From contig PMUP01000041.1 of NCBI GenBank assembly GCA_003166865.1, forward strand, positions 81,503-145,502: a stretch of DNA of 64,000 nt, written 5' to 3'. The position numbers and the translations under genes were made by a program. Below, in pieces: positions 1 to 64,000 of the stretch. The stretch's first letter is position 1. Every line of letters begins with the position of its first letter. Under the pieces are notes generated by a model that saw only the letters and a program-made list of their open reading frames with translations, ran no database searches and had not been told where the DNA came from. The stretch is from Bryobacterales bacterium (GTDB taxonomy: Bacteria; Acidobacteriota; Terriglobia; Bryobacterales; Bryobacteraceae).

Positions 1-1
1 C

Positions 2-1258
2 ACCGGCACCATCCCCAGCAAGACCTTTCGCGAGGCCGTCCTGCACTTGTCCGGCTACCACTATCAGAACATCTATGGCGTGAATTATCGCGTCAAGGAA
101 AAGATCAGCATGTCGGATCTGGCGTTTCGGGTCCAGCACGTGGTGAAGACCGAAGTAGACGTGATCCAGGCGCAATTGTCGCGCAACAACGTTGAGCTCA
201 TTACCGGGATCGCGACCTTCATCGATCCACATACGATGCGCGTGGCCAGTTCCTCCGGCGTTCAGACATACGGCGCGGATTTCTTTGTCATCGCGACCGG
301 CACCAAGCCCGCGGACTCCGCCAAAGTGCCGATCAATGGCCGCAACATCATCGACAGCGACCAGGTGCTGGAGATGCCGGAAATTCCGAAGAGCATGATC
401 GTGGTGGGCGGCGGAGTGATCGGCGTCGAGTATACCTGTATGTTCGCGGCCTTGGGCGTGCGCGTCATTCTGGTGGAAAAGCGGCCGCGCTTGCTCGAAT
501 TTGCGGATTCTGAGATGGTGGAGGCCCTGTCTTACAATTTGCGCGATCACCGCGTCACCATGCGTTTGAACGAAGAAGTGGAGAGCGTGGAAGAGACGCC
601 GGATGGTAAAGTCACCGCCAATCTGGAGAGCAAGAAGAAGCTCTCCGGCGACGCTCTGCTTTTTGCTGTGGGCCGGCAGGGCAACGTGGTGGAACTGAAC
701 CTGGAGGCGGCTGGCGTTCAAGCCGACGCGCGCGGCCGTATTAAGGTGAACGCTGAATACCGCACCGAGCAACCGCACATTTTCGCTGTCGGAGACGTAA
801 TAGGCTTCCCGAGTCTGGCATCGGTTTCCATGGAGCAGGGCCGGATCGCGGCCGCCGGAGCGTTCGGCAAGGTGGTGGTCTCGAATCCGGCGAGTTATCC
901 CTACGGCATTTATACGATTCCCGAAATCTCCTTCACCGGAAAGACGGAAGAGCAGCTCACCGACGAGGACGTCCCCTATGAAGTGGGCGTGGCGTATTAT
1001 CGCGAAATCGCGCGAGGCCAGATCCGCGGCGACACCACCGGCCGCTTGAAGTTGATATTCCATCGCGAGACCAAGCAGGTGCTGGGAGTGCACGTGATCG
1101 GTGAGGGAGCTTCCGAGTTGCTGCACATCGGCCAGGCAGTCATGATTCTGGGCGGCACGGTGGAGTATTTCATTGATACCGTTTTCAATTACCCGACATT
1201 GGCCGAGTGCTACAAAGCGGCCGCATTCAACGGGCTCAACAAACTGGCGCAGCAGTAG
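2..1258 (+). CDS. sthA: Soluble pyridine nucleotide transhydrogenase, 5'-truncated by the window edge
   Basis: Flavoprotein of the SthA/UdhA family, which moves hydride between NADPH and NAD+ in the cytoplasm. The open frame runs to the left edge and begins TGTIPSKTFREAVL, the conserved segment after the redox-active region of this family, so the true start lies outside the window. An NAD-binding Rossmann glycine motif (VVGGGVIGVEY) is followed by the second FAD motif (FAVGDVIGFPSLA) and a C-terminal dimerisation domain with GVHVIGEGASELLHIG. A TTG at 47 is in frame but cannot be the start, because clear family sequence precedes it. The ROK gene follows 53 bases downstream. Family assignment is firm; cofactor preference is inferred from the family. 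Confidence 0.93.
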   Translation, partial: TGTIPSKTFREAVLHLSGYHYQNIYGVNYRVKEKISMSDLAFRVQHVVKTEVDVIQAQLSRNNVELITGIATFIDPHTMRVASSSGVQTYGADFFVIATGTKPADSAKVPINGRNIIDSDQVLEMPEIPKSMIVVGGGVIGVEYTCMFAALGVRVILVEKRPRLLEFADSEMVEALSYNLRDHRVTMRLNEEVESVEETPDGKVTANLESKKKLSGDALLFAVGRQGNVVELNLEAAGVQADARGRIKVNAEYRTEQPHIFAVGDVIGFPSLASVSMEQGRIAAAGAFGKVVVSNPASYPYGIYTIPEISFTGKTEEQLTDEDVPYEVGVAYYREIARGQIRGDTTGRLKLIFHRETKQVLGVHVIGEGASELLHIGQAVMILGGTVEYFIDTVFNYPTLAECYKAAAFNGLNKLAQQ

Positions 1259-1311
1259 GCGCGTGTGCGTAAGAGAATGGAGGTATCGCAGGCACGTATC
1301 TGCGACGCAAC

Positions 1312-2202
1312 ATGAGCCGGACAATTGGAGTCACTACCGCCGAGCGCATCGCAACCGGGCTGGTCGAGGGTCATGAACTGGTTGGCAAGCTGCGCGTTCA
1401 CGAAGAGGACCCTGGTGCCGAACCCCTGTTCAGTACTCCGCCCACGGGAATTGCGCAGCTTTTCGCCGACGAGATCCGGGCAGTGGCGGCCGGACAAACC
1501 GTGGATGCGATTGGAATCGGACTGCCTGGAATCATTCTGGACTGCTTCATCGAGGAGTCGCCCAATCTCCGCCAGCTCAAGGGCGTGAACATGCGGGACC
1601 TGGTGGCGGAGGCGTTGCGCGAACACGGAATCACGGCGCCGGTGTACATCTACAATGACGCGAATGTGCTCGCGGCCGGTTTGGCGGCCACGCACGGACA
1701 GCTCGACCGCTTCATCCGGGTGTGGACTCTCGGCCACGGCATTGGTTTTGGAGTCTATCCTCCTCGTCCAGGGATCTGGGAAGGCGGCCACGTGGTGGTC
1801 TCGATCGATCCGCGCGAACGCTATTGCGGTTGCGGCGGCGTGGGACATTTGGAGGGCATTATGGGTCACCGCGCGATGCGGCTGCGCTTCCTGGACATGG
1901 AGCCGGATGAGGTGTTCGAGAATGCGCGGAAGCGCGACCAGCGTTGTGTGGAGTTCGTGAAGCTGTGGCATCGCGCGCTGGCCGCAGCCACCGCGAATTC
2001 AATTCACCTGGCGGGCCCCGGCAAATTCTTCATCTCCGGATTCAACGCCAAGCATCTCGATCTCAACCTCCTGCATCAGTACCTTCAAGAGATGGTGAAG
2101 ATGAGCCCACTGCAGAGCTACGTTTTCGAGGTGGCGCCGAGTAGCGACGAAAACGCGGTGATCGGAGCGGCCGTCAGCGCCGCACAAAGTATTCATGCGT
2201 GA
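1312..2202 (+). CDS. ROK-family sugar kinase-like protein, divergent N-terminus
   Basis: A 296-residue protein of the ROK family (glucokinases, N-acetylhexosamine kinases and sugar-responsive repressors). Visible family marks are the NDAN motif holding the usual catalytic aspartate, a LGHGIGFGV loop, EGGHVVV, and the zinc motif CGCGGVGHLE, in which the third cysteine of the usual C-x-C-G-x-x-G-C-x-E is histidine. The N-terminal DxGGT phosphate loop expected within the first 15 residues is missing: the sequence goes from TIGVTTAERIATGLV directly on. No helix-turn-helix precedes the domain. It overlaps aroA by 8 bases, so the two are probably cotranscribed. Either a kinase with an altered phosphate loop or a non-catalytic sugar sensor; substrate unknown. 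Confidence 0.75.
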   Translation: MSRTIGVTTAERIATGLVEGHELVGKLRVHEEDPGAEPLFSTPPTGIAQLFADEIRAVAAGQTVDAIGIGLPGIILDCFIEESPNLRQLKGVNMRDLVAEALREHGITAPVYIYNDANVLAAGLAATHGQLDRFIRVWTLGHGIGFGVYPPRPGIWEGGHVVVSIDPRERYCGCGGVGHLEGIMGHRAMRLRFLDMEPDEVFENARKRDQRCVEFVKLWHRALAAATANSIHLAGPGKFFISGFNAKHLDLNLLHQYLQEMVKMSPLQSYVFEVAPSSDENAVIGAAVSAAQSIHA

Positions 2203-3475
2203 GCAAATTTCTCCGGCGCGCGCTCTGAGCGGCGCGGTTCTGCTTCCGGGCGACAAATCCATCTCTCACCGTTACGCCCTGCTGGCGGCGATCGCCGAAG
2301 GTACCACGAAGATTGCGAACTATTCGAGCGGCGCGGACTGCCAGTCGACCCTGGCATGCGTGCGAGCGCTGGGCCCGGGGGTAGAGAAGCACGACGGCGC
2401 AGTCCACATCGACGGCCGCGGGCTGGAAGGATTGCACGCACCTGACGCCATGCTGGACGCGGGCAACTCCGGTTCCACCATCCGTATGCTTTCGGGCATC
2501 TTGGCCGCGCAGCCGTTTGTGACCAGAATCGGCGGCGATGAATCTCTTTCGCGCCGCCCGATGGAGCGCATCATGAAGCCGCTCGCGCAGATGGGAGCGC
2601 GCATCGAAGCGCTCGAGAACCGGTTTCCACCGCTGACAATTCACGGCGGCCGACTCCATCCCATGGAGTACACCCTGCCGATGGCAAGCGCCCAGGTGAA
2701 AAGCTGCGTATTGTTGGCCGGACTGTTCGCCGAGGGACGGACCACCGTGCATGAACCGGTGCGCACTCGCGACCATACCGAACTGGCGCTGCGTGAATTC
2801 GGCGCCGACGTGGAGATCGAAAGGCACTCCATCACTGTCACCGGCCGGCCGCGGCTCCAGGGTCGCGAGCTGCGCGTGCCCGGCGATCTTTCGGCCGCCG
2901 CGTTTTTCCTGGTGGCTGCTCTGATCGTTCCCGAATCCAGCCTCACGATACACGGCGTGGGACTCAACCCAACGCGATCGGCATTGCTCGATTTCCTGGC
3001 GGAAATGGGCGCGCAAATCAAGATCCTGGGTGTCACGTCAACCGGCGGCGAGCTCATGGGTGACGTGCTGGTTCGCAAATCGCGCATCCGCGGAGGCCTG
3101 CTCGAGAAGGCGCGCGCGGCCGCCTTGATCGACGAAATTCCCGTGCTGGCGGTGCTGGGAGCCGCTAGCGAGGAGGGCCTGGTGGTCCGCGACGCTTCGG
3201 AATTGCGCGTGAAGGAAACGGATCGCATCGCGACCATCGCCGAAAATTTCAAGCGCATGGGGCTCGCCATCACCGTCCGGGAAGACGGCTTCGAGGTCCC
3301 GGGACGCCAGAGCTTTCACGCCGCGGAACTGGACTCGTTCGGCGATCATCGCATCGCGATGGCGTTCTCGGTGGCTGCGCTGGCCGCCGACGGACCCTGC
3401 ACGATGCTGGACTCCGGCGCTGCCTCCGTGTCTTTCCCTGAATTTTTCGGTACACTACAGCGAGTCGCTGAGTAA
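2195..3475 (+). CDS. aroA: 3-phosphoshikimate 1-carboxyvinyltransferase (EPSP synthase)
   Basis: Joins phosphoenolpyruvate to shikimate 3-phosphate in the sixth step of the shikimate pathway (cytoplasm). The 426-residue length is normal. Near the N-terminus is LPGDKSISHRYALLAA with the substrate-binding lysine and serine; LDAGNSGSTIRML and GDESLSRRPM follow, and near the C-terminus ELRVKETDRI and DHRIAMAFSVAAL. These are the two signature regions of EPSP synthases. The ATG lies inside the end of the ROK gene (8-base overlap), which suggests translational coupling. A small histidine kinase begins 6 bases after the stop. Confidence 0.96.
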   Translation: MREQISPARALSGAVLLPGDKSISHRYALLAAIAEGTTKIANYSSGADCQSTLACVRALGPGVEKHDGAVHIDGRGLEGLHAPDAMLDAGNSGSTIRMLSGILAAQPFVTRIGGDESLSRRPMERIMKPLAQMGARIEALENRFPPLTIHGGRLHPMEYTLPMASAQVKSCVLLAGLFAEGRTTVHEPVRTRDHTELALREFGADVEIERHSITVTGRPRLQGRELRVPGDLSAAAFFLVAALIVPESSLTIHGVGLNPTRSALLDFLAEMGAQIKILGVTSTGGELMGDVLVRKSRIRGGLLEKARAAALIDEIPVLAVLGAASEEGLVVRDASELRVKETDRIATIAENFKRMGLAITVREDGFEVPGRQSFHAAELDSFGDHRIAMAFSVAALAADGPCTMLDSGAASVSFPEFFGTLQRVAE

Positions 3476-3481
3476 ATCCAT

Positions 3482-4081
3482 ATGGCTGTCGTAGACCTGA
3501 CACTGGAAGGTTTGGTGCACGATTTGAACAACGTGTTTCAGACCATCTCGGAGAGCGCCGAGCTGTTGGAAGACGATCCCAAGTGGGAGAAATTGGCGCA
3601 CACGCTGCAACGCAGCGCCGACCGCGGCCACCGCATCGCGCACAGCATTCTGGAAACCAATCGCTCGCCCATCGAGCTGGCTCCGATTATCGAAAACGCA
3701 TCTCAGTTTTGCCAGGATTATCTGGAATGCGCCAACCGGCCAAAATTGGAATTTTCGTCCGAGATTGATGCCGATTTTCGCCTCAAGGGTGATGCGGCCG
3801 GCTGGGAACGCGTCTTCGTCAATCTGTTCCTGAATTCCGCGCAGGCGGGCGCCAGAGAAATACGCATTCGCGCGCAGGGAAACGAAATCGTGGTAAGCGA
3901 CGACGGCCCCGGCATTTCGCTCGAACTGCTGCCGACTATATTTCAGCCGCGCGTTTCGACAAAATCCATTATCTCTGGGCTAGGACTCTACGTCGTGCAA
4001 TCGATTGTCGAACAAAATGGCGGCTTCGTGACGGCCGCCAATGGCCCGAACGGCGGCGCGGTTTTCACCATGAGTATTTAA
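3482..4081 (+). CDS. Short sensorless histidine kinase-like ATPase
   Basis: A 199-residue protein made only of a dimerisation/phosphoacceptor helix region and a GHKL ATPase domain. The H-box-like segment is LVHDLNNVFQTISE at about residues 11-24; His14 would be the phosphoacceptor. The ATPase part shows an N-box (FVNLFLNSAQAGA), G1 (DDGPGI) and G2 (GLGLYVVQSIVEQNGG). There is no membrane segment, PAS or GAF domain, so input must come from a partner. It follows aroA by 6 bases and its last 4 bases overlap the end of the convergent glcF gene. No response regulator lies next to it. Function beyond ATP-binding kinase fold is unknown. Confidence 0.8.
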   Translation: MAVVDLTLEGLVHDLNNVFQTISESAELLEDDPKWEKLAHTLQRSADRGHRIAHSILETNRSPIELAPIIENASQFCQDYLECANRPKLEFSSEIDADFRLKGDAAGWERVFVNLFLNSAQAGAREIRIRAQGNEIVVSDDGPGISLELLPTIFQPRVSTKSIISGLGLYVVQSIVEQNGGFVTAANGPNGGAVFTMSI

Positions 4082-5373
4082 CCCTCTTCCCTGCCTCCAT
4101 ACGCCTCGTCCAGGATTTCGACCACGTGCGCAACACGTTGTGGTCCTCGTCCGAACTTCCGGACGCCCGCCCGCAATTGCAGCATGCATCCGGGATTTGA
4201 GGCCGCGATGACGCCCGCCCCGGTGGCATTCACATGCTCCATTTTCTGCTTGAGCAGCGCCATTGCCATGCCCGTGTGCACGACGTTGTAGACGCCCGCG
4301 CTCCCGCAACAGAGATCCGATAGTTGCATTTCCCGCAGTTGGAGTCCAGGCACGGACTCGAGCAGTTTCCTCGGCGCCGAGCGGATTTTTTGACCATGGG
4401 CGAGATGGCACGAGTCCTGATAGGTCACCGTGATTGGCAGCGATCGCATATTCGGATTCAGCTCGATAGAAGCAAGAAATTCGTTCACATCCTTCACCAG
4501 AGCCGAAAAACGCCGGGCTTTCTCTGCGTACTCCGGATCGTGTTCCAGCAGTTCCCCATATTCCTTCAGCGTGGACCCGCATCCACCGGCGTTGGTGATG
4601 ATCGCGTCGTAGCCGCCGTCCAACAGCCCATCGATATTCAGGCGCGCCAGCTTACGCGCTTCGTCGCGAATTCCGGCATGTACATGCAAAGCGCCGCAGC
4701 AGGTCTGATTCGCGGGAATCGAGACTTCACAGCCGTTCTTGCGTAATACCCGCACGGTCGCTTCGTTCAGACGCGCGAAACTGATGTTGGCGATGCATCC
4801 TCCGAGCAACGCTACGCGATACCGGCGCGCGCCCTCGGCCGGCAGAGTCTTTCCGTAATAAGCGAAGAAGAACGGCGTTTCGATCTCCGGCGCCAGGCTT
4901 TCCAGTTCGCGGATCCGCGCGGGCAGAAACTCCAGCATGCCCGCCAGCCGCTTCAAGCCGCTCGCTTGATACAGGTAGAGCAACGCTCCGGCGATTTCGA
5001 GATTCAGCCTGGACGGCAACAGGCCGCGAAACACCAGCCACCGAAGCGCTCGCTCGCGCCACGGACGCCGCGTCTTGTTTTCGATTTCAGCGCGCGCGGC
5101 TTCCACCAATCGCCCATATTCAACACCGGACGGACATGCCGTTTCGCACCCGCGGCAGGCCAGACAGAGCTCGATGTGCTCCACGTACGAAGGACTGATC
5201 GGCGCGCCGTTGGCTACTTGCACCATCTGGTAAATGCGGCCCCGCGGCGAATCCATTTCCACACGCAGCTCGCGATAGGTGGGGCAAGCGTTCAGACACA
5301 ATCCGCAATGCACGCAGCGGTCGAGGTCAGCTTGCTGCGGTTTGTCGAATGCTATGAGATCAGATGCGGCCAT
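4078..5373 (-). CDS. glcF: Glycolate oxidase iron-sulfur subunit GlcF
   Basis: Electron-transfer subunit of membrane-associated glycolate dehydrogenase (GlcDEF), which oxidises glycolate to glyoxylate. Two 4Fe-4S motifs are visible: Cys20-x2-Cys23-x2-Cys26-x3-Cys30 and Cys70-x2-Cys73-x2-Cys76-x3-Cys80, each ending in CP. Two CCG domains follow (CCGALHVHAG and CCGSAGVYN), as in GlcF and heterodisulfide reductase-like proteins. Length of 431 residues is typical. Its start overlaps the end of glcE by 14 bases, so the pair is translated together. The catalytic subunit GlcD is not in the window. Confidence 0.93.
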   Translation of the reverse strand: MAASDLIAFDKPQQADLDRCVHCGLCLNACPTYRELRVEMDSPRGRIYQMVQVANGAPISPSYVEHIELCLACRGCETACPSGVEYGRLVEAARAEIENKTRRPWRERALRWLVFRGLLPSRLNLEIAGALLYLYQASGLKRLAGMLEFLPARIRELESLAPEIETPFFFAYYGKTLPAEGARRYRVALLGGCIANISFARLNEATVRVLRKNGCEVSIPANQTCCGALHVHAGIRDEARKLARLNIDGLLDGGYDAIITNAGGCGSTLKEYGELLEHDPEYAEKARRFSALVKDVNEFLASIELNPNMRSLPITVTYQDSCHLAHGQKIRSAPRKLLESVPGLQLREMQLSDLCCGSAGVYNVVHTGMAMALLKQKMEHVNATGAGVIAASNPGCMLQLRAGVRKFGRGPQRVAHVVEILDEAYGGREEG

Positions 5374-6481
5374 AAAGCCTGCCGCGATTGAGCAGACCCC
5401 GCGGGTCGAACATGTCCTTGATCTTCTTCATCATCGCAAAATCGTTTCCGGGCCGCGGCCATAGCTCGGTGGATTCGCGAAAACCTTGTGGCGCGAACTC
5501 GACCGCGCTGGTGCCCGTTGCTGGATGGCGTAATTCAGCCGCCTGTTCGAAGTATCCGTAGCAAACGCCCGAGCCCGCGCGAGCCGAAGCCTGAACCGGC
5601 CAGGCTTCCAACACGCGTCCAAGGTCCGAGAGCAAGCATGAAACACGCACCACCGCTCCATTCTCGTGCTCGCGGAGAAATTGCGGTGTCGCCTCGCGAA
5701 TGTCGCGCCAAAGCACATCTTCCTCGGCGCCCTCCCGCACTCGCGCGCGAACCAACTCGCGTGAATAGCGATCCAGAACGGCGGGACTGCCCCCGGCCTG
5801 GATCGCGAGCCGATACCCTCCGACCATTTTGAGGATGTCGATCGCCGCGGGTTGCAATCTGCTCTTCAACACCTCATCGCGCGCGGCCATCACGCCCGCC
5901 ATTTGTTCAAAGTCCTGGACGAACGTTCGAGTCCCCGCGGGCATCGGGTGTAACCGAAAATTCAGACTCGTCATCACAGCCAGCGTGCCAAACGATCCGA
6001 TCATCAATTTGCCCATGTCGAGACCCGCGACATTCTTCACCACCATCCCGCCGGCGCGGATCAGCTTGCCTTCCAGCGTCGCGAAGGTCATACCGATGAC
6101 CATGTCGCGCGCACTCCCATACAGCCTGCGGCGCGGACCGCTGGTATTGGCCGCCACGATGCCTCCGATCGTGGCTCGCTGTGAAATGCTGGCCCGGTCG
6201 GAGAACGGCGGATCGAGCGGAATCATCTGCCGGTGCTCCGCCAAGATACCGCTCAGCTCGCAATACGAGATGCCGGCGCCAACGCTGATGGTCAGGTCGC
6301 GCGGATTGTATTGCAGCACCTGGTTCAACGCGCGAGTGGATATCGTGACATCGGAAGGCGAAATCGGGCCGCCCATCCGATCCTTGGTCGAGTTTCCGCA
6401 AACCGTAACCTGGCGATTGCGCGCGTTTGCTTCAGCCAGACACTCGGCGAGTTCTTCCGCGCTGCCCGGAACGATGGTCAT
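5360..6481 (-). CDS. glcE: Glycolate oxidase FAD-binding subunit GlcE
   Basis: FAD-binding (PCMH-type) subunit of glycolate dehydrogenase. The FAD-binding region includes VTVCGNSTKDRMGG near residues 26-39 and GGIVAANTSGPRRRLYGSARD, the usual signature of D-lactate/glycolate oxidase FAD domains. The C-terminus ends with MFDPRGLLNRGRLYG, typical of the family. At 373 residues it matches GlcE rather than the longer GlcD, and the first gene of a two-gene glcE-glcF operon starts here, only 25 bases from a divergent membrane protein gene. Because GlcD is not adjacent, the complex must take it from another locus or work with a different dehydrogenase. Confidence 0.9.
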   Translation of the reverse strand: MTIVPGSAEELAECLAEANARNRQVTVCGNSTKDRMGGPISPSDVTISTRALNQVLQYNPRDLTISVGAGISYCELSGILAEHRQMIPLDPPFSDRASISQRATIGGIVAANTSGPRRRLYGSARDMVIGMTFATLEGKLIRAGGMVVKNVAGLDMGKLMIGSFGTLAVMTSLNFRLHPMPAGTRTFVQDFEQMAGVMAARDEVLKSRLQPAAIDILKMVGGYRLAIQAGGSPAVLDRYSRELVRARVREGAEEDVLWRDIREATPQFLREHENGAVVRVSCLLSDLGRVLEAWPVQASARAGSGVCYGYFEQAAELRHPATGTSAVEFAPQGFRESTELWPRPGNDFAMMKKIKDMFDPRGLLNRGRLYGRI

Positions 6482-6506
6482 GAATTAGCTATCGTATCAA
6501 CGAGCA

Positions 6507-8174
6507 GTGTCCATCTTCAGCCCGAGCGACCTCGTCGAACTTTCCCTAGCAGCGCTATTGTCGGCAATCGCTATCATTGCGCGCCCGTTCATCGAACCCT
6601 ACGCGCGCAAGCTGGCTCCGAAGACCGGTTGGTGCATGCTGATCCTGGCGCTGCTTCCGGTCGCGCTCCGTCTGGCATTGCTGGCGCATCATCCAGTGCC
6701 GTCGCCCCAAGTGTACGACGAGTTCGGGCATTTATTAGTGGCAGACACGCTACTCCACTTCCGCCTCGCGAATCCCGCGCATCCGCTGCACCAATTCTTC
6801 GAGACTTTCTTTGTATTGCAGACGCCCACGTATGCGTCGATTTATCCGCTTGGGCAAGGTCTCGTGCTGGCGATCGGCCGCGCGATCTTCGGTCTGCCCT
6901 GGGTCGGCGTGCTGCTGTCGTCCGCCGCTTTGTGCGCGCTGAGCTATTGGATGCTGCTGGGGTGGACCACAACCCCAGAATGCGCGCTGCTCGGCGGCGT
7001 GCTTACTGTTCTGGAATTTGGACCCCTCAATCCGTGGATGAACAGCTATTGGGGTGGATCGCTGGCCGCGGCCGCCGGATGCCTGGTCTTCGGCGCTCTT
7101 CCGAGACTACACGCATCCGCCCGCGTTCGTGACGGCGCATTGTTAGGACTGGGACTCGCGATCCATTGGCTCACTCGGCCATACGAGACGATATTTCTCG
7201 CGGCAGCGGTGCTGCTATTTTTCCTGCGATCCCAACATTTGCGCCCACTCGCGAAACCAGCGTTGGCCGCGGCTTTGGTGCTCATTCCCGCCCTCGGACT
7301 TTCGCTGCTGCAAAACAGGCAAGTCACCGGCAGTTGGACCACGCTTCCTTACTCGCTAAGCCGCTACCAGTATGGCGTGCCCGCGGCGTTCACCTGGCAA
7401 TCCAACCCCATCCCCCATCTCGAACTCACGCGCGAGCAGCAGTTCCAATACAAAATGCAGACGTCCTTTCGTGCAAGCGGTCCAGAGACCATCGAGAGAT
7501 GTTTGCAGCGTCTCGAATACCGCGTCCGTTTCTACCGCTTCTTCTTTCTCGCGCCTTTGTACGTTGCGCTTCCATTCTTTTTCGCAAGCGTGCGCGAGTG
7601 GCGCTTCGCGTGGATTGTGCTTACGCTCTTGCTCTTCGCGCTGGGAGTCAACTTCTATCCTTTCTTCGAGGTTCACTACCTCGCCGCGCTGACCTGCCTA
7701 TTCGTGTTGGTGAGCATCACGGGACTTCAGCGGCTCAGCCAGTGGAACGAGACCGCGGCGCGCATCATCATCTTCCTGTGCTTTGCGCATTTCGTGTTTT
7801 GGTACGGAAGAAGCTTCTTCGATCAGCCGCTCCCCGAGCGGCGCATCGCAGTCCATCAACAGCTCGCACAATCGCCAGGGAAACAACTGGTGCTCGTACG
7901 CTATTGGCCGCAACACATCTTCCAGGACGAATGGGTCTACAACGAGGCGGACATCGACCACGCGCGGATCGTGTGGGCACGCGACATCGGCCCCACCGAA
8001 GATCAGAAGCTTCTGCATTACTACCCGGATCGCACCGCTTGGCTTCTGGAGCCGGACGCCACTCCACCCAAGCTCAGCCCGTACCGTGTGGAGGAAGCGC
8101 CGAAGTCGCTGCCCGCTCCCCCACCACCCACTCCCCACAACCCACCACCTTTACGTTTCGAACAGGTTCGATAA
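6507..8174 (+). CDS. Multi-pass membrane protein, GT-C glycosyltransferase-like (first of a tandem pair)
   Basis: A 555-residue integral membrane protein with about ten hydrophobic segments and a soluble C-terminal part from about residue 450. After the second membrane segment comes YDEFGHLLVADTL; an acidic pair in the first large external loop is the usual catalytic feature of GT-C (PMT/ArnT-like) enzymes that use lipid-linked sugars. Strongly conserved blocks shared with the next gene include NSYWGG, TGSWTTLPY, SRYQYGVP and the WPQH segment, so the two arose by tandem duplication. It starts with GTG, 25 bases from divergent glcE. The C-terminus is proline-rich (PAPPPPTPHNPPP). The donor and acceptor cannot be told from sequence. 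Confidence 0.7.
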   Translation: MSIFSPSDLVELSLAALLSAIAIIARPFIEPYARKLAPKTGWCMLILALLPVALRLALLAHHPVPSPQVYDEFGHLLVADTLLHFRLANPAHPLHQFFETFFVLQTPTYASIYPLGQGLVLAIGRAIFGLPWVGVLLSSAALCALSYWMLLGWTTTPECALLGGVLTVLEFGPLNPWMNSYWGGSLAAAAGCLVFGALPRLHASARVRDGALLGLGLAIHWLTRPYETIFLAAAVLLFFLRSQHLRPLAKPALAAALVLIPALGLSLLQNRQVTGSWTTLPYSLSRYQYGVPAAFTWQSNPIPHLELTREQQFQYKMQTSFRASGPETIERCLQRLEYRVRFYRFFFLAPLYVALPFFFASVREWRFAWIVLTLLLFALGVNFYPFFEVHYLAALTCLFVLVSITGLQRLSQWNETAARIIIFLCFAHFVFWYGRSFFDQPLPERRIAVHQQLAQSPGKQLVLVRYWPQHIFQDEWVYNEADIDHARIVWARDIGPTEDQKLLHYYPDRTAWLLEPDATPPKLSPYRVEEAPKSLPAPPPPTPHNPPPLRFEQVR

Positions 8175-8177
8175 GCA

Positions 8178-9857
8178 ATGTATATCTTTCATCTGTTCCG
8201 ATCCTTCATCCCCGCTCTCAATCCGATCGGCTTCAGCGCGAGCGACTTCATTGAACTGTTCGTCGCGCTGATATTGGTCCTATTCGCGAGCGCCATTCCG
8301 CGTAAGCCGCGGCTCGCCGAAAACACCGGCAGATGCATGCTTCTTCTCTTCATCTTGCCCATCGCGCTCAGGCTGGCGCTGTTGCCGCAATATCTGATTC
8401 CCACGCCCGGTGTTTCCGATGATTTCAGTTACATCTTGCTGGCCGACACACTCCGGCACTTCCATTTGGCGAATCCGCCGCATCCGCTGCACCAATTCTT
8501 CGAGACTTACTTTGTTTTGCAGGAGCCCTCCTACAGTTCCATCTTTCCCATCGGCCAAGGCTTGGTCCTGGCCCTCGGCTGGACGATCTTTCGTCATCCG
8601 TGGGCCGGCGTTGCGCTGAGCATTGGCGCCCTCTGCGCGCTGTGCTACTGGATGCTGCGGGCCTGGGTCACGCCCGGATGGGCGCTCATTGGCGGCTTGC
8701 TGGCGGTGATCGAGTTCGGCCCGCTCAATCAATGGATGAACAGCTATTGGGGCGGTGCCGTCTCGGCCTGCGCGGGCTGCCTGGTATTCGGAGCGCTTCC
8801 GCGTCTGCGCGAATCGGGGCGATATCGAGACGCGGTGTGGCTCGGCTTAGGCCTCGCGCTCCAATTGCTCACGCGCCCGTTTGAAGCCATCTTTCTGCTG
8901 ATCAGTGTGCCGTTGTTTTTTCTTCCCGACTTGCGGCGCCTCGCGCGGCCGGCGATCGTCGCGGCGCTGGTGGTCGTGCCTGCCATCGGGCTCATGCTGC
9001 TCCAGAACAAGCAGGCCACCGGTAGCTGGACAACGCTTCCTTACATGCTCAGCCGCTACCAGTACGGCGTGCCCACCACTTTCACGGTGCAGCCGCTCCC
9101 AACACCACATCATCCACTGACTCACGAACAGCAGCTCGATTACGACGCGCAATCGGAAGCTCATAGCGCCAGCACTGACAGCTTGGCAGCCTATGCCGCG
9201 CGTTGGGCAAGCCGCATCCGCTTCTATCGCTTCTTCATGCTTGCGCCTCTGTATCTGGCGCTTCCCGCGTTTCTCGTGGCGCTCGGAGAGCACCGATTTG
9301 CATGGGTCGCCATGACGATCTTCATATTCAGCTTGGGCGCTAACTTCTATCCGTATTTCTACTCGCACTACATTGCCGCGTTGACTTGTTTGTTCGTCCT
9401 GATCTCGGTGGTGGGCCTGGAACGGCTCAGCCGCTGGGTGATTCGCGGCAACCGAGTGGGCGACGAATGCGCTCGCATCCTGGTGTTTCTCTGCGCGGCG
9501 CATTTCGTCTTCTGGTACGGGTTGCACGCCTCGCGCAATGACGAACTAATCGCCGCGATGACGCCCTACGAAACCGGGGATAACATAAATCACGGCGATC
9601 CCCAGGGCCGCATAGCCATTGATCAAGCGCTTGCGGCATCCCCGGGCCAGCAGTTGGTTTTCGTGCGCTACTGGCCGCAGCACCAATTTCAGGAGTGGGT
9701 TCACAACGTGGCCGACCTCGATCACGCGCGAATCGTTTGGGCGCGCGACCTCGGCCCGGAGGAGAATCAAAAGCTGCTGCGTTATTATCCTCAGCGGACC
9801 GCATGGCTGCTTGAGCCGGACGCGCATCCGCCCCGACTCGGCGTTTATCCGCAGTGA
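8178..9857 (+). CDS. Multi-pass membrane protein, GT-C glycosyltransferase-like (second of a tandem pair)
   Basis: A 559-residue paralogue of the gene ending 3 bases upstream, with the same order of membrane segments and shared blocks (LADTLRHF, NSYWGG, TGSWTTLPY, SRYQYGVPT, VFVRYWPQHQFQ). The acidic loop reads SDDFSYILLADTL, keeping two aspartates where the first copy has DE. It lacks the proline-rich tail and has an insertion near residues 465-480 (MTPYETGDNINHG). The two genes surely form one transcription unit. Probably a lipid-linked sugar transferase or related envelope enzyme; the assignment is by topology and acidic motif only. Confidence 0.7.
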   Translation: MYIFHLFRSFIPALNPIGFSASDFIELFVALILVLFASAIPRKPRLAENTGRCMLLLFILPIALRLALLPQYLIPTPGVSDDFSYILLADTLRHFHLANPPHPLHQFFETYFVLQEPSYSSIFPIGQGLVLALGWTIFRHPWAGVALSIGALCALCYWMLRAWVTPGWALIGGLLAVIEFGPLNQWMNSYWGGAVSACAGCLVFGALPRLRESGRYRDAVWLGLGLALQLLTRPFEAIFLLISVPLFFLPDLRRLARPAIVAALVVVPAIGLMLLQNKQATGSWTTLPYMLSRYQYGVPTTFTVQPLPTPHHPLTHEQQLDYDAQSEAHSASTDSLAAYAARWASRIRFYRFFMLAPLYLALPAFLVALGEHRFAWVAMTIFIFSLGANFYPYFYSHYIAALTCLFVLISVVGLERLSRWVIRGNRVGDECARILVFLCAAHFVFWYGLHASRNDELIAAMTPYETGDNINHGDPQGRIAIDQALAASPGQQLVFVRYWPQHQFQEWVHNVADLDHARIVWARDLGPEENQKLLRYYPQRTAWLLEPDAHPPRLGVYPQ

Positions 9858-9861
9858 CACA

Positions 9862-10527
9862 CTACCATCCGCTCTGCTGCATGCGGTAGAGGATGTCCGC
9901 GCTGTATTCGTTCATTCGCTCGGGCTTTCGCTTCAGCGGCGCGGGAATAATCGCCGCTAATCGCGCGGCCTGTTCGCGCGTCATCTCCGAAGCGTGCGAG
10001 TGGTAGTACTGTTCGGACGCCGCTTCAGCCCCGTAGATACCGGGACCCCATTCGATCACGTTCAAGTACAGTTCCAGAATTCTATCCTTCGTCAAAAGGG
10101 CCTCAACCGGCGGCACCAGCGCGGACTCGACGCCTTTGCGGACAAGGGACCGCTCCGTGGTCAGAAACAGATTTTTCACCAATTGTTGCGTGATCGTGGA
10201 ACCGCCGCGCCCCAGCTTGTGCCGCTTCATATCGTCCTCCAAAACCTTTTGCATCTCGATCCAATCGAACCCGTGATGCTGCCGGAACCGGCCGTCTTCG
10301 GCCGCAACGACAGCGTGCTGCAAGTTGGGCGAAATACTGGAGAGCGATACGAATTCGTAGCGCTTCTTGTAAGGGCGATGTGCGCGAAGGGCCTGCACAC
10401 GCCGCTCGATCTGAACCGTAGTGGTCGAGGGGTTGATCCAACGCAGCAAGAAGATCCCGGCGCCGCACGCAACGTACAGCCCCACCACCAACAACAAAGA
10501 ACCAAGAACCAGCTTGCGCGCTATCAT
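9862..10527 (-). CDS. mtgA: Monofunctional biosynthetic peptidoglycan transglycosylase
   Basis: Polymerises lipid II into glycan strands on the outer face of the inner membrane. The 221-residue protein has one N-terminal membrane anchor (about residues 5-28) and a GT51 domain with VVAAEDGRFRQHHGFDW carrying the catalytic glutamate, then GGSTITQQLVKNLFLT and ELYLNVIEWGPGIYGAE. No transpeptidase domain follows. The open frame extends to 11061, but that extension lies antisense to threonine synthase; the ATG at 10527 just before the membrane segment is the sensible start. It is divergent from thrC with only 12 bases between the start codons. Confidence 0.93.
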   Translation of the reverse strand: MIARKLVLGSLLLVVGLYVACGAGIFLLRWINPSTTTVQIERRVQALRAHRPYKKRYEFVSLSSISPNLQHAVVAAEDGRFRQHHGFDWIEMQKVLEDDMKRHKLGRGGSTITQQLVKNLFLTTERSLVRKGVESALVPPVEALLTKDRILELYLNVIEWGPGIYGAEAASEQYYHSHASEMTREQAARLAAIIPAPLKRKPERMNEYSADILYRMQQSGW

Positions 10528-10539
10528 CGAACTTCTGCT

Positions 10540-11766
10540 ATGTCCCACGTCTCTCATCTGGAGTGTAGCGTTTGCGGCCAACGCCGCGAAGCCGGAAATG
10601 TACATACGCTGTGCGAATGCGGCGGGCCGCTGCTGGTCCGATACGATCTCGAGAAAGCGAAAGCAACGTGGAGCCGCGATTCGCTCGCAAAAGCGCCGCC
10701 CAATATGTGGCGCTATGCGCCGCTGCTTCCGGTCAAAGATTCCAGGCATATCGTGTCGCTGGGCGAGGGCCTGACGCCAATCATGAAAACCGACCGGCTC
10801 GCCGCGAGCCTCGGCGCAAGCCACCTCTGGGTGAAGGACGAGGGCGCCAACCCGACTGGTTCGTTCAAGGATCGCGGCATGTCGTGCGCCGTGTCGATGT
10901 GCGTTGAACTGGGCCTGTCCAAAATCGCCGTCGCGTCCGCGGGCAACGCCGGCAGCGCTCTGGCCGCCTACGCCGCCGCCGCTGGAATCGAAGCGCATAT
11001 CTTCGTGCCGCGCGATGTTCCGCGATCGAACTATACCGAGTGCCGCGCCTACGGTGCCCACGTCACCTTAGTCAACGGATTGATCAGCGACTGCGGGCGC
11101 ATCATCGCCGAACGCAAGCACGCCGAGGGCTGGTTCGATATCAGCGGGCTCAAGGAGCCGTATCGCATCGAAGGGAAAAAAACCATGGGCTACGAGATTG
11201 CCGAGCAGTTCGGCTGGAGCTTGCCCGCCGCGATCCTGTATCCCACCGGCGGAGGAGTGGGCCTGATTGGAATGTGGAAAGCTTTCGAAGAGTTGGAAGC
11301 GCTGGGCTGGATTTCGGGCCGGCGTCCGAAAATGATTGCCGTGCAGACCACCGGTTGCCAGCCTGTGGTGCGGGCATTTGAGCAAGGCGAATCGAAAACC
11401 GCATATTGGGAGGACGCGCATACGGTGGCCGCTGGGCTCCGCGTACCCAAGCCGCTGGGCGACGTTCTGACACTCTCCGCGATTCGCGAAAGTGGAGGCA
11501 CCGCCATCGCGGTGAGCGACGAAGAGCTGCTGGACGCGAGCCTGGAGATCGCCGAGACAACCGGCATTTTCGCCGCGCCCGAAGGCGGCGCGTGCCTGGC
11601 GGGCCTCAAGAAACTTCTAGCTAACGGCTTCCTGAAACCAGACGAGCGTATCGTACTTTACAACACCGCCACCGGATTGAAATACTTGGAGGCATTTTCC
11701 ACGCGATTTCCGCAAAGTAACCGCTCCGAGCACGACAAACTGGGCGGCCTGATTACCCCCCGCTAG
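10540..11766 (+). CDS. thrC: Threonine synthase (first copy)
   Basis: PLP enzyme that turns O-phosphohomoserine into threonine. The N-terminus has a zinc-ribbon-like segment (ECSVCGQRREAGNVHTLCECGG) common in this subgroup, followed by SLGEGLTPI, the PLP lysine in NPTGSFKDRGMS, and the glycine-rich phosphate loop ASAGNAGSALAAYAA. Length from this ATG is 408 residues. The frame is open far upstream, but that part lies antisense to mtgA and shows no family sequence. A second threonine synthase-type gene lies at 12276-13580. Confidence 0.92.
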   Translation: MSHVSHLECSVCGQRREAGNVHTLCECGGPLLVRYDLEKAKATWSRDSLAKAPPNMWRYAPLLPVKDSRHIVSLGEGLTPIMKTDRLAASLGASHLWVKDEGANPTGSFKDRGMSCAVSMCVELGLSKIAVASAGNAGSALAAYAAAAGIEAHIFVPRDVPRSNYTECRAYGAHVTLVNGLISDCGRIIAERKHAEGWFDISGLKEPYRIEGKKTMGYEIAEQFGWSLPAAILYPTGGGVGLIGMWKAFEELEALGWISGRRPKMIAVQTTGCQPVVRAFEQGESKTAYWEDAHTVAAGLRVPKPLGDVLTLSAIRESGGTAIAVSDEELLDASLEIAETTGIFAAPEGGACLAGLKKLLANGFLKPDERIVLYNTATGLKYLEAFSTRFPQSNRSEHDKLGGLITPR

Positions 11767-11788
11767 CTGTGTAGCGCCTGGTTTGCTT

Positions 11789-11817
11789 TTGACATGCCAG
11801 TTGACTTTTGGCAAACT
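11789..11817 (+). promoter_or_regulatory. Weak candidate promoter for the RRM protein gene
   Basis: A TTGACA at 11789-11794 is followed after 17 bases by CAAACT at 11812-11817. The -35 match is perfect but the -10 is poor. A second TTGACT lies at 11801-11806. This would leave a leader of about 100 bases before the RRM start, which is common in cold-inducible RNA-binding protein genes. The leader also holds a short CCCG-GTTT-CGGG hairpin. Prediction only. Confidence 0.3.
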
Positions 11818-11921
11818 AGAGGGGTGTTTTGGGAGTCAGCCCTTCCTCCCGGTTTCGGGCCTGCTGGTGATTTCGAGTCCGCGGTGAACCTGCCTCTTCA
11901 GAAAGTCAAGGAGCCTTCTCA

Positions 11922-12248
11922 ATGAAACTATTTGTAGGAAATCTCCCTTATGCGGCGACTGAAGCCGACTTAACGGATTTCTTCTCGCAAGCGGGTGTTG
12001 CCGTGGATAGCGTGAACGTGATGCGCGATCGTTTTACCGGTGAGGCTCGCGGATTCGGATTTGTCGAAATCAACGACGACACCGCCGCGAATCGTGCGAT
12101 CGAGGCTTGCAACGGCCGCGACCTGCTGGGCCGCGCACTGGTGGTGAACGAAGCCCGTCCCATGGTTCCACGCGAGGGTGGCGGCGGTGGCCGTGGTCCC
12201 GGCGGTGGTGGCGGACGTGAGCGCCGCGGCGGACGGCCCGGTCGCTAG
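11922..12248 (+). CDS. Glycine-rich RNA-binding protein with one RRM domain
   Basis: A 108-residue RNA-binding protein. Residues 2-80 form one RRM with RNP2 KLFVGNLPY and RNP1 ARGFGFVEI, followed by a Gly/Arg tail (GGGGGRGPGGGGGRERRGG). This architecture is that of bacterial and cyanobacterial Rbp proteins, often raised in the cold. A strong ribosome-binding site AAGGAG lies at 11908-11913, 8 bases before the ATG. The gene stands alone between two convergent or tandem threonine synthase genes. The last codons and the stop lie inside a small direct duplication (see repeat at 12234). Confidence 0.93.
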   Translation: MKLFVGNLPYAATEADLTDFFSQAGVAVDSVNVMRDRFTGEARGFGFVEINDDTAANRAIEACNGRDLLGRALVVNEARPMVPREGGGGGRGPGGGGGRERRGGRPGR

Positions 12249-12269
12249 AGGTCGGCCCGGTCGCTAGAG
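12234..12269. repeat. 17-base direct duplication spanning the RRM gene stop codon
   Basis: The 17-mer CGGCCCGGTCGCTAGAG occurs at 12234-12250 and again at 12253-12269 (period 19). The first copy contains the last codons and the TAG of the RRM gene. It looks like a recent slip duplication. Confidence 0.8.
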
Positions 12270-12275
12270 TCCAGC

Positions 12276-13580
12276 CTACCCTTCCAGTATTTTCGCGATG
12301 GCATCCGCGTCGTTCGGAACCACGACTGGACGATTTCCCAGCCGCGCGTCAATCGCTCGGCCGTCGGGATCTTGCAATTGCCCTGTATGGTATTTGTAGA
12401 CGTAGTCCGGATCCTTCAGGACGTTTCCCGTTAGAACCGCAACCACGTCTTGGTCCGCCTGAATCACTCCCGCCTGCGTCAGCTTTCGAATCCCCGCCAG
12501 CGTCGCCGCCGACGCCGGTTCCGAGCCAATTCCGCATTGCCCGATGATCGCTTTCGCGTCGGCGATCTCCTGCTCGCTCACTTTTTCCACGATTCCGTTG
12601 GTCACCGTGATCTCATGCAGCGCCTTGGGCCAGGAAACGGGATCGCCGATGCGAATGGCGGTGGCCAGCGTGCGCGGCTCGGGAATGCTTCGGAATTTGC
12701 CCTTCTTCTGCATGAACTCATAGAACGGCGCCGCGCCTTCGGCCTGTATAACAGCCAGACGCGGTAACTTCCGAATGAAACCGAACTGGCACAGCTCGCG
12801 CAGCGCCTTCCCGAACGCGGATGTGTTGCCGAGATTGCCGCCCGGTAGCACGATCCAGTCCGGCGGATTCCAGTCGCGCTGGTCCAGCATTTCGAAAATG
12901 ATGGCTTTCTGTCCTTCAATGCGAAACGGGTTGATGGAATTCAGCAGGTAAATGCCGAGGCGCTCGGCCAGGACGCGCACCAGCGCGAGGATCTGATCGA
13001 AGTTCGCTTCCACTTGCAGAGTGCGGGCCCCATACTCCAAAGCTTGCGCGAGTTTGCCGTACGAAATATTGCCATGCGGAATGAAGACGATGGAATCCAG
13101 TCCCGCCGCGCTGGCGTAGGCCGCCATCGATGCTGAAGTGTTGCCGGTGGAGACGCACGCAACGCGCTGCCGGTCCAGCCGCACGGCCTGCGTGACGCCG
13201 CACGTCATGCCGTTGTCCTTGAAGGACCCGGTCGGATTGAAGCCCTGGTGCTTGAATGTGAGATGATCCAATCCGCCATAGCGAGCCGCGCGCGGCGCAT
13301 CCAGCATCGGCGTGTTGCCTTCTCGCAGCGTGACCACTTGATGGTGATGGCCGTCGAACGGCAGCAATTCCCGATACCGCCAAACTCCGCTCTGTTCGAG
13401 CGTGTCGTTGGAAGTGCGCCTGGATCGCCATAGCTGCTTCCACGCTGGGGCATCCGCGCGCTCTTCGGTGAAGACAACTTCGAGCAGACCAGTTCCACAA
13501 GTGGGGCAATTGTAGATCGCCTCGTCGATCGGAAAGCGCGCGCGGCAGTGCTGCTCGAAACACGCCAACTCAGCTAGCAT
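12276..13580 (-). CDS. thrC: Threonine synthase (second copy)
   Basis: A 434-residue fold-type II PLP enzyme. The N-terminus carries a zinc-ribbon-like part (Cys7, Cys12, then CPTCGTG), followed by REGNTPML, the PLP lysine in NPTGSFKDNGMTCG, and the phosphate loop VSTGNTSASMAAYASAAG. LPGGNLGNTSAFGKAL is the expected conserved block. It is longer than the copy at 10540 and only distantly similar, so the two probably diverged early and may differ in substrate (phosphohomoserine versus, for instance, another phosphorylated amino acid). It ends convergent with the RRM gene and starts 18 bases from the divergent MDR gene. Confidence 0.88.
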   Translation of the reverse strand: MLAELACFEQHCRARFPIDEAIYNCPTCGTGLLEVVFTEERADAPAWKQLWRSRRTSNDTLEQSGVWRYRELLPFDGHHHQVVTLREGNTPMLDAPRAARYGGLDHLTFKHQGFNPTGSFKDNGMTCGVTQAVRLDRQRVACVSTGNTSASMAAYASAAGLDSIVFIPHGNISYGKLAQALEYGARTLQVEANFDQILALVRVLAERLGIYLLNSINPFRIEGQKAIIFEMLDQRDWNPPDWIVLPGGNLGNTSAFGKALRELCQFGFIRKLPRLAVIQAEGAAPFYEFMQKKGKFRSIPEPRTLATAIRIGDPVSWPKALHEITVTNGIVEKVSEQEIADAKAIIGQCGIGSEPASAATLAGIRKLTQAGVIQADQDVVAVLTGNVLKDPDYVYKYHTGQLQDPDGRAIDARLGNRPVVVPNDADAIAKILEG

Positions 13581-13598
13581 GATTAAAGTATCCCCAAT

Positions 13599-14549
13599 AT
13601 GCTCTCAGTTTGTCTTGAGAACGGCGCCATATCGGTGAGTAAGCGTGCCCGGCCCCGGCGCCCGGCGGGATTCGCGTTGATCCGCTTGCTCTTCGGTGGA
13701 ATTTGCAACACCGACCTCGAGTTGCAGCGCGGTTATTACGGCTTTCGCGGTACGCCGGGCCACGAGTTTGTCGGCGAAGTCGTCGACGCGGACGACCGGC
13801 GATGGATCGGCCAACGCGTGGTTGGCGAGATCAATCTGGCGTGCGGCAAATGCCAGTGGTGCGCCCGCGGGTTGGGACGCCATTGCCCTACGCGCACCGT
13901 GCTTGGAATCGTCAAGCAGCCCGGTGCGTTCCGCGAATTCCTGACTTTGCCCGAGCGCAATCTGCATCGGGTGCCACCCGAGATTCCCTCCGAGGAAGCC
14001 GTGTTTGTCGAACCTTTGGCAGCGGCATGCGAAATACTGGATCAGGTGCGCATTCCGGCGGGCGCGCCCGTGGCTGTGCTGGGCGATGGAAAGCTGGGGC
14101 TGCTTGCCAGCCAGGTTTTGCATGCGCACGGCGCCGAGGTTCATCAATACGGACGGCACAAAGAGAAGCTGCGAATCGCCGAACGAGCGGGCGTCAGCAC
14201 GGAGGTCGCAAAAAAACTGCCGGTGGCGAAATACGAATTCGTGGTGGAAGCCACTGGATCGAGCGAGGGTCTCCGGCAAGCCGTGCAAATGACGCAGCCA
14301 CGAGGAACGGTGGTGATGAAATCAACGGTGCACGGGCTAGTTTCGATCGATTCGGCGCCGGTCATCGTCAACGAGATCACGCTGGTTGGATCGCGCTGCG
14401 GCCGCTTCGAGCCGGCGCTGCGGCTGCTGAAAAACCGCAAAGTCCGCGTGGATGGGATGATATCGGAGGTGCTTCCATTGAAGAATGCACGGCAGGCGTT
14501 CAAGGATGCGGCGAAGCCAGGAGTGTTGAAGGTTCTGCTTCATGAATAA
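13599..14549 (+). CDS. Medium-chain (zinc) alcohol dehydrogenase-like protein
   Basis: A 316-residue MDR protein. The catalytic zinc region reads GGICNTDLEL with GHEFVGEVVDA, and the structural zinc lobe has the four cysteines of CGKCQWCARGLGRHC. The nucleotide-binding part is recognisable but short (VAVLGDGKLGLLASQVL). It lacks the usual N-terminal strand length of about 340-residue family members, so it is a compact member. The last 8 bases overlap the next gene. Substrate unknown. Confidence 0.82.
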   Translation: MLSVCLENGAISVSKRARPRRPAGFALIRLLFGGICNTDLELQRGYYGFRGTPGHEFVGEVVDADDRRWIGQRVVGEINLACGKCQWCARGLGRHCPTRTVLGIVKQPGAFREFLTLPERNLHRVPPEIPSEEAVFVEPLAAACEILDQVRIPAGAPVAVLGDGKLGLLASQVLHAHGAEVHQYGRHKEKLRIAERAGVSTEVAKKLPVAKYEFVVEATGSSEGLRQAVQMTQPRGTVVMKSTVHGLVSIDSAPVIVNEITLVGSRCGRFEPALRLLKNRKVRVDGMISEVLPLKNARQAFKDAAKPGVLKVLLHE

Positions 14550-15315
14550 ATTTCGAATCGGATGCGGTCTGTTGGCTGTTTTTCTTACCGCTGCCGCCGC
14601 ACAAACTCCGGAGTACGGCTATCAAGTGATCCACGCGTACCCGCACGATCCCAATGCTTTTACGCAAGGCTTGGAATTCCGCGCTGGATTTCTCTACGAA
14701 GGGACCGGGCTGAAGGGCCGCTCGTCTGTTCGGAAGGTGCAGCTCGAAACGGGGAAGGTGTTGCAGCAGATCGATATCGATGCTCAGTATTTTGGCGAAG
14801 GCATCACGGTCTTGAATCAACAGATCATCGAGCTGACGTGGCAGTCGGAAACCGGTTTTGTGTATGAACAACCATCCTTCCGCCGTCTCAGGACCTTCAA
14901 CTATTCGGGCGAAGGCTGGGGACTCGCGAATGACGGCCAGCGGATCTACATGAGTGACGGCTCGGCGCAGATTCGCATTTGGAATCCAGGTACGCTGCAA
15001 GAGGAGCGGCATATCACGGTTCACGATCGCGGCAAGCCCGTCACAAATGTGAACGAGCTCGAGTGGGTGCGCGGCGAGATCTATGCCAATATCTGGCAAA
15101 AGGACGTCATCGCGCGCATCTCGCCGGCCGATGGCCGAGTGTTGGGATGGATCGATCTCACGGGCATCCTGAACGCCGCCGAGCGAACGGGATCGGAGGA
15201 TGTTTTGAACGGAATCGCCTACGATGTCCTGGGCAATCGTCTGTTTGTCACCGGAAAGCAGTGGCCCAAGCTTTTCGAGATCAAAGTGGTTCCGAAGCCG
15301 CCGCCGCACAAATAG
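14542..15315 (+). CDS. Glutaminyl-peptide cyclotransferase (plant-type), exported
   Basis: A 257-residue protein of the plant-type glutaminyl cyclase family, five-bladed propellers that convert N-terminal glutamine to pyroglutamate. A signal peptide covers about residues 1-20 (cleavage near AAAQTPE). Family blocks include HDPNAFTQGLEF, YEGTGLKGRSSVRK, YFGEGITVL, LTWQSETGFVY, GEGWGLANDG, VNELEWVRGEIYANIW, and LNGIAYD near the end. It acts in the periplasm. It overlaps the MDR gene by 8 bases. Confidence 0.92.
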   Translation: MNKFRIGCGLLAVFLTAAAAQTPEYGYQVIHAYPHDPNAFTQGLEFRAGFLYEGTGLKGRSSVRKVQLETGKVLQQIDIDAQYFGEGITVLNQQIIELTWQSETGFVYEQPSFRRLRTFNYSGEGWGLANDGQRIYMSDGSAQIRIWNPGTLQEERHITVHDRGKPVTNVNELEWVRGEIYANIWQKDVIARISPADGRVLGWIDLTGILNAAERTGSEDVLNGIAYDVLGNRLFVTGKQWPKLFEIKVVPKPPPHK

Positions 15316-15338
15316 CAGCGGCCGGCACTATTGGGCCA

Positions 15339-16568
15339 TCAGCGGAACAGCCGGTGCGCGCGATCCTTCAGCCTCGCATACCAGGAGCCCTTCACCGTCG
15401 CCTCGCGCGTCGCGGACGTGCTGGCCACCGGCTTCGGCGTGTCCACTTCCGGCGCCTGCGTGTAGGGCTCCTTAGCGACCATCCGGATATGAAAGCCCTC
15501 GAATGAATACGTCTTGCGGTATCGGCGCCCGTCGTTGCCTTCCAGGACGACAGAAAAGCTCGGCGATGAATCGGTCGTGCTCACTTGGACCGGATAGTAA
15601 CCCACGACGTTACGCTCAATGTAGGCCGTTTCATAGCGATGATGTTTCAGACTCCACACGAACACGCGGAAGCTATCGAACTCATATGGCTCCCCACCCT
15701 TCGCGATGGTGGTCCAGAGCCAGTTGTTTTTCACAGCGTCGCGATCGCGCACTTGCCCGAGAGCAAAATACGAGGTGATGCGATGTCCCTCCGCATATTG
15801 CGCTACTTCATCGGGAATCGCCATGTTTAATGGGCGCGTCAAAACCCATCCCACTTTGCCGTCCTGAGTGCGGATCAGGTTCCAGTCGTCCATCGGAACT
15901 TCTTTCACTGCTACGAAGGGCGCGGGCGGAGGAACCAGAGGTGGTGGCGTCAGTGCGTCGGCTTTCGGAACGGAGAGCGCCAACCAGTTCTCCGGGGGCT
16001 TGGGCGCGGGCGGAAGAGGCGGCGGCCCAATCTTGGTCTGCGAAGATTTTGGCTTGGCCTTCTTGCGCGGCGGCGGCTTCACTGGCGTTGGCAAAGGGGA
16101 ACCCTCGGCGCCCTGGACTCGCGGCGTCAGCTTGTGTCCGATTACATCCGCTTTGCCGTTCTCCGGGATCTGTCCAAAACTCGGGGATGTGCGGCTGGGC
16201 TCGGTATGTAAATTGAGCGATTCGAAAACCGTAGCCGCTCCTTGCGACGGAAAACGCGAAGTGCTTTCGGCCATGCCACGAAGTCCATCCATCTGGTCGG
16301 GCGTCAAAAGCTGTCGCGCGTCGGTCCAACCCTCGGCGCCCTGCTCCGTTCGAACCCTGACCAGCCGGTGCCGGTACTCGATCACCGCAAGCTTGTCTCC
16401 GTGTTTGACCGTCGCGGAGACCGGCGACTTCAGCGCTAAATCGCGGCGCAGAGTGAGCGTCGTGGGGCCAACGTAAGCGTCGCCAAGGGAGTGAACCGGA
16501 GGGGGCTGATCGCTGCAAGAAACGAGAAGGGCCAACGAGAGACAAAGTACAGCGCGAGTCAGTGTCAC
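15339..16568 (-). CDS. SH3-domain lipoprotein
   Basis: A 409-residue lipoprotein: hydrophobic leader with lipobox LLVSCS (Cys18). A bacterial SH3-type domain spans about residues 30-90 (TLRRDLALKSPVSATVKHG to QGAEGWTDARQLL), and a second SH3-like segment may lie near 100-135 (LNLHTEPSRTSPSF). A proline/lysine-rich linker at about 155-230 separates this from a C-terminal domain of unknown type with GWVLTRPLNMAIPDEV and repeated aromatic strands. Probably an envelope protein; no enzyme motif seen. It starts head-to-head with the zinc-ribbon gene. Confidence 0.75.
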   Translation of the reverse strand: MTLTRAVLCLSLALLVSCSDQPPPVHSLGDAYVGPTTLTLRRDLALKSPVSATVKHGDKLAVIEYRHRLVRVRTEQGAEGWTDARQLLTPDQMDGLRGMAESTSRFPSQGAATVFESLNLHTEPSRTSPSFGQIPENGKADVIGHKLTPRVQGAEGSPLPTPVKPPPRKKAKPKSSQTKIGPPPLPPAPKPPENWLALSVPKADALTPPPLVPPPAPFVAVKEVPMDDWNLIRTQDGKVGWVLTRPLNMAIPDEVAQYAEGHRITSYFALGQVRDRDAVKNNWLWTTIAKGGEPYEFDSFRVFVWSLKHHRYETAYIERNVVGYYPVQVSTTDSSPSFSVVLEGNDGRRYRKTYSFEGFHIRMVAKEPYTQAPEVDTPKPVASTSATREATVKGSWYARLKDRAHRLFR

Positions 16569-16600
16569 GAGCGCTAGCTTCTGTTGCTAGTGTATCAGTA

Positions 16601-16771
16601 ATGGCCGATGAAGTAACTCATCTTGATGTAACTCGAGCGCAAGTCGAATTTTATTGTCCGCGCTGCCACACCGCGGTAACCGATCCGCTGGTATGCGGCG
16701 ATTGCTCGGCCATCATTTGCCGTAGCTGTGGCGCGCCGCTGGAGCGAGTGGACGAGTTGGGGATCGGCTAA
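16601..16771 (+). CDS. Zinc-ribbon miniprotein
   Basis: A 56-residue protein with four CxxC-type motifs arranged as two zinc knuckles: CPRCH, CGDC, and CRSCG. A GTG at 16562 would add 13 residues but would overlap the divergent SH3 gene, so the ATG at 16601 (MADEVTHLDV) is preferred. It may bind nucleic acid or a protein; no closer function can be given. It ends 9 bases before the convergent manA. Confidence 0.65.
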   Translation: MADEVTHLDVTRAQVEFYCPRCHTAVTDPLVCGDCSAIICRSCGAPLERVDELGIG

Positions 16772-16780
16772 GGCGGCGCC

Positions 16781-17587
16781 TCAGGGCACCCAGGTCCGCA
16801 GGAATTTCACCGGGCCTTCGGGTTCAATGGAAAACGGCGCGCCGCCGGCGGGAATCAACCACGCCTCACCTTCGCGAAACTGCCGGCCCGCAATGGTCCC
16901 CATGCCGGTGACGAAAATCACGATGTGAAAGCGGCCAGGCTCCGGCTTGTACAACAAACTGGAAGCCGTCCTGTCAAGTTCCGTGTGGAAATACTGGCAA
17001 TCGATCGGAAGCATGACGGATTGAGCATCGCTGGCTCCGGTGAAGGCAACCTGGATGGCCTTCTCCAAGTGCAGTTCGCGCGGACGGCCGTAATCGTATA
17101 GCCGATATGTGATGTCGGAGTGTTGCTGGATTTCACAAAGAGCGAGTCCGCCGCCGATGGCGTGGACCGTGCCGGCGGGAACAAAGAAAGCATCGCCGGC
17201 CTCAACCTCGATCCAATTGAGCAGTTGCTCGATTTCTCCACTTAACGATGCTTCGCGCAGCCGCTCCGGCCCGATCGGCTCTCGAAACCCGATGGCCAGA
17301 CGAGCGCCCGGGTCGGCTCGCAGCACGTACCACATCTCGGTTTTTCCGCGGGAATTTTCGTGCGCGGCTGCGAAATCGTCGTTGGGATGAACCTGCACCG
17401 ACAAGCGCTCGGAGGTGAACACGAACTTCACCAGCAGCGGAAGGTCGGCTTCAAACCACACTTCACCGATTTTCTGTTCGGCCTCTGGATACCACGGCAA
17501 CAGATCCGTCGAGCCCCACACCTTCTCGAGAAAGCGTGTCGGCAGGCGGACGGGCACCTTATCGGTGACGGCTCCGGTATCGCTCAC
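16781..17587 (-). CDS. manA: Mannose-6-phosphate isomerase, class I (short form)
   Basis: Interconverts mannose 6-phosphate and fructose 6-phosphate; zinc metalloenzyme of the cupin fold. Zinc-ligand regions are QVHPND, TEMWYVL and VPAGTVHAIGGGL; KVWGSTDLL at the N-terminus is the family start. At 268 residues it is the short Bacillus-type form. It overlaps aspC by 4 bases at its start. Confidence 0.9.
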   Translation of the reverse strand: MSDTGAVTDKVPVRLPTRFLEKVWGSTDLLPWYPEAEQKIGEVWFEADLPLLVKFVFTSERLSVQVHPNDDFAAAHENSRGKTEMWYVLRADPGARLAIGFREPIGPERLREASLSGEIEQLLNWIEVEAGDAFFVPAGTVHAIGGGLALCEIQQHSDITYRLYDYGRPRELHLEKAIQVAFTGASDAQSVMLPIDCQYFHTELDRTASSLLYKPEPGRFHIVIFVTGMGTIAGRQFREGEAWLIPAGGAPFSIEPEGPVKFLRTWVP

Positions 17588-18779
17588 GCCCGGATAAAGC
17601 GCTCGATTCGATCGAGGCCGCGCTCCAATTCCTTCATCGAAGTGGCGTAAGAGATACGGACATGCTCGGTGGTGCCGAAAGCTTCGCCCGGCACGACAGC
17701 GACATGCGCCTCGGAAAGCAATCGCTCCGAGAACTGCAAGGCGGACGTAATGCCATTGCGGAAGCCAGCGGAGACGTTTGGGTAGGCGTAGAACGCGCCA
17801 CGCGGCTCCACGACCTTGACGCCGGGAATCGCGCGCAGCCGCTTAACCACGTAGTCGCGCCGCTTGCGATATTCCGCCAGCATGATCGGGATCGAATCCT
17901 GGGGCCCGCGCAACGCCTCAATCGCGGCCTTCTGCGTCACCGAAGTAGGATTCGAAGTGGTGTGGCTTTGGAGCTTCATCATGGCGTCGATCACCGGCTT
18001 GGGCGCCAGCGCGAATCCAATCCTCCAGCCGGTCATGGAATAGGTCTTGGAGAGCGATCCCGCGATCAGGACGTGCTCCTTGGCGCCCGGCATGGACGCG
18101 ATCGAGAACGGCTCGCTGTCATAGAGAAAGCGGCAGTAGCATTCGTCGGTCATCAATTGAATGCCGCGCTTCACCGCCAGATGGTAAATCTTCTCGAACT
18201 CCTCGCGGCTCAGCACGGCGCCGCTGGGATTGCATGGCGAGTTGATGATTAACAGCTTGGTCTGGCTGGTGATCTTGGGCGCGATGTCGTCGGCGGTGAA
18301 GGTGAAGCCATTCGCCTCATCGCTCTCCACGAATACGCACTTGCCGCCGGCATAGTTGACGACGTCTTTGTAGGTCACCCAATACGGCACGGGGATCACC
18401 ACTTCGTCGCCCGGCTGGATCAGCGCCTGCATCAGGTTGAAGATCGCGTGCTTGCCCCCGACCGTCGCCAGACATTCGGCCGGCGTGTACGAAGTTCCAT
18501 AGTCAGCATGGTGCCGAGCGCAAATCGCCTGCTTCAGCTCCACGGTCCCGCCAGTGGGCGTGTACTTGGTAAAATTGGCGTCAATCGCCGCGATGGCAGC
18601 GTTCTTGATGTTGTCGGGCGTCGGAAAGTCGGGCTCTCCAGCGCCAAAATCCACAACATCGACGCCTTCGCGGCGAAGTCTGTCGGCCTCGGCGGCAACC
18701 TTCATGGTCGAGGACTCGCTGATGAGCGAGATCCGATCGGCTAGTCCCAAAGTAGCTTGCGTAGCTTGCATGGAAGGGT

Positions 18780-18783
<4 letters not shown>
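17584..18783 (-). CDS. aspC: Class I aminotransferase (aspartate aminotransferase type)
   Basis: PLP aminotransferase of the Igamma/Ib aspartate type, 399 residues. FGAGEPDFPTP, KYTPTGGTVELKQAI, NSPCNPSGAVL and the PLP lysine in GSLSKTYSMTGWRIGF are visible; near the C-terminus AHVAVVPGEAFG binds the carboxylate. Such enzymes make aspartate and, in some bacteria, also prephenate-derived arogenate. Four-base overlaps join it to manA and to coaD, so the three genes form one operon in the order coaD-aspC-manA. Confidence 0.92.
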
Positions 18784-20493
<1,710 letters not shown>

Positions 20494-20497
<4 letters not shown>

Positions 20498-20709
20498 GAG
20501 CTCAGGCGCTCTAGCGTGTGCCGGTCGTCCTCCAGATCCGAGAGGCTGTAATGCATCGGCACCTCGTGGCGGCCGGCGAAGACCATGAACGCCTCAACCG
20601 GCGTTTGGGACAATTCCCCTGCCCGCCCCAGCGATATCTTGTTCTCGCGATAGAGTTCGAGCGCGAGGAGCATAGTAGAGTCCCTAGACGCGTCAGCGGG
20701 GTCCACCAT
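20494..20709 (-). CDS. UPF0175 family antitoxin-like protein
   Basis: A 71-residue protein matching UPF0175: LALELYRENKISLGRAGELSQTPVEAFMVFAGRHEVPMHY, a helix-turn-helix-like core, followed by an acidic tail (SDLEDDRHTLERL). Usual members have some 10-25 more residues at the N-terminus. In this family the gene is followed by a DUF3368 PIN-like toxin; here only the toxin start remains. It begins 9 bases after the sigma-54 regulator stop. Confidence 0.78.
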
Positions 20710-20718
20710 GTTCCTAGA

Positions 20719-22068
20719 TTACGATTCGATCCCCATCTGCGACAAGCGATAGCGCAGCGCATTGCGCGTTAGTCCCAGCAGCCGCGCGGCCTGGCTCTTG
20801 TTGCCATTGGCGCGATTGAGCGCCTCGCGAATGATGGATTGCTCGTAGGAATCGAGCGTCATGCCCTCCGGGAGAAAGCCATCCGCGGAACCGAGCCGCG
20901 GCTTGGGGGCAAGATCGAGCCGGATGTCGGCCGCTTCCAGAACATCGCCCGAGGCCAGCACCAGGCTGCGCTCGATGGTGTTCTCGAGCTCGCGCACGTT
21001 GCCCGGCCAATGATATTCCATCAACCGCTCAATCGCGCCGTCGGAAATGGATTCCACGCGGCTGCCCGAATCCTTGCTGAGCTTCCGCACGAAATGCCGA
21101 GCCAGGTAGGGAATGTCTTCCTTGCGCTCGCGCAGCGGAGGAATGTTCAGCGGTAGGACATTCAGCCGATAGTAAAGATCCTCCCGAAAAGCCCCCTGCT
21201 CCAGGGCCGCGCGCAGGTCCACGTTGGTGGCCGCGACCACACGCACATCCACATGCCGGACTTTATTGCTGCCGAGGCGCTCGAACTCTCGATCTTGCAG
21301 GATGCGCAGCAGCTTCACTTGAATCGCCGGAGGCACGTCGCCGATCTCGTCCATGAAAACGGTCCCCGTGTCGGCCTGCTCGAATTTGCCGGGTTTACTG
21401 ATATTGGCGCCCGTGAACGCGCCCTTTTCGTAGCCGAACAGTTCACTCTCCATCAAATTCTCGGGAAGCGCCGTGCAGTTGATTTTGACGAAGGGCTTGC
21501 TGTCGCGCGGCGAGTGATGATGAATGGCGCGCGCGATCATGTCCTTGCCGACGCCGCTTTCGCCGCACAGCAGCACGGTGGCGCGCGTGGGCGCCACGCG
21601 CTCGATGGTGGCGAAGATCTCGCGCATGGCCGCGCTTCGTCCAATGATGTTGTCGAACTCGTAGCGCTGGCTCAGCTCGGCGCGCAGCTCGCGATTTTCG
21701 TTGCGCAGAGTGCGGACTTCCAGCGCCTTGTCCACCACGGTCATCAGGTGATCCAGTGAAAACGGCTTGGGAAGAAAGTCCACCGCGCCCGCTTTCATGG
21801 CTTCCACGGCGGTTTCAATGCTGCCAAACGCGGTCATGACAATCACCGGCGTGCGCAGGTCCTGGCTGCGCAATTGCTGGAGCATCTCGAGCCCGCTCAG
21901 TCCGGGCAAACGCAGATCCGTGATGATCACGTCGGCGCGATCGGCCAGCTTGAAGGCACTCTCCGCGGTTCCCGCCTGTTCCACTTCATAGCCCGCGGTT
22001 TTCAACTGCAGCTCGATCACGCGCCGCAGTTTCTCTTCGTCCTCCACGATCAATACCGTCGCCTTCAT
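20719..22068 (-). CDS. Sigma-54-dependent response regulator, NtrC family
   Basis: 449 residues. Receiver domain 1-120 with phosphorylation site Asp51 ([10 protein letters not shown]) and Lys101; AAA+ domain with Walker A GESGVGKD (169-176), sigma-54 contact loop GAFTGA (216-221), Walker B FMDEIGD (around 238-244), and arginine finger region. A Fis-type helix-turn-helix ends the protein ([26 protein letters not shown]). It activates sigma-54 promoters when phosphorylated by the kinase encoded immediately upstream, whose stop overlaps this start by 4 bases. Targets are unknown; I did not find a clear -24/-12 promoter nearby. Confidence 0.94.
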
Positions 22069-23351
22069 TTACTTTTCTCCGATACAGGGCCATTCTCCCG
22101 AAAGGGAAGAAACACATGGAACACGCTGCCCGCGCCCGGTTCGCTTTCCACCGTGATCTCGCCGCCATGCTCATCGACGATCTTGGAAACGATCGCCAGG
22201 CCCAATCCAACCCCGCTCGACTTGGTGGTGAAAAACGGATTGAAGATGCTTTCCCGGTCCTTGGGCGCGATGCCGGAGCCGCGGTCGATCACAACAATCT
22301 CCACTGTATCGCCCTCGGCTTCATCGCCCACCCCGGTATCGCGGAGCTGACGCGTCTTTACGGTAACGCTCCCTTGCGGCGGACTGGCCTGCGCGGCGTT
22401 CAGAAGCAAATTGTACAGCACCAGCTCGATCAGTTGGCGATCCAAAAGGAACGGAGGGATGTCGGGCGAGTAATTCTTGTAGATGCTCACGTCAAACGGA
22501 GGCGTGCGTTTTTCGACCTCCGCCACCGCTTGGTCGATCACTTGCGTCAATTCGGTGGTTTCAAGCCGGAGCGCCAGCGGCCGGGCAAAATCGAGGAAGC
22601 GCGTCACCAGCGCGTTGGTCCGGTCAACTTCGCTCGATATAAATCCCGCCAACTCATGCGACACGGCGCTATCGGCGTCCACGCTCTTGAGCAGCATTTC
22701 CGCCGACGTTTTGATGGTGCTCAACGGATTCCGGATCTCATGCGCCAGCCCCGCCGAAAGTTGGCCGAGAGCCGCCAGACGCTCGGTGCGGCGCACGGTA
22801 GCTTCAGCCTCCCGCAAGTGCCGGTTCGCTTCCGCCAACTGTTCCGCCACGATCTGCGCCTGGCGCGTGGCAGCTCGATTCGCTTCGAGCAACTCATAGG
22901 TGAGAAAGCCGGCGATCGGAAATGTCGCCTCGAACAGAATAAACACCGGCCAGTCTTCCACGTAGGACTCGGGCGGAAGGAACAGGAACAGCGACAGGTA
23001 CCCGCCGCAAGCCAGGACGACGGCCGCCACCAGTCCGATTAGACCCAGTGAAGTGGCCGCCGACATCACCGGAAGCAGCATCAGCCAGTAGTAATTGCTG
23101 GCGATGCCACGAGTCCAATACATCAGGATGTACCAAAGCGCCAACTTGATCAGAAACGAAATGATGCTGCCCGTTCGCGAACCAAAAAACGGGATCTTCG
23201 GCTCGATGACTTGCATCAGGCCGAGCCCTACCAGAACCGTCGTTGACTCGGGCGTGAGGTCCGGTCCGTAAATCGCCAGCACCGCGAATAGCGCGATCCA
23301 GACGATGTCTTGCAGTCGAACAATTTGCCGGAAACGGCTGCGCTGCTCCAC
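22065..23351 (-). CDS. Membrane sensor histidine kinase, partner of the NtrC-type regulator
   Basis: 428 residues. Five or six membrane helices occupy about residues 15-155 with hardly any periplasmic loop, so it probably senses within the membrane. A coiled-coil (155-195) leads to the phosphoacceptor GLAHEIRNPLSTIKTS with His204. GHKL boxes follow: N-box LLLNAAQASPP, G1 DRGSGIAP, F-box FFTTKSSG, G2 GLGLAIVSKIVDEHGG. It is transcribed first in the pair and overlaps the regulator by 4 bases. Confidence 0.93.
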   Translation of the reverse strand: MEQRSRFRQIVRLQDIVWIALFAVLAIYGPDLTPESTTVLVGLGLMQVIEPKIPFFGSRTGSIISFLIKLALWYILMYWTRGIASNYYWLMLLPVMSAATSLGLIGLVAAVVLACGGYLSLFLFLPPESYVEDWPVFILFEATFPIAGFLTYELLEANRAATRQAQIVAEQLAEANRHLREAEATVRRTERLAALGQLSAGLAHEIRNPLSTIKTSAEMLLKSVDADSAVSHELAGFISSEVDRTNALVTRFLDFARPLALRLETTELTQVIDQAVAEVEKRTPPFDVSIYKNYSPDIPPFLLDRQLIELVLYNLLLNAAQASPPQGSVTVKTRQLRDTGVGDEAEGDTVEIVVIDRGSGIAPKDRESIFNPFFTTKSSGVGLGLAIVSKIVDEHGGEITVESEPGAGSVFHVFLPFRENGPVSEKSK

Positions 23352-23395
23352 GCTGTCATCTTATCGCTCTCATCCCAAGCTGGGAGTATGACAAA

Positions 23396-25132
23396 ATGGT
23401 TTTGCACTCAAGCTTCATGGAAAACCGATTTGCCCCCGCAATTCCCGCGTCGTCTGCCGTGTCTGAGGACGCTCCCCGGCCATCCGAAGAAAATTCGTTC
23501 GCCGATATCCTTTCCCAGTTCGAGCAACAGCACGGCCGTTCAAACCACGAAGCGCTGGAGGGCACGGTGGTTTCCATATCGCCCGAGTCGGTCTTCGTGG
23601 ACATTGGACGAAAGATGGAGGGAATATTGCCGGTGGAGGTGTTTCGCGACGCGGCGGGCGCGCTCACCGTGAAGATCGGTGACAAGCTGCGCGTCACCGT
23701 GACGGGACGCGATCAGGAAGGCTCGTACACGCTTTCGACCACCAAAGTGGAGCGGCCCAAGGACTGGAGCGCACTCGAACGCGCCTTCGCCGAACAGCGC
23801 GCGATCGGCGGCGTGGTAACGGAACTGGTAAAGGGCGGCCTGCGCGTCGATGTCGGATCACGAGCTTTCATGCCCGCTTCGCGCAGTGGCGCGAAAGATC
23901 AAGCGGAACTGGAAAAACTGGTTGGGCAGGAAATCCAGTGCCGCGTCATCAAGCTGGATACGGCCAACGAGGACGTGGTTGTCGATCGCCGCGTGGTCTT
24001 GGAACAAGAAGAGGCGCAAGCGCGCACGAAGAAGTTCGCCGAGCTTCAAGAAGGGGCCGTGGTGCGCGGGACCGTCCGCGGCTTGACCGATTTCGGCGCG
24101 TTCGTGGATCTGGGCGGCGTCGACGGACTGCTGCACGTGGCCGACATGGCTTGGCATCGCGTGGCTAAACCATCCGACGTCGTATCCCCGGGTGACTCCA
24201 TCGAGGTCAAGATTCTCAAGATCAACCCCGAGGGCCGGCGCATTTCTCTGGGCTTAAAGCAGCTCGCAGCCGATCCGTGGTCGACCGCGGCGGAGCGCTT
24301 TCACACCGGCGATCGCGTGCAAGGCAAAGTGTCGCGCCTGGCTGATTTCGGCGCCTTTATCGAACTGCTGCCGGGCGTCGACGGTTTGATCCACATCTCG
24401 GAGATGTCCTGGGCGAAGAAGGTCCGCAAGCCCAGCGATCTGCTGAAGACCGGCGAGATGGTGGAAGCCATCGTACTCGGGGTGAATGCCGCCGACCGCC
24501 GGATTTCCCTGGGATTGAAGCAAGCTCTGGGCGATCCCTGGGAAGACGCGATCAAAAAATATCCGATCGGCGCTGTCGCCGAAGGACCCGTCACCAGCCT
24601 CACGAATTTCGGTTGCTTCATCGACCTGGGCGGTGGCATCGATGGCATGATTCACATCTCCGACATCACACGCGAGAAGCGTTTGAATCATCCGCGCGAA
24701 GCTCTCACGGCGGGGCAAACGGTACGCGCGGTGGTGCTGGAGGTGGATCGCGAGCGCCGCCGCATCAAGCTCGGCATCAAACAATTGGAGCCAACCACGG
24801 CCGACGAATACATAGCCGAACACCAGGTGGGCGAATCGGTGACCGGCCGGATCGTGGAAGCCGGACGAGGGCGCGCCAAGGTCGAGCTGGGCGAAGGCGT
24901 GTTCGCCGAATGCCATGTCCGCGAAGAGACGGCGAACGGGTCGAACCTGCCCGAGCCCGCCGAAAAGGCCAATTTGGCGTCGCTAACTGCAATGTTATCA
25001 GCGAAATGGAAGCAAGGTCCGGCGGCTTCTTCGGGTCAGGAAGAATCGCCGCGCGCCGGACAGATCCGCACTTTCCGCATCTTGAAGCTGGACCAGCCGA
25101 ACAAGAAAATCGAAGTCGAATTGGCCGGCTGA
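23396..25132 (+). CDS. rpsA: Ribosomal protein S1 / S1-domain RNA-binding protein
   Basis: 578 residues with at least five S1 (OB-fold) repeats. An N-terminal partial repeat (EGTVVSISPESVFVDIGRKMEGILPVE) is followed by others at about 150-200 (GGVVTELVKGGLRVDVGSRAFMP), 230-300 (RGTVRGLTDFGAFVDLGGVDGLLH), 310-380 (QGKVSRLADFGAFIELLPG), and 400-470 (EGPVTSLTNFGCFIDLGGG). S1 helps mRNA bind to the 30S subunit. A GGGAG lies 9 bases before the ATG at 23396; an in-frame ATG at 23417 is an alternative. Acidobacterial S1 proteins of this form are common. Confidence 0.9.
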   Translation: MVLHSSFMENRFAPAIPASSAVSEDAPRPSEENSFADILSQFEQQHGRSNHEALEGTVVSISPESVFVDIGRKMEGILPVEVFRDAAGALTVKIGDKLRVTVTGRDQEGSYTLSTTKVERPKDWSALERAFAEQRAIGGVVTELVKGGLRVDVGSRAFMPASRSGAKDQAELEKLVGQEIQCRVIKLDTANEDVVVDRRVVLEQEEAQARTKKFAELQEGAVVRGTVRGLTDFGAFVDLGGVDGLLHVADMAWHRVAKPSDVVSPGDSIEVKILKINPEGRRISLGLKQLAADPWSTAAERFHTGDRVQGKVSRLADFGAFIELLPGVDGLIHISEMSWAKKVRKPSDLLKTGEMVEAIVLGVNAADRRISLGLKQALGDPWEDAIKKYPIGAVAEGPVTSLTNFGCFIDLGGGIDGMIHISDITREKRLNHPREALTAGQTVRAVVLEVDRERRRIKLGIKQLEPTTADEYIAEHQVGESVTGRIVEAGRGRAKVELGEGVFAECHVREETANGSNLPEPAEKANLASLTAMLSAKWKQGPAASSGQEESPRAGQIRTFRILKLDQPNKKIEVELAG

Positions 25133-25153
25133 TCGTCGCAACGCATGCGGGCG

Positions 25154-25180
25154 TGACCTTTTCGGCTCGCTTCCGTCTAT
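25154..25180 (+). promoter_or_regulatory. Candidate ECF-sigma promoter for the sigma/anti-sigma operon
   Basis: TGACCTT at 25154-25160 and GTCTAT at 25175-25180 are separated by 14 bases, close to the E. coli RpoE pattern GAACTT-N15/16-TCTGA. Position fits autoregulation of the ECF sigma gene that follows, with a transcript start near 25187. This is inference from spacing and partial match. Confidence 0.35.
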
Positions 25181-25223
25181 CACATTGTTGCAACAGGCTA
25201 CCGCAGTGCAGGCAGCCGTCAGA

Positions 25224-25793
25224 ATGGACGAACCGGAGCTGATTCGGGCGGCTCAACAAGGCGATCAGCGCGCCTTTGAGCAATTGGTGCGCTTATACGA
25301 TCAGAGTGTCTTGAGGCTGGCTACCAATCTGCTTCGTTCGCCCGAGGAAGCCAACGACATTTACCAGGAAGCCTTCCTGCGGGTTTATAAGAACCTGCAC
25401 ACGTTTCGATTCGACTGCAGCTTTCACACCTGGCTGTATAGAATCGTGAGCAATTTGTGTTTGGACGCGCTGCGGAAGCGCAAAGTGCGGCGCGAAGAAA
25501 GTTCCGTGGTGGAGACCAGCGAGGGCCTTCTGGACCGCATGGATACGGTGCAGGAACGGCGGGCCGACAGCGATCCCGAGCGGCAGCTGGAAAGCCAGCA
25601 ATTGAAGCAGAGAATCCAGGAAGTTTTGGGCGGATTGACGCCTCGGGAGCGGGCGGTTTTTGAGATGAGACATTATCAGGGCATGCGGCTGCGGACCATC
25701 GGCGAAGTAATGGGCACGTCGGAGGAAGCGGCCAAGAACTGCCTGTTCAGGGCGACGCAAAAGATGCGCGCGGCTTTAGGAGATTTCGTATGA
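25224..25793 (+). CDS. ECF-type RNA polymerase sigma factor
   Basis: Sigma-70 family protein, about 189 residues from the ATG at 25224. Region 2 has LVRLYDQSVLRLATNLL, DIYQEAFLRVYKNL and FHTWLYRIVSNLCLDALRKR. Region 4 has LTPRERAVFEMRHYQGMRLRTIGEVM with EEAAKNCLFRATQKMR. A TTG at 25185 would add 13 residues but lies near the predicted transcript start. The stop overlaps the anti-sigma gene as ATGA. Likely responds to an envelope or stress signal through that partner. Confidence 0.9.
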   Translation: MDEPELIRAAQQGDQRAFEQLVRLYDQSVLRLATNLLRSPEEANDIYQEAFLRVYKNLHTFRFDCSFHTWLYRIVSNLCLDALRKRKVRREESSVVETSEGLLDRMDTVQERRADSDPERQLESQQLKQRIQEVLGGLTPRERAVFEMRHYQGMRLRTIGEVMGTSEEAAKNCLFRATQKMRAALGDFV

Positions 25794-26719
25794 CATGCGA
25801 GGAAGCGAGAAAGAATCTGCCGCTGTTCCTGTACGGGGAACTTTCCTTCGATGAGGAAGAGCAGGTGGAAGTTCACGTGGATGAGTGCGCCGCGTGCCGG
25901 CTGGCGCTGGCTCGGGAGAAGGCGCTGTTTGGGGCGCTGGATGGCGCCGAGATGGTTCCTCCTCCGGAGTTGCTGGAAGAGTCGCGGGCCGAATTGCGGC
26001 GCCGGCTGGGTCTGGCGGGCCGCACCATGCGCGCTCCCGGTATTTGGGACAAATTCCGCGAGGGATTCACGGTTCGCTTCCACTTTGCGCCTGGCATCGC
26101 TCAGGTGGCCGGCGCGGCCGCGATGCTGCTGCTCGGTTTCCTGACAGCGCGCGTAGCGCCAAACTCGTTCCTCGGCAATTGGCATTCAGCCGGCGTACTG
26201 GCGGAACCAACCACATCGCGCGTGCGATACGTGGAGCCCCTCGCTCCCGGAAGAGTGCAAATCGTGATCGACGAAACGCACCAGCGCGTGCTCTCGGGCA
26301 GTGTGGATGATCAGGCCATTCAGCGGTTGCTGCTCACGGCGGCGAAAGACCAGTCCGACGCCGGTCTGCGCGTGGAGTCGGTCGACTTGCTGAAGAACAA
26401 TTCGCAATCGGCGGAGATCCGCACTGCGCTGGTGTATGCGCTCGAGCACGATTCCAACGCCGGTGTGCGATTGAAAGCGCTGGACGGGCTGAAGCAATTC
26501 GCGGACGATCCCAACACGCGGCAGGCTCTGACCCAGGTGCTGCTCACCGATGACAACCCCGGAGTCCGGACCCAGGTGATCGATCTCCTGGTCCAGCGGC
26601 ACACCGAAGCGATGGTGGGAGTGCTGCAGGAGCTCATGGAAAAGGAAGACAACGGCTACATCCGCATGCGCTGCCAAAAGGTGCTGCAGGAGATGAACGC
26701 CTCGGCGGAGACTTACTGA
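25790..26719 (+). CDS. Anti-sigma factor: zinc finger, membrane segment and HEAT-like repeats
   Basis: 309 residues. The N-terminus MTCEEARKNLPLFLYGEL...HVDECAACR holds the His-Cys-Cys zinc anti-sigma pattern (HxxxCxxC). A single membrane helix is at about residues 103-125 (AGAAAMLLLGFLTARVA). The C-terminal part, outside the membrane, carries HEAT-like helical repeats of about 30 residues: RVESVDLLKNNSQSAEIRTALVYAL, RLKALDGLKQFADDPNTRQALTQVL, RTQVIDLLVQRHTEAMVGVLQEL. This fusion suggests that protein binding outside the membrane releases the ECF sigma encoded just upstream. It overlaps sigma by 4 bases and precedes DUF4097 by 3 bases. Confidence 0.87.
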   Translation: MTCEEARKNLPLFLYGELSFDEEEQVEVHVDECAACRLALAREKALFGALDGAEMVPPPELLEESRAELRRRLGLAGRTMRAPGIWDKFREGFTVRFHFAPGIAQVAGAAAMLLLGFLTARVAPNSFLGNWHSAGVLAEPTTSRVRYVEPLAPGRVQIVIDETHQRVLSGSVDDQAIQRLLLTAAKDQSDAGLRVESVDLLKNNSQSAEIRTALVYALEHDSNAGVRLKALDGLKQFADDPNTRQALTQVLLTDDNPGVRTQVIDLLVQRHTEAMVGVLQELMEKEDNGYIRMRCQKVLQEMNASAETY

Positions 26720-26722
26720 GGC

Positions 26723-27913
26723 GTGAACCGAGGCATGCGGCAGTTTGTATCAGTTTCGATTTTCGTGCTGGCCGGGGCCGCGCTAATGGCCGCGCAGAGC
26801 GAGCCGGCTCCGGTCCGTGAGCATGGCTACTGGACTCGCACCATCCAAGGCCAGATCAACGCTTCCGGGATGGAGCGCTTGCGCGTGGAGACCACCGGCG
26901 ACGTCACAGTGCGCGGCACCGGCGATCAGCAAGCCAGCTACACAGTGAAGTTGCGCGTGAAGGCGGCGGACGCGCGCGAAGCCGATGCGCTGCTGCGGGA
27001 ATTTACCGTGAAGACCGGGATCGAGGGCGGCAGGACCTATATCAAGGTCACTCCGCCCCACCAGGTTTCCGGGGGATCGGATTTGACCGTCACCGCGCCG
27101 CGAACCTTGCAGGACGTCTGGGTGGAAACGCACGGAGGAAATGTGCACGCGTCCGACTTCGACGGCGCGTTGGAAACTCGATCGGGCGGCGGCGAGATCG
27201 CCGTGGACGGCATTCGGGGCCCCGCTGACCTTAGGACCGGCGGAGGCGACATTCAAGTTGGTAGCGTAAGCGGGCCGCTGCGATGTTCGTCCGGTGGCGG
27301 TGAGATTCGAGTGGAGAACGCGGGCTCCACGGCATATCTGGAGACCGGAGGCGGGGAAATTGTGGTGCATCAGGCCGCGGGGCCCGTGCATGCCGCGACG
27401 GGAGGCGGCAATATCCGCGTCGATCGCGCCACTAGCACCGTCTTCGCCCGCACTTCGGGCGGCCTCATCCAGGTGGGGCAGGCCGACGGCGCTGTGACGG
27501 CGGAAACCTCGGGCGGCGCAATTCAAGTGGATGCCGCCAACGGAGTGCGCTGCGAGTCAGCCGGCGGGGCCATCCGGTTGCGGAATGTGGCCGGCGCTTT
27601 GCACGTCTCGGCCAATTCTGGAAACATTTTGGCTCAGCTTGTGGCGGGCCGTCCGTTCGCTGATTCCCTGCTCAGCACCAACGCTGGTGACATAACCGTT
27701 TTCATTCCGTCCAATGTTGCGTTGACGATTCAAGCGACCAATGAGACCGGCGGCGCCGGCCGCATCATTTCCGAGTTCCCGCAGGTTCCCGTGCAAAAGG
27801 GCGCGCAGCCTGGAGTGGGACCGGTGGTGGCCGAGGGTGCGCTGAATGGAGGCGGTCCGGTTTTGCGCGTCAACGTCATGGGCGGCACCATTTATTTGCG
27901 CCGCGAGAAATAG
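26723..27913 (+). CDS. Exported DUF4097-like beta-helix protein
   Basis: 396 residues, starting with GTG; an in-frame ATG lies at 26735. Signal peptide about residues 5-24 (LAGAALMAAQSEP). From about residue 140 to 310 the chain is a run of short repeats of the form GGGEI-V/xGGGDI-V (SGGGEIAVDGI, TGGGDIQVGSV, SGGGEIRVENA, TGGGEIVVHQA, TGGGNIRVDRA, SGGLIQVGQA, SGGAIQVDAA), forming a right-handed beta-helix typical of DUF4097/DUF4098 adhesin-like proteins. It is cotranscribed with the sigma/anti-sigma pair and followed by a PDZ protein, so it is probably one output or sensor of that regulon. Function unproven. Confidence 0.85.
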   Translation: MNRGMRQFVSVSIFVLAGAALMAAQSEPAPVREHGYWTRTIQGQINASGMERLRVETTGDVTVRGTGDQQASYTVKLRVKAADAREADALLREFTVKTGIEGGRTYIKVTPPHQVSGGSDLTVTAPRTLQDVWVETHGGNVHASDFDGALETRSGGGEIAVDGIRGPADLRTGGGDIQVGSVSGPLRCSSGGGEIRVENAGSTAYLETGGGEIVVHQAAGPVHAATGGGNIRVDRATSTVFARTSGGLIQVGQADGAVTAETSGGAIQVDAANGVRCESAGGAIRLRNVAGALHVSANSGNILAQLVAGRPFADSLLSTNAGDITVFIPSNVALTIQATNETGGAGRIISEFPQVPVQKGAQPGVGPVVAEGALNGGGPVLRVNVMGGTIYLRREK

Positions 27914-27932
27914 ATTCCGGGCTGATGTGATG

Positions 27933-27940
27933 AAGGGGGA
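27933..27940 (+). promoter_or_regulatory. Ribosome-binding site deciding the start of the PDZ protein
   Basis: AAGGGGGA lies 4 bases before the ATG at 27945. It falls inside the coding frame of an alternative start at 27930, which makes 27945 the better choice. Confidence 0.5.
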
Positions 27941-27944
27941 TGTG

Positions 27945-28823
27945 ATGCAAGCTTATGTGATCAAGAACGCTTTGTTGGGCATGGCGCTGTTCGCGGCGAC
28001 GGCAGCGATGGCGGTGGCGCAGGACCAGGATTCTCTTCAGCCGCCAGCCGCGCCGCTGGCGCCCCTCGCCCCGGTCGCGCCACAGGTGCGCGAACTCAGC
28101 GTCGCGCCCTTCATTGGAGGCACGTACCTGGGCGTTAGCCTGGCCGAGATCGATGCCAATCGCGCCAAGGAGCTGAAGCTCAAGGAAGCCTACGGCGTCG
28201 AAATCACGCGCGTCGAGGAAGGCAGCCCGGCGGAGAAAGCGGGCGTGAAGCCGGGCGACGTGGTGCTGGAATACAACGGGCAGCGCGTGGAAGGCATGGA
28301 GCAGTTTGGAAGGATGGTGCGAGAGACGCCGCCGGGACGCGAGGCGAAGCTGACCATCAGCCGCGACGGCGCCCCCGAGACACTTACTGCGATGCTGGGT
28401 TCGCGCAAGGTCCGCGGATTACCAGAGAATTTTCACTTTGAAATGCCGGAGATTCGCATCCCGGACATTCCCCAGATCTACACCACGCTGCGGACTGCCA
28501 GGCTGGGCGTCGAGGCGGAATCGCTCGGGTCACAGTTGGGAGAGTATTTCGGCGTCAAGGAAGGCGTGCTGGTTCGTTCGGTGCGCGAGAACACAGCCGC
28601 GCAAAAGGCCGGCATCAAAGCCGGTGATGTGATCACCAAGGTGGATGGCATGGCGGTGACATCGCCGAGCGAATTGTCGGGCGCGGTGCGGACCGCCAGC
28701 GCCAAAAAAACTTATACCGTGGACTTGATGCGAGAGCGTAAGCCCCTGATCGTAAGTGTCACAGTGGAGGATGGCTCGGACCGATCCCCGCGGGGCCGCG
28801 CAGTCCGCAACGTCGCGAACTAG
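27945..28823 (+). CDS. Exported protein with two PDZ domains
   Basis: 292 residues from this ATG (ATG at 27930 would add five). A signal peptide covers about 1-25 (ATAAMAVAQDQ). PDZ1 spans about residues 55-145 (GTYLGVSLAEI, GSPAEKAGVKPGDVVLEYNGQRV); PDZ2 spans about 190-275 (LGVEAESLGSQLGEYFGVKEG, NTAAQKAGIKAGDVITKVDG). There is no trypsin-like protease domain before them, so it is not a DegP protease; it more likely binds protein C-termini in the periplasm. Last gene of the sigma operon; convergent with fliA. Confidence 0.85.
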   Translation: MQAYVIKNALLGMALFAATAAMAVAQDQDSLQPPAAPLAPLAPVAPQVRELSVAPFIGGTYLGVSLAEIDANRAKELKLKEAYGVEITRVEEGSPAEKAGVKPGDVVLEYNGQRVEGMEQFGRMVRETPPGREAKLTISRDGAPETLTAMLGSRKVRGLPENFHFEMPEIRIPDIPQIYTTLRTARLGVEAESLGSQLGEYFGVKEGVLVRSVRENTAAQKAGIKAGDVITKVDGMAVTSPSELSGAVRTASAKKTYTVDLMRERKPLIVSVTVEDGSDRSPRGRAVRNVAN

Positions 28824-28830
28824 CCGGAGG

Positions 28831-29622
28831 TCAGCCTGCGTGCAACGCGGCCGGCCAGCGCTTCTCCAAGCTAGCGCGCAGGCGCTGGATGGCCTGAGAT
28901 TTTAGTTGCGAGACGCGAGACTCGTGCAGATTCACGACCTTGGCGATTTCCCGTAGCGTGAGCTCCTCGTGATAATACAGGCTGATCACGATACGTTCGG
29001 TGCGCGGCATTTTTTCGATCGCGGCCGCGAGCAGACGTTGCTCTTCCGATCGCTCCAGCAAACGCGAAGGCCAGCTTTCCTGGTCATCCGAAATGTATTT
29101 GAGAAGATTGCGGCTGTCATCGTCCGGCGCGGAGGCTTCCAGGCTGCCTAGATTCACGCCGCGAATATCCACCAGCCACTCATGGTATTCCTCCAGCGAC
29201 AACTCCAGCTGGCGGGCGATTTCGTCCTCGGTGGGCGCGCGGTGCAGGCGTTGCTCCACCGCCGAGATGGCCGCCTCCACCTGCTTGGAACGGCGGCGCT
29301 GTTGGCGCGGCGCCCAGTCCAGACTTCGCAGGCTGTCGAGTATGGCGCCCCGAATCTTGTATTCGGCGTACGTTTTCAGTTTGACGTTGTGCCCCGGGTC
29401 GAAGCGGTCAATGGCGGCAATCAGCCCGATGGTTCCCGCGGAAACCAGGTCGTCCAAGTTGACGCTTTCGGGAAGACGTTCATGGATCCGCCGCGCAATG
29501 AGCCGGACTTGCGGCAGATGTTCGAGAATCAGGCGTTCCCGTTCCTCACTGGCGTGCTCCGGCGCCTCGTACCGTTTGCGTGTCTCGACGCGCGTTTTGG
29601 CCGTGCCTCTGGCTGCATCCAC
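28831..29622 (-). CDS. FliA/WhiG-family sigma factor
   Basis: 263 residues with sigma-70 regions 2, 3 and 4: VNLDDLVSAGTIGLIAAIDRFDP and FKTYAEYKIRGAILDSLRSLDW-type region 2 (here LKTYAEYKIRGAILDSL), RAPTEDEIARQLELSLEEYHEWL region 3, and PRTERIVISLYYHEELTLREIAKVVNLHESRVSQL region 4. This layout is that of sigma-28 (flagellar) and WhiG sigma factors. No flagellar gene lies near it here, so its regulon is unknown. Convergent with the PDZ gene, 7 bases apart. Confidence 0.9.
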   Translation of the reverse strand: MDAARGTAKTRVETRKRYEAPEHASEERERLILEHLPQVRLIARRIHERLPESVNLDDLVSAGTIGLIAAIDRFDPGHNVKLKTYAEYKIRGAILDSLRSLDWAPRQQRRRSKQVEAAISAVEQRLHRAPTEDEIARQLELSLEEYHEWLVDIRGVNLGSLEASAPDDDSRNLLKYISDDQESWPSRLLERSEEQRLLAAAIEKMPRTERIVISLYYHEELTLREIAKVVNLHESRVSQLKSQAIQRLRASLEKRWPAALHAG

Positions 29623-29757
29623 ACCTGGAGAAAAGGCAGATCGGGGGCCAACTGGGCGGCGTGCAAGATCAAGAGCTTGGGAGAACGAGCACTGCCATGA
29701 AATTGCCGGGGGGCGCGTTACGGCAGATTTTTGTCTCGCGCATGATGCGCCGCGTCC

Positions 29758-29898
29758 TCACCTCTTCTTTGCTTTTTCGATCTCCTCCCGGGCGTGGGGA
29801 TCAATGTTTAAATCCTGGCCCGAGCGACAGGATCGATAGAACACTATCGCTGCACAGAAAATGGCGCAGCCGAGAAGGACCGTCAGTATAGTTTTCAC
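29758..29898 (-). CDS. Small single-span membrane protein behind nuoB
   Basis: A 46-residue reading frame, GTG at 29898 to TGA at 29758. It reads MKTILTVLLG, then CAIFCAAIVF, then a basic and cysteine-containing YRSCRSGQ, and ends in a charged helix DPHAREEIEKAKKR. One membrane helix with a positively charged cytoplasmic tail is predicted. It starts 18 bases after the nuoB stop on the same strand and so is probably cotranscribed. The coding potential is supported by clean membrane/charged partition, not by a known family. No ribosome-binding site is obvious. Confidence 0.55.
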   Translation of the reverse strand: MKTILTVLLGCAIFCAAIVFYRSCRSGQDLNIDPHAREEIEKAKKR

Positions 29899-29916
29899 AC
29901 CGAGAAATCGCGAGGA

Positions 29917-30468
29917 TCAGGCGAGGTTCAGGACCCGCATGGTGGTCCCTTTTTCGGATTCGATCTTCTTCTGCAGCAACATGATCGCGTAGATCAATTG
30001 CTCCGGGCGCGGCGGGCATCCAGGCACGTAAACATCCACCGGAATCACCTGGTTCACGGGAATCAGCGCGTAATTGCTGAAGACGCCCGTCGAGGTGGCG
30101 CACGCGCCCATCGAGATCACCCATTTCGGCTCGGGCATCTGCTCATACAGCCGGCGGATGACCGGCGCCATTTTATTGGAAACCCGGCCCGCGATAATCA
30201 TCAAGTCCGATTGGCGGGGCGATCCGCGCATCACTTCCGCGCCGAAGCGGGAAATATCGAATCGCGAACCAATCATTGACATCATCTCGATGGCGCAGCA
30301 CGCCAGCCCAAACGACATCGGCCAGATGGAATTCTTGCGCCCCCAATTGATGGCTTTGCCAATGGTGGTGGTGATGATGCCCTCGGGAACCTCCACAGCG
30401 TCCTCGTTGTCGATGCGTGCGAACAGCTCGCTCGGAAGACTAGGTTGAAACTTAGGCTCACGATCCAC
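29917..30468 (-). CDS. nuoB: NADH-quinone oxidoreductase subunit B (orphan)
   Basis: 183 residues from the GTG at 30468. It carries the four cysteines that bind the N2 4Fe-4S cluster: [20 protein letters not shown] and [39 protein letters not shown] is typical. NuoB sits at the end of the electron path in complex I. No nuoA, nuoC or other complex I gene is next to it, although these usually form an operon. It is 14 bases from the divergent malQ. The frame is open upstream to 30684, antisense to malQ, without family sequence. Confidence 0.92.
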
Positions 30469-30482
30469 GATCCTATTATCAC

Positions 30483-32720
30483 ATGGCCGCGGAATCGGAC
30501 GAGATTTCCCGCAACATCGCGCCCGATCCGCTCGAGATCGAAAACGCTGCCCGGGCTTGGGGCGTGGAGACCGAGTACTGGGACATTTGGGGCCACCAGC
30601 ACCACGCGTCCACCGAACTTGAGACCGCCATTCTCCGGTCGCTGGGCGTGGACACAAGTTCCAGCGCGTCGCTCCGCGAGGCAATCGACGGCCGCGAACA
30701 ACGCTCGTCGCTCGCGCCTCTCGCCCCGGCGATCTTTCTCACTGCGGGACATCCCCCGCACGAGGTCTCTGTTTCGCTGCCGGCCGAGCTCACCGATTCA
30801 CCCGCAGTGCTGCACCTGCGCCTGGAAGATGGGGGCACGCTTGATCTGGAGGTCAAGCCCGGCACGCAGCACATCCGTCTCCCGGATGATCTTCCCCTGG
30901 GCTATCACGAGCTGTCGCTGCAGATCGCTGGTGAGTCCTGGCCGCCCTCGCGCCTGATCGTTTGCCCGGATCGTGCGTTTGAGCCAGCTTGGCTCCACGA
31001 CCGAGGTGTTGCCGGGCTGGCCATCAGTCTCTACGGCGTGCGCAGCCAGCGCAATTGGGGCTGCGGCGACACCACCGATCTTCGCGCCCTGATCGATTGG
31101 GCGGTGGAGCGCACCGGAACCAGCTTCATCGCCCTGAACCCGCTGCACGCCATTACAAACCGGGAGCCCTACAACACCAGCCCCTATCTGCCCAACTCCA
31201 TTTTCTACCGCAATCCGATTTATCTCGACGTCGAAGCCATTCCGGACTTCCGCTCCTCGGCCCGGGCGCTGGCTCTCATTCAATCGCGGGCGGTCCAAAA
31301 GGAAATCGCCACGCTGCGCGACGCCGAGCTGGTGGAATACGCGCGCGTGTACGCTCTCAAGCTCCGCTTCTTGAAACTGCTGTTTCAAGCCTTCCTCGAT
31401 AACGACTGGCGGGACTCGACCGCGCGAGGAGCCCAGTTGAAGAAATATATCGAGCGCGAGGGCCAGTTGCTGCACCGCTTCGCCGTTCACTCGGCGCTCG
31501 ACCAGGCGATCCACAAAGAGTGCCCCGACGTTTGGAATTGGCGGTCGTGGCCAGAACAATATCAGGATCCGGAATCGGCCGCAACGCGCGAGTTCGCCCG
31601 CAAGCATTGGCGCACTGTTCTGTTTCACAAGTACATGCAGTGGCAGCTCGACCTGCAGCTCGCAGAAGCGCAGCAGCACGCGCTCGATCGCGGGCTCGGC
31701 ATCGGACTCTACCACGACCTGGCCTTGGCGACCGACCGTTTTGGTTCGGATCTATGGGCGCATCGCCCGTTCTTTATCTCGGGCTGCAGGGTCGGCGCGC
31801 CTCCCGACGGTTTTTCGCCCAAAGGCCAGGATTGGGGGTTTCCTCCGCCCGCTTCCGAGCGGCATGATGAAGATGGCTATCGGCTTTTTGCAGAATCTAT
31901 CAGAAAGAATTGCCGCCACGGCGGAGCGCTCCGCATCGATCACGTGATGCGCTTCTTTCGGCTCTACTGGATTCCGGACGGTATGGAAGCCACCGAAGGA
32001 ACCTATGTGCGCGACCGTTTCCAAGCCCTGCTTTCAGTTCTCGCACTCGAGAGCGTGCGCAATCAGGTTCTCATCATCGGCGAGGATTTGGGCACGGTGC
32101 CCGACCAGGCGCGCGAGATTTTGCATCGCTTCGGGATCTTAAGCTATCGCTTGCTCTATTTCGAACAAGACAACGGCCGGTTCCGCGCGCCGCAAGAGTA
32201 TCCTCGCAACGCTTTGGTGTCGGCCACCACGCACGATCTGGCAACGCTGGCGGGTTTTTGGCTGGGACGCGACATCGACGCGCGCCGCGACGCCGGGCTG
32301 CTGCCGGACGAAAGTGCTTATCAGAGCATGCGCGCCGGCCGGGCGCGCGAAAAACAGTGGCTGCTGGATCTGCTGTGGGAATTGAAGCTGCTGCCGGATT
32401 GGTTTCCGCGGGATGCATCGCAAGTTCCCGAGCTGGTTGGCGAGCTGCACAATGCCATCGTCGGGTTTCTCGCATCCACGCCGTCCAAGCTGATGGTGTT
32501 GAATCAAGAAGACCTGCTGAAGCAGGTGGAGCAGCAAAACCTGCCGGGCAGCACGGAGGAATACCCGAATTGGCGCAGGAAAATGAAATGCACCGTCGAG
32601 GAGCTGTGGACCTCTAACGAAATTCGAGACTTCGCGCTGATGTTCCGTTCGTGGCTGGATCGCACGGGCCGGCTGAATGCGCCCGATTCATCTCAATCTG
32701 ACCCGGCTCAGGCGAAATAG
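30483..32720 (+). CDS. malQ: 4-alpha-glucanotransferase, long form with N-terminal extension
   Basis: GH77 amylomaltase, 745 residues. Residues 1-165 form an extension with a small beta-rich domain ([15 protein letters not shown]...[17 protein letters not shown]) as in long plant/E. coli-type MalQ. The catalytic part begins [44 protein letters not shown] contains the region of the nucleophile, [17 protein letters not shown] follows, and [11 protein letters not shown] is the acid/base segment. It transfers maltodextrins between alpha-glucans. It overlaps the dnaJ end by 13 bases on the opposite strand. A shorter MalQ lies at 41691. Confidence 0.93.
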
Positions 32721-33841
32721 TCTTTCACTTTGTCGAGCAGGCCCTTCTCGTGAGGCTCGTTTTCTTCGGGAAGCGTTTCGCGGAGCTGCTCGAAGAGCTT
32801 GCGCTGATCGCGCGTGAGCTTGCTCGGGACTTTGACGTCCACCTGAACGTACAGATCGCCCCGGCCGCTGCCCTGCAAGCGCGGCACGCCCAGGTTCTTC
32901 AACCGGATGCGCGATCCGGTCTGGATGCCTTCGGGGACTTTGACCGTCTCCAACCCGTCAAACGTCAGAAGGTTGATCTGGGTTCCCAACGCGGCTTGCG
33001 CGAAGTTGACGGGAACAGTGCAGAATAGGTCGTCGCCCTGGCGCTCGAAGATGGGATGCTCTTTCACCTTGACCACCACATACAAGTCGCCGGCCGGCCC
33101 GCCATTGAACCCGGACTGGCCTTCATGCGCGAGTTTCAGATGCGTGCCGGTGTCCACGCCGGCAGGAATGGTGACCTTCAGTTTCCGTTCGGTGCGCACC
33201 TGCCGCTCGCCGCGGCATTGCGTGCAAGGCCTCCGAATAATCTGGCCGCGTCCGTTGCACTGCGAGCAAGTTCGCCGGATCTGCAAAAAGCTTTGCTGAT
33301 AGACTACCTCGCCGCGTCCGTGGCACATGGGACAGCTCACTAAACCGTCGGTCTTCTCCGCCCCGCTTCCCTGGCAGCGCGAACAGACGTCCATGCGGGG
33401 CACCTGGATCTCGACACTCAGCCCCCGAATCGTGTCTTCGAGCGGCATTTCCAGGTCATAGCGGAGATCTTCGCCGCGCGTCGCGCGATTGCGGGTTCCG
33501 CCCCGCCGCGCCCCGCCTCCAAACAGATCGCTGAAACCGAACAGATCGCCCAAAATGTCGCCGAAATCGTTGAAGGTGGACGGATCAAAACCTTGATTGG
33601 CGCCAAAGCCCTGCAGACCTTGGTGGCCGTAACGGTCGTAAGCGGCGCGCTTTTGGGGATCGCTCAGTACGCTGTAGGCCTCGGCGGCCTCTTTGAACTT
33701 CTCCTCGGCCTGCTCATCGTTGGGATTGCGATCCGGATGATACTGCAGCGCCAGTTTACGATACGCGCTCTTCAGCCCCGGGTCATCGCAGTCGCGGCTC
33801 ACGCCCAGGATTTCGTAATAGTCGCGCTTAACGGCGTTCAT
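32708..33841 (-). CDS. dnaJ: Chaperone protein DnaJ
   Basis: 377 residues. J domain with HPD at residues 35-37 ([11 protein letters not shown]), Gly/Phe region with [13 protein letters not shown], four CxxCxGxG zinc repeats ([32 protein letters not shown]), and a C-terminal substrate domain. The last repeat ends in ER instead of the usual glycine. DnaJ stimulates DnaK ATPase. It overlaps grpE by 4 bases and is the last gene of the hrcA operon. Confidence 0.96.
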
Positions 33842-34389
33842 TTCTTGGTTACCGCCACTTTGACCATGGCCGGGCGCAACAGGCGTCCGTGAAAATTGTA
33901 GCCGGGCTGGTATTCATCGAGAATGGTTTGTTCCTCGACATCGCCGGTCTCCACCATGTCGACGGCGTGATGGACGTGAGGATCAAATTTCGTCCCTTTC
34001 GTTGTAATCGGCTCTAATCCCAACTTCTTTAACGAGTCCGCGAGGCGCTGGTAAATCAGCTCCATGCCGCGCGCGTACACTTTATCGCTGGTATGAGTCT
34101 TCAGAGCCCGCTCGAAATCGTCCAGAATCGGCAAAATAGCCCGGACGCTTTCGGCATTCGCGAATTCCAGGACGTCCGCCTTTTCGCGCTCGGCACGCCT
34201 ACGGAAGTTATCGAATTCGGCCTGGCGGCGCAGCAGGCGGTCCAGCAACTCGTGGTTCTCGTCGAGCAGGCGGTCGCGGTCGGCGGTGACCGATTCCAAA
34301 GCCGCCGACGGGGTCGCGGGGGAGTTGTCCGGCGGATCTGCTGTAGAAGCGCTGTCACTCGTTTCGACAGTGGGTTCCTTCATATCCAT
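33838..34389 (-). CDS. grpE: GrpE nucleotide exchange factor
   Basis: About 183 residues from the ATG at 34389; a longer start at 34428 would overlap nothing but adds an atypical segment. An acidic start is followed by a long coiled-coil ([30 protein letters not shown]) and the conserved [12 protein letters not shown] and beta-sheet tail [16 protein letters not shown]. Exchanges ADP on DnaK. dnaK is not in the window. Confidence 0.93.
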
Positions 34390-34445
34390 ACTTCTATAAC
34401 CATACTTCCAGTTTATAAGGTCGCTCAAAACGCGGCTGAGGAGCT

Positions 34446-35465
34446 CTAGACTAGCAGGCTTCCGAAGGCCTGCCCAACATGATACACAGCCGACATCGCT
34501 TTTCCGTAATTCATGCGCATGGGCCCCAGCACCGCGATTTTGGCGGATAAGCCGCCCGCGAGCGAAATCGAGATTCCGATGAGCGAAAGCTCACGCATGC
34601 TGGGATGCACCTCGGCGAGGCCCACCTGCACGGCCAGCTCGCCGGCGGGTTGTTCCAGGAAGCGATCGAGCAACTGTAAAATGCGCTTCTTCTCTTCCAG
34701 CGTGTGAAACAGCTCCCGCAGCTTTTCGCGCGTCAAGTGCAGATCCAGACCCACCAGATTGCTCGCGCCTTCCAAGTGAATCTCCGGCACAACTTCGATA
34801 TCCAGCAGACCCTTGGCGTACAGCTCGTTCAGACGCTTCAAAATCGCATCGTAGGCCGCGCTCTGCTGCTCCAACCGCCGCTCCAACTCCGCGTGGATTT
34901 CAGAAAGCATCCAGCCAGTGAAGTTGCGATTGATGTAGTTGCGGATGGACACGAGCTCGCCTTCGGTGACGCTTTCATCCACCGTCACCACCCGATTGCG
35001 CACCCTGCGATCCCGCGTCACCACGATCATCAGCACGCGTTGATCCGCCAGTGCGATCAATTCGATCTGGTGCAGTGTTTGGCTGGACGCCGGGATAGCC
35101 GCCGTGATCCCCACGCTGCTGGTCATCTCGGTCAGCATGTGCGAGGACCGCTCCACGCGGGCCTCCATGGTGCTAAGCTGGCTCAACTCCGCCCGCAAGC
35201 GTTGTAACTCGGTAACCAGCACGCGCCCGCGCGTGAGCGACTGTACGTAACTGCGAAAAGCCTTTTCGGTTGGAACCCGTCCGGCCGAAGTGTGCGGCTG
35301 CGACAGGTAGCCGGTCTCGTAAAGGTCGGCCATCACGTTGCGGATCGTCGCGGGGCTCAGATGATCCTTGCCGTGCTTCGCAATCGTACGCGAGGCTACA
35401 GGTTCGCCAGTCTGGATGTACGACTCGACGATGGAGTGCAGCACGTCCTGTTCGCGATGAGTCAT
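34446..35465 (-). CDS. hrcA: Heat-inducible transcription repressor HrcA
   Basis: 339 residues from the ATG at 35465. Winged helix at the N-terminus (REQDVLHSIVESYIQTGEPVASRTIAKHG...LSPATIRNVMADLYETGYLSQPHTSAGRVPTEKAFRSYV), the signature of HrcA. The middle and C-terminal GAF-like parts include RVLMIVVTRDRRVRNRVV and GPMRMNYGKAMSAVYHV. First gene of hrcA-grpE-dnaJ; it normally binds CIRCE elements, but I found no good CIRCE upstream. Confidence 0.95.
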   Translation of the reverse strand: MTHREQDVLHSIVESYIQTGEPVASRTIAKHGKDHLSPATIRNVMADLYETGYLSQPHTSAGRVPTEKAFRSYVQSLTRGRVLVTELQRLRAELSQLSTMEARVERSSHMLTEMTSSVGITAAIPASSQTLHQIELIALADQRVLMIVVTRDRRVRNRVVTVDESVTEGELVSIRNYINRNFTGWMLSEIHAELERRLEQQSAAYDAILKRLNELYAKGLLDIEVVPEIHLEGASNLVGLDLHLTREKLRELFHTLEEKKRILQLLDRFLEQPAGELAVQVGLAEVHPSMRELSLIGISISLAGGLSAKIAVLGPMRMNYGKAMSAVYHVGQAFGSLLV

Positions 35466-35487
35466 GTTTTGAAAAAACGAACCCAAA

Positions 35488-35515
35488 GGAGCAGCCGAGG
35501 CTCGAGAGCAACTCC
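35488..35515. repeat. Imperfect inverted repeat in the hrcA leader
   Basis: GGAGCAGC at 35488-35495 pairs with GCAACTCC at 35508-35515 with two mismatches and a 12-base gap. It lies just downstream of the predicted transcript start and before the hrcA ATG, where an operator would be expected. It is not the CIRCE consensus. Confidence 0.35.
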
Positions 35516-35525
35516 TACTGATTTG

Positions 35526-35554
35526 ATTGTAAAGGGCTTTATCGTTTTGGTCAA
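35526..35554 (-). promoter_or_regulatory. Sigma-70 promoter for the hrcA-grpE-dnaJ operon
   Basis: Read on the minus strand, TTGACC (35554-35549) is followed after exactly 17 bases by TACAAT (35531-35526), a close match to the housekeeping consensus. It overlaps the stop codon of the upstream HTH_42 gene. Transcript start is expected near 35519, about 54 bases before the hrcA ATG. Confidence 0.7.
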
Positions 35555-36693
35555 GCACTTGCCGCAGCCTTCCTCAGCGCCGCGATGCGGGGCGCGCGGC
35601 TTTTCGGGCTATCCAGGCTGAATGATCGGGCATCGCCCAGCTGGTTCCGCACAAATTTCTCTGTGCGCGTGACTGCCTGCTCGAGCGCTTTGTCCTTCTT
35701 GACGAAGGGCACCCAAGCGATTGATTCCGTGGGCTGGTCGTATTCCCAGACGCCAACCAGGCGGCCCCGATCCACGATGGCGAGGCTTTCGAAGTCCTCG
35801 AACTGGGTTCGGTGCTCAAACATCGAATCGATGCTACCCAGAAGCGAGTAATGAGGCTCCTTGGGCGGTTTAAAAGCGTCGAAACCGGAGCGCTCTCCGG
35901 GTAGAAAAAATAACTGATCGCCCGGAGTGATTTCGCCAGGCGCGACTTTAATGCCCTCCAGCTTTAAGGGCTCGAGGGCAGCCTTCGCGGCTTTGACACC
36001 CAGCCCCGAGAAGCGCTGAAATTCCGCCGCCGACGCGGGGCCGAACCAGCTGAAGTACTTTCGGGCAAGTTCGGTGTGTACCTCCTCCGACGACCGCTTG
36101 AATCCACGCAGCGGGTTTGGACGCCAGAGCGCGTATTGATAGCGCTGCTGGTCGAAGCGGCCGTTCACCGGAACGCGGCGAATATCGCCGGATTCCTGCA
36201 ACTTGCCGAGAGCAACCGGGAGCGTCGTGGTGAGTCCCTTCTTTTTGCCCTCGGGGCCGAGATTGCGGACGGCTTTGCCTGTGGCTTCGCGCAGTCCGTC
36301 GGGATCGAGCGGGCCTTTTTCGAGGGCAGACACCACGGCATCGCACAGTTTATCGATTTCCTTTTCGGTTACTCCGAGCTTCGCGGCCGTCTTGATCTCG
36401 CCATCGAAGCCTTGTCCGGCTGCGAGCCCCAGCGCGAAATCGGACGCCGGGAGTACGTAGGTGCAGCCACGCGCGCTCGGCAATTCGTAGATCTGGAGCT
36501 TCTGGGCGGCCGCGTCGGCTTGCTCGCGACTGATCCCGGCGCGCGCAAACAATGCTAGATAGGGCGACACTCCTCCGACCGAGCGGGCCCAGCCCGCGCG
36601 CTGCAATACTTCAGCGGCCGATTTGCCTTCCAGCGAACCGTCCAGTCCTTGACTATGCGCGTACCAAGCTCGAAGTTTTGACGGATCAACCAT
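35551..36693 (-). CDS. Winged-helix DNA-binding protein, HTH_42 (YcaQ/AlkZ-like) family
   Basis: 380 residues matching the DUF1006/HTH_42 group that includes the interstrand crosslink glycosylase YcaQ. It begins with LRAWYAHSQGLDGSL and GWARSVGGVSPYLALFARAG, then LPSARGCTYVLPASDFALG, and winged-helix repeats (LGKLQESGDIRRVPVNGRFDQQRYQYALW, AELFRFSGLGVKAAKAAL-type and C-terminal LAIVDRGRLVGVWEYD). Whether it has glycosylase activity is unknown. Stop overlaps the hrcA promoter; AIM24 genes lie upstream on the same strand. Confidence 0.8.
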   Translation of the reverse strand: MVDPSKLRAWYAHSQGLDGSLEGKSAAEVLQRAGWARSVGGVSPYLALFARAGISREQADAAAQKLQIYELPSARGCTYVLPASDFALGLAAGQGFDGEIKTAAKLGVTEKEIDKLCDAVVSALEKGPLDPDGLREATGKAVRNLGPEGKKKGLTTTLPVALGKLQESGDIRRVPVNGRFDQQRYQYALWRPNPLRGFKRSSEEVHTELARKYFSWFGPASAAEFQRFSGLGVKAAKAALEPLKLEGIKVAPGEITPGDQLFFLPGERSGFDAFKPPKEPHYSLLGSIDSMFEHRTQFEDFESLAIVDRGRLVGVWEYDQPTESIAWVPFVKKDKALEQAVTRTEKFVRNQLGDARSFSLDSPKSRAPRIAALRKAAASA

Positions 36694-36709
36694 CGCGATT
36701 CTCTTCCTC

Positions 36710-37726
36710 TTACCAGTGCTGCTCAGTAGCCGAAGAGCAGTTCGACAAATACTTGTTCTCGCCTTCCATGCGATCGAAAACCGATTGGATGGCGACGCGG
36801 CCTGGCCCCCACAATCGCAGCCAGTAATAACGATTGGTCCAATTGCCCCACATGTTGAAGCCGGAGCGGGGATGTTCGAAGTGCAATTGCATCTGGACGG
36901 CCGGGTCCTTGAAAATGAGCGCGGTCGGCTTCACCAGGATGGTCTGGCCGGGCGCCAACTCGCGCACGAACACGTTGCCTGCCGCGTGCAACAACAGCAG
37001 GCCGGGAGCTTGCGGCGCCGAAAACCGGTCCATGAACATGCCCACCGGGTAATGCGTTTCCCGGTCGTCGCCCGATCGCGTGGTGTACCAGACGTTGGTC
37101 GAGAACCAATCATAAGCGACGTTGTTGGTGGCCAGCATGAACAGGTGCTCGCGCACGTCCACTTCTTCACCGGGCTGCAGTGGAAGCGCGATCATTTCGC
37201 CGGGCGCGTCGCGCGAGAATGCGATGTGACCGGGGCCGTGCGCCTGCGTCATGATGAGCGGCAATCCGGCAAATACCCGCTTCCATCCCGAAGCGAGCGG
37301 CATGATTGTGATATTGACCTGGGGATCTTTCCATAGCAGGATGTGATGCGTGAAGTAGATGCTGTCGGAGCCCGCGAGGTTCACGTCGGCGACCGGAACG
37401 TAGAGGCCCTCGATCTGACAGAAGGAATCGCCGAACTGGAGCTTGGCCATGTCTTTGCGGCCCGGCAGCTCGGTCCAGCCGGAGGCGCTCTGGACCGGCG
37501 GTGCTTTGAGCGTGGCGCCGCAACGCGGACAGCTCAAGTGCGATGCATCGATTTCGGCAGCACACCAGGGACAAGTGCTCTGAACACCACTGGGAATTAT
37601 GGCCGGGGGCGGCGGCTCCGGAGAGCGCGGCGCAGGTTGCTCGGGCGCGTGCTGCACCGCACTTCCGCACGCCGTGCAGAATTTGGCGGTGTCATGAACC
37701 GGATTGCCGCAGCTGGTACAGAACAT
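36710..37726 (-). CDS. Zinc-ribbon AIM24-family protein (second of pair)
   Basis: 338 residues. Two N-terminal zinc ribbons: MFCTSCGNPVHDTAKFCTACG at 1-21 and CPWCAAEIDASHLSCPRCG at about 52-70. The C-terminal 260 residues form the AIM24 (TspO-like/cupin-like beta) fold, with ADVNLAGSDSIYFTHHILLWKD and GPGHIAFSRDAPGEMIALPL. Homologous to the gene 2 bases upstream but with one extra ribbon. It starts at 37726. Function of AIM24 proteins in bacteria is unknown; secretion has not been shown. Confidence 0.85.
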   Translation of the reverse strand: MFCTSCGNPVHDTAKFCTACGSAVQHAPEQPAPRSPEPPPPAIIPSGVQSTCPWCAAEIDASHLSCPRCGATLKAPPVQSASGWTELPGRKDMAKLQFGDSFCQIEGLYVPVADVNLAGSDSIYFTHHILLWKDPQVNITIMPLASGWKRVFAGLPLIMTQAHGPGHIAFSRDAPGEMIALPLQPGEEVDVREHLFMLATNNVAYDWFSTNVWYTTRSGDDRETHYPVGMFMDRFSAPQAPGLLLLHAAGNVFVRELAPGQTILVKPTALIFKDPAVQMQLHFEHPRSGFNMWGNWTNRYYWLRLWGPGRVAIQSVFDRMEGENKYLSNCSSATEQHW

Positions 37727-37728
37727 GG

Positions 37729-38547
37729 CTACTCCGTGTGGTGATGCACGTACATGGACTGTATGCCGATGCGACCCGGTCCCGTCATGCGGGCCAGGCT
37801 CATATTCGCGCCTCCAAAGAGCCCGCCCAGGCGCTGGAATTCCACGTCCATGGTCACGCTGGAATCCTTGTACAGAAACGCGCCCGGTTCCACCATGATG
37901 CTCTCGCCGGCTTTCAGTTTGCGCTCGAAGACATTGCCGTAGCCATGCAGCAGAACCAGTCCCGGACTGTTGGTGGTGACAAAACGGTCCATGAACATGC
38001 CCTGGCCGCCGAACAAAATGTTGGCCAGACCTTTCACCCGGATGAACGAATAGTCGATCTGATGCGAAGCCAGCAGGAAAGCGTGCTCGCGAACGTCGAG
38101 CTCCATGCCTGGGTGCAGCGGCAGCACCACCAATTCGCCGGTGGCGTCGCGCGAGAATGCGATGCGTCCCGGCCCGGTAGCCACGCTGATGATGAACGGC
38201 ATCCCGGCGAACGCGCGTTTCAGTCCGCCGCCCAGCTGCAGCACGGTAAGCGGAACGTTGTCGTCCTTCCACAGCATGATGTGATGTTCGAAGAAGACCG
38301 AATCGTTCGCGCCCAAGTGAATTTCGGCCACCGGAACGATCTCGCCTTCCACCTGGCAGGTGCTGGAGCTGAACTGAAACTCGGTCATGTCGCGCAGGCG
38401 CGGGGCTTCCCGCCAGCCCGATTCGCTGACCAGATTACGGATATCCAGCGGCGCGCCGCACGCATGACAGGTGAGCGCGGTCTTGGGGTTCATGCCCTGG
38501 CACCACTGGCATTGGATCCGTTCGAACGACTCGGCCGGACTGCCCAA
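37729..38547 (-). CDS. Zinc-ribbon AIM24-family protein (first of pair)
   Basis: 272 residues with one zinc ribbon (CQWCQGMNPKTALTCHACG, residues 13-31) and the AIM24 fold (AEIHLGANDSVFFEHHIMLWKD, GPGRIAFSRDATGELVVLPLHPG, GGQGMFMDRFVTTNSPGLVLLHG). It ends in VHHHTE. Tandem duplicate of the downstream gene, two bases apart; together an operon. The 186 bases upstream up to the AlbA_2 gene hold no other gene. Confidence 0.85.
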   Translation of the reverse strand: MGSPAESFERIQCQWCQGMNPKTALTCHACGAPLDIRNLVSESGWREAPRLRDMTEFQFSSSTCQVEGEIVPVAEIHLGANDSVFFEHHIMLWKDDNVPLTVLQLGGGLKRAFAGMPFIISVATGPGRIAFSRDATGELVVLPLHPGMELDVREHAFLLASHQIDYSFIRVKGLANILFGGQGMFMDRFVTTNSPGLVLLHGYGNVFERKLKAGESIMVEPGAFLYKDSSVTMDVEFQRLGGLFGGANMSLARMTGPGRIGIQSMYVHHHTE

Positions 38548-38733
38548 ACAACACCTCCGCGGGCTTGGTCAGCCTGCGGTTGTCATGATAGCAAGTGAAC
38601 GGCGACCGCGATTCATCCAAACGCCCGTCCAATAAAGGAGCGCGGCTGTCCAAACACCGGCCTGTGCACTCGGCCCGCTGAAGCGCCCCTAGCCGATGCG
38701 CTAGGTCGGAAGAATGGTGCTATCTTCCTGGCT

Positions 38734-39930
38734 ATGGCCCTCGATATGAAACGGGTGATCGATATCGCCGAAAGCGATATTCTCGACCTGATTTCAAACG
38801 GGATTGAAGAAGGGCGCGAGATCGATTACAAAGAACTCCTGAAGATCAGCTCCGATGGAGACAAAAAGGAATTTCTGGCGGATGTGTCTTCATTTGCAAA
38901 TGCATCAGGTGGTCACCTCGTCCTTGGAGTTGCCGAGTCAGACGGACGCCCGACAGCAATCAAACCGCTAACAATTGCCAGTTGGGACGCAGAACGCCTC
39001 CGAATCGAGAGTCTAGTGCGGGATGGGATTTCGCCACGCTTTACGATAGAGCTTGCTGCAATCCCGGTGCCACCATCAGGGCACGTGATTGTGGTGAGGA
39101 TTCCACGCAGCTGGTCCGGCCCCCACATGGTCAGCTTCCAGCACAGTGGTCGATTCTACTCGCGGAACTCAGGAGGCAAATATCTATTGGATGTGGGTGA
39201 ACTTCGGACGGCCTTCACGTCTGGCGCACAGGTTGCTGACGCGATTCGGGTATTCAGACAAAATCGATTGAGTAGTATCGTAAGCGGCGAAACACCGGTT
39301 GGGCTGCCTGAATCCGCTAAGTTGATCATCCACTGTTGCCCCTATACATCCACAGCACTTGGGAACGCCGTCAATCTCCGTAAGGCCCACAACACCGAAC
39401 TCATCAGGCCAATGTATGGCGGCTACTCAACTCGCTACAATTTAGATGGTCTCATCAGCTTTACACCTGACAGTAAAGTCCAAGGTTTGGCGCATTCGTA
39501 CTTCCAACTATTTCGAGATGGCAAGATTGAATGCGTGGATTCCAATCTTCTGCGGCCAAGAGGTACGACAAACCACATACCTTGCGTCGCCTTTGAAGCG
39601 GCCTGTATAGCGTGTGTAAGAAGGCTTCTCGCGCTCTTGCGCACGCTGGAAATGGAGCCACCAGCGGCAGTCATGGTAACGCTGCTAGGCGTCAACTCCT
39701 ACGCATTGGGTATTAATCCTTTGCGAGGATTTGACAGCGTTTTAATCGACCGTGATGCCTTGATCCTGACCCCGGAAATTGCCGACTCTTATGACGTTGA
39801 CGCAGCCGCCCTTCTAAAGCCCACTCTGGATGCCTTGTGGAACGCAGCAGGCTTGTCGGGCTGTGATGACTACGACGCTTCAGGGCAACCCACTAAGGAG
39901 CTTCAGGAGGCAATGCAACGGGTCTGGTAG
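38734..39930 (+). CDS. AlbA_2 (Schlafen-like) domain protein
   Basis: 398 residues. Residues 14-130 match the AlbA_2 domain (GREIDYKELLKISSDGDKKEFLADVSSFANASGGHLVLGVAE, then GHVIVVRIPRSW, PHMVSFQHSGRFYSRNSGGKYLLDVGELRTAF). Such domains bind nucleic acid and occur in Schlafen proteins, transcriptional regulators and phage-defence factors. The remaining 250 residues, with an IHCCPYTS strand, are not recognised. Base composition is visibly lower in GC than all neighbours, and the gene stands alone between two minus-strand operons, which suggests transfer. Confidence 0.75.
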   Translation: MALDMKRVIDIAESDILDLISNGIEEGREIDYKELLKISSDGDKKEFLADVSSFANASGGHLVLGVAESDGRPTAIKPLTIASWDAERLRIESLVRDGISPRFTIELAAIPVPPSGHVIVVRIPRSWSGPHMVSFQHSGRFYSRNSGGKYLLDVGELRTAFTSGAQVADAIRVFRQNRLSSIVSGETPVGLPESAKLIIHCCPYTSTALGNAVNLRKAHNTELIRPMYGGYSTRYNLDGLISFTPDSKVQGLAHSYFQLFRDGKIECVDSNLLRPRGTTNHIPCVAFEAACIACVRRLLALLRTLEMEPPAAVMVTLLGVNSYALGINPLRGFDSVLIDRDALILTPEIADSYDVDAAALLKPTLDALWNAAGLSGCDDYDASGQPTKELQEAMQRVW

Positions 39931-39946
39931 GGCGGTCGAAGAGGAA

Positions 39947-40651
39947 TCAATACTTTACCGCGCCCACGCCAGCATCCAGGTACTGCTCGAAATCCCGGAG
40001 CCCGGCGGGCGACCCGATTTCATAGAAGCGCTCGTGGACTTCGAAGGCCGCTAAGCGGCCACTGATGCTTAGCTCGCGAAAGAGCACCACCAGGTCGGCG
40101 GGCCCGGGATCGTCAAAGAGATCGCGGCGGAAGCAGGAAAGGCCATAGTCGATGTGCTGCATGCCTGGCGCTGACGCTTTGTCGTATAGTACGACGCGCC
40201 CCGGTTCATAGATCACGTTGCTGCGATCCCAGCGTCCCTCGTTGCGAAGAACGGTCATCAGCGCGGGCTGGGCGCTGGCTTGAAACGCGCGCCAAATGGG
40301 GCCGAACTCGACCGGCAAGAACGAATCGCCATAGACGACAAAGAAGCGCTCGTCGAGTACGCCTTGCTCGCGGGCCAGCCGCAATGCTCCAGCCGTTCCG
40401 CGCAGCCGCTGGCCTTCGTCAACGTAGCGAATTCCGGAAACCGGCGGACGCTCTTGGTCCCAGTAGCGCCGGATCAGGTCGCCCTGATGGCCAATCGAGT
40501 ACACCACTTCGGTGACGCCTTGCGCAGCCAGCCAGTGCAATTGGTGGTGCGCGAACGGACGGCCGCGCACGGGCAGCATCGTTTTGGGGCAGGCATCGGT
40601 GAGCGGACGCATCCGCGTTCCGAGTCCGCCTGCAAGGATCACGCACTGCAT
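39947..40651 (-). CDS. hddC: Sugar-1-phosphate guanylyltransferase (HddC-like)
   Basis: 234-residue nucleotidyltransferase. MQCVILAGGLGTRMRPLTDACPK is the NTP-binding start, with GRPFAHHQLHWLAAQG, YVDEGQRLRGTAGALRLA, VVYGDSFLPVEF, and FYEIGSPAGLRDFEQYL. It follows the GHMP kinase by 5 bases; together they match the HddA-HddC pair that makes GDP-D-glycero-alpha-D-manno-heptose. The frame is open upstream to 40960 antisense to nothing but overlaps hddA, so the ATG at 40651 is used. Confidence 0.85.
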   Translation of the reverse strand: MQCVILAGGLGTRMRPLTDACPKTMLPVRGRPFAHHQLHWLAAQGVTEVVYSIGHQGDLIRRYWDQERPPVSGIRYVDEGQRLRGTAGALRLAREQGVLDERFFVVYGDSFLPVEFGPIWRAFQASAQPALMTVLRNEGRWDRSNVIYEPGRVVLYDKASAPGMQHIDYGLSCFRRDLFDDPGPADLVVLFRELSISGRLAAFEVHERFYEIGSPAGLRDFEQYLDAGVGAVKY

Positions 40652-40656
40652 CGTAG

Positions 40657-41637
40657 TTAGTCCCGGGACAGCAGCTTCGAGCCTTCGTGATCGAACTTGA
40701 AGCGGAACTCGCGCAGCCCTTCGTTCAGCATGGCGCGGCGCAACGCATCGCGATCGTCCGCGTAGAAGAGCAGGAATCCTCCGCCGCCCGCTCCCACCAA
40801 CTTGCCGCCGACCGCGCCGTTCTTGCGGCCGATTTCGTACCAGCGGTTGATGCCATCGTTGGTCGTGCCGGGCGACCGGTCTTTCTTGTGCATCCAGTGC
40901 TCGTGCATCAGCTCGCCGAACCGACGCGTGTTGCCCTGCTCCAGTGCGAGTTTGATGCACTGGCCAAGCTGCTTGGTGTAGTGCAGGTTTTCGAGCATGG
41001 CTGAGTCGCCCAGCTCAGAACGCACTTTCTGGTCATCCAGCACCGCCGAAGCATTGCGCGAGTAGCCGGTGAAGAACATCATCAAACGGTCTTCCAGATT
41101 GTAGAGCGTGCTGTTGCAAACGTTGAGCGGCGTGACGTTGACCTGGCCGTCCTCCAGGAACTCGAAGCAAGCCAAGCCGCCGAAAGCCGCAATGTACTGA
41201 TCTTGCTTGCCGACCGGCTCCTTTAGAATTTCAATCTCGATTTTCGCGGCCTCCTCGGCGACCGCGGCGGAATCGACGTATCGGCGCTGAAAGGCATGCA
41301 CCGCCCGCAATAGGCCCACCGTAAACGCCCCCGAAGATCCGAGGCCCGTTCCGGCCGGAACATCGGCCATGCTGACCACTTCGATGGGCGGACGGACGTC
41401 GTGCATCCGCAGCGCTTCCCGAATCAGCGGATGCCGGATTTCGTCCAAATTGTCTGCGCGTTCCATTGCGGAATACTTCAGAAAGTACCCGCCGCCGAAG
41501 GTTTCGTTGATTCCGACGTAAATATGTTTGTTGATGGCCGCTGAAATCACAAAGCCGCCGAAGCGTCGATAGTAGGAGGGCAGATCGGTACCACCGCCGC
41601 CAATCGAGATTCTGAGAGGTGTGCGCGTGATGATCAT
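40657..41637 (-). CDS. hddA: GHMP kinase (D-glycero-alpha-D-manno-heptose 7-phosphate kinase type)
   Basis: 326 residues: MIITRTPLRISIGGGGTDLPSYYRRFGGFVISAAI is the typical start, then the ATP loop PAGTGLGSSGAFTVGLL, EILKEPVGKQDQYIAAFGG, and the C-terminal GAVGGKLVGAGGGGFLLFY. Family members phosphorylate heptose 7-phosphate or fucose. The adjacent guanylyltransferase supports heptose. Start lies 53 bases from the divergent malQ. Confidence 0.88.
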   Translation of the reverse strand: MIITRTPLRISIGGGGTDLPSYYRRFGGFVISAAINKHIYVGINETFGGGYFLKYSAMERADNLDEIRHPLIREALRMHDVRPPIEVVSMADVPAGTGLGSSGAFTVGLLRAVHAFQRRYVDSAAVAEEAAKIEIEILKEPVGKQDQYIAAFGGLACFEFLEDGQVNVTPLNVCNSTLYNLEDRLMMFFTGYSRNASAVLDDQKVRSELGDSAMLENLHYTKQLGQCIKLALEQGNTRRFGELMHEHWMHKKDRSPGTTNDGINRWYEIGRKNGAVGGKLVGAGGGGFLLFYADDRDALRRAMLNEGLREFRFKFDHEGSKLLSRD

Positions 41638-41690
41638 TCGGGAGCCGTCAAGCGAATTATCGGCATCGAGACGGCTAATCTATAGACAAG

Positions 41691-43190
41691 ATGCGGTTTC
41701 CACGATCCAGCGGCATCCTGCTGCACCCCACCTCGCTACCCGGACGGTATGGCATTGGCGATTTGGGCGCTGAGGCCCGGCGCTTTGTCGATTTTCTCGC
41801 CGCCGCCGGCCAGACACTGTGGCAAGTCCTGCCGCTCGGTCCGACTGGTTACGGCGATTCCCCCTACCAATGCTTTTCCGCACGAGCCGGCAATCCATTG
41901 CTGATCAGCCTGGAGAGCCTGGTGGAAAAGACTTGGTTGGATGCTTCCGCGCTGGCGACGGCGCCCGAGTTTCCCGAAGACCGAGTCGATTTCGAGCGGC
42001 TGATCCCGTGGAAGACGGCGGTACTGGAATCGTTGCCTCCACGGGGCGCCGGTTTCGAGAAGTTCTGCGGAGCCAACGCACATTGGCTCGACGATTTTGC
42101 GCTCTTCATGGCATTGAAGCAGCAGCACCAAATGGCGGCGTGGACTCAATGGGAACCAGGCGCGCGTGATCGCGATCCAAAGGCCTTGTCCACGTGGCGC
42201 GAACGATTAGCCGGGCCCGTCGCCGCGCAGAAATTTCTGCAGTTTGCGTTCTTCGAACAGTGGCGTGAGCTGCGCGAATATTGCCGCGCGCGTGGCGTGC
42301 GGATCATGGGCGATCTCCCAATTTACATCTCGCACGACAGCGCCGATGTGTGGGCTAATCGGCAGTACTTTCATTTGGACGCGCTCGGCAATCCCACGGT
42401 TGTCTCCGGCGTGCCCCCGGATTACTTCAGCCAGACCGGCCAGCTTTGGGGCAATCCCATTTATCGCTGGGACGCGCTCGCCGCCGACGGTTACGGCTGG
42501 TGGCTGGGTCGATTTCGCGCGGCGTTTGAAATGGTCGACATGATACGGCTGGATCATTTTCGAGGCTTCGAAGCCTATTGGGAGATTCCAGCTTCGGAGC
42601 CAACTGCGGTGAACGGCCGATGGGTGAAGGGGCCGGGAGCCGCGTTGTTCCGCGCTGCGCAATCGGCGCTGGGCGAGCTACCACTGGTGGCGGAAAATCT
42701 GGGAGTGATCACGCCCGAAGTGGAGGCGATTCGGGAAGAATTCGGGTTCCCCGGCATGGCGGTTCTGCAATTCGCGTTCGGCACTGATGCTCAAGCGCCG
42801 ACGTTCCGCCCGCACAACTATCCGCGCGAGGTGGTGGCTTACACCGGCACGCATGATTGCGATACGACGGTGGGTTGGTGGTCGAGCAAAGGGCGCGGCG
42901 AGAGCACGCGATCGGACGCGGACATTCGCCGCGAGCGCGATTTTGCGATGCGGTACCTGAACGCTGATGGCCGCGAGATCCATTGGGTGTTCATTCGCAC
43001 GCTGCTGGCCTCGGTGGCGGATACAGTTTTGTTTCCGCTGCAGGATGTGTTGGGATTGGGCACGGAAGCCCGGATGAATCTGCCGGCCACGCTGGGCGGA
43101 AACTGGCGCTGGCGCTATCGCGCGGGGGCATTGAAGCCGGAGCTCGCGAAGCGTTTGCGGGATTTGACGGAATTGTACGAACGGCTCTAG
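41691..43190 (+). CDS. malQ: 4-alpha-glucanotransferase, standard form
   Basis: 499-residue GH77 enzyme of the usual length (no N-terminal extension). FPRSSGILLHPTSLPGRYGIGDLG begins it; VRIMGDLPIYISHDSADVWAN, DMIRLDHFRGFEAYWEIP, VAENLGVITPEVEAIREEFG, and YTGTHDCDTTVGWW are conserved with catalytic Asp, Glu and Asp in these motifs. Only distantly similar to the 745-residue enzyme at 30483. Single gene; hicB follows 58 bases later. Confidence 0.95.
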   Translation: MRFPRSSGILLHPTSLPGRYGIGDLGAEARRFVDFLAAAGQTLWQVLPLGPTGYGDSPYQCFSARAGNPLLISLESLVEKTWLDASALATAPEFPEDRVDFERLIPWKTAVLESLPPRGAGFEKFCGANAHWLDDFALFMALKQQHQMAAWTQWEPGARDRDPKALSTWRERLAGPVAAQKFLQFAFFEQWRELREYCRARGVRIMGDLPIYISHDSADVWANRQYFHLDALGNPTVVSGVPPDYFSQTGQLWGNPIYRWDALAADGYGWWLGRFRAAFEMVDMIRLDHFRGFEAYWEIPASEPTAVNGRWVKGPGAALFRAAQSALGELPLVAENLGVITPEVEAIREEFGFPGMAVLQFAFGTDAQAPTFRPHNYPREVVAYTGTHDCDTTVGWWSSKGRGESTRSDADIRRERDFAMRYLNADGREIHWVFIRTLLASVADTVLFPLQDVLGLGTEARMNLPATLGGNWRWRYRAGALKPELAKRLRDLTELYERL

Positions 43191-43248
43191 CCTAGCGCTT
43201 GGCGAGCTACACTGAAAGCGACGTGGCATCCGATAGGCAGTACTCGAT

Positions 43249-43521
43249 ATGAAGACCTACAGTTTCAAAGTAGTCGTGGAACCAGACGAAGACGCCCAGG
43301 GCGATCCGGCTTGGCACGCCTACTGTCCAGCATTGGAGAGCGTCGGCGGCGCAACTTCCGGACGTAGCAAGGAAGAAGCGCTCAGGAACATTAATGAAGT
43401 GGTACGTATGATTGTTCAGGAGTTCATCGACGAGGGGAAGCCCTTGCCAGAAGGACCCGGGGATTCGGTTGAGATTCAAGAGGTCTCCCAAGAGAGGCCC
43501 CGCATCGCTGTCACTGTATAG
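43249..43521 (+). CDS. hicB: HicB-family antitoxin
   Basis: 90 residues: FKVVVEPDEDAQGDPAWHAYCPALESVGGATSGRSKEEALRNINEVVRMIVQEFI, then GKPLPEG. This is the usual HicB fold without a C-terminal DNA-binding domain. In normal pairs the small HicA RNase toxin gene is next to it; here only a collapsed remnant follows 8 bases on (43530). Confidence 0.85.
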   Translation: MKTYSFKVVVEPDEDAQGDPAWHAYCPALESVGGATSGRSKEEALRNINEVVRMIVQEFIDEGKPLPEGPGDSVEIQEVSQERPRIAVTV

Positions 43522-43529
43522 ACGTCACC

Positions 43530-43586
43530 ATGGACTACCGCGGCATTCGGTCGCTGGATCTGAAAAGGCTACGGCTCCTGCCCTGA
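43530..43586 (+). pseudogene. hicA: Collapsed HicA toxin remnant (18 codons)
   Basis: The frame reads MDYRGIRSL then DLKRLRLLP and stops. MDYRxIRSL is the usual start, and xDLKRLKLLP the usual end, of HicA proteins of about 80 residues. The whole middle, with the catalytic His and the dsRBD-like fold, is missing, as expected from one in-frame deletion of about 60 codons. It lies 8 bases behind hicB in the same direction. The ends are short, so the call rests on pattern and position together. Confidence 0.55.
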
Positions 43587-43597
43587 GTGAGTCTTGA

Positions 43598-44422
43598 TTA
43601 TCGCAAAGCGGCGCTGGCCAAAATGCTCAGCTTTTCCCAAGTTGGAACGCGAATGCGTTTCTCCAGCACGTCGAAATTGGACCGCTCAATTCTGGCGAGC
43701 AGACGCCGGTAGATTTCGATCAGCGCCCACAGCGATGGACGACTGCGTGGGTGCACCGACGCGATCAGGGGCCGCGATTGGTCGTAATAAGCGCGCGCGC
43801 GCGCGGCCTCGAAGCTCATCAGCCGAACGAAGCGCTCGTCATGCGTGGCAAGGTCAGCCCCGAATTTGCTGATGTCTTCCAGCGGAATGTAGATGCGGCC
43901 GTTCTGCTGGTCCTCGCGCACGTCGCGCAGGATGTTGGTCAACTGAAACGCAATCCCGCACTTCTCAGCCAACACCAGCGCTTCGGGAGAATCAAAACCG
44001 AAGATGTGAATAATAGTGAGACCAACCACGCTCGCCACTTGGTAGCAGTAGCGGTACAACTCATCGAAGGTTTGGAGCTGCTTGGGCTGCAAGTCCGAAC
44101 TGACTCCCTCGATCATCTGGTAGAAGTATTCGCGCGGGATGCGGTAGTGCTCGACTGTGTCGTGAAAGGCCGGCCAGAGCAGGTTTTCACCGTACTGGCC
44201 CTGGAGGGCGAGATCCAGATCGCGCCGCCAACGCTCAATGGCTTCGCGCGAGGCCCCCTCGCCCTCGCTGATATCGTCGCAATAGCGCATGAACGCGTAA
44301 ATGGCGCACATGGCGTCGCGCTGTTCGCGCGATAGCAGCAGGAAGGAATAATAAAAGTTGCGGGCCCGCGTGCGAGCAATGCGCCGCGAGAAGGCATAAG
44401 ACGCCTTCAGAGTGCGTTCCAC
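43598..44422 (-). CDS. hpnD: Presqualene diphosphate synthase HpnD
   Basis: 274-residue squalene/phytoene synthase-family enzyme. Two Asp-rich motifs: MRYCDDISEGE and ILRDVREDQQNGRIYIP, the first sitting in RNFYYSFLLLSREQRDAMCAIYAFMRYCDD. HpnD makes presqualene diphosphate from two farnesyl diphosphates; HpnC then makes hydroxysqualene. Overlaps hpnC by 16 bases. Confidence 0.9.
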   Translation of the reverse strand: MERTLKASYAFSRRIARTRARNFYYSFLLLSREQRDAMCAIYAFMRYCDDISEGEGASREAIERWRRDLDLALQGQYGENLLWPAFHDTVEHYRIPREYFYQMIEGVSSDLQPKQLQTFDELYRYCYQVASVVGLTIIHIFGFDSPEALVLAEKCGIAFQLTNILRDVREDQQNGRIYIPLEDISKFGADLATHDERFVRLMSFEAARARAYYDQSRPLIASVHPRSRPSLWALIEIYRRLLARIERSNFDVLEKRIRVPTWEKLSILASAALR

Positions 44423-45321
44423 AGGCTTCCAACCAGTAGCTGCACGCGTTCGAACTTGGAAATGGCCGGACGCCGCGCCAAAACATTATAGTTTTGCTGT
44501 TCGATTTTTTCGAGCACGCGCATGCCACCGCGGCTGAACAGCGCGAGGTCGAACGCCAAGCGCCGGTCCACCGTTTTCACCAGCGGCAGGCCTTCCAAAA
44601 AGAGCTTCCGCGCAACATCAACGGCGTCACGCATCACGCCCTGAAACGCAGGATTGAACTTGCCTGCGCGCAAATCCTCCACCGTGTAGCCGTGCCGCGC
44701 CAAAACGTCGAGCGGCAAATACAAGCGATCTTTTTCGAGATCCACCGTTACATCCTGCCAGAAATTGGCGAGTTGCAGCGCGGTGCAGGTGGCGTCCGAC
44801 AGGCGGTCGCGCTCGGCATCTGAATAACCGCATAACCGCAGCACCAGACGCCCGACCGGATTCGCCGAGCACCGGCAGTATCCGAACAGCTCGTCCCAGT
44901 CGGCATAACGAGTAACGCGCTGGTCCTGTTCGAAAGCGTGGATCAGATCGGAAAAAAGCTGCTTCGGCAGACTGTACTTGTGAACCGTGCCTTCCAAGGC
45001 GACAAACACCGGATGCTGCGTGCGCCCGGCGTACATTGCTTCCAGCTCCTCGCGCCACCAGCCGAGCAAGCGCAGGCTCTCGACCGTATCGCCGATCTCG
45101 TCGCCCAAGTCGTCCGCCCAGCGGCAGAACGCATAGACGTTGTAGAAGTCCTGATGCAAGCGCTTCGGCAAAAGAAAACTGACGACGTGGAAATTCTCGT
45201 AATGATGAGTCGCCAGCCAGCGCGTGTACTGCTCGGCCTGGACTTTTGTATAGGTGCCGCTGAGCGCCTCGGCCGAGTTAACGTAGTCCTTGGGCGCGAG
45301 GAGCGTTGCTTGTTGGGACAC
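44407..45321 (-). CDS. hpnC: Hydroxysqualene synthase HpnC
   Basis: 304 residues from GTG at 45321. Two Asp-rich motifs: YAFCRWADDLGDEIGD and FWQDVTVDLEKDRLYLP. HYENFHVVSFLLPKRLHQDFYNVYAFCRWADD is typical of HpnC, which ends in a basic C-terminus. The GTG shares its last base with the TAG of the upstream dehydrogenase (TAGTG), showing coupling. Partner of HpnD; the third enzyme HpnE is not in the window. Confidence 0.9.
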   Translation of the reverse strand: MSQQATLLAPKDYVNSAEALSGTYTKVQAEQYTRWLATHHYENFHVVSFLLPKRLHQDFYNVYAFCRWADDLGDEIGDTVESLRLLGWWREELEAMYAGRTQHPVFVALEGTVHKYSLPKQLFSDLIHAFEQDQRVTRYADWDELFGYCRCSANPVGRLVLRLCGYSDAERDRLSDATCTALQLANFWQDVTVDLEKDRLYLPLDVLARHGYTVEDLRAGKFNPAFQGVMRDAVDVARKLFLEGLPLVKTVDRRLAFDLALFSRGGMRVLEKIEQQNYNVLARRPAISKFERVQLLVGSLWNAL

Positions 45322-46349
45322 TACGGTATGATTGCGGTCTTCATGTGACCGTTGTGGCTCATCAAGTGCCGCATTACTTCCAGCAGGTTCGTCAGCGGTT
45401 CCACGCGATTGACGAAGTCGTGCGCGGTGATCACGCCGCGGCTCACGAAATCCAGCGCTTTGCGGATGTGCGTGGGGGTGTGATGGAAACTCGCTTTGCA
45501 GGTAATTTCCGAATAGTGCAGCCACTGGGTGTCCAGTTGAATGTAGCTGTCGTTGGAACAACCGCCGAAGAAATTGACCGTGCCCCCGCGTCGCAGGGAT
45601 TTAGCGGCGGTCTCCCAAACTTCCGGATTGCCCACCGCCTCAATGGCGACGTCGGCTCCCCGGCCGCCGGTGAGTGCGCGGACTTTTTCCACGGTCTCGC
45701 CCGGGTCGCCGGAAATCACCAGCTCATCCGCGCCCATGGCCGAGGCGCGATCCAATTGCGTCTTGCGCCGGCCCAGCGCGATCACCCGCGCGCCGTATGC
45801 TTTGGCTAGCCGGACGAACATCAGGCCGATGGGCCCCAAGCCGATCACGGCCACGGTGTCGCCGGCGCGCACCGGAGTCTCGTCAATCCCTCGCAGGACG
45901 CAGGCCAGCGGCTCAACCAGAGCAGCGTCCTGGTAAGTAACGTGGTCCGGCATCTCGTACATATTCCGCTCGACAATGCGGGACGGAATGCGAATATACT
46001 CCGCGTACGCGCCGTTATTGAAGAGCAAATCCTCGCAAAGATTCGGGCTGTCGCGCTTGCAATAGAAGCATTCCAGACAGGGCGCGGAATTCGCCGCGAC
46101 CACGCGTTGCCCAACTTTGAAGCCCCGCACTTTCTTACCAATCGCGACAATATCCCCGGCCAGTTCATGCCCGAACAGCGCCGGCGGAACGATCATGCGG
46201 GCGTGATAACCTCGCCGGAACACCTTAACGTCGGTCCCGCAGGTTAGCGCCGCTTGTACACGTACCAGTACGTCGCCATCTCCGATGCTTGGTACGGCCA
46301 CAGACTCGATCTGCAAGTCTTCTTTGCCATACAGCACGGCGGCTTTCAT
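45321..46349 (-). CDS. Zinc-binding MDR dehydrogenase in the hopanoid cluster (second)
   Basis: 342 residues from the ATG at 46349. Catalytic zinc: ALTCGTDVKVF and GHELAGDIVAIG; structural zinc: PCLECFYCKRDSPNLC; Rossmann: VAVIGLGPIGLMFVRLAKAYGARV. It sits between hpnG and hpnC with tight spacing, so it belongs to the transcription unit. A sorbitol/threonine dehydrogenase relative; its substrate could be an activated hopanoid side chain or unrelated sugar. No evidence separates these. Confidence 0.85.
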   Translation of the reverse strand: MKAAVLYGKEDLQIESVAVPSIGDGDVLVRVQAALTCGTDVKVFRRGYHARMIVPPALFGHELAGDIVAIGKKVRGFKVGQRVVAANSAPCLECFYCKRDSPNLCEDLLFNNGAYAEYIRIPSRIVERNMYEMPDHVTYQDAALVEPLACVLRGIDETPVRAGDTVAVIGLGPIGLMFVRLAKAYGARVIALGRRKTQLDRASAMGADELVISGDPGETVEKVRALTGGRGADVAIEAVGNPEVWETAAKSLRRGGTVNFFGGCSNDSYIQLDTQWLHYSEITCKASFHHTPTHIRKALDFVSRGVITAHDFVNRVEPLTNLLEVMRHLMSHNGHMKTAIIP

Positions 46350-46381
46350 TTGCTTCTCCACTAAGACCACGGCTCTCCCAT

Positions 46382-47491
46382 TCAAGACAACCTCTGGGGC
46401 TGCACTATAATTTTCAACGATTTAGGCTCCGGATGCAACGCCAGTTCGATTCCATTCCGGATCTCGTTGAGCGCAAAGCGGTGCGATATCAAGTCCTCTA
46501 CCGGCAGTGCGCCGCTGAAAACCAGGTCAGCGGACTGCTTCTGAAGATCGACTGAGGCGCTGTAGGAGCCAAAAATGGCGCGCTCTCCCACGCAGATGTC
46601 GGCGCCGGACAGCTCCACGCGCTCCTGATGCGAAGTTTGGGCGAAGAGCAGAATCCGGCTGCCCGGCCGAGAATACCGGACGGCTTGCTCCACGATTCCG
46701 GGCGCGGACGCGGCCACGATCACCGCATCGGCCCCGCGGCCGCCAGTCATTTCCATGATCCGTTCCCCCAGCCCCGGATCGCGCGGATCCAGGGCCGCGG
46801 CCGCACCAAAGCGCAGGGCCAACTCCCGCCGGTAAGGCATGCTGTCGGTAACCACCATGGTAGCGCCGGAGCGGCGGGCTAGCATCGTGAACAGCAGACC
46901 GATCGGCCCTTGGCCCAGGATAACCACCACGTCCTCGGGTTGGGGGTCTAACTGGACCACGCCCTTCAGGCAGGTGTTCACCGGCTCGACAAAGCAAGCG
47001 CGATCATACGAGACGCCGTCCGGGATCTTTTCCACCCCACGCCGGGCGATCCAATCCATGACGCGCACATATTGCGAGAAGCCTCCGCCGGCTGGCTCGT
47101 ACCCCGCCGTTACGCCAACTTTCTTGTAGACCGGGCATTGCGCGTACAGCTTGTGGCAGCAATAGAAGCATTCACGGCACGGGATGTGATGAAAGACGAT
47201 CACCCGATCGCCGGCTGAGAATCCACGCACACCAGCGCCGGTCGAGGCCACCACCCCCGCGGTCTCATGGCCAAAGATTCTCGGGGGCGCAAGCAGGTTG
47301 TATTCAATCTTCTTGAGATCGGTATGGCAGATGCCGCAGCTTTCCACTTGAATCAGGAGTTCGCCCGGCCCGATGGCAGGCGTCGGAACCTGCTCCACGG
47401 ACACTCTGCTGTCGCCTGTGTAAACCGCGGCTCGCATCGTGGGGAGCACGGGGGCGGGCGCGGCGACTACATCAGAATCGAGCGTCGGCAA
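46382..47491 (-). CDS. Zinc-binding MDR dehydrogenase in the hopanoid cluster (first)
   Basis: 369 residues: ESCGICHTDLKKIEYNLL, GHETAGVVASTGAGV, structural zinc CRECFYCCHKLYAQC, and Rossmann VVVILGQGPIGLLFTMLARR. Related to the next gene (45321) but longer at the N-terminus (PTLDSDVVAAPAPVLPTMRAAVYTG). Start overlaps the end of hpnG by 20 bases. Confidence 0.85.
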   Translation of the reverse strand: MPTLDSDVVAAPAPVLPTMRAAVYTGDSRVSVEQVPTPAIGPGELLIQVESCGICHTDLKKIEYNLLAPPRIFGHETAGVVASTGAGVRGFSAGDRVIVFHHIPCRECFYCCHKLYAQCPVYKKVGVTAGYEPAGGGFSQYVRVMDWIARRGVEKIPDGVSYDRACFVEPVNTCLKGVVQLDPQPEDVVVILGQGPIGLLFTMLARRSGATMVVTDSMPYRRELALRFGAAAALDPRDPGLGERIMEMTGGRGADAVIVAASAPGIVEQAVRYSRPGSRILLFAQTSHQERVELSGADICVGERAIFGSYSASVDLQKQSADLVFSGALPVEDLISHRFALNEIRNGIELALHPEPKSLKIIVQPQRLS

Positions 47492-48155
47492 GAAAATCTC
47501 CCAGCGCCTGAGCGGCGCGCTTCGTTCTCTTATTCAATTTAATCAGTTCTGGAAACACCGCGAGAGGTCTCCGCATAGCGGCCGCAAAAATCCTGGCGCG
47601 GCTAAAGCGCCCGTCCAAACGCCTCATTTGATTAAACTCCAGCGGAAAAGTTTCATCGCAGGTGTCGGTCACTACGCGGACGGCATAAAACGGAACCTTC
47701 CACTCGCGGGCGCGCATAGCCACGGCAGCCGCCTCCATCTCCACGGCATCCGCACCCGACTTGCCAAGTTCAGTTTTTTCGGCGGCGGTGGATACTACGC
47801 GGTCCATGGAAAGCAATTTCCCGGTTTTGAAAGACTTCTGACTGGCTGGCGCGAGCGCCGGCGCAACTCCTACCACTTCGGTGGCGACAAAAATGTCACA
47901 GGCGTGGAGTGAAGGCTGCAACCCTCCACAAAATCCGATGCTGATTAAGCCATCCATGCCTTGGTGCTCTCTCACTACGTCCACCGCGGACCCGGCCAGT
48001 TTCGGTCCCGGACCGTTCGCCACCATCACCACCCGGACCCCATTCAACCGTCCCACCCGGGCGAAATCCAGCGGCCAATCGACTCGCGCGACCTCTTCAA
48101 CATGACCGAGCAAGCCTTCCAGCTCGCGGCGCTCCGACGCTACAAATACGAGCAA
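47472..48155 (-). CDS. hpnG: Hopanoid-associated nucleosidase HpnG
   Basis: 227 residues of the purine/uridine phosphorylase fold. GLISIGFCGGL, the DAVEMEAAAVAMRAREW block with the catalytic Glu, and VRVVTDTCDETFPLEFNQM are the visible marks. HpnG removes adenine from adenosylhopane to give ribosylhopane. Clustered with hpnA, shc and hpnCD. HpnH, which makes adenosylhopane, is not in the window. Confidence 0.82.
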   Translation of the reverse strand: MLVFVASERRELEGLLGHVEEVARVDWPLDFARVGRLNGVRVVMVANGPGPKLAGSAVDVVREHQGMDGLISIGFCGGLQPSLHACDIFVATEVVGVAPALAPASQKSFKTGKLLSMDRVVSTAAEKTELGKSGADAVEMEAAAVAMRAREWKVPFYAVRVVTDTCDETFPLEFNQMRRLDGRFSRARIFAAAMRRPLAVFPELIKLNKRTKRAAQALGDFLADARF

Positions 48156-48170
48156 TTACACGTAACCCGG

Positions 48171-49145
48171 CTATACATAACCATTGCTGCGAAACCAATC
48201 GACCGCGCGTTTCAGCGCGCCATCGACGGGCCGCGGATTGAATCCCAGATCGCGCTTCGCTTTGTCGAGCGAAACGAACATTTTCTTGCGTGCCATCTTC
48301 ACCGCGTCGATCGGCGCCCGCGGCTCATGGCCGGTCAGGTTGGCCCAGCCGGTGCTCGCCAGGCCCGCGGCGTACGCCACCGCATACGGAATGCGCCAGC
48401 GCGGAGCTTTTCCTCCGCTGATGGCCGCCAGACGCGTCAGGATCTGCTGCAGCGTCAGATTCTCGCACCCCAGGATATAGCGCTCTCCGCTCTTACCGCG
48501 CTCGCAGGCGAGCAAATGGCCTTCCGCTGTGTCTTCTACATCCACCAGGTTCAATCCAGTGTCGACGAATGCCGGCAAATCGCCCTTGAGGTAATCGACG
48601 ACAATCTTTCCCGTTGGCGTCGGCTTGAAGTCGTGATCGCCGACCGGCGCCGTGGGATTCACAATCACCACGGGAAGGCCGGCGCGCGCAAATTCCATGG
48701 CGACTTGTTCGGCTTGAAACTTCGATCGCTTATACGCGCCCGCCATTTCTTCCAGATGAACCTCGCTGTCCTCGTCGCCGGCCCGGTCCGCCGGCATGCC
48801 AATGCAACCCACCGTGCTGGTATAAACCACGCGCTCAACGCCCGCATCGCGCGCGGCCGTCAACAGATTCCGCGTGCCTTCCACGTTGGAGCGATAAAGC
48901 TCGGAGGGATCCTTGGCCCACAGACGATAGTCCGCCGCGACGTGATAGACCACGGCGCAGCCTGCGACAGCGCGTTCCAGCGATTCAGGATCGCGCAGGT
49001 CGCCCAAGACCACTTCCCCGTCCAGCTCCCGCACTCTGCTCGTGTTTCTTACCAAGGCCCGCACTCTCTCCCCGCGTGCAAGCAATTTTTTGGCGACGTG
49101 CCACCCCAGGAAACCGGTCGCCCCCGTTACCAGCGTCGGCCTCAC
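48171..49145 (-). CDS. hpnA: Hopanoid-associated sugar epimerase HpnA
   Basis: 324-residue SDR: TLVTGATGFLGWHVAKKL (Rossmann), VVYHVAADYRLWAKDP, STVGCIGMP with the Ser-Tyr-Lys triad partly as AYKRSKFQAE, and FVDVEDTAEGHLLACERG near the substrate site. Typical HpnA; function in hopanoid side-chain modification is inferred from clustering. It starts 4 bases downstream of shc. Confidence 0.88.
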   Translation of the reverse strand: MRPTLVTGATGFLGWHVAKKLLARGERVRALVRNTSRVRELDGEVVLGDLRDPESLERAVAGCAVVYHVAADYRLWAKDPSELYRSNVEGTRNLLTAARDAGVERVVYTSTVGCIGMPADRAGDEDSEVHLEEMAGAYKRSKFQAEQVAMEFARAGLPVVIVNPTAPVGDHDFKPTPTGKIVVDYLKGDLPAFVDTGLNLVDVEDTAEGHLLACERGKSGERYILGCENLTLQQILTRLAAISGGKAPRWRIPYAVAYAAGLASTGWANLTGHEPRAPIDAVKMARKKMFVSLDKAKRDLGFNPRPVDGALKRAVDWFRSNGYV

Positions 49146-49149
49146 ACCA

Positions 49150-51093
49150 TCAATGTCCGTTCGATCCGGACTTGATCTTTAGAAATGCGTTCAGCGCCAG
49201 TAGCGGGAACGCATTCCGGTACAAGTGGTAACACAGGTAGAAGACCTGGGGAAATCCGGTTCCCGTGGCCAGCTCTTCGTCCCACGTTCCATCGTTCTTT
49301 TGCGTTCGAATCAAATATTCAATGCCGTCGTGCAAGCTGGAGCTGGTGGTGTCGCCACCCGCCAGCAGCGCGAGAACCGCCCAGGCCGTCTGCGAAGGAG
49401 TGCTGCCCGCGGCCACGAAACTTTTCCGCCGGTAGCTCTCGCAACTCTCGCCCCATCCGCCGTCAAAATTTTGAATGGAGCGTACCCACTCCAAGCCCCG
49501 CTGGACGTAGGCTTCGCGGTCGCTCACGCCGGCCGCCGCTAATCCACGCAAGGCAAGAAACGTGCCGTAGACGTAATCGACGCCCCAGCGTCCGTACCAG
49601 CTCCCGTCTTCTTCTTGGGCGCGAATCAAATATTGCACGCCCTTCTCGACTCCCTGATGCGAGCGATTGTATCCGTGAGCGCACAAGGCCTCGAGCACGC
49701 GCCCGGTAATGTCCGGACAGGTCGGATCGAGCATGGCGTTGTGATCGGCAAACGGAACGAAGCTCAGCGGCCGCCAATCGTTATCCACGTCGAACGCCGC
49801 CCAGCCACCGTCTTTGGACTGCATGTCGAACAGCCATCGAATGGCGCGATGTTCGGAGGCTTGCTGGTCTTCCGATCGTGACGCGCTAGACCGGTTCAGG
49901 GCCAGCAGCACCATGGCGGTATCGTCGATGTCCGGATAGAATTCATTGGCGAACTCGAAATACCAGCCCGATGGCTCCGTCTTCGGACGTTTGACGGACC
50001 AGTCGCCTTTGCGGCGCACTTCCTTGGTCAACAGCCAATCCGCCGAGCGGCGCAGCGCATCGTGCGGCGGTTCGGGGGCCTCGCCCAACGCGAAGGCGGC
50101 AATCGCGGTATCCCAAACCACCGAGAAGCACGGCTGGAAGAAGAAGCGCTCGCCGTCATTCACCATCAACCGGTCGAACTGCCGTTGCGCTTCCAAACGC
50201 TCCGGAGAATCGGGCGGATAGCCCAGCAGATCCAGCGCCATGATCACGTACATCATGGGCGGATAAATCGCAGCGACACCATCCGTGTGTTGCGTGTGCT
50301 CCAGCATCCATTGCCCGGCCTTGCGAATGGCGCGCTGGCGGAGGGACTTGGAGCCATATTTTTCCCAGAGCTTCAGAAAAATGTCGAGCCGCAGGAAAAC
50401 ATTGCGCCAGGTGAAACTTGCCCGATCCGGCAAAAAGCCCATGTTCCCGTCGGCGGCTTTCCCATCCGCGATGAACAACTCCTTGAGATCGAAGCCCGCG
50501 GGAACCGGACGCCGCGGGTTGAAGGCGTGCACTATCGCCAGCGGAATTACGATCGCGCGCGTCCAGGACGACATTTCGTAGATGAAGTTGCGGAACAGCA
50601 CCATCTCTGGAGGAATCGACGGCGCTTGATCGCGCGGAAACAGATCGAACAGACTCAGGTTGACCTTCACGTAGCTGTTGGCGGCCTGGATGCCGCCCAG
50701 CGCGAGGATTCGTTCCCGCGCCCGCGCCAGCCGCAGATCGTTATAGTCGAGACCGGCCAGCTTCAAGGCAAAATACGCCTTCACCGTCGCGCTAAGATCC
50801 GTGGGCCCCTTCGGATAAATGTTGAAGCCGCCATCCGGCAATTGCCGCTGGAGAATCGATTGCACGGCCTTATCGAGCAACGGGCGCGTGGGCGGATTCC
50901 AAACGCCATTCTCCGGCGGATGCAGCCAGAGCTGCAAAAGGATGTAATCGGATTCGAGCGTGGTGTCGGCGGTGAGCAATACCCGCCAGTAACCCGCCTG
51001 GTCTTGTGTACGCGCGAAATACTCGGTGGTTTTGCGCGTGGCTTGCGAAGCCCCATCTACAAGTGCGCCGGCAACTTGCAACTTCGGGGTCAT
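49150..51093 (-). CDS. shc: Squalene-hopene cyclase
   Basis: 647 residues, normal for SHC. DxDD acid motif at 388-391 (YPDIDDTAMVLL) starts the cyclisation; QW repeats such as QLPDGGFNIYPKG, QSKDGGWAAFDVDND, QEEDGSWYGRWGVDYVYGTFLAL, QNFDGGWGESCESYR and QKNDGTWDEEL are visible. Membrane-bound cyclase giving hopene or diplopterol. The start overlaps ispH by 4 bases. Confidence 0.96.
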   Translation of the reverse strand: MTPKLQVAGALVDGASQATRKTTEYFARTQDQAGYWRVLLTADTTLESDYILLQLWLHPPENGVWNPPTRPLLDKAVQSILQRQLPDGGFNIYPKGPTDLSATVKAYFALKLAGLDYNDLRLARARERILALGGIQAANSYVKVNLSLFDLFPRDQAPSIPPEMVLFRNFIYEMSSWTRAIVIPLAIVHAFNPRRPVPAGFDLKELFIADGKAADGNMGFLPDRASFTWRNVFLRLDIFLKLWEKYGSKSLRQRAIRKAGQWMLEHTQHTDGVAAIYPPMMYVIMALDLLGYPPDSPERLEAQRQFDRLMVNDGERFFFQPCFSVVWDTAIAAFALGEAPEPPHDALRRSADWLLTKEVRRKGDWSVKRPKTEPSGWYFEFANEFYPDIDDTAMVLLALNRSSASRSEDQQASEHRAIRWLFDMQSKDGGWAAFDVDNDWRPLSFVPFADHNAMLDPTCPDITGRVLEALCAHGYNRSHQGVEKGVQYLIRAQEEDGSWYGRWGVDYVYGTFLALRGLAAAGVSDREAYVQRGLEWVRSIQNFDGGWGESCESYRRKSFVAAGSTPSQTAWAVLALLAGGDTTSSSLHDGIEYLIRTQKNDGTWDEELATGTGFPQVFYLCYHLYRNAFPLLALNAFLKIKSGSNGH

Positions 51094-52079
51094 ACGGAAG
51101 CGATGGTAGTCAGCTTTAGCGCCGATCGCTCCAGGTCCGCCGGAAGATGGAAACGTACATCTTCTTCCTTCAGTTCCATCTCTTCCATGTAATCAAAAGC
51201 AAACTTTGTCTCAAGCGATTGGATTAGTTCCTGCACCAGATTTTCCGGAGCCGATGCGCCGGCGGTAACCGCCACCGTCCTCGCGCCATCCAGCCACGCC
51301 GGATTCACTTCCGTGCTGTCGTCCACCAGATAGGCTGGAACGCCTTCGTTCTGGCAAACTTCTACTAAACGGCGCGAATTCGAGCTGTTCTGCGAACCTA
51401 CCACCAGCAGCACATCCGTCAGTGGCACAACAGCTTTGACGCCCAACTGCCGGTTTTCGGTTGCATAGCAAATGTCCTGGGTTTTCGGACCCTTGATGGC
51501 CGGGAAGCGCTCCTGCAAGCGCGCCACGATGTCCTTGGTTTCGTCCAGGCTGAGCGTGGTTTGCGTGAGATACGAGATCTTGGACGGATCTTTCACCTGC
51601 AGCCGGTCGACATCGGCCACCGACGAAACCAGAATCGTGAATTGCGGCGCCTCGCCCAACGTTCCGATCACCTCGTCGTGCCCGGCATGGCCGATCAGCA
51701 CGATGGTGTAATCCTGGCGCGCAAACTTCACCGCTTCCAGATGGACCTTGGTGACCAGCGGGCAGGTGGCGTCGATCACTTCGAGCTTGCGCTCCTTGGC
51801 CTCCTGCCGCACCGCCGGAGACACGCCGTGCGCACTGAAGATCACGCGCGCGCCCTCAGGCACTTCGCTTAGTTCTTCGACAAAAATCGCGCCGGCCTGC
51901 CTAAGCTCATCCACCACGTGGCGGTTGTGGACGATCTCTTTACGAACATATACAGGCGCGCCATACAGGTTGAGAACGATCTTCACCACATCGATCGCCC
52001 GAACCACTCCGGCACAAAAACCACGCGGGCGCAGGAGGATGATCTTCTTCATGGGACTGGCAGTGTGGGCTTCGGCCAT
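51090..52079 (-). CDS. ispH: 4-hydroxy-3-methylbut-2-enyl diphosphate reductase
   Basis: Last MEP-pathway enzyme, giving IPP and DMAPP. 329 residues; the three cluster cysteines are Cys22 (RPRGFCAGV), Cys106 (DATCPLVTK) and Cys204 (DICYATENRQ). GSQNSSNSRRLVEV and AGASAPENLV complete the family. The ATG at 52052 (MKKIILLRPRG) is an alternative start. First gene of the hopanoid unit, linking precursor supply to squalene and hopene. Confidence 0.96.
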   Translation of the reverse strand: MAEAHTASPMKKIILLRPRGFCAGVVRAIDVVKIVLNLYGAPVYVRKEIVHNRHVVDELRQAGAIFVEELSEVPEGARVIFSAHGVSPAVRQEAKERKLEVIDATCPLVTKVHLEAVKFARQDYTIVLIGHAGHDEVIGTLGEAPQFTILVSSVADVDRLQVKDPSKISYLTQTTLSLDETKDIVARLQERFPAIKGPKTQDICYATENRQLGVKAVVPLTDVLLVVGSQNSSNSRRLVEVCQNEGVPAYLVDDSTEVNPAWLDGARTVAVTAGASAPENLVQELIQSLETKFAFDYMEEMELKEEDVRFHLPADLERSALKLTTIASV

Positions 52080-52192
52080 CGGCCATATTATAACAGCGGA
52101 TCGGGCTGTACGAAAATGGTTACGCTTTATTAATCAAATGTTAACAGACGTACACGTATCGACGCTTGAACCCGTCAACCCCTTATTGCAAC

Positions 52193-54094
52193 ATGAGATC
52201 TCTCGCTCTATGGGTCGCACTTTCCGCGTTCTCGGCAATGGCGGAAGCGCAAACTGTCATTAACCTCGTCACCGACGCCGCCAGCTACGCTCCTCGAGTT
52301 GCGCCTGGCGCGCTAGCCTCCATTTTCGGATCGAATCTGGCCGACTCCACTCAGTCGGCGACCACATTTCCACTTCCCAAAAGCATGGCGGGAGCGACGG
52401 TTTACGTCAATTCATCGGCCGTGCCCCTGTTGTATGTCAGCGAGACTCAGATCAACTTCCAAGTGCCCAGCAACGTCGCCGCCGGAACCGCCAGCCTCTA
52501 TGTCAACCGCGATGGCGGAACAAGCGCGCCGTTCAATTTCACGGTTGTTACCAGCGCGCCTGGCATTTTTCAGGACAGCAGCAATCACGCAGTGGCGCAA
52601 AACTTGGTCAACGACTCCTACTCCACGAACTCCGACAGCAACCCGGTGCCGTCCGGCGCCGTTTTAGTAGTCTATTTCAGCGGCGTTGGCGCGGTGAATC
52701 ACCCCGCTCCCGATGGCAGCCCCGCTCCGGTTTCGCCGGTCGCCACCGCCACCGCAACCGCGACGGCCACCATCGGCGGGGTCAGCGCAACCGTGGATTT
52801 TGCGGGACTGACGGCCGGATTCGCGGGCCTCGCACAGGCTGACATCGTAGTGCCCTCGCTCGGAACGGGCGATTATCCGCTGGTGCTCAACATCGGCGGA
52901 TACTTGAGCTCCTCGGCGCTGGTGTCGGTGTCTGGATCGGGATCGGCGCCACCCACCTACCTGACACTGGTCGGCCAGGTGACTTTCCTCGGCGGCGCTA
53001 CCAACAGTGTCCAGATCTATGGAGACACAACCTATGTTTGCGGGCCCAATAACATCAACGTCATCGACACCAGCGCCGTGAGCGATCCGATTTATGACGG
53101 TGAATTCGGGGATGCGCAGCTCGCGGGCAACGGCGGCAATTGCGTTCTAAACACCGCCACCTCCGAGCCGATTCTCGTGGATATCGTGGGGCCAGGCAGC
53201 TCGCCGACCTTCGCTGTATATAGCCTGGAAGATCCCACCGATCCCGTACTGCTGTCGCAGGAGCCTACCGGCACGGGCATCTATACGTTCCTGACCAATC
53301 TCAGCTTTGTTGGAACTATAGGTTTCGCCAGCACCAGTTGGTACACCACCAGCGGGACCTCCATCACCGCGCAATATGGAAACTTCCTTGCGTACGACTT
53401 CGCCACTTTGTTTCCTGAACTCATTTCGGTGCTCTCGAGCGGGCCTGGGTCGGGTGGTCTCAACGTCATGCCAAACGCGCTCGCGTTACAACCCGGCAAC
53501 TACCCGAACACCGCGTATATCACCACCACGACGGCCACCGGAGCCAGCAGCAGCGGTCAGGCTGAACTGGACGTCGTCAATATCAGCAATCCGTCAAGCA
53601 TGCAAGGCATAGAGGGCGTCCTGGTCTCCAACGCCGCCATATTCACAGGATTCGGCTACGATGAGGACCTTTTGCTGGTGACGGGAAATACCGCCGGCTT
53701 TCGCAATCCGGGTGTGCCGAACTTCAGTATCGATGGCAATCTCACGCTCTCCACGATGAACATCAGCAACGTGGACGCTCCTGTGGGTATCGCGAACCTG
53801 ACCACCCAAATCCCGACCACCGGCACGTATGTCGTGCAACCCTTTGGCCCCGTCGTCTCGAATGTATTCGCGATCGTCAATAATCCGCCGGCCAGCGATC
53901 CCGGCGGTCCGAGCAGCCTCTGGATTGTCGATGCCAGCACGCCCAGTTCGCCCGTGTTATATCCATTTGTCACCCAGTTCGGCATGACCGATGTTGGCGC
54001 CGCGATTCTCGAAACCTCCTCTGGTGGCTATATCGGCTATCTGCTGGTGCCGAACGTGAATGGGCTAGCGATCTACTCGATTCAATCGCCCTGA
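52193..54094 (+). CDS. Exported Solibacter-type protein (TIGR03437 domain plus propeller-like repeats)
   Basis: 633 residues; signal peptide about 1-22 (LSAFSAMAEAQT). Residues 25-245 match the domain first described in Solibacter (VTDAASYAPRVAPGALASIFGSNLA, VSETQINFQVPSN, ADIVVPSLGTGDYPLVLNIGG). The remainder holds repeats of the LVIVD/propeller kind (YGDTTYVCGPNNINVIDTSAV, NAALDVVNISNPSSM-like, ILTFLTNLSFVGTIGF). In most known proteins this domain is C-terminal; here it is N-terminal. Likely an outer surface or periplasmic protein. The short leader upstream is AT-rich. Its 3' end overlaps the KdtA-LpxK gene by 30 bases. Confidence 0.85.
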   Translation: MRSLALWVALSAFSAMAEAQTVINLVTDAASYAPRVAPGALASIFGSNLADSTQSATTFPLPKSMAGATVYVNSSAVPLLYVSETQINFQVPSNVAAGTASLYVNRDGGTSAPFNFTVVTSAPGIFQDSSNHAVAQNLVNDSYSTNSDSNPVPSGAVLVVYFSGVGAVNHPAPDGSPAPVSPVATATATATATIGGVSATVDFAGLTAGFAGLAQADIVVPSLGTGDYPLVLNIGGYLSSSALVSVSGSGSAPPTYLTLVGQVTFLGGATNSVQIYGDTTYVCGPNNINVIDTSAVSDPIYDGEFGDAQLAGNGGNCVLNTATSEPILVDIVGPGSSPTFAVYSLEDPTDPVLLSQEPTGTGIYTFLTNLSFVGTIGFASTSWYTTSGTSITAQYGNFLAYDFATLFPELISVLSSGPGSGGLNVMPNALALQPGNYPNTAYITTTTATGASSSGQAELDVVNISNPSSMQGIEGVLVSNAAIFTGFGYDEDLLLVTGNTAGFRNPGVPNFSIDGNLTLSTMNISNVDAPVGIANLTTQIPTTGTYVVQPFGPVVSNVFAIVNNPPASDPGGPSSLWIVDASTPSSPVLYPFVTQFGMTDVGAAILETSSGGYIGYLLVPNVNGLAIYSIQSP

Positions 54095-56476
54095 CGCTGA
54101 TCGCATTTTGGACTCGATCAGATCCAGGAGCTGGTCTTCGTTTTCCACCTGAACTCCAATCTTCAACCAATACAGGTTTACGCCGGCGCGCTCCAGCACC
54201 ATGGGCGTGGACTCGGGCAGATTCATCGCGTCCTTCTCGGTGGTCAGCAAGACGCTGGAGCCGTGCATCTGAGCTTGCGCCGCCAAGCGCTGTACCTGCT
54301 CGCACGTGTAGTGGTGATGGTCGTCGAAAGCCCAGTGAAAGACCGGCGGAAGACACATCGATCGCAGCGTTCCCCAAAAGCTGTGTGGATTTGCGAGACC
54401 GCAGAACGCCGCCACCGGACCCTCCAGCAGCTGTTCAGGTTTGCGAGTGCCGTAGTTCACCCAATCGCGTGGCTGCAGGCGAGCCCTGAAAATCGGCGCG
54501 TGCGTGTTCCACGCCCGCAGTTGCCGCCGCACGCCTTCATATAGCCTCCCGTGGGCCGCGCGCATGATCACGAACGCTCCGGCGCGCGATAGGGCGCTCA
54601 TCGGTTCACGCAAGGCGCCCAGAGGAAACACTGCGCCGCCCGCGAACGGGTTCAGAGCATCGATGACCACCAGGTCCAGATCGCGCTGGAGGCGGGTGTG
54701 CTGGAATCCGTCATCGAGAACGAAAACGTCGGGCTGATATTTTTCCTCGAGCAGGCGGCCCGTCACGAGGCGATTCTTACCGAGCCCCACGTGCGCGTAT
54801 CCGGACTGGACGAAGATTTGGGCCTCGTCTCCAGTGACGCGGACTGGCGCCGGCTCGCCCGCTCCGATCAGTATCGTGGTTTCGATGGATTGCCGCCGAT
54901 ACCCCCGCGTCAATATAGCCGGATGATGCCCGCGTTCGCTCAATCGCTCGGAGAGATGATCCACCATGGGAGTCTTGCCCGCCCCGCCCATGCTGATGCC
55001 GCCGACGCTGATCACAGGCGTGCTCAGACGCCGTGCGCGCGCCGTTTTCCGGCGTTGCTGTCGCGCGCTCGCCAGCGCCCAAATCTTCGCAATGGGCCAC
55101 AGCAGGAATCGTGCCGGGCTTAGCTGGCTCCAGCAAGGAACCGAGAGGTCGTGCTGGCGGAGAATCTCGGCCACGGCTTTCCGCGTTGCCCCACGTTTTG
55201 CTGCGGCGAGTGTTGCGGCCCGGGCGCCCAGTTCCTCTCGAAGTTGTGGCTGGTCGATCAAGTGAGCCACGGCGGCGGCGAGCTGGCTCGCATCGTTGAT
55301 TTCCATGCAGGCGCGCTGCTCACGAAACTCCGCCGCAATCGCCGCGAAGTTTTCGAGATGCGGCCCGGTGATGATCGCGCGCCGCACCGCCGCCGGCTCC
55401 AGAACATTATGTCCGCCGCGCCGCGCCAGCGTTCCTCCCATGAAAACTACATCCGCCAACGGAAACAGGCTGGCCAGCTCGCCGATGGAATCCAGCAGCA
55501 AAACGCACGGCAGCGCTAAATCCCGTGGGACGTCGTCCGTACGGCGAACATATCGCACGCCGGCATCGCTCAGCTTTCGCTCGGCTTCGTCAAAGCGCTC
55601 CGGCTTGCGGGGAACCAAAATCAATAGCAGCCCGGGCCGGCTGCGGCTCAGTTCTTGAAATGCGCGTATCACCACATCGTCTTCATCCACATCGTGGCGA
55701 TCCGCCCCAGCCATGGTGCTCGCGGCAATCCAAACCGTGGCGGGACGCAGCTTTTCGATCAGGCTCGTGATCATGCGCGGCGGTTCCGCACGAGATGGCT
55801 CGATGTCATATTTCAGATTGCCGATCACCTGCACCAAATGCCGCGGCGCTCCCAGCTCGATGTACCGGCGGGCATCTATCTCGCTCTGCGCCAGGATCGC
55901 GTCGGGCCGCTCGAAAGCATCTGAGAACAAGAATCGCCAGCGCCGATAGCTGGGGAAGGCTCGGTCCGATATTCGTCCGTTGACGATCACGAGGCCGCAG
56001 CGCGCCCGTTTTGCCTCGCGGTAAAGCACCGGCCAAATTTCCGTCTCGAGGATCACCACCAGCGCGGGCCGGACGCGCTCCAGCACCCGCCGCACGGCGA
56101 AGGCGTAATCGATCGGCGCATGGAAGATGCCGTCCACCAAACCAGCCAGCCGCTCTTCGGCGATATCGCGTCCAGCCACCGTGGTTACCGAAACATACAG
56201 CGGGATGCTCGGGCTGCGCTCGCGAATTTCGCGCAGCAGTCCCGTGGCCGATATCACCTCTCCCACCGAAACAGCGTGCAACCAAATCGCACCCGGAGGC
56301 GTCGGCTGAAAGGACTGGGGCGCGCCGCCCAAGCGTTCGGAAAACCCGCGAGCATACCCCGGATCGCGGACCGAGCGGTAAACGAAATAGAATACTAGCA
56401 GTGGAAAAGCGGCGATGCGAATCGCCCAGTTGAGGATTTGGATGAGAGCGCTTTCAATTTCCCTGATAATGTTCAT
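54065..56476 (-). CDS. KdtA-LpxK fusion: Kdo transferase and lipid A 4'-kinase
   Basis: 803 residues joining two consecutive steps of LPS core/lipid A synthesis. Residues about 1-440 are KdtA (WaaA): N-terminal membrane anchor (RIAAFPLLVFYFVYRSVRDP), IWLHAVSVGEVIS, ETEIWPVLYREAKR, NGRISDRAFPSYRRWR, GNLKYDI, and SLFPLADVVFMGGTL with GGHNVLEPA. From about 450 follows LpxK: a P-loop GGAGKTP (497-503), DDGFQHTRLQRDLDLVVID, FPLGALREP, and VLLTTEKDA near the end. KdtA adds Kdo; LpxK phosphorylates the lipid A 4'-position. The ATG at 56476 lies inside the start of the divergent exported protein, so the two 5' ends overlap by 35 bases. No earlier start preserves the domain start. Usually these are separate genes. 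Confidence 0.93.
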   Translation of the reverse strand: MNIIREIESALIQILNWAIRIAAFPLLVFYFVYRSVRDPGYARGFSERLGGAPQSFQPTPPGAIWLHAVSVGEVISATGLLREIRERSPSIPLYVSVTTVAGRDIAEERLAGLVDGIFHAPIDYAFAVRRVLERVRPALVVILETEIWPVLYREAKRARCGLVIVNGRISDRAFPSYRRWRFLFSDAFERPDAILAQSEIDARRYIELGAPRHLVQVIGNLKYDIEPSRAEPPRMITSLIEKLRPATVWIAASTMAGADRHDVDEDDVVIRAFQELSRSRPGLLLILVPRKPERFDEAERKLSDAGVRYVRRTDDVPRDLALPCVLLLDSIGELASLFPLADVVFMGGTLARRGGHNVLEPAAVRRAIITGPHLENFAAIAAEFREQRACMEINDASQLAAAVAHLIDQPQLREELGARAATLAAAKRGATRKAVAEILRQHDLSVPCWSQLSPARFLLWPIAKIWALASARQQRRKTARARRLSTPVISVGGISMGGAGKTPMVDHLSERLSERGHHPAILTRGYRRQSIETTILIGAGEPAPVRVTGDEAQIFVQSGYAHVGLGKNRLVTGRLLEEKYQPDVFVLDDGFQHTRLQRDLDLVVIDALNPFAGGAVFPLGALREPMSALSRAGAFVIMRAAHGRLYEGVRRQLRAWNTHAPIFRARLQPRDWVNYGTRKPEQLLEGPVAAFCGLANPHSFWGTLRSMCLPPVFHWAFDDHHHYTCEQVQRLAAQAQMHGSSVLLTTEKDAMNLPESTPMVLERAGVNLYWLKIGVQVENEDQLLDLIESKMRSASGRLNRVDR

Positions 56477-57047
56477 GGCCGCGGCCACGCTACTGGCCGA
56501 CAACAACAAGGACGCCGCCAAATTTTCGCCCGGCCCGGCTTCGTCCTATCCGGCCAAGCAGACCAATGACCACGTAACAGTGGCGGCAACTGCCTACGAC
56601 ACCGAAGAGCTGGCTCACTCGGCATTTGGGAAATTGAACCCCAATCAGTACGGCGTTCTGCCGATTCTGATCATCATACAGAATGACACGGACAAGGTTC
56701 TGAAGCTAGACCATCTGGAAGCCCAGTACACGGGCGTGGATGGACGTGAAATAGAGGCCACGCCGGCCGATGAAGTTCAAACACTAGGCGGTACCGAGAG
56801 GCCCAACGTGCCGACTGCCAACCCAATACCGATACATCGAAAGCACAAGAATCCGCTGAATGTTTGGGAGATCGACGGGCGATCGTTCTCAGCCAAGCTG
56901 CTTCCGGCGCACGAATCCGCCCACGGCTTTTTCTATTTTCAAACCACGCACCGGCCCGGTTCTAAGTTTTATTTGACCGGAATCAAGGTTGCGGCCACCG
57001 GCCAGGACATCTTCTATTTCGAGATTCCGCTGGAGAATCCCAAATAG
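56442..57047 (+). CDS. Exported protein of unknown function
   Basis: About 201 residues from the ATG at 56442 (a GTG-like upstream start at 56415 would add nine). Signal peptide MRALSISLIMFMAAATLLADNN. The mature part has YGVLPILIIIQNDTDKVLKLDHLEAQY, a binding-type beta pattern, and IKVAATGQDIFYFEIPL. I do not recognise the family. It ends directly at the convergent cyclophilin stop. Confidence 0.7.
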   Translation: MRALSISLIMFMAAATLLADNNKDAAKFSPGPASSYPAKQTNDHVTVAATAYDTEELAHSAFGKLNPNQYGVLPILIIIQNDTDKVLKLDHLEAQYTGVDGREIEATPADEVQTLGGTERPNVPTANPIPIHRKHKNPLNVWEIDGRSFSAKLLPAHESAHGFFYFQTTHRPGSKFYLTGIKVAATGQDIFYFEIPLENPK

Positions 57048-57755
57048 CTACTTCGCGGCGGGCGCGGTCTTGTCGGCAGGCGCGGCGGCGGGCTCGGCCG
57101 GAAGAATCTTCGCCAGCTTGATCTTGTCGATCATCGGGAAATTCTTGACTAGATACGCGTCACCCTCTTCTCGAATATGGTCTTGATCCGGACGCTCGGC
57201 GTAGCCGCTGTAGATCATGTCGACGACATCCATCCCATCCGTCACCGTGCCAAACGGGGCGAACCCCCCAGGGTCCAGCCGGGCGTTGTCGCCGAAGTTG
57301 ATGAATAGTTGCGTGGATCGCGAATTGGGCAGGGACGTCTTAGCGAACGTCACCATTCCGCGCTTATTGCTCTGCGTCACCGGATCGTCCTTGAGGTTCG
57401 CATTCTCCCAGGCTTTGCTCACGGCCGGGTTGGCGCTCATGCCGAATTGCGCCATGAAGCCCGGGAGCACCCGGAAGAACGCCGCGTTGGTGAAGAAGCC
57501 ATTCTTCACCAGGTTGTAGAACCGGTCCGCGCCCAACGGCGCCCACTCTCGATGAACTTCAATTACGATATCGCCCTTCGTAGTCGTGAACTGCGCCTTG
57601 AATACTTCCGGGGCCTTGGCGTGCAATGATGCGGGATTCAGCAGCGACGGCCTGGCTGCCGGTGTTCCGGTCTTGGATGCCGTGCCCTTGCTGGTCGCGG
57701 GCGTCTGTGCCAGCAGCGCCGAACACAGGACAAAACTTGTGAATAGTGATTTCAT
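57048..57755 (-). CDS. Exported peptidyl-prolyl isomerase, cyclophilin type
   Basis: 235 residues. Signal peptide about 1-16 (LCSALLAQTPA). A cyclophilin domain from about residue 55: GDIVIEVHREWAPLGADRFYNLVKNGFFTNAAFFRVLPGFMAQFG, AWENANLKDDPV, RGMVTFAKTSLPNSRSTQLFINFGDN and FAPFGTVTDGMDVVD. It helps fold exported proteins in the periplasm. C-terminus is Ala/Pro-rich. Confidence 0.92.
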   Translation of the reverse strand: MKSLFTSFVLCSALLAQTPATSKGTASKTGTPAARPSLLNPASLHAKAPEVFKAQFTTTKGDIVIEVHREWAPLGADRFYNLVKNGFFTNAAFFRVLPGFMAQFGMSANPAVSKAWENANLKDDPVTQSNKRGMVTFAKTSLPNSRSTQLFINFGDNARLDPGGFAPFGTVTDGMDVVDMIYSGYAERPDQDHIREEGDAYLVKNFPMIDKIKLAKILPAEPAAAPADKTAPAAK

Positions 57756-57812
57756 AAAGCTCGATTATACTGAAAGTTGCGTGCCGCGTACCCGCTCCTG
57801 GGGACGCATGGT

Positions 57813-58931
57813 CTATACCAGAACCGTGAACGCCGTCTCGGTGCGCGTCACCGGCCGGTACAGCGTATCGCGCTCCATGGGCTCGCGGCCGGCCTCGCGA
57901 ATCAGCCGCAGCAACTCGCTTCGCCGCAGGCTTTGGCTAGTGGTGGCGCCCGCATCATGGTAGATCTTCTCTTCCACCACCGTGCCGTCCAGATCGTCCG
58001 AGCCAAAACGTTGCGCGATTTGCGCGATCCGGGGCGTCATCATGATCCAGTACGCTTTGATGTGGCTGATGTTGTCCAGCATCAGGCGCGACACCGCAAT
58101 CATCTTCAAATCCAAGAACCCGGTGGTCGTTGGAATGTGCTCCAGCGCCGTGTTCGCGGGATGAAACGCCAGCGGAATGAAGGTCTGGAATCCACCGGTG
58201 TCGTCCTGCAACTCGCGCAGCTTCACCAGGTGATCCACGCGATCCTCTTCGGTTTCGATGTGACCATACAGCATGGTGCAGTTGGACTTCAACCCAAGTT
58301 GGTGCGCGGTCCGCGCGACCTCTAACCACTGATTGCCGTCAATTTTGTGATCGCAGATGATGCGGCGCACGCGATCGCTGAAGACTTCGGCGCCGCCGCC
58401 CGGCAGTGAGTCCACGCCAGCGTCCATCAGCTTGATCAGCGTCTCTCGAATCGAAAGCTTACTGCGCTGCGCCAGGTACGCAATCTCAACCATCGTGAAC
58501 GCCTTCAAATGGACCTCGGGGAAGCGCTCCTTCAGCCCCCGCAGCATCTCGCAATACCAATCCAGCGTCAGTTCGGGATGCAAGCCGCCGACAATATGAA
58601 ACTCCGTGACAGCTTCGCTCCAGCCTTCGCCCGCGCGGTGCCAAACCTCATCCAGGGACCAAGTATAGGCCTTCGGATCCTTGGCGCGCTTGCCGAACGC
58701 GCATAGCTTGCAATTCGCCACGCAGACGTCGGTCGGATTGATATGGCGGTTGACGTTGAACCAGGTGATGCTGCCGTGTTTGCGCTCGCGCACAATGTTG
58801 GCCATGTAGCCCAGCGCCAAAATGTCGGAGCTTTGGAACAGCGCGACGCCGTCCTCGGCACTTAGACGAACATCCGCCCGAACCTTCTCCAGGATCGGCC
58901 GCAAGCGCTGGTCTTCGATATGAATCTGCAT
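57813..58931 (-). CDS. mqnE: Aminofutalosine synthase MqnE
   Basis: Radical SAM enzyme of the futalosine menaquinone route, joining SAM with the chorismate-derived enolpyruvate. 372 residues; CxxxCxxC at Cys70, Cys74 and Cys77 (DVCVANCKLCAFGKRAKD), GGLHPELTLDWYCEML, LKAFTMVEIAYLAQRS and GGGAEVFSDRVR are visible. The next gene, the prenyltransferase, starts upstream on the same strand 19 bases away. Confidence 0.93.
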   Translation of the reverse strand: MQIHIEDQRLRPILEKVRADVRLSAEDGVALFQSSDILALGYMANIVRERKHGSITWFNVNRHINPTDVCVANCKLCAFGKRAKDPKAYTWSLDEVWHRAGEGWSEAVTEFHIVGGLHPELTLDWYCEMLRGLKERFPEVHLKAFTMVEIAYLAQRSKLSIRETLIKLMDAGVDSLPGGGAEVFSDRVRRIICDHKIDGNQWLEVARTAHQLGLKSNCTMLYGHIETEEDRVDHLVKLRELQDDTGGFQTFIPLAFHPANTALEHIPTTTGFLDLKMIAVSRLMLDNISHIKAYWIMMTPRIAQIAQRFGSDDLDGTVVEEKIYHDAGATTSQSLRRSELLRLIREAGREPMERDTLYRPVTRTETAFTVLV

Positions 58932-58949
58932 ACTGGATCCGCAAGGCCC

Positions 58950-59837
58950 TCAGGCCTTAAGGCCGAAGAAATACATGTCGGCCGCCCAAAACAGAAAGAA
59001 TAGCACGCTCACGTAACCGTTGACCGCGAAGAAGGCTGCGTCCACGCGCGACAGGTCGTTGGCTCTTACCAGGCTGTGCTCGTACAGCAGGAGCAGCACG
59101 ATGGCCGCGATGCCTGCCCAGCTCAACACACCCAGTCCAAACGAGACCGACAGCATCCCGAGACACGCGATCATCGCGACGTGGAGCAGGCGCGCCATCC
59201 ACAGCGCCCCCGCCATTCCGAAGCGGCGCGGCAGGCTGAAGAGCCCGGCCCGCGAGTCAAATTCGTAGTCCTGGCACGAGTAAATGATGTCGAAGCCGGC
59301 TGTCCAGAACATGACTGCGGCAGTGAGCCACAGAATCCTCGGATCGAGCGTACCCCGGACTGCGATCCACGCCGCCGCCGGCGCGATGCCGAGCGAAAAT
59401 CCGAGGACCAGGTGCGAGAACGCAGTAAAACGCTTGGTAAATGAATAGAAGAACACCACCGCCAGGGCCAGCGGCGCCAGTTTCAAGCACAGCGGATTCA
59501 GCGCACGGGCCGCGAGCAGAAACACCAGCACCGAAACCAGCACGAAACCCCAGGCAAAGCGCGTGCTCAAGATTCCCGCCGGGATGTGACGCATGCGCGT
59601 CCGCGGATTGCGTGCGTCGATGTCCGCGTCCAAAATACGGTTGAAGGCCATGGCAGCCGACCGTGCGCCCACCATCGCCACCACGATCCCGAGCAGCTTG
59701 TAGCCGAATCCACCTGCGTCGAAACGGCTCTCCCGGAATGCCAGCAACGCGCCGGTGAGCGCGAACGGGAGGGCAAACACGGAGTGCTCGAACTTGATCA
59801 TCTCGAGCGTCAGCCGCAACCGTTTCCAAAAGCCCAT
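58950..59837 (-). CDS. mqnP: UbiA-family prenyltransferase (MqnP type)
   Basis: 295-residue membrane prenyltransferase with about eight helices. First Asp-rich motif NRILDADIDARNPRT; second motif YSCQDYEFDSRAGLFSLP. Together with mqnE this is the pair for menaquinone via futalosine, where MqnP attaches the polyprenyl tail to 1,4-dihydroxy-6-naphthoate. A general 4-hydroxybenzoate polyprenyltransferase remains possible on sequence alone. Confidence 0.87.
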   Translation of the reverse strand: MGFWKRLRLTLEMIKFEHSVFALPFALTGALLAFRESRFDAGGFGYKLLGIVVAMVGARSAAMAFNRILDADIDARNPRTRMRHIPAGILSTRFAWGFVLVSVLVFLLAARALNPLCLKLAPLALAVVFFYSFTKRFTAFSHLVLGFSLGIAPAAAWIAVRGTLDPRILWLTAAVMFWTAGFDIIYSCQDYEFDSRAGLFSLPRRFGMAGALWMARLLHVAMIACLGMLSVSFGLGVLSWAGIAAIVLLLLYEHSLVRANDLSRVDAAFFAVNGYVSVLFFLFWAADMYFFGLKA

Positions 59838-59883
59838 TCCCGTCTTCCCCGTATTCCTTGTCTCCCTCGTATTCCTTATTCTT

Positions 59884-59912
59884 GAATTCTGAATTCTGCC
59901 TTCTGAATTCTG
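59884..59912. repeat. Triple GAATTCTG repeat
   Basis: GAATTCTG occurs at 59884-59891, 59891-59898 and 59905-59912, preceded by two TATTCCTT copies. It lies in the 99-base gap between mqnP and the DUF192 gene. Low-complexity spacer; no known function. Confidence 0.6.
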
Positions 59913-59936
59913 TCCCTCTTGCTACCATTTTAGTTC

Positions 59937-60380
59937 ATGCGGAATCTTCTCCTCACCGCTCTACTGATTCTTACGTCTTGCGGCCCCAAAGCTACATCGC
60001 TCGAAGATTTTCACACCCAACCCATCACGCTGCCCGGCGGCCAAGTGATCCGAGCGGAGATCATGATCAGCAATTTCGACCTGACGCGCGGCTTGATGTT
60101 CCGTACCTCTCTGGCGCCCGATCACGGGATGCTGTTTGTCCATGCTGAGGCCGGCAATTACCAGCACTGGATGTATCAAGTGCTCATCCCTCTCGACATC
60201 ATTTGGCTGGACTCGAATCGAGATATCGTCGAGATGGCTGAAAATGCGCAGCCATGCAAAACGCAAGCGAGCAAGTGCGCGCAGTATGGAGGTAAGCAGA
60301 TCTCGGCTTATGTGTTGGAGATCGGAGGCGGCATGGCCCGCAAGTACGGTCTGAGCGTCGGGCAGAGGGTCCAATGGTGA
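59937..60380 (+). CDS. DUF192-family lipoprotein
   Basis: 147 residues. Lipobox LILTSCGP (Cys15). DUF192 core: IRAEIMISNFDLTRGLMFRTSLAPDHGMLFVHAEAGNYQHWMYQVLIPLDIIWLDSNRDIVEM, then AQPCKTQASKCAQYGGK and YVLEIGGGMARKYGLSVG. Exported or lipid-anchored; molecular role of the family is not known. Confidence 0.85.
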   Translation: MRNLLLTALLILTSCGPKATSLEDFHTQPITLPGGQVIRAEIMISNFDLTRGLMFRTSLAPDHGMLFVHAEAGNYQHWMYQVLIPLDIIWLDSNRDIVEMAENAQPCKTQASKCAQYGGKQISAYVLEIGGGMARKYGLSVGQRVQW

Positions 60381-60413
60381 CACCCACGCGGCGCAGCCTC
60401 AGCCAAATTGACC

Positions 60414-61007
60414 TCACCGTTTTTGCTGGGCTTTGAATCTTCGAGCCTTCATCCGATTGCCGCACACCTTCATGTCGCACCATCGCCGGGTATGGTTCTT
60501 GCTGGTATCCAGGAACAGCCAGCGGCACTCAGGATTGTCGCAAGCCCGCACGCTATGTACGGCATCAAAGTGTCCGGCGTCAGAGAGCATCAGATCGGAT
60601 GCGCTGATGGACAGCACCCATAGCGGAAGCTCAGCGGCGTTTTCCTTCCAGTCCCATTCGAGCCCCTCTGGCTTCCAGCGGAGTTGCTGCTGAAAGCGCC
60701 CTGCCTGGATGGATCGTTCCAGTATTCTGAGGGACGCCGCGGCGGGACTTCGTCCATCCAATCGGGCGTAAAGGATCTCCGCGATCGCCTCACGAAGTTC
60801 GATGCAGCGCTTCAGCACTTGCGCGCCTGAGGCATGCCGGAGCTTCCGCGCCTGTGCCACAGTCAAAATATTCGATTGCTCCGAGAAGCGAAGCAGGTCG
60901 TCGTAGCTCTTCAGTGAGTCTTCCGGTCCTTCCTTGCGGAAGCGCCAATCCAGCGTGTTGACCAGATCGAGCGCGGGGTGACCTGCGATCAATTCAAAGG
61001 TTGTCAT
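60414..61007 (-). CDS. CGNR zinc-finger regulator (ABATE domain)
   Basis: 197 residues from the ATG at 61007 (an ATG at 61010 adds one). N-terminal ABATE domain (LIAGHPALDLVNTLDWRF, RLDGRSPAAASLRILERSI) and C-terminal CGNR zinc finger: CDNPECRWLFLDTSKNHTRRWCDMKVCGNRMKARRF. Such proteins are DNA-binding regulators. It is divergent from the EamA exporter across a region with four GGTAAC-type motifs and probably controls that exporter. Confidence 0.87.
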   Translation of the reverse strand: MTTFELIAGHPALDLVNTLDWRFRKEGPEDSLKSYDDLLRFSEQSNILTVAQARKLRHASGAQVLKRCIELREAIAEILYARLDGRSPAAASLRILERSIQAGRFQQQLRWKPEGLEWDWKENAAELPLWVLSISASDLMLSDAGHFDAVHSVRACDNPECRWLFLDTSKNHTRRWCDMKVCGNRMKARRFKAQQKR

Positions 61008-61011
61008 CATC

Positions 61012-61078
61012 GGTAACCCCAATCGGTAACCCTCTAATCCATCTTGACAGGTTACTATCCCATCTGTAAAGTGGTAAC
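61012..61078. promoter_or_regulatory. Cluster of four GGTAAC-type motifs: candidate operators
   Basis: GGTAAC occurs at 61012-61017, 61025-61030 and 61073-61078, and its reverse complement GTTACC-type GGTTAC at 61050-61055. Two copies flank and one lies in the spacer of the exporter promoter. The first two sit at the start of the CGNR gene. The simple reading is that the CGNR protein binds here; this is inference from position. Confidence 0.5.
61044..61072 (+). promoter_or_regulatory. Sigma-70 promoter for the EamA exporter
   Basis: TTGACA at 61044-61049 and TAAAGT at 61067-61072 are separated by 17 bases. Transcript start near 61079 would leave only about five bases before the ATG at 61084, so the message would be almost leaderless. 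Confidence 0.65.
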
Positions 61079-61083
61079 TGTCT

Positions 61084-62010
61084 ATGGTGACTACAACGGT
61101 TATCGATACGCCGGCGAATACCAGCCCCGCCCGGCCCGGCATCCGCGTCTTCCTTGCGTTTTTCGCCATCTACGTTTTCTGGGGAATGTCGTTCCTTGCC
61201 ATCCGGATCGCGGTCCAGGAAGTGCCGCCCCTCTTCGCCGCCGGAACCCGATTCTTCATTGCGGGCGTTCTGCTCTACGGTTTCATGCGCTTCCGCGGGC
61301 AGCCTCGGCCAACCAGAGCCCAATGGCGCAGCCTAGCCCTCCTTGGACTTCTCATGTTCGTTGCCGAGTACGGGCCGCTATTCTGGGCGGAAAAATACGT
61401 GCCGTCTGGCATCGCATCCGTACTCGAAGCGACGTTGCCCCTCATCACGCTGGTCATCGAGACGCTGGTCTTTCGGCAGCAGCGGTTCCACTGGCGTCTT
61501 CTCGTCTCCACTTTGCTCGGGTTCTGTGGAGTCGGAGTGCTGCTCTTGCACGGTGGAGAGCAGCAATTCGGCGTGCTTCCTTGTGTCGCAATTCTCACCG
61601 GGGCTACCGCCTGGGCGTTGGGTTCAGTGCTGAACCGTTCACTGGACTTGCCGGAATCCACGCCGTTAACCTCCGGCGCGGCGATGCTGCTGGGCGGTGG
61701 GATGCTGCTCGCGCTCTCCGCTTCATTCGGCGAGATGCACCCTTTCCCGCATGTTTCAATGCGCGCCGTGTGGGCCCTGCTCTATCTGATTGTGTGCGGA
61801 TCTCTGCTCGGCTTCACCGCTTTCGTTTGGCTGCTGGCGCGCATGCCGGCCACTCGCGTGGCAAGTCATGCGTACGTCAATCCAGTGGTGGCCGTCGCGC
61901 TCGGCTACTTCGTTGCAAGCGAAATCGTCACAACTCGAACGCTCATTGGGGCCGCCCTCGTCCTGCTAAGCGTCTTTCTCATCCTGCGCAAGCAGAAAGC
62001 TGCCATTTGA
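61084..62010 (+). CDS. EamA-family (DMT) transporter
   Basis: 308 residues with ten hydrophobic segments and two EamA repeats. [37 protein letters not shown] is the first-repeat signature; [17 protein letters not shown] and the second repeat with [27 protein letters not shown] follow. Members export amino acids and metabolites. Substrate unknown, but the divergent CGNR gene suggests regulated export. Confidence 0.88.
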
Positions 62011-62035
62011 GTCTCTCTGTTACCCTCAAGTAGAG

Positions 62036-62782
62036 ATGGATTCCGATCAATTGCGCGGGCTGCTCGAGCAAGTCCACGCGGGCGCCGTTGACGTCGACGC
62101 AGCCCTCGACCAGATCCGGCACTTGCCGTTCGAGGATTTAGGTTACGCCAAGCTGGATCACCATCGCTTGCTGCGTCACGGCCTCACTGAGGTCGTGTTC
62201 GGAAAAGGCAAGACGCCCGAGCAGATCGGCGCAATTGCCGCGCGGCTGCTCGACAAATCCGCCAACCTCCTGGTAACGCGCGCGGATCGCCACGCCGCGT
62301 CCCTGCTGAAAGCGGATTATCCGGACGCGGAACACTTTCCGCTTTCAGGCGCCGTCCGAATCTGGCGCGACCGAACCATTCGCGGAAAGGGGAAGCTGGC
62401 GATCGTTTGCGCCGGCACCAGCGATATCCCAGTCGCCGAAGAAGCGCAAGTGACGGCCGAAGTGATGGGCAACGAAGTGGAATCGATCTACGATGTCGGC
62501 GTGGCCGGCATCCATCGCTTGATCGCCTCGAGCCAACGGCTGATGGAAGCGCGTGTTGTAGTGGTGGCCGCCGGCATGGAGGGAGCGCTTCCCAGCGTGG
62601 TTGGCGGCCTGGTTTCGGTTCCTGTGATTGCGGTGCCCACCAGCGTGGGATATGGCGCCAGCTTCAACGGCCTGGCTGCGTTGCTGGGTATGTTGAACAG
62701 TTGCGCCAGTAACGTAACTGTCGTAAACATCGACAATGGATTCGGCGCCGGCTATGTGGCAAGCTTGATTAACCGGCTCTGA
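62036..62782 (+). CDS. larB: Nickel-pincer cofactor synthesis protein LarB
   Basis: 248 residues. N-terminal [36 protein letters not shown] and [23 protein letters not shown] are the family start; the C-terminal PurE-like half has [24 protein letters not shown] and [20 protein letters not shown]. LarB carboxylates nicotinic acid adenine dinucleotide for the lactate racemase cofactor. larA, larC and larE are not near. Confidence 0.9.
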
Positions 62783-62798
62783 TCTTGATTAACCGGCT
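62764..62798. repeat. 15-base direct duplication at the larB stop
   Basis: CTTGATTAACCGGCT occurs at 62764-62778 and 62784-62798 (period 20). The first copy ends just before the TGA. Similar in form to the duplication at the RRM gene stop. Confidence 0.8.
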
Positions 62799-62823
62799 GT
62801 AAAGTTTTGCAACAGAGCGCGGC

Positions 62824-63207
62824 TTACGCCACGGCGGCACTCATACGAGCGCCAGACTCCTCGGCGTAGACAAAAAACCCAAACATGGGCATGCTTTCGC
62901 GCTTGCTCCACCGGCTCATCTTCCATTGCACGCGCACGAACCGGACATCGCTCTGCGATCCCAGATTCAAGAGAATGGAATACAGACCGCAATAGAACTT
63001 GGGCGGGAACTTCGCCAACGGCTTTGCTCCCCACCTCTCGCCATCCGAAGAACCGCAGACGGATAGCTCCAAGCTTTCTTGCTCGAGGATTCGAGTGATT
63101 CCGAGGGTAAGGACCAATAGCTTCCCTCGTTTGGAACCGAGATCAATCTCCGGTCCCGTGCCATCTGCTCGGGCGATGCTCTCAGGCAACAGAAAGTGAC
63201 GCAGCAT
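62824..63207 (-). CDS. Hypothetical protein
   Basis: About 127 residues from the ATG at 63207 (63219 adds four). Beta-rich: LLVLTLGITRILEQESLELSVCGSSDGERWGAKPLAKF and VRFVRVQWKMSRW, suggesting a small beta-sandwich. No signal peptide, no motif I recognise. It is open and of normal composition, and not antisense to another gene, so it is probably real. Confidence 0.55.
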   Translation of the reverse strand: MLRHFLLPESIARADGTGPEIDLGSKRGKLLVLTLGITRILEQESLELSVCGSSDGERWGAKPLAKFPPKFYCGLYSILLNLGSQSDVRFVRVQWKMSRWSKRESMPMFGFFVYAEESGARMSAAVA

Positions 63208-63282
63208 AATTTCCTCCATCCGGGGGACATGCCGGTTACAGCTTCTTGTGTGCTACCTGGCAGGTGTACCTACAGGGTAACT

Positions 63283-64000
63283 CTAAATTCGACGGAGGCG
63301 GTTGCCCGCCTCTTCCAGCGTCTCATACTTCTTGCAAAAACAAAAGCGAATTAATGTTGCACCAGCGTTAGAATCGGAAAAAAAACTGGAGCCAAGGCAC
63401 CGCCGCCACACCTGGACTTTCGATCAGGTACCGAACGAAAGAGACATCGTTCGCAAAACCGAAGCCGCTAATATCGGTCATGATGTAGTAGGCTCCGCTG
63501 GGACGATAACATCGGAATCCAGCTTGTCCTAAACGCTCCAACAGAAAATCTCTCCGCTTCTGATATTCCAAGCTTAGTTTCTCGTAGTATGAATCCGGTA
63601 GATTCAAAGCCACAACACCTGCCTGCTGCAGAGGAGCCGCCGCGCCCACCGTCAAAAAGTCATGCACCTTTCGGATGGAATCCGTCAGATCTTCTGCGGC
63701 CAAAACAAAACCCACTCGCCACCCTGTGACGGAGTAAGTCTTGCTCATGCTATTCACCAGCACGGTACGTTCCCGCATTCCCGGCAATGTCGCTAACGGT
63801 AGATGAGATGCTCCGTTCGTACAAAATGTGTTCATAGATTTCGTCAGTAATTGCAAGCGCGTCGAATTCCTGGCACAGACCGGCGATCAGTTCCAGTTCG
63901 TCGCGGGTGAAAACTTTCCCAGTCGGATTGTTCGGCGAGTTTAGAATAACGGCCTTGGTCTTCGCGGAGAACGCGCGGCGTAATTCGTCCGGGTCGAAGG
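63283..64000 (-). pseudogene. Class I/II aminotransferase, broken by two frameshifts, truncated by the window edge
   Basis: The minus-strand sequence from the right edge reads FDPDELRRAFSAKTKAVILNSPNNPTGKVFTRDELELI and TDEIYEHILYE, a PLP aminotransferase. Near 63810-63820 the frame shifts by one base (LYE to GASHLPLATLPGMRERT). The PLP lysine follows in NSMSKTYSVTGWRVGF. A second one-base shift near 63385 (VAAVP then GSSFF) moves to the frame that carries TLIRFCFCKKYETLEEAGNRL, ending at 63283. Both shifts fit one extra base each. Either a decaying gene or two sequence errors; closest types are methionine/kynurenine aminotransferases. Confidence 0.75.

Follow-up and report, generated by a model that had tools for sequence, protein, structure and literature searches.

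A hopanoid operon of Bryobacterales containing two zinc-type dehydrogenases that may act on the hopanoid side chain

The operon and the remainder of the hopanoid pathway

The window analyzed here is a 64,000-nucleotide stretch from a Bryobacterales genome (contig C104, positions 81503-145502) and contains a run of eight genes, all on the minus strand. The genes were called from the best NCBIfam matches, compared with the curated cut-offs, together with Pfam domains. From first to last, they are:

51090..52079, minus strand: ispH (4-hydroxy-3-methylbut-2-enyl diphosphate reductase), first in the run; NF002189, 453 bits (cut-off 444), TIGR00216, 324 bits, and PF02401
49150..51093, minus strand: shc (hpnF), squalene-hopene cyclase; TIGR01507, 610 bits (cut-off 431)
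48171..49145, minus strand: hpnA, hopanoid-associated SDR 'sugar epimerase'; TIGR03466, 481 bits (cut-off 368)
47472..48155, minus strand: hpnG, hopanoid-associated nucleoside phosphorylase/nucleosidase (best-hit assignment); TIGR03468, 131 bits (cut-off 187), and PF01048
46382..47491, minus strand: MDR1, zinc MDR dehydrogenase; PF08240 and PF00107, motif conservation and synteny
45321..46385, minus strand: MDR2, zinc MDR dehydrogenase of 354 aa; PF08240 and PF00107
44407..45321, minus strand: hpnC, with a likely GTG start at 45321; TIGR03464, 352 bits (cut-off 250)
43598..44422, minus strand: hpnD, presqualene diphosphate synthase (best-hit assignment); TIGR03465, 244 bits (cut-off 278.6)

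As the scores of hpnD and hpnG fall under the curated NCBIfam cut-offs, these two are best-hit assignments only. The gene order and tight spacing described in the earlier note are confirmed, every joint being either an overlap or a gap of at most 15 nt. By their coordinates ispH and shc overlap by 4 nt, shc and hpnA are separated by 4 nt, and hpnA and hpnG by 15 nt. The overlap between hpnG and MDR1 is up to 20 nt, that between MDR1 and MDR2 is 4 nt if the longest start is taken, and hpnC and hpnD overlap by 16 nt. MDR2 and hpnC overlap by 1 nt if the GTG at 45321 is the hpnC start. The 384-aa frame of hpnC extends too far at the N-terminal end, where the first 80 codons overlap MDR2, and this GTG, one base over the MDR2 stop, is the most likely start. 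MDR1 may also begin downstream of the TTG at 47491, at the ATG at 47437.

The cluster had been described as being without hpnE or hpnH. This is correct within the window, but not for the genome (6.67 Mb in 107 contigs, 95.9% complete), which encodes both above the curated cut-offs. HpnE lies roughly 35 kb away, on the contig that carries the cluster (C104:168530-169822; 442.9 bits, cut-off 283), and HpnH is on another contig (C18:60480-61433; 549.8 bits, cut-off 225). The full-genome search that the earlier note had proposed therefore leaves neither gene missing, and their loss is ruled out. The genome also contains two HpnJ genes above the family cut-off. With HpnE, HpnH and two HpnJ genes the pathway is ordinary in content, while a real absence of hpnE and hpnH would have implied an odd one. 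The substrates of HpnJ are described as lipids derived from bacteriohopanetetrol (BHT) (PMC5462960, section 17), so the source organism probably makes BHT and needs a BHT-forming enzyme. A cluster without hpnE and hpnH is a common arrangement. Among the best 80 of at least 537 relatives of MDR1, hpnE is near MDR1 in none of the 80 loci, and hpnH is upstream of it in 31 of the 61 loci that reach that far.

This is the hopanoid operon normally found in Bryobacterales (Acidobacteria subdivision 3), and its arrangement is already known. As described in the cluster sections of a 2017 study (Sinninghe Damste 2017, PMC5462960), acidobacterial BHP clusters A and C share with this locus the series hpnA-hpnG-ug1 and ug2-hpnC-hpnD(-hpnE). 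MDR1 matches ug1 by position, and MDR2 matches ug2. The subdivision 3 pattern is found here in full: hpnA, hpnG and MDR1 are adjacent in the place of hpnA-hpnG-ug1, MDR2 (354 aa) precedes hpnC-hpnD as does ug2 (about 350 aa, often annotated as a Zn-binding alcohol dehydrogenase), and hpnE and hpnH are both in the genome. In contrast to the clusters presented in those sections, both series here follow ispH-shc in a single operon, and hpnE and hpnH are located elsewhere; hpn genes are said there to be more scattered in subdivision 3. The same sections are inconsistent on ug2 in subdivision 3: one passage leaves it out of cluster A, and another has it present in all members of subdivisions 1 and 3. 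They published ug1 and ug2 with no function given.

Conservation and distribution of the dehydrogenase pair

A scan of public contigs with MDR1 returned at least 593 matching stretches, at least 537 of which encode a relative, and the best 80 were kept. Going by record title, they are mostly from Bryobacterales, Solibacter and Acidobacteria/Terriglobia, with three from Acidobacteriaceae and one from a mislabelled Bordetella. Because these loci are close relatives chosen by their likeness to MDR1, the figures drawn from them are mute on other phyla. Neighboring genes were labelled by BLAST matches to the proteins of the source genome, a procedure that can overlook HpnG and HpnD when they are short or diverged. 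The denominators below are the loci with a long enough contig, and the misses include diverged genes unlabelled by BLAST.

Within these best 80 of at least 537 relatives, MDR2 directly follows MDR1 in all 71 testable loci. The pair is preceded by HpnG (70 of 75), hpnA (70 of 71) and shc (59 of 61), and followed by hpnC (67 of 69) and hpnD (50 of 60). The two dehydrogenases had been regarded as inserted in the cluster; they are instead regular members of the operon, both among close relatives and in several more acidobacterial families.

We also examined a sample of 149 Acidobacteriota genomes, of which 36 contain shc and 35 contain hpnH. Twenty of the 36 genomes with shc have a close MDR1 orthologue (E at most 1.3e-107), as against none of the 113 without it. 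The same 20 genomes have close MDR2 orthologues, as does G132, which lacks shc and has a lone copy of 52% identity. The MDR2 clade as a whole occurs in 29 of the 36 genomes with shc versus 4 of the 113 without, including families where the genes are outside the hpn cluster. Counted by family, it occurs in 7 of 13 with shc versus 3 of 51 without (Fisher p=0.00025, kinship ignored; the mixed families f3, f26 and f48 are counted as having shc). The 29 genomes were placed by trees, except G036, G112 and G147 (51-52% identity), and weaker unfetched matches, such as that of G019, were scored as absent.

Presence of the pair in all genomes with shc, the pattern sought for a BHT-forming enzyme, is not observed in this sample (MDR1 in 20 and the MDR2 clade in 29 of 36). 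Fifteen of the 36, in other families, lack a close MDR1 orthologue although they have an HpnG match, and nine of these 15 (families f32 and f47) have distant MDR members outside the hpn cluster. A sixteenth genome, G007, also lacks a close MDR and has shc and hpnH without HpnG, HpnC and HpnE. Non-orthologous replacement is possible in the genomes with shc that lack the pair. The G007 contig ends 2.4 kb past hpnH with no hpnA in that interval, where loss and missing sequence look the same.

The earlier note would have counted identical MDR pairs in organisms with no hopanoid genes against a hopanoid role. This is seen in a weak form only, as distant adjacent pairs in four genomes without shc (G078, G132, G055 and G098), but a close pair occurs in none of the 113. 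With such distant pairs, the original substrate may have been something other than a hopanoid. The pair in G132 is near a peptide-type transporter. In G066 the close pair is located beside proline dehydrogenase, away from the hpn genes. The four distant pairs and these two settings are consistent with a polyol or amino-alcohol catabolic pair that is carried in the operon and has no hopanoid substrate. However, the position of the pair between hpnG and hpnC is nearly constant, with tight or overlapping joints, among the best 80 of at least 537 relatives, and the association with shc holds also where the genes are unlinked. We therefore consider a catabolic function improbable.

The two genes do not always remain together. 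While the run extends to hpnE in G095 and in at least four genomes of family f2 (G084, G121, G073 and G023), the cluster is cut in eight f2 genomes (G036, G049, G061, G094, G103, G112, G130 and G147). MDR1 is found with hpnG in all eight and with hpnA in seven (the exception is G130). MDR2 adjoins hpnC-hpnD in the five cut clusters read (G049, G061, G094, G103 and G130), and it is about 2 kb from HpnE in the three others (G036, G112 and G147). MDR1 and MDR2 are 11 kb apart in G130 and, in the rest, more than 100 kb apart or on different contigs. A 639-aa frame in G112 was considered as a fused HpnG-MDR1 and rejected, as the coordinates put the two genes in different frames. Four genomes of family f28 have the order hpnA-MDR1-MDR2-hpnD with no hpnG between and no HpnC or HpnE; their HpnG-like matches are weak (59 to 72 bits) and located elsewhere in the genome.

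The company kept by MDR2 in the cut clusters, the f28 order and the 1-nt overlap with hpnC in the window all point to MDR2 (ug2) serving the squalene part of the pathway (hpnC-hpnD-hpnE), for example by acting on a side product or supplying a missing reduction. An association of ug2 with hpnC-D-E was also suggested in 2017 (PMC5462960). However, the squalene steps are already covered by HpnC, HpnD and HpnE (Pan 2015, cited in PMC5462960), and of the 20 genomes in which MDR1 has a close orthologue, 15 have an HpnE over the cut-off. Four of the five exceptions (G103, G085, G113 and G122) have a weak squalene-synthase-like gene elsewhere, under the cut-off, and the fifth, G037, shows only its HpnD. 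In addition, five f47 genomes carry the MDR2 clade without HpnC/HpnE. Taken together, a role in squalene formation is quite unlikely. The earlier suggestion that one of the dehydrogenases replaces a missing redox step is likewise not supported, given the HpnE of this genome and of those 15. A dehydrogenase standing in for HpnE in the source genome is ruled out, as HpnE is present there above the cut-off.

Zinc sites, cofactor motifs and ancestry

Both proteins consist of ADH_N and ADH_zinc_N domains and contain a catalytic Cys/His/Glu/Glu set and four structural cysteines, which places them among zinc-dependent MDRs of the polyol/threonine dehydrogenase type. The catalytic set is C55/H75/E76/E169 in MDR1 and C37/H61/E62/E146 in MDR2 (numbered from the ATG at 46349), and the structural cysteines are C105/C108/C111/C119 and C91/C94/C97/C105, respectively. 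The zinc ligands are invariant in 80 of 80 MDR1 and 73 of 73 MDR2 sequences from the best 80 of at least 537 relatives.

In NCBIfam both proteins match only generic zinc-dehydrogenase models, well below the cut-offs, and neither belongs to any of the named MDR equivalogs (threonine dehydrogenase, scyllo-inosose dehydrogenase, idonate dehydrogenase and others). The best equivalog scores are 168.5 for MDR2 (cut-off 450) and 155.2 for MDR1 (cut-off 458.35), so far under the cut-offs that the substrates are unreadable from these models. Among solved structures both proteins match PDB 4ej6 best, a putative zinc dehydrogenase for which no function is stated. MDR1 also resembles an enzyme of the L-threonine 3-dehydrogenase type (PDB 2d8a, E=2e-36). 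For MDR2, 4ej6 is followed by PDB 1e3j, an NADP(H)-dependent ketose reductase (E=8.7e-40). Like MDR1 and MDR2, these last two are two-domain zinc MDRs.

The two proteins differ in their predicted cofactors. In Rossmann folds an acidic residue at the end of the second beta strand goes with NAD, and a basic neighbor goes with NADP. MDR1 has an NAD-type motif, with Asp216 at the end of beta-2, while MDR2 has an NADP-type motif, Gly-Arg-Arg-Lys. Among the best 80 of at least 537 relatives, the end of beta-2 is acidic in all 80 MDR1 sequences (79 Asp, 1 Glu) and in none of the 73 MDR2 sequences, all of which have arginine next. In a wider set it is acidic in 20 of 20 MDR1 and 1 of 18 MDR2 sequences, the exception being G037. 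The split is not present in the pairs of families f45 and f47, where MDR2 looks NAD-type.

In trees MDR1 and MDR2 form two separate branches, and the distant pairs of families f32/f60 and f45/f47 branch in both. The pair is therefore old and has existed in several settings. One of the trees was thinned by hand, with three long-branch rows and the rows of 14 loci removed. The members from G098 and G055 are long-branched or unplaced, and the MDR1-like gene of G055 is in no tree. The NAD-type/NADP-type motif split in nearly every close copy, the full zinc sites and the old joint descent are new here. The sections of PMC5462960 on these clusters name no protein family for ug1, no cofactor split and no joint ancestry of the pair.

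One explanation of the split is that the two enzymes form a redox relay, inverting or rearranging a side-chain stereocenter such as C-33 or C-34. MDR1 would oxidize with NAD+ and MDR2 would reduce the ketone with NADPH, while BHT would be formed by another enzyme, such as HpnA. The opposite motifs in 80 of 80 MDR1 and 73 of 73 MDR2 (from the best 80 of at least 537 relatives) and the joint descent of the two as a pair are consistent with a relay, as is their resemblance to zinc polyol/threonine dehydrogenases, which act on secondary alcohols. HpnA was proposed in 2017 for the conversion of ribosylhopane to BHT (PMC5462960, section 17), and six of the seven hpn clusters read in genomes without the close pair carry a gene labelled hpnA (L137-L143; not L140). 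However, the same section cites evidence that hpnA is dispensable for BHT in Burkholderia cenocepacia and that some BHT producers lack it. The f45/f47 pairs do not show the opposite motifs, and the two genes are apart in the eight cut clusters. We also know of no unusual BHT isomer from these organisms. Such a relay is thus unlikely.

A possible role in side-chain formation

According to a late 2025 study of Alphaproteobacteria, the enzyme that converts ribosylhopane to BHT 'has not yet been established' (PMC12583986), and our literature search found no enzyme reducing ribosylhopane to BHT. Unlike the operon described here, the hpn clusters discussed in that study have no MDR candidate reported nearby, and the only further suspects it names are HpnA, HpnB, HpnL and HpnM. 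With no further candidate genes reported near those clusters, alphaproteobacterial producers appear to manage without the pair.

Our preferred reading, which we hold tentatively, is that this operon, standard for Bryobacterales, includes an MDR pair working on the C5 side chain derived from sugar, BHT formation included. HpnH joins adenosine to diploptene, and HpnG then takes off adenine to yield ribosylhopane. MDR1 and MDR2 would carry out redox chemistry on the opened ribose, including reduction of the aldehyde end to give BHT. The gene identities, the positions of hpnE and hpnH, the synteny, the zinc ligands, the cofactor motifs and the link with shc are observed, whereas we infer the substrate, the direction of the reaction and the division of labor between MDR1 and MDR2. 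The earlier proposal of a dehydrogenase acting on ribosylhopane or on a different side-chain intermediate is partly supported, because MDR1 is beside hpnG in most copies, the pair occurs with shc genomes and MDR2 has an NADP-type motif. A zinc pair beside hpnG, of which one member has an NADP-type motif and counts a ketose reductase among the solved structures related to it, would fit such a role. Judged by cofactor motif, MDR2 is the likelier reductase; judged by gene linkage, the NAD-type MDR1, next to hpnG, would be the likelier one.

Several observations argue against a role of the pair in the side chain. Among the 36 shc genomes, 15 match HpnG and lack a close MDR1, the f28 pair has no hpnG beside it, and in the cut clusters MDR2 goes with the squalene genes and not with hpnG. 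Cell-free reduction in Methylobacterium reportedly used NADPH, whereas the dehydrogenase beside hpnG has an NAD-type motif. In addition, zinc polyol MDRs usually act on a ketone or a secondary alcohol and not on C1 of an aldose. A more specific form of the side-chain reading, that MDR1 and MDR2 are the missing ribosylhopane-to-BHT system of this part of the Acidobacteria, with two dehydrogenases of opposite cofactor that maybe set a stereocenter, is doubtful.

Hopanoids are membrane lipids, the sterol-like molecules of bacteria, and are the source of widely used molecular fossils. If the pair does form BHT, these would be the first genes assigned to that step. The operon provides two named candidate genes for the BHT-forming step, a conserved pair next to hpnG across a large group of soil bacteria.

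Squalene and side-chain genes in related genomes

Four genomes of family f28 (G037, G085, G113 and G122, read at loci L080, L081, L082 and L084) carry the squalene-hopene cyclase gene shc, and in their hopanoid clusters MDR2, the second of the paired zinc dehydrogenases, is adjoined by HpnD. Searches of these four genomes found neither HpnC nor HpnE, and hpnG is absent from the cluster itself. A weak squalene-synthase-like match lies outside the cluster in three of the four.

The gene set of G007 (L136) includes shc and hpnH. No HpnG, HpnC, HpnE or close MDR orthologue was found in a search of this genome, whose completeness is listed as 100%; the contig ends 2.4 kb past hpnH.

A Bryobacterales-type hopanoid cluster also occurs in L194, a public MAG titled Bordetella parapertussis, a record that is evidently wrongly labelled.

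HpnJ in the genome of the window

Two HpnJ genes scoring above the curated cut-off were identified in the genome from which the window derives:

C72:3937-5337, HpnJ gene
C101:5529-6929, HpnJ gene

According to the 2017 paper (PMC5462960), hpnK is absent from Acidobacteria subdivisions 1 and 3.

MDR genes outside hopanoid clusters

The close MDR1 and MDR2 pair of G066 (L093) is located apart from hpn genes and neighbors a proline dehydrogenase.

At loci L129, L130, L131 and L133, from genomes lacking shc, relatives of MDR1 are adjoined by a protein of ~265 amino acids that is similar among these loci and that in L130 is a DeoC/LacD-family aldolase. This neighbor hints at sugar-type substrates for the wider MDR1 family.
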